Source of the DNA: a virus
DNA length: 39,078 nt
Reading direction: 5' to 3' (one strand)
IMG/VR virus record: IMGVR_UViG_3300020160_003682
Location: 1 to 39,078 of that record
A model generated the notes under the pieces. It was not told the origin of the DNA. It worked only from the letters and a program-made list of their open reading frames with translations, and did not search any database. Below, piece after piece: positions 1-39,078 of this stretch. The position numbers were made by a program, and so were the translations under genes. Position 1 is the first letter of the stretch. Every line of letters starts with the position of its first letter.

Positions 1-420
1 AAAAATAGAGAATATGTTAATCAAAGAAAAAGAGAGAATAGAGAAAAGAAAAAAGATGAATATAATAAAAGATGGTGTGAGTATATTAAAAATAGAAAAG
101 ATAATGATCCATTATATAAGCTCAGTTGTAATATAAGAACGCTTATATCACAATCGTTTAAAGGTCAGTTTACTAAAAAAGCAAAAAGAACAATAGAAAT
201 ATTAGGTTGTGATTTTGAAACATTTAAAGAACATATAGAAACCCAATTCACAGATGATATGAATTGGGATAATTATGCTTCTTATTGGCAGTTGGATCAT
301 AAAACACCAATTTCTTGGTCAGAGTCTGAAGAAGATGTTTATAGATTAAACCATTATACTAACTTTCAACCTCTTTTTTGGAAAGACAATATTTCAAAAG
401 GCAATAGATGGGAAGATTAA
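1..420 (+). CDS. HNH homing endonuclease, 5' end cut by window edge
   Basis: The reading frame is open from base 1 to TAA at 418-420, so 139 C-terminal residues are visible and the start lies outside. The N-terminal part is Lys/Arg/Asn-rich and helical. The C-terminal part has an HNH-like arrangement: WQLDHKTPISWS, then LNHYTNFQPLFWKDNISKGN, i.e. the DH..P, N..N..PL and DN..K signature of phage and giant-virus HNH nucleases. It would make a double-strand break in an allele lacking the gene. Codon use is AT-rich (AAA, TTA, GAT), unlike the neighbouring clamp gene, as expected for a mobile gene. Its stop overlaps the stop of the convergent clamp gene by two bases, with no terminator between them. 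The HNH assignment is from motif reading; the exact subfamily is unknown. Confidence 0.75.
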   Translation, partial: KNREYVNQRKRENREKKKDEYNKRWCEYIKNRKDNDPLYKLSCNIRTLISQSFKGQFTKKAKRTIEILGCDFETFKEHIETQFTDDMNWDNYASYWQLDHKTPISWSESEEDVYRLNHYTNFQPLFWKDNISKGNRWED

Positions 421-1208
421 ATATCGTCTTCATCGCCCCAGTCTTGCTCGAAGCTCAACATCAAATTTGATTCGTCATGCTTGACAAGCATGAAGTTGTC
501 GAATATGTTGAAGGTCACTTCTTCGCTTTCGTTAATGCAGTTGAGGAATCGCTTGTTTAGCATAAGCGTAGAATTCCTCTCCGCGTCTATCTGGTCTATC
601 TCCATCTCCCATGCGGCGGTCTCTGATATGATGACCTTTCCTCCTGAGATGGATATGTTCAGTATCTTTTCTCCGTTTATGGAGGAAAGCTTTTTTATGT
701 CTAGAAAGTCCTGCCTGGATATCTTAAAAGACCATCTGCTGTTCTTCAGGCTAAGCCCTTGGTCCAGCTGCTTCTTGCTGAGATCCTTTATCTCGTAGTG
801 CTCTCCTCCGATCCAGTTTACCTTGAGCTTTCCGCCCGCTATCTGTATGGCCCTAGCCACCATCACTTCGTCGCTTTCCTGCGATTCCTTGTGCGATATG
901 TCTATGGAAACCTTCTCGCTTTCCTTTAGGAAGGCCAGATTTTTGACGAATTTCTTCGCGTTGAGTATTATTATATCTATTCCATAGAGGAGGTCTTCGG
1001 ATCCTTCGAATATCTCGGAAGTCTTCATCAGATAGTTTTTGAAGGCCAGCACTGTCGATTTTCCCAATATCGAATATACCATCATGCTGTCTCCTTCGAT
1101 CTTTATCTTTATGGAGTCTGATATCTTCGTTAGGTCTTCCAACCTGGATATGAATTCAGGCAGCTTTTCTGTCTTTATCTTGAACTTGTCTTTTCCGGTC
1201 TTTGCCAT
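417..1208 (-). CDS. Sliding clamp (DNA polymerase processivity factor), gp45-like
   Basis: 263 residues. Two similar halves can be seen: residues ~8-60 (FKIKTEKLPEFISRLEDL then IKIEGDSMMVYSILGKSTV) and ~155-215 (WSFKISRQDFLDIKKLSSI then LNISISGGKVIISETAAWEM). Each has the helix, 'I.I.GG.v.i.s....' strand and hydrophobic layout of a processivity-fold domain. T4 gp45 (228 residues) also has two such domains and forms a trimeric ring that tethers the polymerase and, in T4, activates late transcription. The C-terminus is acidic (DWGDEDDI). If the AATATATA boxes in this window are late promoters, the clamp could be their mobile activator as in T4; that is inference. No Shine-Dalgarno sequence precedes the ATG at 1208. 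An alternative is another duplicated beta-sheet phage protein. Confidence 0.6.
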   Translation of the reverse strand: MAKTGKDKFKIKTEKLPEFISRLEDLTKISDSIKIKIEGDSMMVYSILGKSTVLAFKNYLMKTSEIFEGSEDLLYGIDIIILNAKKFVKNLAFLKESEKVSIDISHKESQESDEVMVARAIQIAGGKLKVNWIGGEHYEIKDLSKKQLDQGLSLKNSRWSFKISRQDFLDIKKLSSINGEKILNISISGGKVIISETAAWEMEIDQIDAERNSTLMLNKRFLNCINESEEVTFNIFDNFMLVKHDESNLMLSFEQDWGDEDDI

Positions 1209-1263
1209 ATCTTTTCTTTATAGACATGATATTTTGATATTCGGCATTTGTTTATGCAAAAAA

Positions 1264-1273
1264 TTTATATATA
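1264..1273 (+). promoter_or_regulatory. AATATATA-type promoter box, only 4 nt before ATG
   Basis: TTTATATATA followed by GAGT and the ATG at 1278. It fits the box seen before many genes here, but a start site 5-7 nt downstream would give a leaderless mRNA. Confidence 0.45.
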
Positions 1274-1277
1274 GAGT

Positions 1278-1856
1278 ATGATAAAGAAATGGAATGAATT
1301 CATCCGCGAATTCGTCGAATCTGGCGGATACATAGATTCTAGGATGCAGGAGATAAAAGACCTGCTGGACGGGATATCTTCCGAAGAAAGCAGCATTGTC
1401 TATGAGTGGGAAAACAAAGACGACCATAGGCTGATAGTAAGCTTCTCTTCAGGCGATCTTTCTGTGAGCTACGACTTCGACATAGACGACCTGCATCTGA
1501 CGAAGACCGCGGGAGATTCGGTAGACTTCCAGTCTCCGGTAGAGTCTATAGAAGAAGGAATCGAGATGATCGAGCAGGACATAAAGTCGATACTCGATAT
1601 CGAGGAGTCTATCCTGTTCGAGGCTAGGGCGAAGGCCCAGAGGTACAAAGGCAGGAAGATACCTGGAAAGTACCTTACGAAGAATCCTGGAAAGATGAAG
1701 AAGGAAATCGACAGGTTCGTAGGAAAGAAAGAATACAAGAAAGACTGGGACGCGGACTACACTTCAGGAAAAGGTGGCGAAGGAAAAAGAGTCAAGACGA
1801 AGAAGTCCGCCGCAACGAAGGCATACCAGAGGATGTTCGGAAAAAAAGAAGACTGA
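1278..1856 (+). CDS. Putative internal head protein with capsid-targeting-like N-terminus and basic C-terminus
   Basis: 192 residues, not matched to a named family. The N-terminus MIKKWNEFIREFVESGG resembles the capsid-targeting peptide of T4 internal proteins (MKTYQEFIAE in IPIII) and contains I-R-E, which fits the (I/L)-x-E cleavage rule of the T4 prohead protease. Residues ~15-105 are acidic. A second L-F-E site lies in ESILFEARAKAQ near residue 113, and everything after it is strongly basic (KRVKTKKSAATKAYQRMFGK). Cleavage there would release a ~80-residue basic peptide suited to DNA binding inside the capsid. The ATG at 1278 is chosen because the targeting-like motif begins exactly there. 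The acidic first half could shield the basic half before cleavage; that is inference. Confidence 0.55.
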   Translation: MIKKWNEFIREFVESGGYIDSRMQEIKDLLDGISSEESSIVYEWENKDDHRLIVSFSSGDLSVSYDFDIDDLHLTKTAGDSVDFQSPVESIEEGIEMIEQDIKSILDIEESILFEARAKAQRYKGRKIPGKYLTKNPGKMKKEIDRFVGKKEYKKDWDADYTSGKGGEGKRVKTKKSAATKAYQRMFGKKED

Positions 1857-2747
1857 TTATAATTTTCTAAGAATTAGATTTTTAATCTTTTTGTCTTCTT
1901 TTAACCAGATACATGCGGTTGATGTTTTTATGTCGAAATATTCGCATACTTCTTTAAGTCCTGAGAATTCTTTGATTATATTTTCATTTTCGTCTATCAG
2001 AATGGATCGTATTCTTCTTTTGATATTTTTTTCTGTTTCTCTATATTTTCCTCTTGATTTTCCCTTTCTATTCTCGTTGTATTTTTTAAAGCTTTCTGAA
2101 TTTTTCAATCCATCCGATAGGTTTTTCCTATATTCTTCCGAATTCAGTCTGTCTCTATGCGGTTTTGATTTTTTCAGAGATTCAGACATATTTTTTCTAT
2201 ATTCATTGAATTCTTCTTCTGTTAATGATGTCCACCATCGTTTTATCGACTCTGATATATTATTTCGAAATTCTTCGGTGTAGATCGATTTATGCCTTTC
2301 TGAATTTTTAACAGATTTCGACATTGATTCGCGATATTCTACTGATTTTCTTTCTTCGAATATTTTTTCCATTTTTTCCATGAATTCCTGATCATGAAGG
2401 TATTTATATCTCATCGTTTTTGAAATGGCATCTTTTATATAATCATCTTTGATGGAATATAATCCGGACGTCATGTTGCATAAGTTTTGTATTCCGAATC
2501 TTTCGATTATCTCCTGTTCTTTTTCATATGCAGTCCTTTCATCATCTGTCTCAAAAACTATCTCATATTTGACATCATCATATTCTTTCAATATATTTTT
2601 GATTTTTCTGAAGAGAAAAATATTATTGTTTGATATCTTGTCCTGTTTTGCCAATTGACTATGCCTTTTCATTCTGTTTCCTTTTCCTTTGCCGACATAG
2701 AAGACCTTATTGTTTTTTGGCGATTTTAAAAGATAGACATAGTACAT
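1857..2747 (-). CDS. GIY-YIG homing endonuclease with NUMOD3-like repeats
   Basis: 296 residues. The GIY-YIG domain is at the N-terminus: YYVYLLKSP and VFYVGKGKGNRMKRH give the two tyrosine-containing strands and the catalytic Arg, and the Glu occurs in the AYEKEQEII region. Residues ~120-230 hold several short repeats of the type SEEYRKNLSDGLKNSE, matching NUMOD3 DNA-binding segments. The C-terminus (FSGLKEVCEYFDIKTSTACI) looks like a NUMOD1 helix-turn-helix. This is the T4 Seg/I-TevI type of site-specific nuclease. It is AT-rich relative to neighbours and is a free-standing gene inserted between two head-protein candidates. It ends one base after the stop of the convergent plus-strand gene, with no terminator between. 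Confidence 0.93.
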   Translation of the reverse strand: MYYVYLLKSPKNNKVFYVGKGKGNRMKRHSQLAKQDKISNNNIFLFRKIKNILKEYDDVKYEIVFETDDERTAYEKEQEIIERFGIQNLCNMTSGLYSIKDDYIKDAISKTMRYKYLHDQEFMEKMEKIFEERKSVEYRESMSKSVKNSERHKSIYTEEFRNNISESIKRWWTSLTEEEFNEYRKNMSESLKKSKPHRDRLNSEEYRKNLSDGLKNSESFKKYNENRKGKSRGKYRETEKNIKRRIRSILIDENENIIKEFSGLKEVCEYFDIKTSTACIWLKEDKKIKNLILRKL

Positions 2748-2761
2748 AATCGATTTATATT

Positions 2762-2779
2762 TTGTTTATATATAAACAA
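2762..2779. promoter_or_regulatory. Perfect 18-bp palindrome in the divergent intergenic region
   Basis: TTGTTTATATATAAACAA is identical on both strands. It lies 15 nt before the GIY-YIG start and its centre forms an ATATATA box readable in either direction. It could be a symmetric promoter core or an operator; only the symmetry is certain. Confidence 0.5.
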
Positions 2780-2820
2780 GTTAACACACCCTATATTTTT
2801 TTTTTTGAAATATTTTTGAT

Positions 2821-2828
2821 AATATATA
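2821..2828 (+). promoter_or_regulatory. AATATATA promoter box, 5 nt before ATG
   Basis: AATATATA then CTATT and ATG at 2834. This is another member of the close-spaced class that would give a leaderless transcript. Confidence 0.45.
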
Positions 2829-2833
2829 CTATT

Positions 2834-3202
2834 ATGAAGAATATAATGAATTTTGAAAAATTTTCGGATAATATTGATTTCGATAGCTATCTTTATTTGG
2901 TAGAAGATATATTGAACGAGGCTAGCGCTGGATCTATAGACAATCCAAATTCAAAGGCCGCGAAGATGATTAAAAACAAATCAAAACAGAGTGGAATTCC
3001 TGTCGGAATTCTTAAAAAAGTTTATAAGCGTGGCTCCGCGGCCTGGAATTCGGGCCATCGACCAGGAACGCCACAACAGGCCTGGGCGACTGGACGCGTG
3101 AACAGCTTCATAACAGGTTCCGGCGGTGCTAGAAAAGCGGATGCTGAATTATGGACAAAGGCCAAAGCGGCCAAAGCAAGAAAGAAGAAGAAAAAGAAAT
3201 AA
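2834..3202 (+). CDS. Basic DUF5824-like protein with capsid-targeting-like N-terminus
   Basis: 122 residues. The N-terminus MNFEKFSDN...LVEDILNEAS resembles a T4-type capsid-targeting sequence and ends in L-N-E before Ala-Ser, a good prohead-protease site. The body (GIPVGILKKVYKRGSAAWNS, GHRPGTPQQAWATGRVNSFI) matches, from memory, the DUF5824 domain common in phage proteins, some of them head-associated. The C-terminus is a Lys/Ala/Arg tail ending in seven lysines, probably DNA-contacting. ATG 2834 is preferred over an earlier in-frame ATG at 2762 because the latter lies in the palindromic promoter region; ATG 2846 is an alternative. A bidirectional terminator follows directly. The function in the head is inference. 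Confidence 0.65.
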   Translation: MKNIMNFEKFSDNIDFDSYLYLVEDILNEASAGSIDNPNSKAAKMIKNKSKQSGIPVGILKKVYKRGSAAWNSGHRPGTPQQAWATGRVNSFITGSGGARKADAELWTKAKAAKARKKKKKK

Positions 3203-3205
3203 CAA

Positions 3206-3236
3206 AAAAGCCACTCATTTGAGTGGCTTTTTTTAT
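3206..3236. terminator. Bidirectional intrinsic terminator
   Basis: AAGCCACTC-ATTT-GAGTGGCTT with A- and T-runs on either side. It separates the convergent gene pair ending at 3202 and 3233. Confidence 0.9.
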
Positions 3237-4303
3237 GCGTTGTATTTGAAGCTGTGTCCTTCTTCGATGTTCAGCAGCGTCTGGTATATCAGCTTGATGA
3301 TGTTCTTCACGTCGTCTCTGTGTACCGTCTCGCATGTCGTGTGCATGTACTTCAGAGGAAGCGAGATCAATACAGAAGGAACTCCTCCGTTTGAATAGGC
3401 GAACGCGTCTGTATCTGTTCCTGTGGATGTAGAGCTGGCAGCCAGCTGAACGGGAATATTCTTCTTCGCCGCTGTATCCAATACGAGCTTCCTCAGCTTG
3501 TTGTGCACCGCAGGCGCTCTCGTTATGACTCCGCCCTGTCCTGCTACGTGCTCTCCTTCCTTGCTCGCGTTGTAGCATGGAGAAGAAGTCTCGTGGCACA
3601 CGTCTGTTATGATTGCCACGTTTGGCTTTATTGTCTGCGTGACCATCTGCGCTCCTCTGAGGCCGATTTCTTCTTGGACAGAGTTGACGATGTATAGCTT
3701 GAAAGGAAGCTCTTTGCCTTTTTCCTTCAGCTTTCTCGCCACTTCGGCGATCATGAATCCTCCGATCCTGTTGTCCAATGCCCTTCCGGTGTAGTAGTCC
3801 TTACCGAGCTTCATGAACTGGTCTTTGAAAGTGACGACCGTCCCTACGTTGATTCCCATCTCTATGACTTCGTCTTTGCTTGCGGCGCCGACATCGATGA
3901 ATATAGAGTCCAGGTCTGATTCTTTCTTGCGGTATGAAATATGTATCGCCGGATGGCCGAAGATGCCGTCTACTGGCCCGTCTTCTCCCCATAGGGTCAC
4001 TCTCATCGAAGGAGCGATCGTCGCGTCAGATCCTCCGTTCCTGATTACTTTTATATATCCCTTCGAGTCGATGTGGTTGACGAACCACGAAATCTCGTCG
4101 CAATGGGATTCCAAAACCACTTTGTAGTCAGAGTCCATATTGCCCATTATGCCATATGCAGTGCCATAGTTATCTAATTCAATTTTGTCTACATATTTGG
4201 AAATGTGATCCATCCAAATCTTTTGAGTTCCAAGTTGATATTCAAAACCAACTGGGCCATTTGAATTTAGATATGTTTCTAAAAATTCCTCGTTTATTTT
4301 CAT
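3233..4303 (-). CDS. M42-family metallo-aminopeptidase
   Basis: 356 residues, full length for M42 (glutamyl aminopeptidase/endoglucanase M/TET) enzymes. These are dinuclear metal peptidases that remove N-terminal residues from peptides, usually as dodecamers in the cytoplasm. The metal and catalytic positions are visible: H67 and D69 in LESHCDEISWFV, D177 in GRALDNRIGG, E211/E212 in VQEEIGLRGA, D234 in ITDVCHE, and the C-terminal His in KYMHTTCE. The enzyme therefore looks active. Such a gene is not normal in tailed phages; roles in recycling peptides for synthesis or in trimming a virion or host protein are guesses. The first ~55 codons (4140-4303) are AT-richer than the rest and abut the homing-endonuclease insertion. 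The start has no Shine-Dalgarno sequence. Confidence 0.93.
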   Translation of the reverse strand: MKINEEFLETYLNSNGPVGFEYQLGTQKIWMDHISKYVDKIELDNYGTAYGIMGNMDSDYKVVLESHCDEISWFVNHIDSKGYIKVIRNGGSDATIAPSMRVTLWGEDGPVDGIFGHPAIHISYRKKESDLDSIFIDVGAASKDEVIEMGINVGTVVTFKDQFMKLGKDYYTGRALDNRIGGFMIAEVARKLKEKGKELPFKLYIVNSVQEEIGLRGAQMVTQTIKPNVAIITDVCHETSSPCYNASKEGEHVAGQGGVITRAPAVHNKLRKLVLDTAAKKNIPVQLAASSTSTGTDTDAFAYSNGGVPSVLISLPLKYMHTTCETVHRDDVKNIIKLIYQTLLNIEEGHSFKYNA

Positions 4304-4394
4304 ATAAAATTATTTCTATTATAGATTTTTTTATTTTAAAAAGATAGAAAGTTTGAAAATATACAAAAATATACAAAAATGATTTTATTAGATT

Positions 4395-4402
4395 GATATA
4401 TA
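4395..4402 (+). promoter_or_regulatory. GATATATA promoter box, 4 nt before ATG
   Basis: GATATATA-CATT-ATG (4407). The TATATACATTAT sequence recurs in both boxes before the tail tube gene. Confidence 0.5.
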
Positions 4403-4406
4403 CATT

Positions 4407-4553
4407 ATGAAAGCCAAAGAAGTGATGAAAAAATACAATATAACTAGAAATACTCTAAGTAACTGGGTAAAGAGAGGTTGGATAGAAGTTAAGAAAATGC
4501 CGTCGGGTAGATACATTTATCTTGAAAAAAATATAGATGGCAGTGAGTGTTAA
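4407..4553 (+). CDS. 48-residue helix-turn-helix DNA-binding protein
   Basis: Small ORF beginning MKAKEVMKKYNITRNTLSNW and continuing VKRGWIEVKKMPSGRYIYLE. This is the compact excisionase/MerR-type helix-turn-helix: a recognition helix after 'YNITRNTLSNWVKRGWI' and a beta-wing after it. It overlaps the next gene by 17 bases in another frame, so the two are almost certainly co-transcribed and co-translated. It could supply target recognition or self-regulation for the homing endonuclease; this is inference. The gene is AT-rich like its partner. Confidence 0.65.
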   Translation: MKAKEVMKKYNITRNTLSNWVKRGWIEVKKMPSGRYIYLEKNIDGSEC

Positions 4554-5415
4554 ATTTACAAAAGATGATTTTATTCGCGAGTCCATAAAAATACATGGCG
4601 ATAGATATGACTATTCGCTGGTGAAATATGTCAAATCTTCCGAAAAGGTAGTCATTGTATGCAGGAAACATGGTAGCTTTAATCAAAGAGCCGGCAATCA
4701 TTTGAGAGGAAGAGGATGCTATGATTGCAAAAAGACAAAAAAATATGATTCTGAAAAATTCATAAATCTATCAAAAGATATACATGGCGATAAGTATTCT
4801 TATCATAAAGTCATTTATGAAGGATCGCATAAAGATGTCACAATATCTTGCAAAATACATGGTGATTTTAATCAGTCCCCGACTAACCATTTGAGAGGAA
4901 AGGGATGTAGTGAATGTCATATAGAATCGACCAGGATGGTTTTTGAAGATTTCATAAATAAATGCAATTCGGTTCATAATTTTAAATATGATTATGATTT
5001 ATTAGTATACAAAAACATGAGAGCTGACATTTTAATAAAATGCAGGGAACATGGCAATTTTAAACAAAGAGCCAAAAATCATTTAGATGGACAAGGATGT
5101 CCTAAATGTGGCGATAGTTTTGGAATTAAAGAAAACAAATGGTTGGATTTATATAGTATAAAAGAACGACAAATTAGAATAGGTAGATATATTGTTGATG
5201 GTTATGATCCTGATACAAAAACAGTCTATGAATTCAATGGCGATTTTTGGCACGGAAACCCCGAAATCTTTAAAAGAGATGATTTTAATAGTGTTCTGAA
5301 CATAAAATTCGGAGATTTATATGATAAGACTATTAGAAAAGAGATAGAATTGAAGAAGATGGGCTATGAAGTTATCTCGATTTGGGAAAATGATTTCAAT
5401 AAACTATGTTTATAA
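4537..5415 (+). CDS. Vsr-like (EDxHD) homing endonuclease with three zinc-finger-like repeats
   Basis: 292 residues. Three repeats of ~65 residues start at about residues 9, 72 and 135 (FIRESIKIHGDRYDYSLV, FINLSKDIHGDKYSYHKV, FINKCNSVHNFKYDYDLL). Each ends with CxxHG...NHL.G.GC..C, a likely Zn-binding DUF723-type DNA-recognition unit. The C-terminal ~95 residues (RIGRYIVDGYDPDTKTVYEF then NGDFWHGNP and GYEVISIWENDF) carry the D...E..GD..H signature of the Vsr-fold/EDxHD nucleases such as I-Bth0305I. It would nick or cut a specific site for homing. AT-rich codon use marks it as an import. Confidence 0.88.
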   Translation: MAVSVKFTKDDFIRESIKIHGDRYDYSLVKYVKSSEKVVIVCRKHGSFNQRAGNHLRGRGCYDCKKTKKYDSEKFINLSKDIHGDKYSYHKVIYEGSHKDVTISCKIHGDFNQSPTNHLRGKGCSECHIESTRMVFEDFINKCNSVHNFKYDYDLLVYKNMRADILIKCREHGNFKQRAKNHLDGQGCPKCGDSFGIKENKWLDLYSIKERQIRIGRYIVDGYDPDTKTVYEFNGDFWHGNPEIFKRDDFNSVLNIKFGDLYDKTIRKEIELKKMGYEVISIWENDFNKLCL

Positions 5416-5423
5416 AATATAAT

Positions 5424-5795
5424 ATGATAAAGTTCAAGCTTATAGAAGACTGGTACATAGACGACTTTTTCGAGAAAGTCAAGATATACGAATCAGGCCA
5501 TGTATTCTCTCCGTCGGTCGACGGCGAATTCAAAGGAAAGTACATAATAGATAATCCCATAAACAAAGGCCGAATGGTCATGGACTTCGACCAGATGCTG
5601 AAGGCGAATAACGGAGAGAAGAATCTGTTCGAGCCGATAGACGAGCAGGAGATAAATCTTGTCGTGGAAGAAGTCACGGAAGACAAAGATCTCGAAATAA
5701 AGAGCTGGCGTATACAGCTTGACGTGAAGACTTCCAAGCGTAATCTGAAGAAGATAGAATCTTTCATAAGAGAAAACATAGTAGATCTTCTATAA
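5424..5795 (+). CDS. Conserved phage hypothetical, acidic, 123 residues
   Basis: The protein begins MIKFKLIEDWYIDDFFEKVK. ATG 5424 is chosen rather than 5406 because 5406 lies inside the end of the endonuclease gene. It has alternating charged strands and helices, no cysteines and no membrane segment, and ends in a helix (KRNLKKIESFIRENIVDLL). Its codon use (ATA, AAG, GAC, CTG) is that of the phage backbone, so the composition boundary with the endonuclease lies between the two genes. No family recognised. A hairpin terminator follows at once. Confidence 0.75.
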   Translation: MIKFKLIEDWYIDDFFEKVKIYESGHVFSPSVDGEFKGKYIIDNPINKGRMVMDFDQMLKANNGEKNLFEPIDEQEINLVVEEVTEDKDLEIKSWRIQLDVKTSKRNLKKIESFIRENIVDLL

Positions 5796-5796
5796 G

Positions 5797-5823
5797 AAAA
5801 GCCGCTGTTAAGCGGCTTTTTAT
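5797..5823. terminator. Bidirectional intrinsic terminator
   Basis: AAAAGCCGCT-GTTA-AGCGGCTTTTTA between the convergent genes ending at 5795 and 5820. Confidence 0.88.
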
Positions 5824-6083
5824 TTGAATCTAGATATAGTCTTTATTCTCCATGTCGGAATCCTCATGCTCTGCAGTCCGGTATTCTGCGGCTTTCTTAT
5901 GAAGGTCGTTCCGTCGCTGCTGGGCGCTGCCTCTACGCATAGATATGTCGTTCCGTCTACGAGCTCTACCTTCGTGTCTATTATGGTAAGGTCGTTGTTT
6001 ATCTCGCGCGCCCATAGAAATATCAGCGCTGCGAATACGCATGCTCCGAATATTGCGCCTATTGTTTCTGGTATTTTTTCCAT
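5820..6083 (-). CDS. Small single-span membrane protein
   Basis: 87 residues. Residues ~7-25 (TIGAIFGACVFAALIFLWAR) form one transmembrane helix, followed by a polar beta-rich domain with one Cys. No lipobox is present, so it is not an obvious outer-membrane spanin. Possible roles are an inner-membrane spanin-like or superinfection protein; nothing decides this. It is the last gene of the minus-strand run starting at 7010 and lies 8 nt after the UvsY-like gene. Confidence 0.65.
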   Translation of the reverse strand: MEKIPETIGAIFGACVFAALIFLWAREINNDLTIIDTKVELVDGTTYLCVEAAPSSDGTTFIRKPQNTGLQSMRIPTWRIKTISRFK

Positions 6084-6091
6084 TTTCTATA

Positions 6092-6586
6092 TTATCTTCC
6101 TAGATAGTTCATCAGCTCTATCATGTTCTTGATAGAGAAGCCAAAGGCTTCGAGGTTCTTCACCGTGTCTCTCAAGAATGTTATATAAGATTCTATGAGC
6201 TCCAGGCACCTGTCGTTCTCCGCGATGTGTGCGTCTATCAGAAGAGCCTTCTCTCCCATGTTGGTCTTTACCTGGAATCCTATGGCGTAGAAAACGAACT
6301 TGTCTTGCCTGAGCTTCTTTATCTTGGTGGTCTCTTTGCTCCTTTTGTTGAGGAAGAAGTTTATGTTCTCGTTTATCTGCTGCCTATAGGAAAGAGCCGT
6401 CGCCTGTGCCTCCAATATGAACTTTGAGTTCGAAGGATTCGAGAGATCTGTCGTCAGTGCCTTGAATAGAGGCTCGACCTGCTTGTTCCATTCTGCCCTC
6501 TTGTCGTTGAATAGCTCCTCGAGCCTGTCGTTGGTCTCTTTGGTCTTCTGTATTCGGTCTAGTTCTTCCTGATTATATAGATTCAT
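6092..6586 (-). CDS. UvsY-like recombination mediator (putative)
   Basis: 164 residues, nearly all helical and charged. The layout matches T4 UvsY (137 residues): a central KRSKETTKIKKLRQDK segment, then F-Y-x-x-G-F, then a C-terminal helix pair ending FLRDTVKNLEAFGFSIKNMI, which parallels the UvsY end 'ALDAIKSRGFAIKHI'. UvsY loads the UvsX recombinase on gp32-coated single-stranded DNA in T4. The start codon sits inside the 3' end of the upstream gene (14-nt overlap), so translation is probably coupled. Similarity is by eye only; another coiled-coil protein is possible. Confidence 0.5.
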   Translation of the reverse strand: MNLYNQEELDRIQKTKETNDRLEELFNDKRAEWNKQVEPLFKALTTDLSNPSNSKFILEAQATALSYRQQINENINFFLNKRSKETTKIKKLRQDKFVFYAIGFQVKTNMGEKALLIDAHIAENDRCLELIESYITFLRDTVKNLEAFGFSIKNMIELMNYLGR

Positions 6587-7010
6587 CTTCGTCGTCTAGT
6601 ATTTTTCTCATCTTCCAGTCTCTATGGAGGTCCTTCTTGTAGCAGCCTGAGAATGTCTGGTCTACCATATCTCGGAAGTTCCTTTCGATCCTGGATGATA
6701 TATATTCTTCCAGCCGGGCCGCCCATTTTTCGAGAAGAATATTGTCTTCGAACGTTATCTGAGATATTTCCGTCCTGTCCGAGTTCATGACTATGCAGCC
6801 GTTCCTGCAGTCGAAGTGTATCGACATCCTTCCTGAATATCCCGAATATCTTCCCCAGCTGCTGTTGGAATTCGCGGAAGGATCATCGTCTATGTTTAGC
6901 GTGATCCAATAGTTCCTGTGTGCGAACTTTATCTCTTTCTGGATTGTTATCCTCTCGTCTTCTTTCCTTTCCATCAAAAAGCAAAGAAGCTCGTCCAATT
7001 CTTCAATCAT
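6573..7010 (-). CDS. Conserved phage hypothetical, 145 residues
   Basis: The N-terminal helix (MIEELDELLCFLMERKED) is followed by a beta-rich centre with the Ser/Gly/Tyr-rich patch SWGRYSGYSGRMSIHF and a C-terminal helical segment containing HRDWKMRKILDDEDES. No signal peptide or membrane segment. It is the first gene of a three-gene minus-strand run (this gene, UvsY-like, membrane protein), which hints at a replication or recombination link but proves nothing. Family not recognised. Confidence 0.7.
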   Translation of the reverse strand: MIEELDELLCFLMERKEDERITIQKEIKFAHRNYWITLNIDDDPSANSNSSWGRYSGYSGRMSIHFDCRNGCIVMNSDRTEISQITFEDNILLEKWAARLEEYISSRIERNFRDMVDQTFSGCYKKDLHRDWKMRKILDDEDESI

Positions 7011-7054
7011 GGCATTTCTTTATTGATTGTATTCGATATCGAGAAGCTTGTTTG

Positions 7055-7090
7055 CAAAAAGCCTCTCGAAATTCGAGAGGCTTTTCTATT
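7055..7090 (-). terminator. Intrinsic terminator after the L,D-transpeptidase-like gene
   Basis: On the minus strand, AAAAGCCTCTCGAA-TTCGAGAGGCTTTTTG: an almost uninterrupted 14-bp stem just after the stop at 7086. Confidence 0.85.
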
Positions 7091-7694
7091 TTATGTCTTT
7101 GGATTCTATCAAAGTATATGTGAATGAATTTCCGTGTATCTTCGCGGCCTTCTTGACGATCTTCATGAACTCGTCGAAGTCCTTTACCCTCTTGAACACC
7201 TGACATCCGGCCGACCAGTTTTCCACCCATGTGGAATCCTTCCCTGCCTTGTGTATGTTTATTCCATACACGCCTTCTGTTATCTTTTCGACGTCGTACT
7301 CGAGGTCGAGGTCGGCGTCTCTGTATACCTTAACGGGATTCTTCTGCCTGAGCGCCTCGTATTTTCCTTGGTGTAGGCCTATCATGTGCGAGCCTCTGTA
7401 TTGTCCGGGAACCAGCCTGGCGCATCCTCCCGATATTCCCATCTGCTTCCATTCGAGCATAGACTTTTTTCCAGGATCGGTGGTGTTGCTCCATTCGAAA
7501 TACTGCCACGCTCCTTTTTCGTCTTTGAACGATATTGTCAGAGAGTCGTCGAATACGTTTGTTACTTTGCTTCCGGTAGATGAGTTCCTGACTCCTACGA
7601 TATTGACGTCGTATCCTTTGTTGGATTTGTCTTCGAACCAGACGTAGCCTTTGGATTTGACTGCTGCTTCGATCTTTTCTCTTGTATAAGACAT
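7086..7694 (-). CDS. L,D-transpeptidase-fold protein, candidate lysis or cell-wall enzyme
   Basis: 202 residues from ATG 7694 (MSYTREKIEAAVKSKGY). This start is preferred to an ATG 27 nt upstream because an A-rich leader ending AAAATA directly precedes it. Mid-protein is KPGQYRGSHMIGLHQGKYEAL-like (here LVPGQYRGSHMIGLHQGKYE). The C-terminal part has GINIHKAG...WSAGCQVF, the H...S-x-G-C pattern of the YkuD/L,D-transpeptidase active site with Cys as nucleophile. Such enzymes act on peptidoglycan stem peptides. Similar stand-alone proteins occur in Bacteroidota and their phages. There is no signal peptide, so export would need a holin. A structural relative without enzymatic activity is the main alternative. 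Confidence 0.7.
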   Translation of the reverse strand: MSYTREKIEAAVKSKGYVWFEDKSNKGYDVNIVGVRNSSTGSKVTNVFDDSLTISFKDEKGAWQYFEWSNTTDPGKKSMLEWKQMGISGGCARLVPGQYRGSHMIGLHQGKYEALRQKNPVKVYRDADLDLEYDVEKITEGVYGINIHKAGKDSTWVENWSAGCQVFKRVKDFDEFMKIVKKAAKIHGNSFTYTLIESKDIK

Positions 7695-7714
7695 TATTTT
7701 ATTTTTATTTTTTA

Positions 7715-7891
7715 TTACCAAGAATAGTGGGTTTTTATATAGCTTTCAACTTCTTTATCACCTTCGACTCCCCATATTGACCATTCATCATGTTTTACTT
7801 CTTGAAGAAATACTTTTTTATCTTCAACCCATTTTTGAATAGAATTCTCCAAAACCTTTGATATTTTGACCTTCTTCAGATGCCATATTTC
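7715..7891 (-). pseudogene. Frame-shifted C-terminal extension of the gene ending at 7824
   Basis: In the frame shifted by one base relative to the upstream gene, an open stretch runs without ATG to TAA at 7715. Its protein-like text includes VLENSIQKWVEDKKVFLQEV, then KHDEWSIWGVEGDKEVESYI and KTHYSW. Removing one base near 7838-7845 (AAAGGTTTTGG) would join NIK to VLENSI and lengthen the upstream protein from 129 to about 165 residues. It may be a real frameshift mutation, a sequencing or assembly indel, or a +1 recoding site. It fills what would otherwise be an unexplained 130-nt gap. Confidence 0.6.
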
Positions 7892-8213
7892 TCATATGAT
7901 TGTCATGAACTGTGTGAGATGATTCTGGTCCACCCAATAGAGGCTTTTCTTCGCGTTCTTCCGAATGACCGGCGAGGAAGTTAAATACTTCTTCTACGTC
8001 GTCTTTCGAGGTCGCGATGTGGTCTAGCGCCCAGTTGTGTCCGTTCGTAAGGATCTGGTCTACTTCCGCTTCGTCCATTTCCAGCATCTCGTCGACCAAT
8101 CTCTTGATCGTCTTGAGGTTTCCGAAGAACATATAGTTCTGTTGCTCTTGATGCTCTTTGATATGTGAGTATGTGCTATTTTCGTTGAATGATTCGAATC
8201 TTTCGATTTCCAT
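7824..8213 (-). CDS. CTS-bearing small phage protein, probably frameshifted at its end
   Basis: 129 residues as read. The N-terminus MEIERFESFNENSTYS resembles the other capsid-targeting-like peptides here (K/R-F-E-S-F-N-E). The middle (FFGNLKTIKRLVDEMLEMD, HNWALDHIATSKDDVEEVFN) looks like a conserved helical phage domain. From about residue 85 the codon use becomes AT-richer, and the last 13 residues (GFGEFYSKMG) look out of frame: a natural-looking C-terminus continues one frame away to 7715. Packaging in the head is inferred from the N-terminus only. Confidence 0.65.
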   Translation of the reverse strand: MEIERFESFNENSTYSHIKEHQEQQNYMFFGNLKTIKRLVDEMLEMDEAEVDQILTNGHNWALDHIATSKDDVEEVFNFLAGHSEEREEKPLLGGPESSHTVHDNHMRNMASEEGQNIKGFGEFYSKMG

Positions 8214-8230
8214 ATTGTGTTTTTGTTTTT

Positions 8231-8240
8231 ATATATAAAA
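8231..8240 (-). promoter_or_regulatory. TTTTATATAT promoter box
   Basis: Minus-strand TTTTATATAT 18 nt before the ATG at 8213, followed by an A-rich leader. Confidence 0.45.
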
Positions 8241-8281
8241 AATAAAAAAGTAGAATATGCCGACTTATCGGAAATATCTGC

Positions 8282-8289
8282 TATATTTG
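8282..8289 (+). promoter_or_regulatory. Possible Bacteroidota-type -7 element
   Basis: TATATTTG fits the TAnnTTTG consensus known for Bacteroidota primary sigma factors, 28 nt before the ATG at 8317. A convincing -33 TTG is not seen, so this is weak. Confidence 0.3.
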
Positions 8290-8316
8290 TCGAATACTAT
8301 CGAAATTCAATAAGAG

Positions 8317-8730
8317 ATGAAGATATACAAGATATGCACCGACATGACACAGGAAAGAGACGAAGAGCTCAAATCGCTTCTTACTAGAGAGGAAGAGAAG
8401 CAGATCTTCAGATACTTCGAGGATGGAAACATCACCTATGATATAGTAGGAGACGACGGGCTCGTGAAGGTCTATTTTCTATGCGCAGAAGAAGTGCTGG
8501 AGTATGTAGTGGCTCTTTTCTATAAGTACGAAGTCAAGTTCTCGATCGAGGACATAACGAACGACTTCCTTATTGGCCGAGTAAGCATCGACGACAATGA
8601 CTTTCAAAAATATCTGCTAGAGAATCTCGACATAGACACGATACTGGACAAGATAAACGAATTCGGAATAGAATCTCTCACCAAGACGGACATAGAAATA
8701 TTGGAATCAAAAAAAAGAGATACTGCATAG
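8317..8730 (+). CDS. Hypothetical protein with C-terminal ILDKI module
   Basis: 137 residues. The first ~100 residues are an alpha/beta domain of unknown family (MKIYKICTDMTQERDEELKS, then VYFLCAEEVLEYVVALFYKY). Residues ~106-130 carry DTILDKINEFGIESLTKTDI-EIL, a short helical module shared with two other proteins in this window and, from memory, with the C-termini of Bacteroidota proteins including rhomboid-family ones. The stop codon lies in the loop of the following terminator, so the end of translation and of transcription nearly coincide. It is a single-gene plus-strand unit among minus-strand genes. Confidence 0.75.
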   Translation: MKIYKICTDMTQERDEELKSLLTREEEKQIFRYFEDGNITYDIVGDDGLVKVYFLCAEEVLEYVVALFYKYEVKFSIEDITNDFLIGRVSIDDNDFQKYLLENLDIDTILDKINEFGIESLTKTDIEILESKKRDTA

Positions 8731-8745
8731 TATCTCTTTTTTTTA
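8710..8745. terminator. Bidirectional terminator with the stop codon in its loop
   Basis: AAAAAAGAGATACT-GCAT-AGTATCTCTTTTTTTT. The TAG of the plus-strand gene (8728-8730) is part of the hairpin, and the minus-strand gene ends at 8747. Confidence 0.88.
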
Positions 8746-8746
8746 T

Positions 8747-9163
8747 TTAGAATTTTCTTCCGCCTGGTCCGCCTTCAGAATCTCCTACAGAAGTGATGTC
8801 TTGCCATTTGTCGCCTTCTTTCTTGACGGTCTTGCATCTGTCGAAGTGTATTTTTGCGAATTCTTCTTCTTTGACGGTCTTGGCGTCCGCGTCTTTGTAT
8901 AGATAGTCGTATACGCTAGGTGCGAATTTGGAACCGTATGCCAAGCTCTTTTTCTCGTCGAAGCCGAAGCTTTCAGCCCAGTCGATGAATTTCTTTTTTA
9001 AAGATTCTTTGGAGAGCTTTCCTGCCTGAAGCGATGCCCAGTTAGCATTGATATCTTTTGACCACTCACCATCTTTAGGACCGAAAAGACCCTTTATGAA
9101 TTCTTCGTTCATAGAGTCGTTTTCTGCGTATGAAAACGATTCGAATGTTTTTAAATGTTTCAT
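8747..9163 (-). CDS. CTS-bearing small protein, putative head-packaged protein
   Basis: 138 residues. The N-terminus MKHLKTFESFSYAENDSMNE closely resembles a T4-type capsid-targeting sequence, with M-N-E as a possible cleavage point. The mature part is soluble and mixed-charge (WASLQAGKLSKESLKKKFID, then SLAYGSKFAPSVYDYLYKD) and ends in a Gly-rich basic tail. It shares MKHLK.F with the gene at 31023. An AATATATA box and A-rich leader precede it. The molecular role is unknown. Confidence 0.7.
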   Translation of the reverse strand: MKHLKTFESFSYAENDSMNEEFIKGLFGPKDGEWSKDINANWASLQAGKLSKESLKKKFIDWAESFGFDEKKSLAYGSKFAPSVYDYLYKDADAKTVKEEEFAKIHFDRCKTVKKEGDKWQDITSVGDSEGGPGGRKF

Positions 9164-9190
9164 GTTTGGTTTTTATTTTTGTATTTTAGG

Positions 9191-9200
9191 TATATATTAA
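9191..9200 (-). promoter_or_regulatory. TTAATATATA promoter box
   Basis: Minus-strand TTAATATATA, 27 nt before the ATG at 9163; the leader is A-rich (AAAATACAAAAATAAAAACC). Confidence 0.55.
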
Positions 9201-9229
9201 TTCTATAAATCGTTTTTTTTTCAAAATAT

Positions 9230-10129
9230 CTATAGCTTCTTCTCGAAGAGATAGAGGTCGTATAGTGTGTTTCCCTTGACGTTCTTTATGCTTTTCAGCA
9301 CCTGCCCAGTTATGGAATCGAGAACTTTGAATACTCCTATCTGCTTTCCCTTTTCGTCCTGCACCTTGACGGTGTTTCCTGGTTGGCCGAGCGCGCCCAA
9401 TATCGCCATGTATTTGTTTCCATATATGCTCTTCAAGAATGATATCCTGACCGCCGTCGTGTCTTTGATGTTGTTTATGTAGGCGTTTTCCATCGCCTTT
9501 CTGAGGTCTAGCTGGCTGGCCGTGTCTTTAACCACTATGGTCGCGAACTTTCCTGGCTCTCCTACCGTTACTTCTTCTCTGTCTTGTATCTTGTTCTGGT
9601 TTACTAGGCTGGTCTGGTTTCTCCTGATTTCGTTGAAGTCTGCCCTTGCTATGATTCCGCCTCTCATCCCTTTGTCGTACATGTTGTATCCAGAAGGAGG
9701 AAGCCTGTAGAATGATCCAGTGAAAGTCATAGAGAGTATCCTGTCTGTCCTGAACATCCTCCATATCTTGTTTATATGCCTCTTCTGCGAAACGGACCAT
9801 CCGTTGAGGTGCCATCCTCTCAAAAGCGGCTTTCCTTTGCCGGACCTTCCCAAGACCATAGGATAAATCACGCGTTCGTGGCCGGCAAAATGAGAGTCTT
9901 CTTCTCCTTTGTAGTTGATGAGGAATATCATTCCGTACTTTATCGCCTTTATCATCGTCTGCTCGCTGTATTTGATAGGCTCGTTGATAGGTATGTTGGC
10001 GATGTCCTTGACGTTCTTCAGAGAGAACCTAGGTATGAACTCGTTGTCTTCTATGAGCTCGTATCGCTCTTTGACTACGAATTCGACAGGCTTCGTGTTG
10101 TAGTATGCTCTCGTCTGCTTTAGATTCAT
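9230..10129 (-). CDS. WYL-like domain protein
   Basis: 299 residues from ATG 10129 (MNLKQTRAYYNTKPVEFVVK). An upstream in-frame ATG at 10177 is rejected because the promoter box lies between. Residues ~60-150 show IFLINYKGEEDSHFAGHERV, IYPMVLGRSGKGKPLLRGWH and IWRMFRTDRILSM. This follows the WYL order: a Y-strand, 'ERVIYP..L', an 'LRGWHL' strand and a closing 'R-x-DRI' strand. WYL domains are Sm-like ligand-sensing regulators that often bind nucleic acids. No helix-turn-helix is seen, so it is not a typical WYL transcription factor. The C-terminal half is beta-rich (VKVQDEKGKQIGVFKVLDS) and unassigned. Confidence 0.6.
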   Translation of the reverse strand: MNLKQTRAYYNTKPVEFVVKERYELIEDNEFIPRFSLKNVKDIANIPINEPIKYSEQTMIKAIKYGMIFLINYKGEEDSHFAGHERVIYPMVLGRSGKGKPLLRGWHLNGWSVSQKRHINKIWRMFRTDRILSMTFTGSFYRLPPSGYNMYDKGMRGGIIARADFNEIRRNQTSLVNQNKIQDREEVTVGEPGKFATIVVKDTASQLDLRKAMENAYINNIKDTTAVRISFLKSIYGNKYMAILGALGQPGNTVKVQDEKGKQIGVFKVLDSITGQVLKSIKNVKGNTLYDLYLFEKKL

Positions 10130-10130
10130 A

Positions 10131-10144
10131 AGGTATATATTAAT
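10131..10144 (-). promoter_or_regulatory. AATTAATATATACC promoter box, 4 nt before ATG
   Basis: On the minus strand the box runs AATTAATATATACCTT into ATG at 10129, with four bases between TATATA and ATG. Confidence 0.5.
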
Positions 10145-10204
10145 TGCCCGTTCTCTAGAAATGCCGGAATGGCCCATTATATGAAAAAAAGAGCTTTGTT
10201 TTTT

Positions 10205-10214
10205 TAATATATAT
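10205..10214 (+). promoter_or_regulatory. TAATATATAT promoter box
   Basis: TTTTTTTAATATATATCG with its TATATAT 20 nt before ATG 10235, followed by an A-rich leader. Confidence 0.55.
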
Positions 10215-10234
10215 CGAAAAACAAAGCATTCTAT

Positions 10235-10981
10235 ATGTCTATTAGCAGCAGAGAAGACGCCAACAAATACTATCAGCTCGTGAATGAGCTTGTCGACGAA
10301 TACATGTCTAAAGGAAAGATCAGGCCGTCCAGCCTGAAGAGATATCTACAGCCGGGCAGCGAGAGGTTCAAGAAGTTTCTCCAGAGGAACAAGCTCAACG
10401 AGATAACCGGAATAGACAGGGTATTGGAAGACGTCATCGAGGACAGGGCAAGCATGGAATCGGACGGCGTTCTGACTTTCGAGAGCTTCAAGATATTCGA
10501 AAGCGACGAGTTCAGGGCTTCGAGTCTGAAGCAGTGCATCTACAGAGGGCTGGAAAAGGCAGACGTAGAGATGGAGAAGGCGCTGGCCGACTATTTCGAC
10601 ACGAATCTAGGGTCGATAGACGTGATAGATTCAGACAAGCACGTATTCTATATAGAAGACCAGAACGCAGAGGCGATATGCCTGACGCTGGAAGAGATGA
10701 GGACCATAGAGGACAACATCGTAGAATATCTATATTCTGAGCTGAAGAAGAAAGAGATAGAGCTTATAGACAAAATGACCGGAGACCTTACCATAAACAT
10801 AGGAGATTTCATAGCGACGAACGACGCCGTATTCGACGCCTTCGACGCCGCGATCAGGAAGAAGCTAGACGAAGGGATATTGGCAAAGCTGATAGAGAAC
10901 CTGATTGCTGGAGACTATCCAGGAATGGCGGAGATGGCCAATATAAGGAACTACTATATCTGGTATTGGGAAAAACAGTGA
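10235..10981 (+). CDS. Hypothetical helical protein, 248 residues
   Basis: Almost entirely helical and acidic. It contains VLTFESFKIFESDEFRASSL at about residues 79-98, which is similar in wording to the F-E-S-F capsid-targeting-like peptides but internal. It may mark a junction between two domains, or be coincidence. The N-terminal ~70 residues (YYQLVNELVDEYMSKGKIRP, SSLKRYLQPGSERFKKFLQR) look like an independent unit. It is a stand-alone plus-strand gene with its own promoter box, followed 60 nt later by a terminator. No family recognised. Confidence 0.7.
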   Translation: MSISSREDANKYYQLVNELVDEYMSKGKIRPSSLKRYLQPGSERFKKFLQRNKLNEITGIDRVLEDVIEDRASMESDGVLTFESFKIFESDEFRASSLKQCIYRGLEKADVEMEKALADYFDTNLGSIDVIDSDKHVFYIEDQNAEAICLTLEEMRTIEDNIVEYLYSELKKKEIELIDKMTGDLTINIGDFIATNDAVFDAFDAAIRKKLDEGILAKLIENLIAGDYPGMAEMANIRNYYIWYWEKQ

Positions 10982-11043
10982 AAAACATGCAACATCATGA
11001 TATACAAATAGCATATATCACGGAATTGATATTGTCAGAAACG

Positions 11044-11073
11044 AAAAAAGAGAGCCTTAGCTCTCTTTTTCTT
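11044..11073. terminator. Bidirectional intrinsic terminator
   Basis: AAAAAGAGAGC-CTTA-GCTCTCTTTTT between the plus-strand gene ending 10981 and the minus-strand gene ending 11072. Confidence 0.88.
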
Positions 11074-11773
11074 ATTCCAATATCGTCTTCAGCTTGGCTT
11101 CTCTGATAAGCCCTTTCGTCGCCGAATTCTTCAGATTGCTTTCTATCGCTTCGAATATCTTCTTTCTAGAAAAGAATCCTGCGTATGCCGTGTCTAGCCC
11201 GTCGTTTTGCGCAAGAACTCTTATGAAGAGGTTTGGCTGTATCCTCACTACGAATTTGTCCAGTATTATTTCTAGTTTCGATCCTTCTTTCGCCTTTTCG
11301 ATGCATTCGAATATGAATGCCTGTTCCATTTCTGGTCCGTAGTTGAACGGAGAAGCCTCGAATCCTATCGCCTTCAGGAATCCTATCGCTATCTTCACTT
11401 TTTCGTACCTGCATTTCGATTTCGTCTCGGTGTCGTAGTAGGAGAATCTCGAAGGCATCTCTTCGAATTCTTCTTCCGTGCCTATGTGGTAGGCGCCTTC
11501 TTCGAGCAGCGAGTCTAGCTTGATGTCTCTCTTCGCGGCTTCGTCGTATGCTCTCTTCTTCTTTATGTACCCTGTAAGCTTTGTGTCGAACAGGAAGTGC
11601 GTCTTTCCTGTTTCTTCTGCCAATCTCTCGCATTCGTCTATCAGATACGATTCTATCTCGCTTCTCTCGTATGAGAAGACGTTTTCTTCTACTGTCGACT
11701 CTTCGAGGATCGTGTCTTCTTCTATCTCTATCGCAGTTGTTCCATCTGGAAGCGTCACTTGCTTTATGCTCAT
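11072..11773 (-). CDS. Hypothetical phage protein, 233 residues
   Basis: The start is MSIKQVTLPDGTTAIEIEED at 11773, because that ATG overlaps the upstream stop as ATGA, a classic translational-coupling junction; a longer reading would overlap the upstream gene by 67 nt. The protein is acidic and alpha/beta, with an N-terminal strand-rich leader and helical middle (SEIESYLIDECERLAEETGK). It has one lysine-rich stretch (GYIKKKRAYDEAAKRD) and ends in a charged helix. No membrane segment or known motif. It is the last gene of a four-gene minus-strand operon (13827 to 11072). Confidence 0.72.
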   Translation of the reverse strand: MSIKQVTLPDGTTAIEIEEDTILEESTVEENVFSYERSEIESYLIDECERLAEETGKTHFLFDTKLTGYIKKKRAYDEAAKRDIKLDSLLEEGAYHIGTEEEFEEMPSRFSYYDTETKSKCRYEKVKIAIGFLKAIGFEASPFNYGPEMEQAFIFECIEKAKEGSKLEIILDKFVVRIQPNLFIRVLAQNDGLDTAYAGFFSRKKIFEAIESNLKNSATKGLIREAKLKTILE

Positions 11774-11994
11774 GCTATCGCGTAGTTTTTTTCGTGGTCT
11801 AGCTCTTTTTTCAAGAAGAGCGTTAGAACATGGCATTTTTCGTATTCTTCCGATTCTTCGAAGAACGCTATCATTTTTTCTATGAATTCTCTGCTATATG
11901 GCTTCAGCGCCACATCGTAGGGCTTTCCTGACGATATTCTTTCGTAGTTGCTGTTCATGAGGTATGAATAGCTTCTCAATACTAGCTTTTCCAT
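11770..11994 (-). CDS. Small hypothetical protein, 74 residues
   Basis: MEKLVLRSYSYLMNSNYERI then PYDVALKPYSREFIEKMIAF and EEYEKCHVLTLFLKKELDHE: a helical protein with one Cys. Its ATG overlaps the stop of the upstream gene (TAATG) and its own stop overlaps the next start (ATGA). It therefore sits in a tightly coupled operon, probably expressed at a fixed ratio with both neighbours. Function unknown. Confidence 0.72.
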   Translation of the reverse strand: MEKLVLRSYSYLMNSNYERISSGKPYDVALKPYSREFIEKMIAFFEESEEYEKCHVLTLFLKKELDHEKNYAIA

Positions 11995-12626
11995 TATTTC
12001 TGGCTTTGGCTGTTAAGGAATTCTATTTCTTCTTTCGTAAGCTTCTTTATGCCTACTTTGTTTATCTTGTCCAATATCGAATCTACGTCTAGCATGGATT
12101 CGTTGTTGCTTATTATCTTCTCTACGTCCGATTCTTCTTTGATCGATTCTCCTATGTTCGTCGATTCTCCTAGGTTCATCGCCTTCAGCTCTTCTTCGAA
12201 CTTTCTCACTTGAGATTCTAGCTCTTCTCTAGATATGGTGACCCCAAGAACCTGCACGACATCCTTTATCTGCTTTCCATATTCTAGCATCATAGCTTCT
12301 TCTAGCTTTTTGGCCGTGTCTCCTTTCATTCCTTCGGTCGAATGCAGGCATTTTCCTTCTTTGAATATGCAGAATACTTTTTTGTCCATAAGGTATACTA
12401 TGTTTACTTTTCCATAGTCTTTCAGCTTTAGGTCCACCATAGAGGTCATGTTCAGCCTGCTTACGAATACGGACTTTCCTTCTCTTATGCACTCGATCGT
12501 TTCGGCGAACTGCTTTTCTCTGTCTTTTCTGATTGACGCGGCCTTGGCTATTTCTGATATCTTCCTTAGTATCACCGCAGACGCGACTCCTGCCGCGAAC
12601 AGCAGATATAGCTTTAAATCTTCCAT
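11994..12626 (-). CDS. Membrane-anchored hypothetical protein with C-terminal ILDKI module
   Basis: 210 residues. Residues ~5-22 (KLYLLFAAGVASAVILRK) form an N-terminal membrane anchor with a positive flank after it, so most of the chain is probably cytoplasmic. The middle (EGKSVFVSRLNMTSMVDLKL, VNIVYLMDKKVFCIFKEGK) is a beta-rich domain. A helical linker with two GES motifs leads to the C-terminal DSILDKINKVGIKKLTKEEI-EFL module, also found in the genes at 8317 and 17180. The start lies 1 nt from the stop of the nucleotidyltransferase. Role unknown; a membrane tether displaying the module is one reading. Confidence 0.72.
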   Translation of the reverse strand: MEDLKLYLLFAAGVASAVILRKISEIAKAASIRKDREKQFAETIECIREGKSVFVSRLNMTSMVDLKLKDYGKVNIVYLMDKKVFCIFKEGKCLHSTEGMKGDTAKKLEEAMMLEYGKQIKDVVQVLGVTISREELESQVRKFEEELKAMNLGESTNIGESIKEESDVEKIISNNESMLDVDSILDKINKVGIKKLTKEEIEFLNSQSQK

Positions 12627-12627
12627 A

Positions 12628-13827
12628 TTACAGATTATATATAATTTTTCTTATTTTGATCAGCAGATTGTCTACGAACTTCTCGTCTACTTTGTCTGGG
12701 AGCGCCGAATCCGCGAACAGCCTGTCGATTTCCTCTATTTCCGCCTCTACTTCGGATATGAGAGTATCTAGGTCTATCGCTCCTCTCCTGATAGAGATGA
12801 GGTACTCCGTGTCCTGCCTTCTCACGTTGATTCCCTTTCCCTCCGCGATTTCTCTGGCCATCGACATAAGCCTTTTCGAGTGCATCATGTTCTTTCCGTC
12901 TATCTTCTGCCCGTGCGTCTTCACCTCCACCCATCTGGCCTCGTTCTTCTTCTCTAGCCATTCCTGGTATTCCTTGTACTCCTTGCAGTGCTGCGAGTAT
13001 CCGTCTTTGTTGTAGTAGATGTTGCAGATTGGCTTCTCGCCTTTTGGAATAGAAGATAATCTAAGTGCATTTGACTCCGCGACATTTGCACCTTCACCAG
13101 TCTTTACAAGACCTTTATAACCAAAACCCATTGGGTAACCCTTTTCTTTAAGTTCTTGTTTTAATTTATTTCGATACTCTTCACTATATACTTCAGAGTG
13201 ACATAATGCTGCACTTTCATCAAAATATACCGCATATACATCCCTAGCATTTGGAACATTTACAACTCCACAAAACTTCTCATCATAGATATAACGTTCA
13301 ATACTATCTCCATTCCATTTTTTCCACGGAATCGATCTCTCTCCGTCGATCACATAGACGAAGTCGAGCACGTCCTTTCGAGTCACTTTGTCTTTCTCCC
13401 AGTTCTGCTTCTTGTTCTGTCCCTTCGCCTTCTGTATCTGCATCTTCCCGTATCCGCCGAAAGACTTTGAGCATATCTTCGTTATGAACTTATCTCTGTT
13501 CTGAAGGACTTCGTCGAATGCCGGATGCTTGTACACGACGCAGTCTTCTGGAGTGTTTAGCAGTTCCAGCACGGTTGGGTTGTTTGATGCCAATAGGTTC
13601 AGGAACCTCTTTATCTCGTAGATGACGATGTCGTTCTTGTCGTCGTTTATCTGCTCTTTGTATCCGTTGCCGAGTATGTCGTCAATTGATTGTATGAAAA
13701 CGCCGGCGTAGTCGGTGTCCGACGTCTCTACGCTTGTTCCGTATGCGCGCGAGCCCCTGATCACGAGCAGCAGCGGCTTGGCCCCTGTCGATTTATCCTC
13801 TATCAGCTTCTCTAGTTCTTCTCTCAT
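12628..13827 (-). CDS. Predicted nucleotidyltransferase (PF10127/YcgL-like, pol-beta superfamily)
   Basis: 399 residues from ATG 13827 (MREELEKLIEDKSTGAKPLL). This start is chosen because the promoter box and a leader with AAAGG lie directly upstream. The pol-beta core is clear: LLLVIRGSRAYGTSVETSDT-DYAGVFI, with the G-S-R-A-Y-G helix turn and the D-x-D metal pair (SDTDYAG), then the third strand NDIVIYEIKRFLNLL. These enzymes transfer nucleotides; the substrate is unknown for the phage versions. The C-terminal ~70 residues (RRGAIDLDTLISEVEAEIEE) are a typical helical tail. A ~280-bp patch (about 13045-13330) has AT-rich codon choice unlike both flanks, yet the frame is intact. Confidence 0.88.
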   Translation of the reverse strand: MREELEKLIEDKSTGAKPLLLVIRGSRAYGTSVETSDTDYAGVFIQSIDDILGNGYKEQINDDKNDIVIYEIKRFLNLLASNNPTVLELLNTPEDCVVYKHPAFDEVLQNRDKFITKICSKSFGGYGKMQIQKAKGQNKKQNWEKDKVTRKDVLDFVYVIDGERSIPWKKWNGDSIERYIYDEKFCGVVNVPNARDVYAVYFDESAALCHSEVYSEEYRNKLKQELKEKGYPMGFGYKGLVKTGEGANVAESNALRLSSIPKGEKPICNIYYNKDGYSQHCKEYKEYQEWLEKKNEARWVEVKTHGQKIDGKNMMHSKRLMSMAREIAEGKGINVRRQDTEYLISIRRGAIDLDTLISEVEAEIEEIDRLFADSALPDKVDEKFVDNLLIKIRKIIYNL

Positions 13828-13848
13828 TTGATTCGTGCCTTTATGCAA

Positions 13849-13858
13849 AGATATATAT
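13849..13858 (-). promoter_or_regulatory. AATATATATC promoter box, also TAnnTTTG
   Basis: Minus-strand AATATATATCTTTG, 22 nt before ATG 13827. It contains both the phage box and TATCTTTG, a match to the Bacteroidota -7 consensus. Confidence 0.5.
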
Positions 13859-13890
13859 TTTGGGAAATATTGCGAAATGGCGTACGCGGA

Positions 13891-13902
13891 TTTTAATATA
13901 TA
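13891..13902 (+). promoter_or_regulatory. TTTTAATATATA promoter box
   Basis: A clear example of the box, 21 nt before ATG 13924, with an A-rich leader. Confidence 0.6.
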
Positions 13903-13923
13903 ACCAAAACTCAAAAGAAAGAC

Positions 13924-15072
13924 ATGCCTACACAGAGCTACAATACGGGTAACTCCATATACGATTCCTATGCATCCGGAAATCCCAACGTGGTCGCGGA
14001 CTACAGGTACATAACTCTGCTTCTCGACAACATACCAGACAACACAGCGAACCTGATCGACGCGAAAGACGTTCGAGACGCCATATGGACTCTCTGGAAC
14101 AGAGTGGAAGACGTAGTAATAGGCCTTTCTTCTTCTGGAATAAGCATCGATGGATCCACTTCTTCCGGCACTTTTTCCGCGGACCTTTCCTATAACAGGA
14201 CTAGGCCTTCTTCCGCCCCTGCAGTAGGAGGAGTTCCTACAGGATCGACCTTTTCTGGAACAATACAGGACGTGCTCGATAGGATATTCTATCCTTATAC
14301 GGCGCCTTCCTGCTCTCTTTCTGGCGGAGGCTCTAGGCTCTTCAACGGAAATACGTCGGTGAGCCTCAACTTCACCGTCAACAAGGCCGAGAAGCCGATA
14401 GCCTATATGGGGATAACCAAGCTTGACGGAACCACCAATCTTTCAGTTCCGGCATCTATCAGCCAGAACAACACCAATCCTGCCAGCTTCGCCAGCGGCG
14501 CTTCTACGGTTCCGCCTACGCTGGTGACATACGCAACGCATAGCACGCCTCCTGGTGGCCTTTCTGTCACCAACACCTATACGCTGACCGTCAGCGACGG
14601 AACTTCGAACATAACTTCAAGCACTTCTGTTACATGGATGAATTACTTCTACTACGGAACTCTCGATCTTTCGTCTCTTCCTTCCAATTCGAACCCAGAC
14701 CTTTCTGTGAGGCCGGATGGATCCAACGCTGCCGCGGTCGCTTCTTCTATAGTTCAGATAGGATCATTCGTGACGGACGCGGTCATAAAGGCCAATGCCG
14801 GAACCAATAACCGACCTCAGGCACAGAAGCAGCTTTCTACTTCTAGATCTCTTTCGCTGAGCAATTTCGCGGCAGGAGACAAATATCTGTTCTTCGCCTG
14901 GCCTACTGGATTTGGAAATCCAACATTCACGGTGAACAACTTGCAGAACACCGCCTTCACCAAAGTCAGGAGCAACAGCGCGTTCGCGAACGAAAACGGA
15001 TGGAGCGGAACCAACTATGACGTCTGGATAAGCAATACTCCATACGGAACCGCTACCGTGGTAGTGAGCTAA
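13924..15072 (+). CDS. Virion adhesin/decoration-type protein with beta-sandwich repeats
   Basis: 382 residues, rich in Ser, Thr, Gly and Asn. The N-terminus (residues ~35-65: LIDAKDVRDAIWTLWNRVED) is a helical connector like those in phage tail-fibre or neck-attached proteins. The rest is beta-rich with Ig-like strand patterns (TVNKAEKPIAYMGITKLDG, TNTYTLTVSDGTSNITSSTS). It has no Cys and no signal peptide. It shares the start MPTQ and transcription direction with the next gene, 25 nt downstream, so both probably sit on the tail or head surface. Receptor binding is inference. Confidence 0.65.
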   Translation: MPTQSYNTGNSIYDSYASGNPNVVADYRYITLLLDNIPDNTANLIDAKDVRDAIWTLWNRVEDVVIGLSSSGISIDGSTSSGTFSADLSYNRTRPSSAPAVGGVPTGSTFSGTIQDVLDRIFYPYTAPSCSLSGGGSRLFNGNTSVSLNFTVNKAEKPIAYMGITKLDGTTNLSVPASISQNNTNPASFASGASTVPPTLVTYATHSTPPGGLSVTNTYTLTVSDGTSNITSSTSVTWMNYFYYGTLDLSSLPSNSNPDLSVRPDGSNAAAVASSIVQIGSFVTDAVIKANAGTNNRPQAQKQLSTSRSLSLSNFAAGDKYLFFAWPTGFGNPTFTVNNLQNTAFTKVRSNSAFANENGWSGTNYDVWISNTPYGTATVVVS

Positions 15073-15096
15073 AATGAAAAAAGACAAAGAAAGAAT

Positions 15097-16437
15097 ATGC
15101 CAACACAGAATATAGGTACGCTTGTAGGCGCCGCGATAAGGCCGCTCAACGACACGATGCCGATCGCATCTGCCTTCGCCTTCGAGATAAACGGAGGGCA
15201 TCACCAAGTCGCGACATTGGCCGACAGGAACGCCATCATGGTTCAGAGAAGGCAATGGGGAATGCTATGCACGGTATACAACGATCCTTTGGTGGACAAC
15301 AACGCTACATATCAGCTCAAATATGGACATTTCAGCAATGTGTCTTCCGACAATCAGAACTGGGTTGTCTTTTCCGGATCCGGAGGCGCCGGCGGATCTT
15401 CCAAAGGCTGGATAGATCCTGTCATTTCCATAAGGACTTCGGCTCCTACTACACCTGCGGACAAAGACAGATATCTGGTTGGAAAGAGCGCCACCGAATC
15501 GCTCTCTGGTGATTTCTCACTTCAGATAAACTCTGGATATTCCGGAACTCTGGTAGGAGGATATGTGGCGGAATACAGCTCTTCCATATCTTCTTGGATA
15601 ACGACGCTTCCTTTCGATGGAATGACCATTCGCGTCAATGACGAGGACAATTCCTTCTATAGATACGAAGGATCCTACTCTACTGGAAAGTGGATAAAGG
15701 AGAGGCTGAATCAGGTCAGGTATCTTTCCGCGTCAGGTTCCGATAGGATAAACTATTCCGTGCCCGCAGACGACTATCTCTCGTATTCTTCGGAAGTCGT
15801 GCATATGGTGCAGTTCGCCACTTCCAATTCCGGAACTTCTGCGACTTTGAACATAAACGGGCTTGGATCTAAAAGCATAAGAGTGCAGACCAGCTCGGGA
15901 CTGGTCGATCTGGCGCCGCTCGATATAAACTCGACGAACGTCTATTCTTTGATATACGACGGGACTCAGTTCAGGATATCTTTGCCGCAGTCTGGATCTC
16001 AGGGAGGATTCGACCTGAAATATAGAATATTGTCTAATGAGAGGATATATGTTCCTCCTTATTCTGAATACCTTCTACATGGAGATCTGGAAGTCAATGG
16101 AACGATGGATATAAGCAATACTGGAAAGGTGGTGCTTATAAACGGCGGGCTGAATGTCAATGGCGGAACGGTGTCTAATTCTGGAAATGTCTCTTTCGTC
16201 AAGTTTCCTATGATGTCGGAAGGCAGCGCTGGATATGTTCCTAAATGGGAATCGTCTTCTGTCATATCGGCTACTTCTTCAATTCGCGATGTTGGAGATA
16301 AAGTATCTATCGATCGCGTTTTGAGGCTTGTTCCTAGCACGCAGCCTTCTTCTGCGCAGGCAGGCGATATGTATTTCGATTCGTCCACTAACAAGTTCAG
16401 AGGATTCGACGGAACTTCCTGGAACGATTTCTGGTAG
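15097..16437 (+). CDS. Tail fibre / receptor-binding-like protein
   Basis: 446 residues. Domains seen in order: an N-terminal attachment region (LADRNAIMVQRRQWGMLCTV); a 'D-K-D-R-Y-L-V' and 'DEDNSFYRYEGS' segment typical of modular phage fibres; residues ~225-300, a TLNINGLGSKSIRVQ...VYSLIYDGTQFRI fibre repeat; a beta-helix-like stretch (HGDLEVNGTMDISNTGKVVL); and a C-terminal cap AGDMYFDSSTNKFRGFDGTS common at fibre tips. It probably contacts the cell surface. Whether it trimerises or needs a chaperone cannot be told. Backbone-type codon use; terminator directly downstream. Confidence 0.78.
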   Translation: MPTQNIGTLVGAAIRPLNDTMPIASAFAFEINGGHHQVATLADRNAIMVQRRQWGMLCTVYNDPLVDNNATYQLKYGHFSNVSSDNQNWVVFSGSGGAGGSSKGWIDPVISIRTSAPTTPADKDRYLVGKSATESLSGDFSLQINSGYSGTLVGGYVAEYSSSISSWITTLPFDGMTIRVNDEDNSFYRYEGSYSTGKWIKERLNQVRYLSASGSDRINYSVPADDYLSYSSEVVHMVQFATSNSGTSATLNINGLGSKSIRVQTSSGLVDLAPLDINSTNVYSLIYDGTQFRISLPQSGSQGGFDLKYRILSNERIYVPPYSEYLLHGDLEVNGTMDISNTGKVVLINGGLNVNGGTVSNSGNVSFVKFPMMSEGSAGYVPKWESSSVISATSSIRDVGDKVSIDRVLRLVPSTQPSSAQAGDMYFDSSTNKFRGFDGTSWNDFW

Positions 16438-16466
16438 AAAAAGCACTCGATCGAGTGCTTTTTTAG
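16436..16466. terminator. Bidirectional intrinsic terminator
   Basis: AAAAAGCACTCGA-TCGAGTGCTTTTTT, a near-perfect palindrome between the tail-fibre gene (stop 16437) and the minus-strand gene (stop 16463). Confidence 0.9.
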
Positions 16467-16726
16467 TTTTCCAGTATGATCAGTATGTTTTCGATGGAAA
16501 ATCCGTCTAGAGGCTTTCCTCCTTTCTTTAGATATTCCTGATATATGTTGTTGTAGTCGTCTATGGTGTAGAACTTCGAGTCCAGGTCGCAGTATATCAC
16601 GTTCGTGTCATGAGACGTCACCGTCTTGTTCTGAGTCCTCGTCTCGCCATATGCTGGTCCGATTGGCCCGACCAGCTCGGTTCCGCTCACCTCTTCTTTT
16701 ATGAAGTCTTCGAATTTTTTAATCAT
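16463..16726 (-). CDS. CTS-bearing small protein, 87 residues
   Basis: The N-terminus MIKKFEDFIKEEVSGTELVG is one of the closest matches here to the T4 capsid-targeting peptide, with I-K-E as the (I/L)-x-E cleavage site near residue 11. The remainder is soluble (THD/ETRTQNKTVTSHDTNVIY-type text, then FYTIDDYNNIYQEYLKKGGK). A second in-frame ATG lies immediately upstream at 16729. The start lies within the last codons of the upstream gene, so the two are coupled. It is probably packaged in the head; function unknown. Confidence 0.68.
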   Translation of the reverse strand: MIKKFEDFIKEEVSGTELVGPIGPAYGETRTQNKTVTSHDTNVIYCDLDSKFYTIDDYNNIYQEYLKKGGKPLDGFSIENILIILEN

Positions 16727-17180
16727 CATCGCTTCCTGCTTCTATTTTTTCGTAGTATTCGTCTTGTTCCTGAAGCGAATATTCGTCTTTTTTCCCGTTG
16801 TATATTATGTTGTACAGAAATCTGTCTTCTAATGAATGGCTTTCGCCGCCTTTCATGAAAACTACGCATTCGTCTTCTTCGAATACGTTTTCGACTCTGG
16901 TTATCTTCAGTCCGAATTTACCGTCTTTGTCATGAAGGTCGCATATTACTTTCCTTCCTTGTTCCAGCAAGTCTTCTATTTTAGAGAACGCCGAGTTTTT
17001 CGAAAGATACATGAAGTCTTTCATGCTTTCTTCTCTGGTTTCCTGGTATAGGTTCAGGAAGCTTATTTCCTTTTTGGTAAGATTCTTTCCCGAAGAAATC
17101 TTGTCTAGTATCCTGTTCAGCTCTATCTCTTTGATAGATTCTCCGAGCAGATAGTATTTTATGAGCTTCTTTATCTTCAT
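16719..17180 (-). CDS. Hypothetical protein with N-terminal ILDKI module
   Basis: 153 residues from ATG 17180 (MKIKKLIKYYLLGESIKEIE). This start is chosen because GAGGAG, one of the few Shine-Dalgarno-like sequences in the window, lies about 10 nt upstream; two earlier in-frame ATGs fall in or before the promoter box. Residues ~24-42 are ILDKISSGKNLTKKEISFL, the module that is C-terminal in the genes at 8317 and 12626. The second half is a beta-rich domain (KVICDLHDKDGKFGLKITRV) with an acidic tail. Family unknown. Confidence 0.68.
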   Translation of the reverse strand: MKIKKLIKYYLLGESIKEIELNRILDKISSGKNLTKKEISFLNLYQETREESMKDFMYLSKNSAFSKIEDLLEQGRKVICDLHDKDGKFGLKITRVENVFEEDECVVFMKGGESHSLEDRFLYNIIYNGKKDEYSLQEQDEYYEKIEAGSDDD

Positions 17181-17198
17181 GTCTTTACTCTCCTCTAT

Positions 17199-17213
17199 CA
17201 TATATATTAAAAC
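17199..17213 (-). promoter_or_regulatory. TTTTAATATATATGA promoter box
   Basis: On the minus strand, 20 nt before ATG 17180, followed by GAGGAG. Confidence 0.55.
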
Positions 17214-17230
17214 AGGCAACAGAGATTTTT

Positions 17231-17240
17231 TTTATATATA
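17231..17240 (+). promoter_or_regulatory. TTTATATATA promoter box
   Basis: 27 nt before ATG 17268 of the tape measure candidate. It is divergent from the box at 17199-17213. Confidence 0.5.
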
Positions 17241-17267
17241 GAAATATAGCAAAATTTATATGTATTG

Positions 17268-20200
17268 ATGGATCAAAAGTTACTCGACGCTCTCTCGAAC
17301 ATGTCTTCTGCATTGGAGCAGATAGCGGCCGCCCTTAAAAAGGGAAAGGACGATGGCAGCGACTCTGCCACTACCGCCGCGTTGAAGGGCGGTGACTTCG
17401 TCAAGCAAATAAAGGAAATAAACATAGGTGTCAAGCAACTCCAGATAGATACCAAAAAGATACTCAAAAATCAAGAGACTCTTCTGCGCCTTTCTAAAAA
17501 AGGAAAGAAGAGCGAGTTTGAGAATATAGGAGGAGATAAAAAGAAAGAAAGCGATCTAAAAAAAGGAATAGGCACCATACTGCTAATAGCCATAGCGGTT
17601 CTTGCCATAGGAATCGCGTTCAAGCTTGTAGGAGGAATCAATTTTCTATCGGTTATAGGCCTATCGCTTGCGCTTCTCATATTGTCGTATGCATTTGAGA
17701 AGATTGCGAAGCTCAATATATCGATCAAGCAGGCTGCCGTGACTTCGTCATCTCTCGTGTTGATGGCGGCCGCCGTGACTTTTTCTTCTTGGATATTGAA
17801 GAAGATAACTCCTATCGGATTCACTCAGGCGCTTACTATGATACTCATAGGAGTAGGTTTCAGCATGCTCAGTCCTGCGATATCTAGCATAATAGAGGCG
17901 TTTGGTGGCATGAGCTGGGGTGGAGTCATCAAGGCATCGTTTGGCTTGGTGATCGTGCTTCCTGCCATCGCAAAAGGAATAGAGCTTTCTTCTCATATAT
18001 TGAAGAAAGTAACTCCTATCGGATTGATGCAGGCAGTCAGCGCCATATTGATCGCTGGAATATTCACGGTGATTTCGTTTGGAATAAAGAACCTTCTGGA
18101 GGCTTTTGGCGGTGCCAGCATATTCAAGATTGGAAAGGCCGTATTGTTCCTTCCAATCATACTTCCATTGATTTCCTCGGCCATAGTTAAGTCTTCTGCT
18201 ATCTTGAACAAGACTCAGCCCATCGGTCTGATGCAGGCTCTTAGCGCCATAATGATCGCCGCCGTATTTTCAGTCGTCTCGTTTGGTTTGAAAAATATAA
18301 TCGAAGCGACCGAGAAGGTCAAAAGTCCTGCAAAATTGTTCATCCTTCCGCTTCTTCTTCCAGCAGTGGCGAAGGCCATAGAGCTTTCTTCTAAATACCT
18401 GAAAAAGGTGCAGATGATGTCTTTCGGACAATTCATCGTCGCGCTTGGAATATCCATATTGTTCATAGTGTTCGCATTTACTCTCAAAATTCTGAATCCT
18501 ATTTTGGACAAGATAAAGCTCGAACATGTATTGACTCTTCCTCTGCTAATGACTACTCTTTCCATAGCGATTATGCTTTCTTCTCACATATTGAAGAAGA
18601 CTGCGGAGATAGAATATTCCAAGCTGCTGAATTTGCTGGTATTTTCGATAGTGTTCGCCATATCGGCCATAGTCATCGCCGCTGTTGCTTGGGTAATAGG
18701 CAAATATTTTGGAGTAACAAACGTGCTCAAAGGCGCTGTCGCCATAGTGGCCCTTGCCGCGACCGTGATGGTGTCTTCTTTGATAATATCTAAAGGTAAC
18801 TATTCTAAGTATCCTTCTCTTGATTGGGCAACCGGAGTCGGACTCAGCCTCGCGGTATTCGGAGTTTCGGCATGGCTTTTAGGTCTTTCCGTATTCGGTC
18901 CGCAGGCGCTCGTCTTTGCTGCGGGTCTTGGCGCGGTTACTGTTGTCGCCGCGGCAATAGCAGCATCTTCTCACATATTGGCAAAAGGATCGTACGATAA
19001 GAAATATCCTACTAAGAAATGGTCGGAAGGTGTGGCCATGGCGCTTGCTGCTTTTACTCCTATATATACAATGCTTTTAGACAACGCGCCGGGCCTATTC
19101 GGCTCAGGTAGCGGAGTCAGTCCTAGCGATTTCGCGAAGGCGATAGTCACCGTTACTCGAGGAATAGTAACCGCTGCCAAAGAATTCGCGGATCCTAAGA
19201 ACAAAGGCATCTGGAAGAAGGCGCCGACTAAAGAGTGGGCAATAGGCGTCGCGTTGGCTCTTCAGGCATTCTCTCCTATATATGGCATGTTGATGAAGAA
19301 CGCCATATTCAAGATGTTGGGAAGCGGCGGGGTCGGCCCTAACGATTTCGCGAAGGCGATAGTCACCGTTACTCGAGGAATAGTAACCGCTGCTCAGGAA
19401 TTCGCGTCTGACAAGAACAAAGGCGTCTGGAAGAAGGCGCCGACCAAAGAATGGGCTGCAGGAGTTTCCATCGCGCTCGAGGCATTCTCTCCTATATATG
19501 GCATGTTGATGAAGAACGCCATATTCAAGATGTTGGGTAGTGGCGGGGTCGGCCCTAACGATTTCGCGAAGGCGATAGTCACCGTTACTCGAGGAATAAT
19601 AACCGCTGCTCAGGAATTCGCGTCTGACAAGAACAAGGGTGTTTGGAAGAAGGCGCCGACCAAAGAATGGGCTGCAGGAGTTTCCATCGCACTCGAGGCA
19701 TTCTCTCCTATATACGGAATGCTGATGAAGAACGCCATATTCAAAAGGTTTGGAAGCGGAGGAGTCGGTCCTAACGAGTTTTCGAAGGCGATAGTCACCG
19801 TTACTCGAGGAATAGTGAGCGCTGCTCAGGAGTTCGGTTCTGACAAGAACAAAGGCGTCTGGGCGAAGGCGCCGACCAAAGAATGGGCGGAAGGAGTCAA
19901 GCTGGCGCTCGAAGGATTCTCTCCTATATATAGCATGCTCCTGGCTCAGGGAATACTCAAAAAGTTTAAAATTGGAGGAGTCGGTCCTCAAGAATTCTCT
20001 GATGCGATAGTCACTGTAAGTAAAGGAATAGTCGCCGCTGGTCGAGAGTTCAATTCTCCTGACAATGCCCAAGCATGGAAAGGCGGTCCTACCAAAGCCT
20101 GGGCCGAAGGAGTCGGAATAGCAATGGAGGCTTTCTCTCCGGTATACAGCATGCTTCTCAAGCAGGGGATATTCAAGATGCTTGGAGTTAGCGGAGTCGG

Positions 20201-21614
20201 TCCTAAGGAATTCTCAGATGCTATAGTCACGGTTTCCAAAGGAATAATAACCGCTGCTGGAGTTTTTGCGGCGAACACCGCGCCTTTCAAAGAAGGCAGC
20301 TATCCTACAAAGGCTTGGGGAGAAGGAGTAGGTGCGGCGCTAAAGGCATTCGCTCCGGTATTCAAAACGCTAAGCGATGACACTGGCTGGTTCACTAGCG
20401 GTGATGAGGTGATAAACAACATGGTACATGGAATATTGTCTATTACCACTGCCATAATCAAAGTCGGATATAAGCTTGCCAAATCTGGTCTTGACTGGAA
20501 CATATGGCCAAAGGCAGAATGGGGTAAGGGTGTTTCTTCCTCGATCATGAAATTCAAATCGCTCGGCGACAAAATAGGAACGGATATCCCAATCACTACC
20601 GGAGTGCTTTCCATCGTTGGCGTTATGGTTCCTGTTGCGAAAACAATATCTGAAAATTCTGCATATTTTGAAAAGGCGGTTATAAGCCCTACTTTCGCGG
20701 ATAAGCTAAGTCACAATATAGTCAAGTTCTCTAAGATAATGAACTATGTGAACAACAAGCTTGGTGGATCGCCTTCTGTATTTCCAATTCTCGCGGTCGC
20801 CAGCACGATAGTCAGAGTTGCTAAGAGATTTTCTTCTTACCATAGAGGCTGGTTTTATGCGGTAAGAGATGTGAAAGAAGTAGACGAATGGGCGTACCAG
20901 CTTAAATGGGCGACTAGGAAGTTCGTCAATCTGTTGAATTGGACAAACAAGCATGCCAGCGGTGTGTCTAATTTCTTCATGATCGAAAAGGTCGCCACTC
21001 ACATTACCAAAGTCGCGGAGATAATCGCCAAAGGCCATCGCGCCTTCAATACCAAAGTAAATCCTGGATTTATGCAGTCTCTCTACAAAAACTTCATCTA
21101 TTATATAGAGATGGTGAAGAGGCTCAAAAAGGAACAGGGTGGAATTGGCTCTGCGATTAGTAGGGCTATTACAGGAGATCCTGTCATCAATATGGCCAAA
21201 GGCATGCTTACTCTCGCGCATGCATATGATAGGCTCGCGAGCTCTCTTACTAAGATGGGCAAAGCGATGGCGCTTTTCAATGACAAAAAGATATCTCAGT
21301 TGGAGAGGATAACCAAGATACGGCCTCATTATGGAAATCCTGCGGGATTGGCCGCGCTTGGTGGCGCGATTTCGAATTCGATTTCCAATGCTCTAAGCGT
21401 TTCTTCTTCTATGCCTGCCGTGCAGACTTCTGCCAAGACCAATCAAGAGAAGAAAGGCGACATCTTTCCTAAAGGAAGGTATGGAAACATAGCCAAGCAG
21501 CAAGACATGATAATCGACCTTCTCCAATTGCTCAATGATAAGCTGAATATTGGATCAAACATAGATTCTGCTACGATCAAATATCTAAACGAGAAGAAAT
21601 CTGCCAAGATGTAG
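17268..21614 (+). CDS. Tape measure protein candidate, 1448 residues
   Basis: The reading starts at ATG 17268; an adjacent TTG at 17265 is also in frame but not needed. The N-terminal ~90 residues are soluble and coiled-coil-like. Residues ~100-580 contain many hydrophobic helices in ~70-residue units marked by SSHILKKVTPIG-type boundaries. Residues ~580-1010 are tandem 72-residue units starting KKAPTKEWA.GV..AL.AFSP. The rest is amphipathic helix. Great length, hydrophobic helices and regular W/F spacing are what tape measures show; they fill the tail tube and set its length. At ~0.15 nm per residue the tail would be about 215 nm. It is not adjacent to tube or sheath, so a different long virion protein is possible. 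Confidence 0.75.
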   Translation: MDQKLLDALSNMSSALEQIAAALKKGKDDGSDSATTAALKGGDFVKQIKEINIGVKQLQIDTKKILKNQETLLRLSKKGKKSEFENIGGDKKKESDLKKGIGTILLIAIAVLAIGIAFKLVGGINFLSVIGLSLALLILSYAFEKIAKLNISIKQAAVTSSSLVLMAAAVTFSSWILKKITPIGFTQALTMILIGVGFSMLSPAISSIIEAFGGMSWGGVIKASFGLVIVLPAIAKGIELSSHILKKVTPIGLMQAVSAILIAGIFTVISFGIKNLLEAFGGASIFKIGKAVLFLPIILPLISSAIVKSSAILNKTQPIGLMQALSAIMIAAVFSVVSFGLKNIIEATEKVKSPAKLFILPLLLPAVAKAIELSSKYLKKVQMMSFGQFIVALGISILFIVFAFTLKILNPILDKIKLEHVLTLPLLMTTLSIAIMLSSHILKKTAEIEYSKLLNLLVFSIVFAISAIVIAAVAWVIGKYFGVTNVLKGAVAIVALAATVMVSSLIISKGNYSKYPSLDWATGVGLSLAVFGVSAWLLGLSVFGPQALVFAAGLGAVTVVAAAIAASSHILAKGSYDKKYPTKKWSEGVAMALAAFTPIYTMLLDNAPGLFGSGSGVSPSDFAKAIVTVTRGIVTAAKEFADPKNKGIWKKAPTKEWAIGVALALQAFSPIYGMLMKNAIFKMLGSGGVGPNDFAKAIVTVTRGIVTAAQEFASDKNKGVWKKAPTKEWAAGVSIALEAFSPIYGMLMKNAIFKMLGSGGVGPNDFAKAIVTVTRGIITAAQEFASDKNKGVWKKAPTKEWAAGVSIALEAFSPIYGMLMKNAIFKRFGSGGVGPNEFSKAIVTVTRGIVSAAQEFGSDKNKGVWAKAPTKEWAEGVKLALEGFSPIYSMLLAQGILKKFKIGGVGPQEFSDAIVTVSKGIVAAGREFNSPDNAQAWKGGPTKAWAEGVGIAMEAFSPVYSMLLKQGIFKMLGVSGVGPKEFSDAIVTVSKGIITAAGVFAANTAPFKEGSYPTKAWGEGVGAALKAFAPVFKTLSDDTGWFTSGDEVINNMVHGILSITTAIIKVGYKLAKSGLDWNIWPKAEWGKGVSSSIMKFKSLGDKIGTDIPITTGVLSIVGVMVPVAKTISENSAYFEKAVISPTFADKLSHNIVKFSKIMNYVNNKLGGSPSVFPILAVASTIVRVAKRFSSYHRGWFYAVRDVKEVDEWAYQLKWATRKFVNLLNWTNKHASGVSNFFMIEKVATHITKVAEIIAKGHRAFNTKVNPGFMQSLYKNFIYYIEMVKRLKKEQGGIGSAISRAITGDPVINMAKGMLTLAHAYDRLASSLTKMGKAMALFNDKKISQLERITKIRPHYGNPAGLAALGGAISNSISNALSVSSSMPAVQTSAKTNQEKKGDIFPKGRYGNIAKQQDMIIDLLQLLNDKLNIGSNIDSATIKYLNEKKSAKM
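18999..20294 (+). repeat. Six tandem 216-bp (72-codon) repeats inside the tape measure gene
   Basis: Units begin at 18999, 19215, 19431, 19647, 19863 and 20079. The second, third and fourth are nearly identical in DNA, differing at a few positions, which indicates recent duplication; outer units are diverged. The conserved frame includes P-T-K-x-W, A-F-S-P-I-Y and A-I-V-T-V-T-R-G-I. Confidence 0.93.
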
Positions 21615-21648
21615 ATAAACAAATTGATTTTCTGCCATATAAAAAAAT

Positions 21649-22083
21649 ATGGCAGATATATCTATAATAAAGAAAATTTCTCTGTTCAGAGAATATAAGA
21701 AATCTATAAAGCGCAATCTGCGTTCGATTGAATCGGTAGGGCTCAGAATAGACAAGGCTGAGAGAATGTATACTGTGATCAATATCCCTGAAGAATTGAT
21801 AGGAGAAGCATATGCGTTGAAGAAGTCTGACATTGACAGGATTTCTGAGAATTATATAAGAGAGTATATATCGGAGATATCGAAATTGTTTTTCGATATA
21901 AATCTCAATGATTTGGCATCTGTATATGAGGTTAAGAAAGTAGACAAGTATTCCTATCTTATCATATTTGGATTTTCTCTCTTCAAAAGCAACGAATATT
22001 ATGATCGCCTCTATCTTAGAATTCTGCCGATATTATCGGCGCTTGCTTTGATAGGAGGGGTATTGCTATTTCTGGCAATGTAA
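21649..22083 (+). CDS. Hypothetical protein with C-terminal membrane helix, 144 residues
   Basis: The protein is basic and helical at the N-terminus (MADISIIKKISLFREYKKSI), with a soluble centre (YTVINIPEELIGEAYALKKS) and one hydrophobic C-terminal helix (LRILPILSALALIGGVLLFL). This is a tail-anchored layout without signal peptide. It lies 34 nt after the tape measure candidate, so it is probably a late tail-module gene. It may relate to the tape measure's membrane insertion; that is speculation. Family unknown. Confidence 0.68.
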   Translation: MADISIIKKISLFREYKKSIKRNLRSIESVGLRIDKAERMYTVINIPEELIGEAYALKKSDIDRISENYIREYISEISKLFFDINLNDLASVYEVKKVDKYSYLIIFGFSLFKSNEYYDRLYLRILPILSALALIGGVLLFLAM

Positions 22084-22100
22084 ACTTTTGAAAAAAACGA

Positions 22101-22115
22101 TTTATAAATATAAAC
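22101..22115 (+). promoter_or_regulatory. TTTATAAATATAAAC: T4-like late promoter
   Basis: Contains TATAAATA, the exact T4 late promoter -10 element, 26 nt before ATG 22137. Confidence 0.55.
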
Positions 22116-22136
22116 AAAAACAAAAAAACAAAAAAT

Positions 22137-22583
22137 ATGGCAAAAGAAGCAAAAGATGTTTTCTACAAGCTTGACGAAACCACAGAAGAGTCTTTCATGG
22201 AAATATTCAATAAGAAGTCGTTTCCGGTAAACGTGAAGTTCCTTTTTCAAGGAAATTCCAAACAGAAACAGCTGATAAAGATCAAGAAGATTTCTGACGA
22301 ATATGCATTCGAGCTCGGAAAAGAGCTATTGGTGTCTATCAATGAGGATCTTCTCAATGTTTTTGACGATGAATCAGTGAGCATACTATTCGAACAGGAA
22401 ATCGAGGCTATCAACATAAATATGGAAAGCGGAAAGATAAAGCTGGTAGGACCTGATTTGAAGACGCACTCTTCTATCGTGAACAAATATGGCGTGGATA
22501 AAGTTGCTAGGGCGAACAAAGTAGAAGAACTATACAGCGAGCAGAAGGCGGATGCTGATAGAGATGAAGAATTTATAATTTAA
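22137..22583 (+). CDS. Hypothetical protein in tail module, 148 residues
   Basis: An alpha/beta protein beginning MAKEAKDVFYKLDETTEESF, with FGNSKQK-like basic turn (LFQGNSKQKQLIKIKKIS) and an acidic centre (DDESVSILFEQEIEAININM). The C-terminus is acidic. The general course (strand, 'isDEyaFELGKELLVSINED', helix, 'KYGVDKVARANKVEELY') recalls a phage metallopeptidase-like fold, but the zinc-binding HExxH is absent, so no enzyme is claimed. It is followed closely by two more plus-strand genes. Confidence 0.68.
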   Translation: MAKEAKDVFYKLDETTEESFMEIFNKKSFPVNVKFLFQGNSKQKQLIKIKKISDEYAFELGKELLVSINEDLLNVFDDESVSILFEQEIEAININMESGKIKLVGPDLKTHSSIVNKYGVDKVARANKVEELYSEQKADADRDEEFII

Positions 22584-22587
22584 TGAT

Positions 22588-22854
22588 ATGAGTACAGCTA
22601 TAACAAACAAATACGCTCACGCGCTAAAGCTGCGTTATGAGTCACAGATTGCCGAGGCGAAGGCGAACATTTCGCTATATCTTTCTGGAAATAACCTAGC
22701 TGCCATTGGCGAGCATTCAGACCTTATGGAGGAGCAAGATAGATGGATCGCTAAATTGGCGGAGGCAAAGGACAAGTTAGAGACTTTGAAATCCATATTA
22801 GTAGAAGAATCTATAAATTATGAAAGTCATAAGCAAAAATCAATCAACAGCTAG
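22588..22854 (+). CDS. Small coiled-coil protein, 88 residues
   Basis: Two long helices (NKYAHALKLRYESQIAEAKA and EEQDRWIAKLAEAKDKLETL) make a helical hairpin. The gene starts 4 nt after the previous stop, so it belongs to the same operon. A small tail or head assembly factor is plausible but unsupported by a recognised family. Confidence 0.68.
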   Translation: MSTAITNKYAHALKLRYESQIAEAKANISLYLSGNNLAAIGEHSDLMEEQDRWIAKLAEAKDKLETLKSILVEESINYESHKQKSINS

Positions 22855-22878
22855 TCTGTAAAAAATAAAAAAACATAT

Positions 22879-23556
22879 ATGTCAACAATCGAAACCAATG
22901 TAGTTAAGCCAGAAACGAGATTCTTCGAAAACGAATCTGAACAACTTCTCATCGAAACAATCAATGAGTCTATTTTAGAGAATAGAATATCAGCAATAGA
23001 GTCTTTTATGTCTGAAAATGATGGTAAAGGAAAGACTGATGCTGAAAAAGATAGTCTTTATAGTTCTGCGCAAGAACTTTGGAGAGAGTATACTACTGCT
23101 CTCAAGGATGCCAAATACAACTTCCATCTGAATAGAAATCAATGGAAATTTTTGACAGATCTTATAATCTCAAAGCTCGAGTATGACGTGAATACTGTCT
23201 TCTTCGCGATAGAGCTTACTTCTCTATTGGGTACGATGAGAGATGTGAAGTATTCCAATGATACTGATGTTATTGCTTTTCCTGTAAACGCTACTGAGAT
23301 AACTTATATCTATCATTTGATTTCAAAACATAAAGTCAAAGGATTGACTAAAGATTCATATCTTTTTTCAGAAGTTCTCGTTAGGATCGGAAATATCAGC
23401 AAGGTATTCAACTATTATGATACTTACGCCAAAAATCTTTCTACAGAGATCCAGAATTGGGTAACTTCTTTTGAAGAAGGTGTCATTGTAGAGAAGAAGA
23501 AGAAGTCTTCTAAGACTGAAGAAGTAGAGGCGGTAGCTATTGAACCTTCTAAATAA
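22879..23556 (+). CDS. Helical hypothetical protein in tail module, 225 residues
   Basis: Mostly helical, acidic N-terminus (MSTIETNVVKPETRFFENES) and Lys/Glu-rich C-terminus (EKKKKSSKTEEVEAVAIEPS). The centre (LNRNQWKFLTDLIISKLEYD, VNTVFFAIELTSLLGTMRDV) is a hydrophobic helical bundle. It shares the N-terminal MST with the preceding gene and an A-rich leader. It is the last gene of the plus-strand tail block, ending 17 nt before a terminator. A tail assembly chaperone role could be tested; no frameshift pair is visible. Confidence 0.68.
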   Translation: MSTIETNVVKPETRFFENESEQLLIETINESILENRISAIESFMSENDGKGKTDAEKDSLYSSAQELWREYTTALKDAKYNFHLNRNQWKFLTDLIISKLEYDVNTVFFAIELTSLLGTMRDVKYSNDTDVIAFPVNATEITYIYHLISKHKVKGLTKDSYLFSEVLVRIGNISKVFNYYDTYAKNLSTEIQNWVTSFEEGVIVEKKKKSSKTEEVEAVAIEPSK

Positions 23557-23571
23557 ATCTACTGATTTTTA

Positions 23572-23603
23572 GAAAAGCCACCGAAATTCGGTGGCTTTTT
23601 TTA
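23572..23603. terminator. Bidirectional intrinsic terminator
   Basis: AAAAGCCACCGAA-ATTCGGTGGCTTTTTTTA between the convergent genes ending 23556 and 23601. Confidence 0.9.
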
Positions 23604-26600
23604 TTCTATAGGCGTTATTGGTATGAATGGTCCTATTATGTCCAGCGGTCTCATAGGTTCTGTGAGATCTTTCAGTCCTCTTATCTCATAGTTCTTCCTA
23701 TCTCTGTATACCAGTCCATATCCATTTTCGGAAGTGACTTCTATTGTTATGAAAGGATCTATATTTGAGTCTATCGCGAAGTTGAATGGCGCTATCTGTA
23801 GAGGCTTGTGTGGTCCGTTTTCCGAAAGCGTGTGTATTGACTGTGTAGGAGATCCGGCCGGTATGCTACCGTTTTCTTTAGGCTTGAACAGATCTGATGG
23901 AAGTATCCTTCTATATTCGTTTATAGTCTGTACCGGTTCGTAGTCTATTTCGATCCATTCTGTTATGTCTAGCCAATTTCGGTCGTCGCCGTTGTCTATC
24001 GTCGGCGGATTCACGGCCAGCTGTCCGAGTCCGGTATATACGAATAGAAGCCTATTATACTTTACTATTTCTCCTACATCGTAGGACCTGTTCGAATCCC
24101 ACTCTTCTCCATCTTCATGTTTTCTCGGGCTCTTTATTTTGTTGTTGTCTATTTTAGATTCGTATACTTTTCCATAATAGGTGACTTTGTCTCCTTTCAT
24201 GTATGTCGCGAATGGTGCCCATTCTTTGTATGTTTTCCATGTTCTTATTTTTATCGTGAAATATTCCGGAAGCTTCATGGTTTTTTTGGAATAGTTGTAT
24301 GGCAATGGCGGCGGAACAAGTCCTGTTGGATTCTTGTCGGCACCTGCTCCGTCCAATATCGCATAGAAATCGAGAACGCAGTTGTATACGGTTGATCCGC
24401 TATTGACAGGCATCAGATAGACTTCGTTCATCTTGCATGATATCGGAGTCATTTCTTCTTTCATGTCTATTATCCTTATGTCTCGAACTATGTGTGTTAT
24501 CTGGCTTCCGCTCGTAAAGTAAGATCGTCCGGTTATGTCCTGTATTTTGTGAGTCAGAGGCATTATGTTCCTTTTTAGCCACTGTTTTAGTCCCTGTAGC
24601 TTTATCGTAACTTCGTCGATGCTGTAGTTGAGCTTGTTGTTTCCTTCTTTGTCTGTTATGAAGTATGTCAGGTTCATCAGATTTGTTTCCTCGAAGTTTT
24701 CGTTTGGAAAAGTGTGCTTTATGAAGTCGTTTTCTGTCCATCCTTCGACGGTGTTGTCGAATATGTCCGGAATCTCCACTTTGAAAAGCTTCGAGAAGTT
24801 CTCGCTTTTGACATCTATATTCCTATAGTATTCATTTAGCTGTAGATCATTGTATCCGAAGAAGTTTATAGCGTTTATTATCGATTTGTATGACCCAATA
24901 TAAGGATATATCAAATTCTTCATCATCAACATCTCTTTCCTCTTCATGTTTAGATAGTTCCAGTCTACGCCTCCTTCATATATGTCATATTCTTTGAATA
25001 TGAATATCTCGTTTGGTCCTATCAGCTTTCCGTTGTTATTTAGCTCCGTCTTGAATCTTACGTCTTCTATTTCTGTCTGGCCCATGAGATTGAACCTTCC
25101 TATTTCTCTGTCTATTACTGAAATGGTTATCTTCAGATATGTCGTATCCTGTTCTTTTGGATAGTCTTTTATCACGGTAGATTCCGTTTCGAACATATCT
25201 AAGTTTTGGTTGAAGAAGCCAACTATCATGTAGTTGCTGTATATTTCTTCTATCCTCACATAGTATCCGTTGTTGTTAGATATGTATTTGTTTTTCGTGT
25301 TTGTCACGTCTTTCAAATATATTGCGACATATTGGTCAATCTTGAACCCCTTTTCTGTGAAGTATTCTTCTGACATCGCGTTTATCTTTATCCTTCCTTT
25401 CTTAACACCATTAACATATATCGTTTCCAGATAGACCGTTGTATCGTTTGTTGGTGTGCTCGTTATGGAATATTCCACTTCTTCCTTCTTGTAAAGCTGT
25501 AGAATCGAAGAATACGATCCTTCTTCTTTGGCTTTGAATCCTACGAAGAGCTGAAGAGGAGTCGGCTCTGTCGAAACATCGTCCTGGTCGTCTATATAGC
25601 TCAGCTCGTATTCCACTTTATCGAAAACGGTCTGCTGATATTCTGGAATATCAACTTTTTCCACATCTCTATTAGGCATTTTGTTCAGCGGAACGTCTTT
25701 TAGTGGCTTTGGTCCGATATATGCATATTGTCCTGTCTTTTCTAGCATTTCTCCGCTTAGGTCATATATGAAGAACTCTTCGGTCTGATTTGCCCATTTC
25801 CAATAATATTTCACAGGTGCCTGTCCTTCAAAATTCTCTCTCGGCTTCCTTACACACTCATATGCCTTTATCCAGATATCTGCAGGCTTGACATAATTCG
25901 GATCCAGCGTTCCGTATCTTCCTTCGTCAATCAATTGAGATTCTGCTTCTATTATTTCCAATATGCTATTTACGGTCGATTCTATCTCGAATATGTTGCT
26001 TATGCTTGGCTGCAGCGCCCACATCGACTTCTTTTCAGGATTGTATATTATCTTTGAATTTGGAGCAGAAGTCAGCTGTTCTCTTATGACCATTCCATTT
26101 CCTGAGTCAATTACCGATATCTTGTTCGCGCTGCTTGCTAGGTATACTCCACCGTCATATTTGTTCAATGCCATGTTTCCGTACGCCGAAATGTTCGTGT
26201 TTATGGCCAATTCGTTTGTATCTAGTGCCAATGACTTGAATCTGTATTCCATGTCTGATATATTCATCGTTCCGGTTAGATTGTTGAATATTACATGAGA
26301 TATTCCGCTTCCTGTTATTCCTGTTATTGCAGTTTGTGATCCGTTGTCTATCTTCCATAGATTTTCGCTGGAGTATACATATATTGCCTCGAATACTGGT
26401 TCGTAGAATATTCCAGTCTGCATTAGTCCAGGTATTTCATATGAAGTCTGTATCGATCTGCTTGATCCGTTTATTCTTATAAGCATTTCTGCGTCTGTTG
26501 TCACATACATGTCTTTTTCGAATTCGTTGAATACCATTTTTCCAGTCTTCGTATCTGTAGTCGGCGGAGTAGACAGCGTGGATACCAGAGAGTTTGTCTT

Positions 26601-29600
26601 GTCGAATATCGATATTGTCGGACTATTTGCATATGTTATGTAGATGTCTCCATTTTCTGGATTTATCGCCATGTCTGCAGCTTCGCTTGTAAGCGATATC
26701 TCTGAGACTACTGTCTTCATTACCGGATCTACTGCGAATAGCTTGTTTTTGGATAGACAATAGAGATAGTTGTTGTTGGTGTTGAATTCCAATTCTATGC
26801 TTTGTGAGTTTCCGGTAAGATATATCGTCGATATGTATATTCCGGAAAGAGCGTCTACCGCTATCAGGTTGTCACCTAGCACGAATACTTCATTCGCAAG
26901 CTGTATGTATATAAGATCTACAAGATTGGATACTCCCGGCTTTCCTGCCAGCGATAGGTCTGATGTTATGTATTCGTTGGGATTGTATGCGACTCCAAAC
27001 ATGTTTTTGTTATGCTGTATGGGGTTGAAAGGACCGCCGTCTCCTGCTTGGTCTATAGGAAGACATGCTGTTTTCGCGAATCCTACATTGAATGCCAATG
27101 TTATGAATGCCGACGATTTACATGGCGTCTTTTCCAATCCCCAGAAAGGGCCTTGATAGCTAAGGCTCAGAGTTTTTGGATCCACCATGAGCAGATTGTA
27201 CTTCACGTCTTGTAGAGGATGCTCTGTATTGTTTATAGATATGACTCTTCCTGTTCCGAATCCGGCATCTTCGAATGATGATTCCGAATCTGTTTTTGTC
27301 AGCGTTGCCTCGTTTCCGGTTATTATTATTCCCGTATTGCCCTTTATCTTTTTGGTTATTATGAAGTCTGTCTGTCCTGGAAGGAGAACTTTTCCGGTAT
27401 TTACTTCATATTGAAGCCTCCTGTCCGTTCTTTTGATGTCAAATTTCAAAAGATTGTTTATGTTCCTTACTATTATTCCATAAGTCTCCAATATCGGAGC
27501 GTGCTCTTCGGTCCATTTTTTGAGCGTCTCTGGTATGTCTGCTATTTTGACCGTCGCTGCCGAAGAATCCGAAGATACTTCAGCGCCGCTTGAATCTAGA
27601 TATTTGCCATATGTGGTCGGAACCTCATAGGATCTGCTGTTTATCTTTATCTTCAGATTCGCGCCTATTTCGTTGAAAAGAACTTTGGAATGCTCTATAT
27701 GATAATCTGCTGTGGTTCCAACTTCTATCCTGTTTATCTCTATAGGAATGTTCGGGTATTCCGTCTTGATCACTATGGCGTTGTAGAAAGGCGATACATA
27801 GGATCCTATATAGTCCAGCTCTGCCAGTATTCCTAGGTCGTATAGTCTTTTGTAGTTTCTGGTAAGCCAATTTCTAAGAGTCCTGTCAATAGTCCTTTCC
27901 ATGTCGGGTGCTGCCCCGGAGTATAGCCATGCAACCTCTTCTTCATATACGTGCTTGTTTATAGTTATTTTTATTCCAAACTCGTCTATGTCTGTGAATA
28001 CTATATTGTATCTGTGATTTTCGGAGTATTCGTAGTTTAGCTCCTGTCTGACCTGCTCTTTTACCTCTACAAGCCTTTCGTTTGTCTGCCTTTTTGTTCC
28101 TATCTTGTAGGAGTTGCATTCTGCCATCGCCTGGTCGTATAGTTCTGACATCTGTGCGTAGTCTGCTGAAGATATTGCGTCTGTCGATATTGTATCGTTG
28201 GGGTATCTCAATACCTCTATCGCCTTTGCCAATATGAAGCTCTCTCTGTCTCCAAGCCCTGCGATGCATGATGCCACCGTGTCCGTGTGGTAGAAATTTA
28301 TTTCCGCGTAGTCGCTCGAGTACATAAGATCCGCTTTCAATATTCCATTTTCGGCATATAGGTCTACGTTTAGAGACTTCAGGTCTTCTTTGTACTTCTC
28401 AGCTGCCATCGCGAGAGTCATAGAGCTGTTCTGTAGGTATTCTTGTTCGAAGTATAGGCGGTCTGTCGTCAGGTATACCTGGCAAGACTCGATCTTTTCG
28501 TCAGATGTCGCTTGATCGACCATGACGTAGTTTGGCGGTCCCCAGTATCCGCTATCATCTGGTGTTATGGATCCGAAATATGGATCTGAAAAGTCGTGAA
28601 TATATGGCCTCTTGCATTGGTATATTCTATTTTTGTAAATGACCTGAGACCCTTCCGCAAAAGTAGTCGCGTTAGATATTCCTTCGAATCTAACTATCGA
28701 CGAGACCGTCAAAAAGTTGGAATTTACCTGCGATCCTACTATCTTGAATTCTCTTCCAGGCTTTAGTATCCTTGGAAAAAATTGGTAGTTCGTGAATTTT
28801 ATCCTTCCGTTTGAGATGGATATGGCACCGTCGTATATTTTGGGAACATCCGTTCTGGATATCGCTTCTATTATCAGCCTTTTTTCATTCGGTATACTTT
28901 TTGCCTGGTATTCGAAATGTATCGCGTCTGTTATTTCGGAATTTTTGACCGTATATGTTCCGTCATTCAGCTCCGTATTGATTACGTTCAGCTTTTTTCC
29001 CGCATAGTATCTCTCATAGAAGCTGGGTTCGTTCCATTCTGATAGGTTGTTCCTGTAATCTGAGTCGATGTAGTTGTATATTCCTATTAGATTCGAGCCT
29101 CTCAGGTATATTTTTCCAAAGCTGCCCGAAGTATACTCCAGCAAATACATAGACTCGAAAGTCGCGTTATCTACATCGGTTAGTATCATGACCGCTCCTT
29201 TTTTGGTTCCTACTACCGCGTATGTCTTTTTTAAGTCTGTGAACTCTAAAAATTTATTTTCGAAGGTTATGAATGTCCCTATAGGAAAAAGAATTTCGAA
29301 ATTGTCTCCGTATATCCATTTGGAGTAGAAGTTTGGATCGTTGTTGACCGGTTCTATCCTTTCCATTCCAAAGATTCCTTGCTCTCCTTCGTAGAAGTGT
29401 ATTCCCCATTCGTTGAATATCTGAAATTTGCTTATAGTCAAATCTTTAGGCATCGCAAACTCGAATGCCGGAAGATACTCCATCGCATATATCCCATATG
29501 TCTTGTATACGTCCGATGAGCTTTGATGAAATAGTATGTCGCCCTCGAATCTGTCGGTTGCGATATTGTATTTTACGTTTAGATAGTCTCCTTCTTTGTT

Positions 29601-29630
29601 GAAGAAGACGAGCGATTTATGATTGGACAT
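23601..29630 (-). CDS. Giant virion protein (2009 residues), baseplate/tail-tip candidate with beta-propeller
   Basis: A single uninterrupted frame. Residues ~1-200 are beta-rich. Residues ~320-365 have VIYKNRIYQCKRPY and a closing GYWGPP, like a type-3 chitin-binding module. Residues ~905-1215 show repeating 'IAVDALSGIYISTIYL', 'LFAVDPVMKTVVSEISL', 'MAINPENGDIYITYANSP' units, a YVTN-type beta-propeller. Residues ~1560-1750 (NLIYPYIGSYKSIINAINFF, LKQWLKRNIMPLTHKIQDIT) resemble baseplate-attachment segments of phage tail proteins. Residues ~1795-1870 contain two more W..Y..GD.V.Y.G.VYE modules. I infer a tail-tip protein that binds surface glycans. No signal peptide or cleavage motif is evident. 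Confidence 0.72.
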   Translation of the reverse strand: MSNHKSLVFFNKEGDYLNVKYNIATDRFEGDILFHQSSSDVYKTYGIYAMEYLPAFEFAMPKDLTISKFQIFNEWGIHFYEGEQGIFGMERIEPVNNDPNFYSKWIYGDNFEILFPIGTFITFENKFLEFTDLKKTYAVVGTKKGAVMILTDVDNATFESMYLLEYTSGSFGKIYLRGSNLIGIYNYIDSDYRNNLSEWNEPSFYERYYAGKKLNVINTELNDGTYTVKNSEITDAIHFEYQAKSIPNEKRLIIEAISRTDVPKIYDGAISISNGRIKFTNYQFFPRILKPGREFKIVGSQVNSNFLTVSSIVRFEGISNATTFAEGSQVIYKNRIYQCKRPYIHDFSDPYFGSITPDDSGYWGPPNYVMVDQATSDEKIESCQVYLTTDRLYFEQEYLQNSSMTLAMAAEKYKEDLKSLNVDLYAENGILKADLMYSSDYAEINFYHTDTVASCIAGLGDRESFILAKAIEVLRYPNDTISTDAISSADYAQMSELYDQAMAECNSYKIGTKRQTNERLVEVKEQVRQELNYEYSENHRYNIVFTDIDEFGIKITINKHVYEEEVAWLYSGAAPDMERTIDRTLRNWLTRNYKRLYDLGILAELDYIGSYVSPFYNAIVIKTEYPNIPIEINRIEVGTTADYHIEHSKVLFNEIGANLKIKINSRSYEVPTTYGKYLDSSGAEVSSDSSAATVKIADIPETLKKWTEEHAPILETYGIIVRNINNLLKFDIKRTDRRLQYEVNTGKVLLPGQTDFIITKKIKGNTGIIITGNEATLTKTDSESSFEDAGFGTGRVISINNTEHPLQDVKYNLLMVDPKTLSLSYQGPFWGLEKTPCKSSAFITLAFNVGFAKTACLPIDQAGDGGPFNPIQHNKNMFGVAYNPNEYITSDLSLAGKPGVSNLVDLIYIQLANEVFVLGDNLIAVDALSGIYISTIYLTGNSQSIELEFNTNNNYLYCLSKNKLFAVDPVMKTVVSEISLTSEAADMAINPENGDIYITYANSPTISIFDKTNSLVSTLSTPPTTDTKTGKMVFNEFEKDMYVTTDAEMLIRINGSSRSIQTSYEIPGLMQTGIFYEPVFEAIYVYSSENLWKIDNGSQTAITGITGSGISHVIFNNLTGTMNISDMEYRFKSLALDTNELAINTNISAYGNMALNKYDGGVYLASSANKISVIDSGNGMVIREQLTSAPNSKIIYNPEKKSMWALQPSISNIFEIESTVNSILEIIEAESQLIDEGRYGTLDPNYVKPADIWIKAYECVRKPRENFEGQAPVKYYWKWANQTEEFFIYDLSGEMLEKTGQYAYIGPKPLKDVPLNKMPNRDVEKVDIPEYQQTVFDKVEYELSYIDDQDDVSTEPTPLQLFVGFKAKEEGSYSSILQLYKKEEVEYSITSTPTNDTTVYLETIYVNGVKKGRIKINAMSEEYFTEKGFKIDQYVAIYLKDVTNTKNKYISNNNGYYVRIEEIYSNYMIVGFFNQNLDMFETESTVIKDYPKEQDTTYLKITISVIDREIGRFNLMGQTEIEDVRFKTELNNNGKLIGPNEIFIFKEYDIYEGGVDWNYLNMKRKEMLMMKNLIYPYIGSYKSIINAINFFGYNDLQLNEYYRNIDVKSENFSKLFKVEIPDIFDNTVEGWTENDFIKHTFPNENFEETNLMNLTYFITDKEGNNKLNYSIDEVTIKLQGLKQWLKRNIMPLTHKIQDITGRSYFTSGSQITHIVRDIRIIDMKEEMTPISCKMNEVYLMPVNSGSTVYNCVLDFYAILDGAGADKNPTGLVPPPLPYNYSKKTMKLPEYFTIKIRTWKTYKEWAPFATYMKGDKVTYYGKVYESKIDNNKIKSPRKHEDGEEWDSNRSYDVGEIVKYNRLLFVYTGLGQLAVNPPTIDNGDDRNWLDITEWIEIDYEPVQTINEYRRILPSDLFKPKENGSIPAGSPTQSIHTLSENGPHKPLQIAPFNFAIDSNIDPFITIEVTSENGYGLVYRDRKNYEIRGLKDLTEPMRPLDIIGPFIPITPIE

Positions 29631-29652
29631 CTATGATCTCGAATACTTTTCG

Positions 29653-29666
29653 TTATATATTAAAAT
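29653..29666 (-). promoter_or_regulatory. ATTTTAATATATAA promoter box
   Basis: Minus strand, 22 nt before ATG 29630 of the giant virion gene. Confidence 0.6.
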
Positions 29667-29681
29667 ACCGCTTCTCGGCAA

Positions 29682-29694
29682 TAATATATATACA
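29682..29694 (+). promoter_or_regulatory. TAATATATATACA promoter box
   Basis: Plus strand, about 22 nt before ATG 29717. It is divergent from the box at 29653-29666, giving a compact bidirectional promoter region. Confidence 0.55.
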
Positions 29695-29716
29695 TGTACA
29701 AAATAAAACATATGCT

Positions 29717-30664
29717 ATGGGCGATCCAAAGAAGGCCAAGAAGGTCAAAGAAGAAGATATAAGATTCGATATAAAGCAGTTCGAGCCTGTCGAAGATACT
29801 GATACGCTTGGATTTAGATCCGATGTGGAAGAGATGTCGAAGTCTGCCGAGAAGAAGCTGAAGAAGGAGATACAGGCGACTACTCCAGGACTGAAGAAGC
29901 CAATCAAGAAGTTCGAGGATTTCTCTATAGAGATCGAGATAGAGTCCGATGGCGAAGGCGATCATGAATCGGAAGGCGAAGAAGATTCTGGATGCGGCTG
30001 CTGTGGAGACTGCACAGGGGAGGCTGGCTGCGGCTGTGGATGCGACGACTGCATGTGCGCTCTTCCTGCTGAAGACGGTGAAGTTTCTATGTTCTCGAAT
30101 TTCGAAGGAGACGATCTTATACTCTCAGAAAGCATGAAGTATCATATAAAGAACAGAAAGCCGGTTACGGAAAGCATATTCCGTCCAGGATCCGAAGCGT
30201 TCTTCGAAGTGCTGAAAGAAGCGAGATCGAAATTCAACTCTATAAAATACAGGCTTCCTGAAATAGACAGAGAGCTTTTCGAATCTACGGAGATTGGCGA
30301 GTTCGCCATGTTCAAAGGCAAGATGGTCCCATTGGACCTTCCTATGGAATACGTCGAAGAGATTACCGAAGAGGCCGAATACAAAGGAAGAGAAGTCAAG
30401 CTTAACTATCCTATGAGAGGCGGAACGAAGAAATACCAGGTATACGTGAAGAATCCTACGACTGGGAAAGTGAAGAAGATCGCTTTTGGTGACGTCCACG
30501 GCGGATTGACTGCGAAGGTCGGCGATCCAGACGCTAGGAAGAACTTCGCGTCTAGGCATAAATGCTCTACGAAGAAAGACAAGACGAAGGCTGGCTACTG
30601 GGCGTGCAGGATAAACAAATACGGACATCTCTGGGGTGGAAAGACATATCCAGGATATTGGTAG
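29717..30664 (+). CDS. Putative head protein with Cys-rich cluster and DUF5872-like C-terminal domain
   Basis: 315 residues from ATG 29717 (MGDPKKAKKVKEEDIRF), chosen because earlier in-frame codons lie in the promoter region. In order: a charged N-terminus; PIKKFEDFSIEIEIES, an internal copy of the capsid-targeting-like text; residues 92-114, with nine Cys in 23 residues between acidic stretches, probably a metal site; an acidic/helical middle with possible protease sites (LKE before ARSK, LFE before STE). The C-terminal ~90 residues (KYQVYVKNPTTGKVKKIAFG, NFASRHKCSTKKDKTKAGYW) match, from memory, the DUF5872 domain of many phage proteins. A cleaved internal head protein is the favoured idea. 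Confidence 0.7.
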   Translation: MGDPKKAKKVKEEDIRFDIKQFEPVEDTDTLGFRSDVEEMSKSAEKKLKKEIQATTPGLKKPIKKFEDFSIEIEIESDGEGDHESEGEEDSGCGCCGDCTGEAGCGCGCDDCMCALPAEDGEVSMFSNFEGDDLILSESMKYHIKNRKPVTESIFRPGSEAFFEVLKEARSKFNSIKYRLPEIDRELFESTEIGEFAMFKGKMVPLDLPMEYVEEITEEAEYKGREVKLNYPMRGGTKKYQVYVKNPTTGKVKKIAFGDVHGGLTAKVGDPDARKNFASRHKCSTKKDKTKAGYWACRINKYGHLWGGKTYPGYW

Positions 30665-30668
30665 AATT

Positions 30669-30932
30669 ATGATGCTTCCCTTTCAAGAGACAAAGATTGG
30701 CGATAACGTCTTCGTCAGAGAGTTTTCTCAAGACACCGATTCCGGAGAGCTTATGTGGCATCGCGACCGCGAGGATCGCATAGTAGAGGCTATTGAAGAT
30801 ACCGATTGGATGATACAGCTAGACAACGAGCTTCCCAAGAAGATTGAAGGAGAAGTATTCATACCGATGGGTATTTATCACAGATTGATAAAAGGAACTG
30901 GAGATTTGAAAGTAAAAGTAATAAAATTATAA
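30669..30932 (+). CDS. Cupin-like small protein, 87 residues
   Basis: The central WHRDREDRIVEAIEDTDWMI followed by QLDNELPKKIEGEVFIPMGI and YHRLIKGTGDLKVKVIKL has the W-H-x-D-x-E-D-R ... F-I-P-x-G-x-x-H-R layout of a small cupin barrel found in T4-like marine phages. The His residues could bind a metal. The gene begins 4 nt after the previous stop, with two consecutive ATGs (30669, 30672). Function in phage is unknown. Confidence 0.7.
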   Translation: MMLPFQETKIGDNVFVREFSQDTDSGELMWHRDREDRIVEAIEDTDWMIQLDNELPKKIEGEVFIPMGIYHRLIKGTGDLKVKVIKL

Positions 30933-30949
30933 AATTGAAAAAAAATGAT

Positions 30950-30990
30950 TTTGTTTTCTGATTGTCCAAACGGACAATCAGATTTTGTTT
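30950..30990 (+). terminator. Intrinsic terminator
   Basis: CTGATTGTCC-AAAC-GGACAATCAG followed by ATTTTGTTTTT. It closes the 29717-30932 unit and sits directly before the next promoter box. Confidence 0.85.
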
Positions 30991-31000
30991 TTAATATATA
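30991..31000 (+). promoter_or_regulatory. TTAATATATA promoter box
   Basis: 22 nt before ATG 31023; it abuts the T-run of the preceding terminator. Confidence 0.55.
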
Positions 31001-31022
31001 CTCTATAAAAAATACTAAATAT

Positions 31023-31406
31023 ATGAAACACTTAAAAAAATTTAACGAAGGATTCTTTTCAAATCTTTTTAAAGGAAAAGAAGATGAAACACCAATAACT
31101 CCAGAGGAAGTTAAATCAAAATCAACATCAGGTTCGGCTTTTGATAGAGATGAATTAAAAATTGAAGCGGAAGAAAAATTTAATTCTCTAGTAAAAGAAT
31201 TAGATAGTAAGTTAAGAAATACAACTGAAAATTATATTGAAGTAAAACAAAATCCTGCCTTTAAGACTAAAAGTACAAAATCGGTAAACTCTTTTTTATT
31301 GAAAATGATTGAAGATCATTATACACAAAGAGGATTTATAACTAATAGATCATATGATGGTAGAGATAATGCTAAACATGATTGGTTTAGAATAATCGCT
31401 GACTAA
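31023..31406 (+). CDS. CTS-bearing small protein, AT-rich gene
   Basis: 127 residues from ATG 31023 (MKHLKKFNEGFFSNLFKGKE). The longer reading from 30945 runs through the terminator hairpin and is rejected. The N-terminus shares MKHLK.F with the gene at 9163 and has F-N-E as a possible cleavage point. The rest is soluble, acidic/basic mixed (DELKIEAEEKFNSLVKELDS, FITNRSYDGRDNAKHDWFRI). Codon use is strongly AT-biased (TTA, AAA, GAT), unlike the upstream gene but like gp47 downstream. Family not recognised. Confidence 0.7.
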   Translation: MKHLKKFNEGFFSNLFKGKEDETPITPEEVKSKSTSGSAFDRDELKIEAEEKFNSLVKELDSKLRNTTENYIEVKQNPAFKTKSTKSVNSFLLKMIEDHYTQRGFITNRSYDGRDNAKHDWFRIIAD

Positions 31407-31425
31407 ACAATACTAATAAAGTAAT

Positions 31426-31457
31426 AAAAAAATCACTCTATGAGTGGTTTTCTTTTT
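31426..31457. terminator. Bidirectional intrinsic terminator
   Basis: AAATCACTC-TAT-GAGTGGTTTTC with A- and T-runs; one G-T wobble in the stem. It lies between convergent genes ending 31406 and 31457. Confidence 0.8.
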
Positions 31458-32590
31458 TAGTCAATCTTTGACTTATAGTTTTCGTTGTAAATTCTTATTA
31501 CTTCATCGTACTCGCTTAATATTCCATCTTTGAAATCAGAGTTCTCATATTTCTGTCTATCGATATACTCTCTGATATAAGTTTCATATTCAAGTTTTAT
31601 CGAGATGTCCATAGATTCTTCATCTATCTCAACTGCCTCTGAAACCATATCTTCTCCTTCTTCGTTCTTTTGAACTATGTCGTCTATATACTCTACTGAG
31701 GCAAAATTACCTTTCTCTAACATCATTTCAAGCTTTCTACGAAGCTTTCTATTGTTGATAAGTAGATTGTTTGATATGGCTAGATCTATGTAGTCCTTTG
31801 TATCTTTAATCGCATCCAATCCATCAATATCTTCTTCTGTTATTACTCTGAATTTTCTGAATATTGGTGATATATTATTTGGAAAAAACTCTTCAGTATC
31901 ATCATCTGTATTTATTACAAATATACCTTTTTGATCTCCTGTATCATTTCGATCCATTTGAAAAATGGATCCAACAAATGTAAAACAATCATTTGATTGT
32001 ACTAAATGAATGTGTCCTGATCTGACCTTTTTAAAAGATTTAAAGTTTTCAATATCTATTTTATCGCTATTTCTGTGTGCTGCGGAGTTTAAGTGCATTT
32101 TACAACCATTCAAATCTGAGTGACAGAATAAATAATCACAATTTTTATTTTCATCGATTACTTTTATTTGGTCTAGTCTTCTCTCTATATATGGCATCAT
32201 TAAAATGTCCAAATTATTGAATTTTAATATTTTTGGAGAATCATATATTTTTACATTTGGTATGTATTTGAAAGGTCTTACCGAATTTATTTCGGATGCA
32301 CTTTTTGAGTATAAATCATGATTTCCTATTATTATATGAAGAGGTGCTATTTTTGATATTTCCTCAACTATATCCATACCATAGTTTAATAGGTTTATAG
32401 GTATGATATTTCTATTGTCAAATAAATCACCTAAGTGTATGATTATATCACCTTCCTTTACTTCCTTTTTAAGAAGTGGTATTAGGAAATCTTTGAAATA
32501 TTCTATGTGTATTTTGTGCCATTTATCTGTTGTGTTTGGATAACCAAGTCCGATATGTGTATCGCCTATTAAAAATATTTTTTTACTCAT
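31457..32590 (-). CDS. Recombination exonuclease subunit, gp47/SbcD/Mre11-like
   Basis: 377 residues from ATG 32590 (MSKKIFLIGDTHIGLGYPNT), chosen because the first phosphoesterase motif starts there. All calcineurin-like motifs are present: D10-x-H12, G54-D55 in HLGDLFDNR, G88-N-H-D91, then CHSDLNG and SGHIHL. With its ATPase partner gp46 the enzyme processes DNA ends for recombination-dependent replication. T4 gp47 is 339 residues. No gp46 gene lies next to it in this window, whereas 46 and 47 are close in T4. The whole gene is AT-rich compared with the tail genes. Upstream on the minus strand is a TATATTTG element (32621-32628). Confidence 0.92.
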   Translation of the reverse strand: MSKKIFLIGDTHIGLGYPNTTDKWHKIHIEYFKDFLIPLLKKEVKEGDIIIHLGDLFDNRNIIPINLLNYGMDIVEEISKIAPLHIIIGNHDLYSKSASEINSVRPFKYIPNVKIYDSPKILKFNNLDILMMPYIERRLDQIKVIDENKNCDYLFCHSDLNGCKMHLNSAAHRNSDKIDIENFKSFKKVRSGHIHLVQSNDCFTFVGSIFQMDRNDTGDQKGIFVINTDDDTEEFFPNNISPIFRKFRVITEEDIDGLDAIKDTKDYIDLAISNNLLINNRKLRRKLEMMLEKGNFASVEYIDDIVQKNEEGEDMVSEAVEIDEESMDISIKLEYETYIREYIDRQKYENSDFKDGILSEYDEVIRIYNENYKSKID

Positions 32591-32633
32591 GTGTGAAAGG
32601 ACGGATAGTTTTTTAATATACAAATATATATAT

Positions 32634-32839
32634 ATGAGAAAAAAATAAAAGTTGAAAAGAAAAGTAAGTTTATATCATTCGATGATGCTAAATCATATAT
32701 GTCCAATTTATCTCTTAAAACACAAAAAGATTGGAATTTGTTCTCAAAAACAATAAGACCTAAGAATATACCAAGCAATCCACAAAAAATATACAAAGAT
32801 TTTGGATGGATCTCTTTGAGTGATTGGTTAGGATATTGA
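32634..32839 (+). pseudogene. Mini-protein with integrase-repeat domain, start separated by a one-base frameshift
   Basis: A frame ending TGA 32837-32839 encodes KVEKKSKFISFDDAKSYMSN, then LSLKTQKDWNLFSKTIRPKN and IPSNPQKIYKDFGWISLSDW-LGY, a single 'phage-integrase repeat' (INT_rpt) unit. These are small domains thought to bind DNA. No ATG exists in this frame. ATG at 32634 reads MRKK and stops, but one extra A in the A7 run (32639-32645) would fuse it in frame as MRKKIKVEKK. So it is a frameshifted gene, a sequencing error in a homopolymer, or a gene expressed by slippage on the A-run. Confidence 0.6.
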
Positions 32840-32868
32840 AAATAGAAAAAATATGCTTTTTGAATATA

Positions 32869-32880
32869 ATATATACATTA
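32869..32880 (+). promoter_or_regulatory. First of two tandem TATATACATTA boxes before the tail tube gene
   Basis: TATATACATTATA at 32870-32882, about 95 nt before ATG 32971. Confidence 0.5.
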
Positions 32881-32918
32881 TAGAAGCCCTATGCAAAAAA
32901 CAGAAGGCAGAAAAATAT

Positions 32919-32933
32919 TAATATATACATTAT
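32919..32933 (+). promoter_or_regulatory. Second TTAATATATACATTA box, with leader hairpin
   Basis: TTAATATATACATTATA, 43 nt before ATG 32971. A small hairpin AATTGC-CAA-GCAATT follows (32935-32949), which could stabilise the mRNA of an abundant protein. Confidence 0.55.
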
Positions 32934-32970
32934 AATTGCCAAGCAATTAGAAAAAAAATAAAAAAAGAAT

Positions 32971-33594
32971 ATGCCATTACCACATTATACGCAGATTTCT
33001 AACGTAGCTTCTCCTGGGGGACCTGGAACGCTTCCAGACGAGGTAGTATACACTAACCTATTCGAGATAACTTTCGTTCTTCCTGTAATACTTCAGGCGC
33101 AGAAGAGAGATCCGCTTCTTCTATTGGAGAACGCGACCAAGATAAGCTTTGCCAACCTTACCGAGCACGACGTTGCTGAAAAAGTTCAGAGGTTCAAATA
33201 CTCTACGAGAGCTTTCTATGCGACTCCTACGAAGACGCATGGTACTATTCAGATACCTTTTCAGGTGAACGTGAACAACAACGGTTCTATGGAGACTTGG
33301 AACACTCTGAAGTCTTGGTATGACTTGATGTTCAACTCGCAAAACGGATCGCTACACTACAAGAGCGACTTGATAGGTACTATCATCGTAAACCAGCACG
33401 ACAAAAAGGGTGTTGTATTGAGAAGGGTTACTTTCCAAAACTGCCAGCTCTTCAAATTGGGTGGATACGAGCTTGATTGGGCATCCAACGGTATCATCGA
33501 GAACGTTGTCGCGGACTTCTCCTACGACTACTTCATCGACGAATATATCGATTCTGGATTCTCTATCAATCCTCCTCTTATTTCTGGATATTAA
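32971..33594 (+). CDS. Tail tube protein, gp19-like
   Basis: 207 residues, near the usual size for gp19-type tubes (T4: 163). LFEITFVLPVILQ, the LLLENATKISF strand, FKYSTRAFYATPTKTHGTIQ and METWNTLKSWYDLMF follow the tube-fold order: a long beta-hairpin, a strand, then the 'WNTL..WY' helix. Tubes of stacked hexamers form the DNA channel inside the sheath. The C-terminus (FSYDYFIDEYIDSGFSINPP) is longer than in T4. Codon choice here (GGT, TCT, AAC) is of a highly expressed gene. A terminator follows and tandem promoter boxes precede it. Confidence 0.92.
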   Translation: MPLPHYTQISNVASPGGPGTLPDEVVYTNLFEITFVLPVILQAQKRDPLLLLENATKISFANLTEHDVAEKVQRFKYSTRAFYATPTKTHGTIQIPFQVNVNNNGSMETWNTLKSWYDLMFNSQNGSLHYKSDLIGTIIVNQHDKKGVVLRRVTFQNCQLFKLGGYELDWASNGIIENVVADFSYDYFIDEYIDSGFSINPPLISGY

Positions 33595-33607
33595 TAGATT
33601 CAAAAAT

Positions 33608-33642
33608 AAAAATGCCTCGATTCGGTCGAGGCATTTTTATTT
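33608..33642 (+). terminator. Intrinsic terminator of the tail tube gene
   Basis: AAAAATGCCTCGA-TTCGG-TCGAGGCATTTTT, followed by ATTTTT. Confidence 0.9.
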
Positions 33643-33661
33643 TTGATAAGTGTCGCTTGTC

Positions 33662-33694
33662 AAAAAAAATATCCGCAAATGCGGATATTTTTAG
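33662..33694 (-). terminator. Intrinsic terminator of the minus-strand baseplate unit
   Basis: AAAATATCCGC-AAAT-GCGGATATTTTT. It is read in the opposite direction after the stop at 33691, so the converging units have separate terminators here. Confidence 0.82.
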
Positions 33695-33942
33695 AATTTT
33701 GGCATGCTTGGCATAGAGAAGTTTCCTGCGTTTCTCATCATAGATCCTGTGTCTGGCATGGATCTCTGTTGAGATTCTTCGTCTTTTTTCCTTTGACTAT
33801 CTTCTTCTTCTACTATTTCATTTACTATCTTTATGTTTTCTTCGAACATCCAGAATGGCCATTTGTCCATTGCTTCCTCTTGAGTGTGGAAGTGTTTCTG
33901 AAGCATTAGCTTATTCTTTAATATATGCTTCAAAGGCATCAT
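33691..33942 (-). CDS. Small gene overlapping the gp26-like gene; gp51-like position
   Basis: 83 residues from ATG 33942 (MMPLKHILKNKLMLQKHFHT); a second ATG is at 33939. It overlaps the 3' end of the upstream gene by 32 nt in another frame. It has an aromatic helix (EAMDKWPFWMFEENIKIVNE), an acidic stretch and a low-complexity Met/Ser/Pro tail. In T4, gene 51 follows gene 26 directly and both serve baseplate hub assembly; the same pairing suggests a gp51-like role, although sequence similarity is not clear. A frameshift fusion of the two, like tail chaperone pairs, is a possibility. Confidence 0.6.
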   Translation of the reverse strand: MMPLKHILKNKLMLQKHFHTQEEAMDKWPFWMFEENIKIVNEIVEEEDSQRKKDEESQQRSMPDTGSMMRNAGNFSMPSMPKF

Positions 33943-34846
33943 GAATAACGAAAATACCTGAGGCTCCGTTGGGAAATTGCATCTCTGTGCGGATCTCCTC
34001 ACCGCACGTACATGTCTTCTTCAATTCTTTTATTCCAAATGTCATTTTTCCAACCGCCGCGTTCAGGAATTGAAAAGAAATGTCGTCCATTTTTTCGAAT
34101 TCCGCGAGTTTCGCTTTTATTCCGTCATATGTTATAGACGTTCTTCCCTCTAGCATGAAAGGAATTATCTTCAAAAATGAAAGATTTGGATTTTTCTTCT
34201 CGTTGTTTTCCTTTAAGATGTATTCTGTGAATGATTTTTGAAGGCCAATGTTCGGAGGAGTAAGCTCGAAGTTTTTTCCATTTACGGTTTTGAAGTGATA
34301 AGATCCGGTATTTCTGTTATAGAATCTGGCAAGCTTTTCGTCTATCTCATGAAATGCGAAGTTTTCTCTCTTCAGCTCTATGTTCAAGTCATTTCCGCAT
34401 GAGCATTTTGCGTTTAGTGTAAGCGAGTTTCCTTGTTGGAAAGTAAGCTCTCTTATCATGAAGATAAGAAATAGTCTATCTTGATCCTTCACGTCTAAAT
34501 ATGATCCCATCTTTCCATCAGAGTATTTAACTCTCACGCAAGATTGTAGCATATCGTTCATTTTCTCTACAATATCATAGAAATTTTCATTATCTACCAT
34601 AGAATACGATTGTATTTCCCTTACTTGTGCTGGTCTGATCATGAATGTCGTTCCTGATGGATAAAACTCACCACATGGCAACTCTCTTATGTCAAAGCTG
34701 AAGTATTGAAGATCTGATGTTCTAGATGCTTCTGTCGTTGCTTTGTTGGGAATGTCAGTCTGTTTTTCGTAATTGTCAGTCGATGCCATATCCTGTAGAT
34801 GTCTTTTCAGGTAGTCTTCTTCGCTGATTTCGTTTTCGTTTGACAT
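33911..34846 (-). CDS. Baseplate assembly protein, gp26-like (T4 baseplate family)
   Basis: 311 residues, longer than T4 gp26 (208). Core: FDIRELPCGEFYPSGTTFMI-RPAQVREIQSYS, then LIFMIRELTFQQGNSLTLNA followed by KCSCGNDL and, near the end, KKTCTCGEEI. The two CxCG pairs ~150 residues apart form a likely zinc site, a feature I recall for this family (PF12322). The C-terminal helix is AASGIFVIHDAFEAYIKE-like (here SGIFVIHDAFEAYIKE). The N-terminal ~50 residues are acidic and disordered. It probably acts as an assembly factor and may not stay in the virion. Confidence 0.8.
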   Translation of the reverse strand: MSNENEISEEDYLKRHLQDMASTDNYEKQTDIPNKATTEASRTSDLQYFSFDIRELPCGEFYPSGTTFMIRPAQVREIQSYSMVDNENFYDIVEKMNDMLQSCVRVKYSDGKMGSYLDVKDQDRLFLIFMIRELTFQQGNSLTLNAKCSCGNDLNIELKRENFAFHEIDEKLARFYNRNTGSYHFKTVNGKNFELTPPNIGLQKSFTEYILKENNEKKNPNLSFLKIIPFMLEGRTSITYDGIKAKLAEFEKMDDISFQFLNAAVGKMTFGIKELKKTCTCGEEIRTEMQFPNGASGIFVIHDAFEAYIKE

Positions 34847-34865
34847 ATTTGTTTCTTATTTTTTT

Positions 34866-34878
34866 GATATATATTAGA
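34866..34878 (-). promoter_or_regulatory. TAATATATATC promoter box
   Basis: Minus strand, about 21 nt before ATG 34846, with an A-rich leader (AAAAAAATAAGAAACAAAT). Confidence 0.55.
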
Positions 34879-34932
34879 TATATCTTCTTTCCTTATATTG
34901 GTTTATTTTGCCTAAGTTTTAAGCAATTGTAA

Positions 34933-34969
34933 TAAAAAAACCTCGAATAAATCGAGGCTTTTTTATCTG
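34933..34969 (-). terminator. Intrinsic terminator of the sheath gene
   Basis: On the minus strand AAAAAGCCTCGA-TTTAT-TCGAGGTTTTTTT, 15 nt after the sheath stop at 34984. It separates sheath transcription from the gp26-like unit. Confidence 0.88.
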
Positions 34970-34983
34970 TAATTCAATCTTTA

Positions 34984-37900
34984 TTATGCGAATCCTCCGG
35001 CTGCGATAGCTCCTGTTCTTAGGATGGTCACGTTGTTCACGATTACTCCCATTCCTTTGATAGGCTCTACATAAGTGTCGAGAACTCCGATTTGGTTGTC
35101 GATGACCTCTGGAGTGTTGTTTTCTTCGTCCATTTTGTTGAAGTAGTTGTACAATCCGTTTTTGCTTACGTAAGTCTCGCATATCACGTCTGCTCTAAGC
35201 TTGATCTCTGCCCTGATGTCAGGAGTGTTGTATCTCCATTGGAAGTCGAGGAGCATTCTTGAAAGCTCTCTTTCGAGCTCGATCAATACCTCTCTTACGT
35301 GTATGTAAGAAAGTGCCGATTTGTATAGAGTCTGTGCTGTGTTCTCTGTCTCTATCACGTTTCCTCTGTTTCTTTTGAAAACGACAGGGTTCATCTGAGC
35401 TTGGTTAAGCCATTCTATGTCCTGTGGAGTGAAGTCTTGCTCCAATCCGGCGATGTTCGTTACTCTACCGTTGGTGACACCTGCTGCGATAGTCCATGGT
35501 GTTATCGATCCTACGTTTGATATGTGCTTCCTCATATAGGTAGTCGCTACGTGCGATGCTGGCGGCATTTCAAGCGGCCTTCCGTTGTCGTTCACTGTCA
35601 GATAAGGCGTGAAGTATCCTACGCATGTCGTTCCTGCTCCGTCTCCGAATGAGTATAGGAATGCCGGTCCGCTTTCAGGATCTCCTCCTTTTGCTATGAA
35701 TTCTGCCTGTAGAACGCCTTCTCTATTTACGAAAGTTGGCGAGCTTGAGTTTTTGAACGATTTCATAGACGGCATGTTGATGAATCCGAACGCGTCGAGT
35801 CTTTCTCCACATATATCTACAAGCTGCTGCTTGGATCTTTCTGTGAGTCCTAGTCCGAATGAGTCGATCAGATATCTGAAGTCAATGGCCTCTTTGTTTG
35901 TCAGTGCGTGGAACATAGGTGTCCCTTTAGACACTAGGTTCAGTATCGCGTTTTGTCTAGCTTCTGTTCCATCAGGAAGAGAAGCTTCTCTTACTCTGAA
36001 TCCTTTAAGAGATATTGCTTTGTATGTAGTCGCGTAGTTGTCTACCGTTTTGTATCTCGTAGTCTGCCTGTCTGTTCCGTAAGTTATCTTTTTGATTCTC
36101 GCGTCGCATGCTATCTCTACTAAATCAGGATTTCCTGCATATTGCCTCTTGCTAACTATCCTTGTCAGCTTCCTAGGATATTCTCCTACTTTGAGCGCGC
36201 TCTCGTCATATTCCGCTTCTAAGAAATCTCCTACTTTTACTTCGGTGTATCTAGCCGAGTTGACTAATATTTTGTTAGGCGCTTCGGAATATCCAGATGC
36301 TTCTTCTATTTCTAGAGTCTGTTTGTAGTTTGTTATTGCCGATATTACGTTGAAAGTTCCTGCAGTATCTATATTTACTTCTTCGAATCCGGTGAACTTC
36401 TCGTCCATGAAGAATGCATGCAGAAGATTGTCGGTATCGACATACATCTTCAGATAGTGCTTTTTGTTGAAGTCGTTTATTATTTTTACATTCTGAACTC
36501 TTTCGTATGTAGTCTCTTCGTTTACTTTGTATACATAGTTCCATAGTCCTGCCGTTCCTATGCTCGACGCTAGGTTGTCCGATATTATCGTGAAGGTTCC
36601 TGTGTTGGAAACTGCACCTTCTATCGAGATTATATCATATACGCTTAGTTCTGGATCTGTTGAGTCTGGCATGTTGAATGCGATATAGTCGTATCCTGCG
36701 GCAGAGGAAGTAGGTCCTACGTTCAGGCCGGCTGTCAATCCAAATACTGCCAAAGTGCTTTCTCCGTCAAAGAAGTATACGTCTGATATCTTGTCTTTTC
36801 CTTCTACATAAGGAGCAGCGTTCTGTGCTTCTGGTATAGATGATGGTATTTTGTTGCCATAGAAGAAATCTCCTGTGTTTATTACTCCGTCGAAATATCT
36901 TGTATAGAATTTGGCGTATTTTCCAACTACTCCATATCCTTCTTCTGTATACGCGACGCTATTCTGAGTCTTGAAACCTTTGCTTCCTATTATAAATTCG
37001 TTATCGACTGTGTATAGAACTAAGAATCCGTCTATAACATCTGCGATTTCGGCAGAAGTAAGGCCTGTGTTGATCACGAATGATTTGTCTTGTGTAGAAG
37101 AAGTTACTATGTTCGATATTGACATTCCTGCAAGGCTTCTCTTTTCTTGAGAAGTCGCGTTTATCAACATAGACATTTTTTCTCTGTTAGGGCTATCTAT
37201 GAGATCTACTAGCCTGTTGAACATTTTGATCCTTCTATATTGGCCGTAGTTCTTCACGCTTGGAGAAGAGTCTGTGTCCATAAAGGATATCTTGATAGAT
37301 CCTGATCCAAGATCTTCTATATAATAGTCTGACCCTGATCCAGTTCCAAAAACATAGTTCACGAATCCTTCGCCATCTACGTTCACGTCGGCGAAGTTGC
37401 TGCTTATTATCTGCTGTTCTTGAACTCTGAATTTTACGTATCCTAATACGATGTCGGAGCTAGCTACAGAAGGATTGTTGGCGTTGGTGCTATTCACCAG
37501 CTTTATCGTTCCGGTCGTGTCTAAAACGAATGCTGAAGAATATGTCGCAGCTGCCGTGCTATATATGTAGTTGCTTGCGTTTATCACCAGAGACGCTGTC
37601 TTTGATATAGGAACTCTTTTGTCTCCTATCACGCAGAACGCGTCGATGTCTGTGTTTTCGAACATGTAGTCTACTGATATGGAAGATGTTCCTACTACAG
37701 GACTTTCTTTATATAAGTTGTATACATATCCTTCTGCGAAGTATGTAGTCCTGTTGTTTCCGTTCGCTAAATATCCTGATGTCTTAGGATATTCGAAGGC
37801 GTGCGTGTTTCCTGTAGAATCGTAAGACCAGAGAGATGGATATATCGATCCTGTTCCACCTAATAGTGCGGTAACGTTTCCTGGCATATCGAGCGGAACT

Positions 37901-38913
37901 GCGTTTATTTCTACTTTTTCAGAAATCTTTTCTTGATATGAAAGGAATTCTATGTCAGTTTCGTTCTTTCCTGCGATAGTGTGTCCTATCAAATCCAGCT
38001 TTCCGTTGAAGAAGTCCGTCTCTGCCAAGTCTGCGTTGAACGCACAGAAAAGACCAGTTCTGTCCGTATCTCTGTTTATTACGGTCTCTATGAAGATGTT
38101 TCTTCCGTTGCTGTCTCTGAAGTATGGTATCAGAGAAAGACCTTCGTAATATGAAAGCAGAGAAACGTTTCTGTCGTTCGCGAAGTTCCTAACTTGGTCT
38201 TTTCTCAAACCATTTGAGTTGAAGTATGCACTCCATCTTGAATCTACTGCAAGATCTCTATAGTTCGACCAGTCTCCGCCCACTAGAAGAACGTCTACCA
38301 TATAGTCTGATGCGAAGTCATTGACGTTCAGATAAGAAGGCATCTTATCTGCCGATCCGTACCATTCTATAAGAGATCTGTCAAATCCTTGTATAGCAGA
38401 TTTGAACACGAATGCGGTCACATATTTGTCCGAAAGATTCGTTAGGCTCAGCACTCTTTCAGAATATCCTATATTATTTTTAGTCAGATTTATGAAAGAT
38501 TCTGTATCTCTCTTCCAGAATCCGGTCGTGTCGAAGAATCTTCTATAAGGACCTTCTCTTTCTACGTCGTTTATGTAGTCTGATGAGGTGGATAGAGATT
38601 TATATTCAATCACGTCTAGGTTGTCGTCTGTAAGTAATAAGTTTATAGCGAAAACCGGTGCGGTTTCCAGCATCTTAGAAACAGTTCTGTGAAAGAAAGA
38701 GCCCTTTCTTTCGAGGCCTCTGTCTAATTGACCGAATATCGCCTCGAGGTCAGTCGTGTTGGTTATCCTGATAGGAGTGTTCACTGGTCCTTTCTTAGAT
38801 ACTCCCAGCACGAGGTTGGTGAGCCCTTCGATGACTGGCGTGGAGATAACCGAGTTATCATATTCTTCTAAGAAGATACCTGGTCTCTTGTATTTTCCAA
38901 TTTGAATTGCCAT
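34984..38913 (-). CDS. Tail sheath protein, gp18-like, unusually long (1309 residues)
   Basis: The N-terminus IGKYKRPGIFLEEYDNSVIS then PVIEGLTNLVLGVSKKGPVN and PIRITNTTDLEAIFG is the sheath handle that swaps strands with neighbours. The C-terminal ~300 residues (PVVFKRNRGNVIETENTAQT, SYIHVREVLIELERELSRML, DFQWRYNTPDIRAEI) are the conserved domain that contacts the tube and drives contraction. T4 gp18 has 659 residues, so about 600 extra residues lie in the middle (roughly 380-980), beta-rich and Ser/Thr/Asp-rich. These are probably surface domains on the outside of the tail. The gene has its own promoter box and terminator. Confidence 0.95.
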   Translation of the reverse strand: MAIQIGKYKRPGIFLEEYDNSVISTPVIEGLTNLVLGVSKKGPVNTPIRITNTTDLEAIFGQLDRGLERKGSFFHRTVSKMLETAPVFAINLLLTDDNLDVIEYKSLSTSSDYINDVEREGPYRRFFDTTGFWKRDTESFINLTKNNIGYSERVLSLTNLSDKYVTAFVFKSAIQGFDRSLIEWYGSADKMPSYLNVNDFASDYMVDVLLVGGDWSNYRDLAVDSRWSAYFNSNGLRKDQVRNFANDRNVSLLSYYEGLSLIPYFRDSNGRNIFIETVINRDTDRTGLFCAFNADLAETDFFNGKLDLIGHTIAGKNETDIEFLSYQEKISEKVEINAVPLDMPGNVTALLGGTGSIYPSLWSYDSTGNTHAFEYPKTSGYLANGNNRTTYFAEGYVYNLYKESPVVGTSSISVDYMFENTDIDAFCVIGDKRVPISKTASLVINASNYIYSTAAATYSSAFVLDTTGTIKLVNSTNANNPSVASSDIVLGYVKFRVQEQQIISSNFADVNVDGEGFVNYVFGTGSGSDYYIEDLGSGSIKISFMDTDSSPSVKNYGQYRRIKMFNRLVDLIDSPNREKMSMLINATSQEKRSLAGMSISNIVTSSTQDKSFVINTGLTSAEIADVIDGFLVLYTVDNEFIIGSKGFKTQNSVAYTEEGYGVVGKYAKFYTRYFDGVINTGDFFYGNKIPSSIPEAQNAAPYVEGKDKISDVYFFDGESTLAVFGLTAGLNVGPTSSAAGYDYIAFNMPDSTDPELSVYDIISIEGAVSNTGTFTIISDNLASSIGTAGLWNYVYKVNEETTYERVQNVKIINDFNKKHYLKMYVDTDNLLHAFFMDEKFTGFEEVNIDTAGTFNVISAITNYKQTLEIEEASGYSEAPNKILVNSARYTEVKVGDFLEAEYDESALKVGEYPRKLTRIVSKRQYAGNPDLVEIACDARIKKITYGTDRQTTRYKTVDNYATTYKAISLKGFRVREASLPDGTEARQNAILNLVSKGTPMFHALTNKEAIDFRYLIDSFGLGLTERSKQQLVDICGERLDAFGFINMPSMKSFKNSSSPTFVNREGVLQAEFIAKGGDPESGPAFLYSFGDGAGTTCVGYFTPYLTVNDNGRPLEMPPASHVATTYMRKHISNVGSITPWTIAAGVTNGRVTNIAGLEQDFTPQDIEWLNQAQMNPVVFKRNRGNVIETENTAQTLYKSALSYIHVREVLIELERELSRMLLDFQWRYNTPDIRAEIKLRADVICETYVSKNGLYNYFNKMDEENNTPEVIDNQIGVLDTYVEPIKGMGVIVNNVTILRTGAIAAGGFA

Positions 38914-38942
38914 ATTTTTTTGTTTTAATTTTTTATCTTACG

Positions 38943-38951
38943 ATATATATA
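38943..38951 (-). promoter_or_regulatory. TATATATCG promoter box of the sheath gene
   Basis: Minus-strand TTTTATATATATCG, 30 nt before ATG 38913, followed by an A-rich leader without Shine-Dalgarno sequence. Confidence 0.55.
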
Positions 38952-38973
38952 AAATGTAAAAAGCGGTATTTTT

Positions 38974-39078
38974 CTATTTTTCTATAACAGACATATTATC
39001 TTCAGAATCTTTCTTCATGTCCGCCATCTGCTGCTTCATGTCTTTTTCCGCCTTCAGGACTTCTTTCTTCAGATTTTC
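38974..39078 (-). CDS. C-terminal end of a coiled-coil protein, cut by window edge
   Basis: Only 34 residues are visible before the TAG at 38974-38976: ENLKKEVLKAEKDMKQQMAD then MKKDSEDNMSVIEK. The Lys/Glu/Met heptad-like text is a coiled coil. It is transcribed in the same direction as the sheath and lies upstream of it. Too little is visible to name it. Confidence 0.7.
   Translation of the reverse strand, partial: ENLKKEVLKAEKDMKQQMADMKKDSEDNMSVIEK

Follow-up and report, generated by a model that had tools for sequence, protein, structure and literature searches.

Why would three phage proteins with otherwise unrelated bodies carry the same short helical segment, and what would that segment do for them? 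The window, the whole stretch of DNA analyzed here, is the 39,078-base IMG/VR virus record IMGVR_UViG_3300020160_003682 (positions 1–39,078), and it contains T4-like myovirus genes. The tail sheath encoded there is 64.9% identical to that of LR745206 (634 kb) and 61.2% identical to that of LR756502 (642 kb), in both cases over 100% of the length. More distant tail-sheath relatives occur in genomes of 735 and 636 kb, in Lak phages of Prevotella, and in Tenacibaculum and Flavobacterium phages. Judged on the tail sheath, the source phage is a close relative of the 634–642 kb Mahaphages. The largest huge-phage genomes have been assigned to the Mahaphage clade, and five Mahaphage genomes of >634 kb were all predicted to replicate in Bacteroidetes (Al-Shayeb et al. 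2020, PMC7162821). The window also encodes an M42 glutamyl aminopeptidase (3233–4303, minus strand; Pfam E 1.8e-74), and two ORFs look by eye like GIY-YIG-like and repeat-type homing endonucleases (1857–2747, minus strand, and 4537–5415, plus strand).

The original prediction placed one string at the C-terminus of a first protein (A), one at the C-terminus of a membrane-anchored protein (B), and one in the N-terminal part of a third (C), and all three were found there (Table 1). The segment common to A, B, and C has roughly 26 residues in two helices. The curated cut-off of Pfam DUF6576 (PF20216), 27.3 bits, is exceeded by A and B; copy C had no Pfam match. A local module profile was built only from other genomes and searched against the window's 651 six-frame ORFs, of which it picked exactly three: B (37.4 bits, E 4e-11), A (33.1 bits, E 9e-10), and C (13.2 bits, E 0.0015). 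In a shuffle control (n = 200), best scores were 4.3 bits at the median, 8.3 bits at the 95th percentile, and 14.9 bits at most. By these sequence scores, copies A and B are beyond doubt genuine members of the module family. Taken alone, copy C is marginal and not decisive, because the best shuffle just exceeds its score.

Table 1. Module-bearing proteins, module copies, and the gene paired with protein B in the window
Feature	Position	Strand	Basis
Protein A, 137 aa, body of unknown fold, C-terminal module	8317..8730	+	ORF; Pfam DUF6576 29.2 bits, residues 104–130
Module copy A (IDTILDKINEFGIESLTKTDIEIL)	8629..8709	+	Pfam DUF6576, local profile
Protein B, 210 aa, hydrophobic helix at the N-terminus (membrane-anchor-like), then a beta-rich body, a flexible linker, and the module at the C-terminus	11994..12626	-	ORF; AlphaFold
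Module copy B (DVDSILDKINKVGIKKLTKEEIEFLN)	12012..12083	-	Pfam DUF6576 30.8 bits; local profile E 4e-11
RlaP-type nucleotidyltransferase, directly upstream of B, ends overlapping	12628..13827	-	Pfam PF10127 7.8e-18
Protein C, 153 aa from ATG 17180, module in N-terminal part	16719..17180	-	ORF; alignment n = 10
Module copy C, a divergent form whose loop lacks two residues (ELNRILDKISSGKNLTKKEISFLN)	17049..17123	-	Local profile, hhalign

Copy C was accepted as a divergent relative of the module, outside Pfam DUF6576 membership, because of two further sequence comparisons. The C family (n = 10) matched the module profile in hhalign with 95.7–97.2% probability and a clean two-residue loop deletion, and protein C used as a query also matched 61-residue stand-alone modules of other phages (E 0.001–0.005). 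Phage proteins of 61–63 aa with little beyond the module were seen at four loci (L051, L052, L054, and L055). The open frame of protein C runs on to 17219, and the start at M8 (ATG 17180) is invariant in the 10-member alignment. The bodies of A, B, and C belong to three separate families. Together with the local profile and the C-family alignment, this bears out the claim of one helical module on three otherwise unrelated phage proteins. PHROGs gave no match for A or B and no convincing one for C or for other carriers, NCBIfam gave chance-level matches only, and an identity search of IMG/VR with B found no match. A PDB sequence search returned no real match, with EF-hand proteins at chance level (E 0.64 and 2). 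Membership in the EF-hand family was rejected on the loop, S/N-x-x-G-x-x-S-L-T-x-E-E, in which positions 1, 3, and 5 do not supply acidic ligands for calcium.

The AlphaFold model of B (31 sequences, mean pLDDT 81.6) has a long N-terminal helix (residues 2–48) followed by five strands, a linker with pLDDT below 50 (153–166), and two module helices (181–191 and 198–209; module pLDDT about 75–80). The model of C is poor overall (mean pLDDT 49), and the module is its best-predicted part, with helices at 23–36 and 43–56 (block pLDDT 62–79). In these models the module is a helical hairpin, at moderate confidence in B and lower confidence in C, and has the two helices of DUF6576; structure prediction, proposed earlier as a way of detecting differing folds, gave the same hairpin for both proteins. 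A PDB fold search with the B model returned nothing at E ≤ 0.001. Its sole strong viral fold match (BFVD, E 1.2e-7) was A0A8D9FSJ9 of an uncultured marine phage. That protein is already named "DUF6576 domain-containing protein" in UniProt, as one isolated annotation without description of a module spanning many families.

Conservation differs between module and body in two of the three families. Invariant columns make up 11 of 27 in the module of the A family and 9 of 110 in its body (Fisher P 1.3e-4), and in the B family (33 members) they number 5 of 24 and 9 of 186 (P 0.013); the difference is weak in the C family (P 0.076). Orthologs of all three proteins occur in Mahaphage LR756502, and the module is kept in each, as it is in A orthologs in IMG/VR contigs. 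In most of 45 fetched loci, a B-family ORF lies directly downstream of the RlaP-type nucleotidyltransferase, and this RNA-repair enzyme and membrane-anchored B could form a functional unit. The pairing would also suit a nucleic-acid-binding hairpin, as formerly proposed for SHOCT, for which the two-helix shape is the only other likeness. However, the modules are acidic, with a mean net charge of −3.7 in viruses and −1.7 in bacteria, positively charged ones make up only 3% and 9%, respectively, and the bacterial carriers are membrane proteases. We regard nucleic-acid binding as highly improbable.

The viral record set comprised the window, 35 relatives, and three Mahaphages (n = 39), of which 35 have the module above cut-off, with no more than seven matches each. 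With the Pfam model at E ≤ 0.05, LR745206 has seven copies and LR756502 has six. A pattern scan of IMG/VR found 111 stretches; viral pattern copies are mostly C-terminal (98 of 112), and the remainder lie near the N-terminus (14 of 112). When the module was removed and the bodies were merged by profile-profile comparison, the viral carriers fell into about 30 separate families with unrelated bodies, including the three of A, B, and C. A cautious count is 12–15 well-supported families, since singletons may still merge. A Pfam scan of ten representative viral carriers found no second family above cut-off except for a rhomboid. This rhomboid, with a DUF6576 tail, is encoded on a 158 kb IMG/VR contig of a Mahaphage relative (L305, G347; sheath 45–49% identical) and shares up to 38% identity with rhomboids of Bacteroidota. 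A search of about 50,700 phage records gave matches at E ≤ 0.1 only in huge-phage genomes of the window's group. Other jumbo contigs with a distant or undetected sheath have one or two copies, so the module is not restricted to a single lineage. No copy was found in the Lak phages of Prevotella, in Tenacibaculum pT24 and PTm1, or in Flavobacterium MaF61, and the idea that the tag is necessary for infecting Bacteroidota was rejected on this account.

Usually nothing folded follows the module, which lies 7–15 residues before the C-terminus, and the conserved residues of the module look structural. Both features would fit a stability element, a self-folding cap that orders tails or shields them from proteases without a specific partner. 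Such a role seems decidedly unlikely to us: the module also sits behind N-terminal leaders in many families and is internal in C, and each genome has few tagged proteins, in a pattern that is lineage-restricted and not proteome-wide. A C-terminal degron or cap is likewise unlikely given the N-terminal and internal copies.

Some viral copies sit directly behind N-terminal leaders. In several families these leaders (MKHLMRYEGY, MRHLKRFNES, MVKRYKQFINEG, and LAGIITESKYKQLLED) are followed by the module, and we take them to resemble the leaders of T4 internal proteins. Moreover, an AGxITE leader directly precedes the module in 9 of the 11 ORFs that have it. The module might then be a virion or prohead targeting signal, like the T4 capsid targeting sequence, but most carriers have a C-terminal module and no such leader, an MKHLK-type leader occurs without the module in 90 of 98 ORFs (three of the 90 in the window), and the module is universal on cellular proteases. 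This makes targeting by the module itself quite improbable in our judgment. The T4 capsid targeting sequence is a short conserved segment in otherwise diverse internal proteins (PMC3012670). It is an N-terminal leader peptide, whereas DUF6576 forms a folded unit, sits mostly at the C-terminus, and also occurs in bacteria; assignment to T4-type leaders was rejected on its C-terminal place in A, B, and the great majority of viral pattern copies. Several window proteins have MKHLKTFESF-like leaders, at 2834 (plus strand), 9163 (minus), 16729 (minus), and about 31020 (plus), and related loci have 98 such ORFs. The four leaders (MKNIMNFEKF, MKHLKTFESF, MIKKFEDFI, and MKHLKKFNEGF) presumably resemble those of T4 internal proteins and are possibly a head-targeting signal of these phages.

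In bacteria, 197 of 198 Bacteroidota genomes had DUF6576, almost always as a single copy, which agrees with the predicted enrichment in the host phylum. The corresponding counts were 42 of 49 for Verrucomicrobiota and 37 of 40 for Planctomycetota, and among 14 control genomes Bacteroides ihuae alone was above cut-off. An unbiased DNA pattern gave 120 matches in genome contigs, all within 25 residues of the C-terminus, and the complete carriers among them are proteins of 228–367 aa. Rhomboids account for 46 of the 55 bacterial carriers scanned and M50 site-2 proteases for eight; the remaining one is a single-TM protein, 81 residues long, that has one hydrophobic stretch. In the rhomboids, the linker to the module has a median of 57 residues and is rich in K, S, and R. 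Rhomboid and M50 proteases have unrelated folds and a common task, cutting inside membranes, and the C-terminal tail would be cytosolic under the general rhomboid topology. On these carrier assignments, the module marks intramembrane proteases rather than Bacteroidota as such; the marked proteases have two unrelated folds and bear it on the C-terminal tail. The original prediction had likened the module to the C-termini of Bacteroidota proteins such as rhomboids; the rhomboid part held, and the reading as a Bacteroidota mark did not, with the module about as common in Verrucomicrobiota and Planctomycetota and found on M50 proteases too. Small bacterial frames of 84–108 aa with DUF6576 at 69–79 bits were seen in L352 (G063) and also in G140 and G058. 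The only one of these that was scanned (L352, 81 aa) has a hydrophobic stretch and is otherwise almost module alone.

At two Planctomycetota loci (L338 and L343), two neighboring M50 genes, or an M50 and a rhomboid gene, both end in the module. Such neighbors would fit modules that bind each other, gathering tagged phage proteins together and with the host's tagged intramembrane protease. Self-association is frequent for short amphipathic hairpins, each phage genome has many tagged proteins, and the Mahaphage relative described above encodes its own tagged rhomboid. Against this homotypic association, nearly all Bacteroidota genomes have a single copy, so that an uninfected cell offers only self-pairing, and the comparable SHOCT module did not oligomerize in a test (PMC3581485); we consider it unlikely. 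Among the bacterial loci L079–L198, 63 of 112 Bacteroidota-type loci have another rhomboid-like ORF close to the tagged one, typically without the module.

All 73 viral modules scored highest against a cross-validated viral profile and none against a host profile, with mean scores of 51.1 bits (viral), 44.5 bits (Bacteroidota), and 42.5 bits (PVC). After G, viruses and PVC bacteria have I or M, and Bacteroidota have Y. By profile preference, the phage copies are a subfamily of their own. The suggestion that the phage had captured the tag from its host is therefore not supported as a recent event: preference for the viral profile and I or M after G point to a phage form that is old or of other origin, not to one copied recently from the tail that the host now has. 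The rhomboid of the Mahaphage relative indicates that tagged protease genes are able to move.

We infer, with an even chance of being right, that the module is a portable docking unit that would bring its carrier to one common, probably host, partner. The sequences show the hairpin on about 30 families with unrelated bodies in Mahaphages and some other jumbo phages, usually at the extreme C-terminus and sometimes right behind an N-terminal leader, and in FCB and PVC bacteria on the C-terminal tail of rhomboid and M50 site-2 proteases. The most likely partner would be a host protein located in the cytosol or at the membrane face, because bacteria without these phages also bear the module. Giant phages might thereby use the host's socket to position many of their own proteins, membrane-anchored B included. 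Docking is suggested by one profile on unrelated bodies with several copies per genome, by a module whose conservation exceeds that of the body in A and B, and by its retention in the LR756502 orthologs of A, B, and C. The low-confidence linker in B and the long linker of bacterial rhomboids are consistent with a tethered unit, and near-universal presence in the predicted host phylum is in line with docking there. The strongest hint of a common partner is that two unrelated intramembrane proteases bear one tail.

Three observations count against docking. The absence of the module from Lak, pT24, PTm1, and MaF61 means that it serves no general need of phages in Bacteroidota hosts. The most strongly conserved positions (helix caps, G, L, and T-x-x-E) can be explained by the fold alone, and many carriers are without annotated function, so a common destination is not readable from annotation. 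In a bolder version, which we hold to be somewhat unlikely, giant phages would copy the recruitment tail of host rhomboid and site-2 proteases and put it, as an address label, on dozens of phage proteins throughout the genome, to reach or compete for the host partner. If docking is true, isolated modules of very different carriers should bind one partner, and that partner would reveal what recruits or regulates these proteases, together with an addressing system on many giant-phage proteins.

The phage module shares with PF20216, described as the C-terminal domain of rhomboid proteases, its consensus (D-x-ILDKI-x3-G-x2-SLT-x-EE-x2-FL) and tail position. The phage carriers differ in their non-protease, unrelated bodies and in the shorter loop of copy C; the rhomboid and M50 site-2 proteases of FCB and PVC bacteria are catalytic membrane proteins, whereas A, B, and C have no protease domain. 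SHOCT (PF09851) is a short two-helix terminal module of unknown function on many unrelated proteins (PMC3581485). Like the DUF6576 module, it is a promiscuous short two-helix unit, but it is far broader in hosts and carriers. Membership in SHOCT was rejected, with no matches in the window and none at module sites. The Mahaphages LR756502 and LR745206 have one SHOCT domain each, in a frame of 340–375 aa away from the DUF6576 sites; the positions of the two domains are W01:299055 and W02:274847.

DUF6576 itself is already catalogued in Pfam, and its name has been given to one phage protein. No paper mentioning DUF6576 was found in the literature searched, which covered few subscription papers, and its occurrence on some 30 giant-phage families and in two protease clans seems to be undescribed so far. 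The domain is near-universal in three bacterial phyla, on two unrelated kinds of intramembrane protease. For megaphages of unknown host, such as Mar_Mega_1, the module is a weak host hint.
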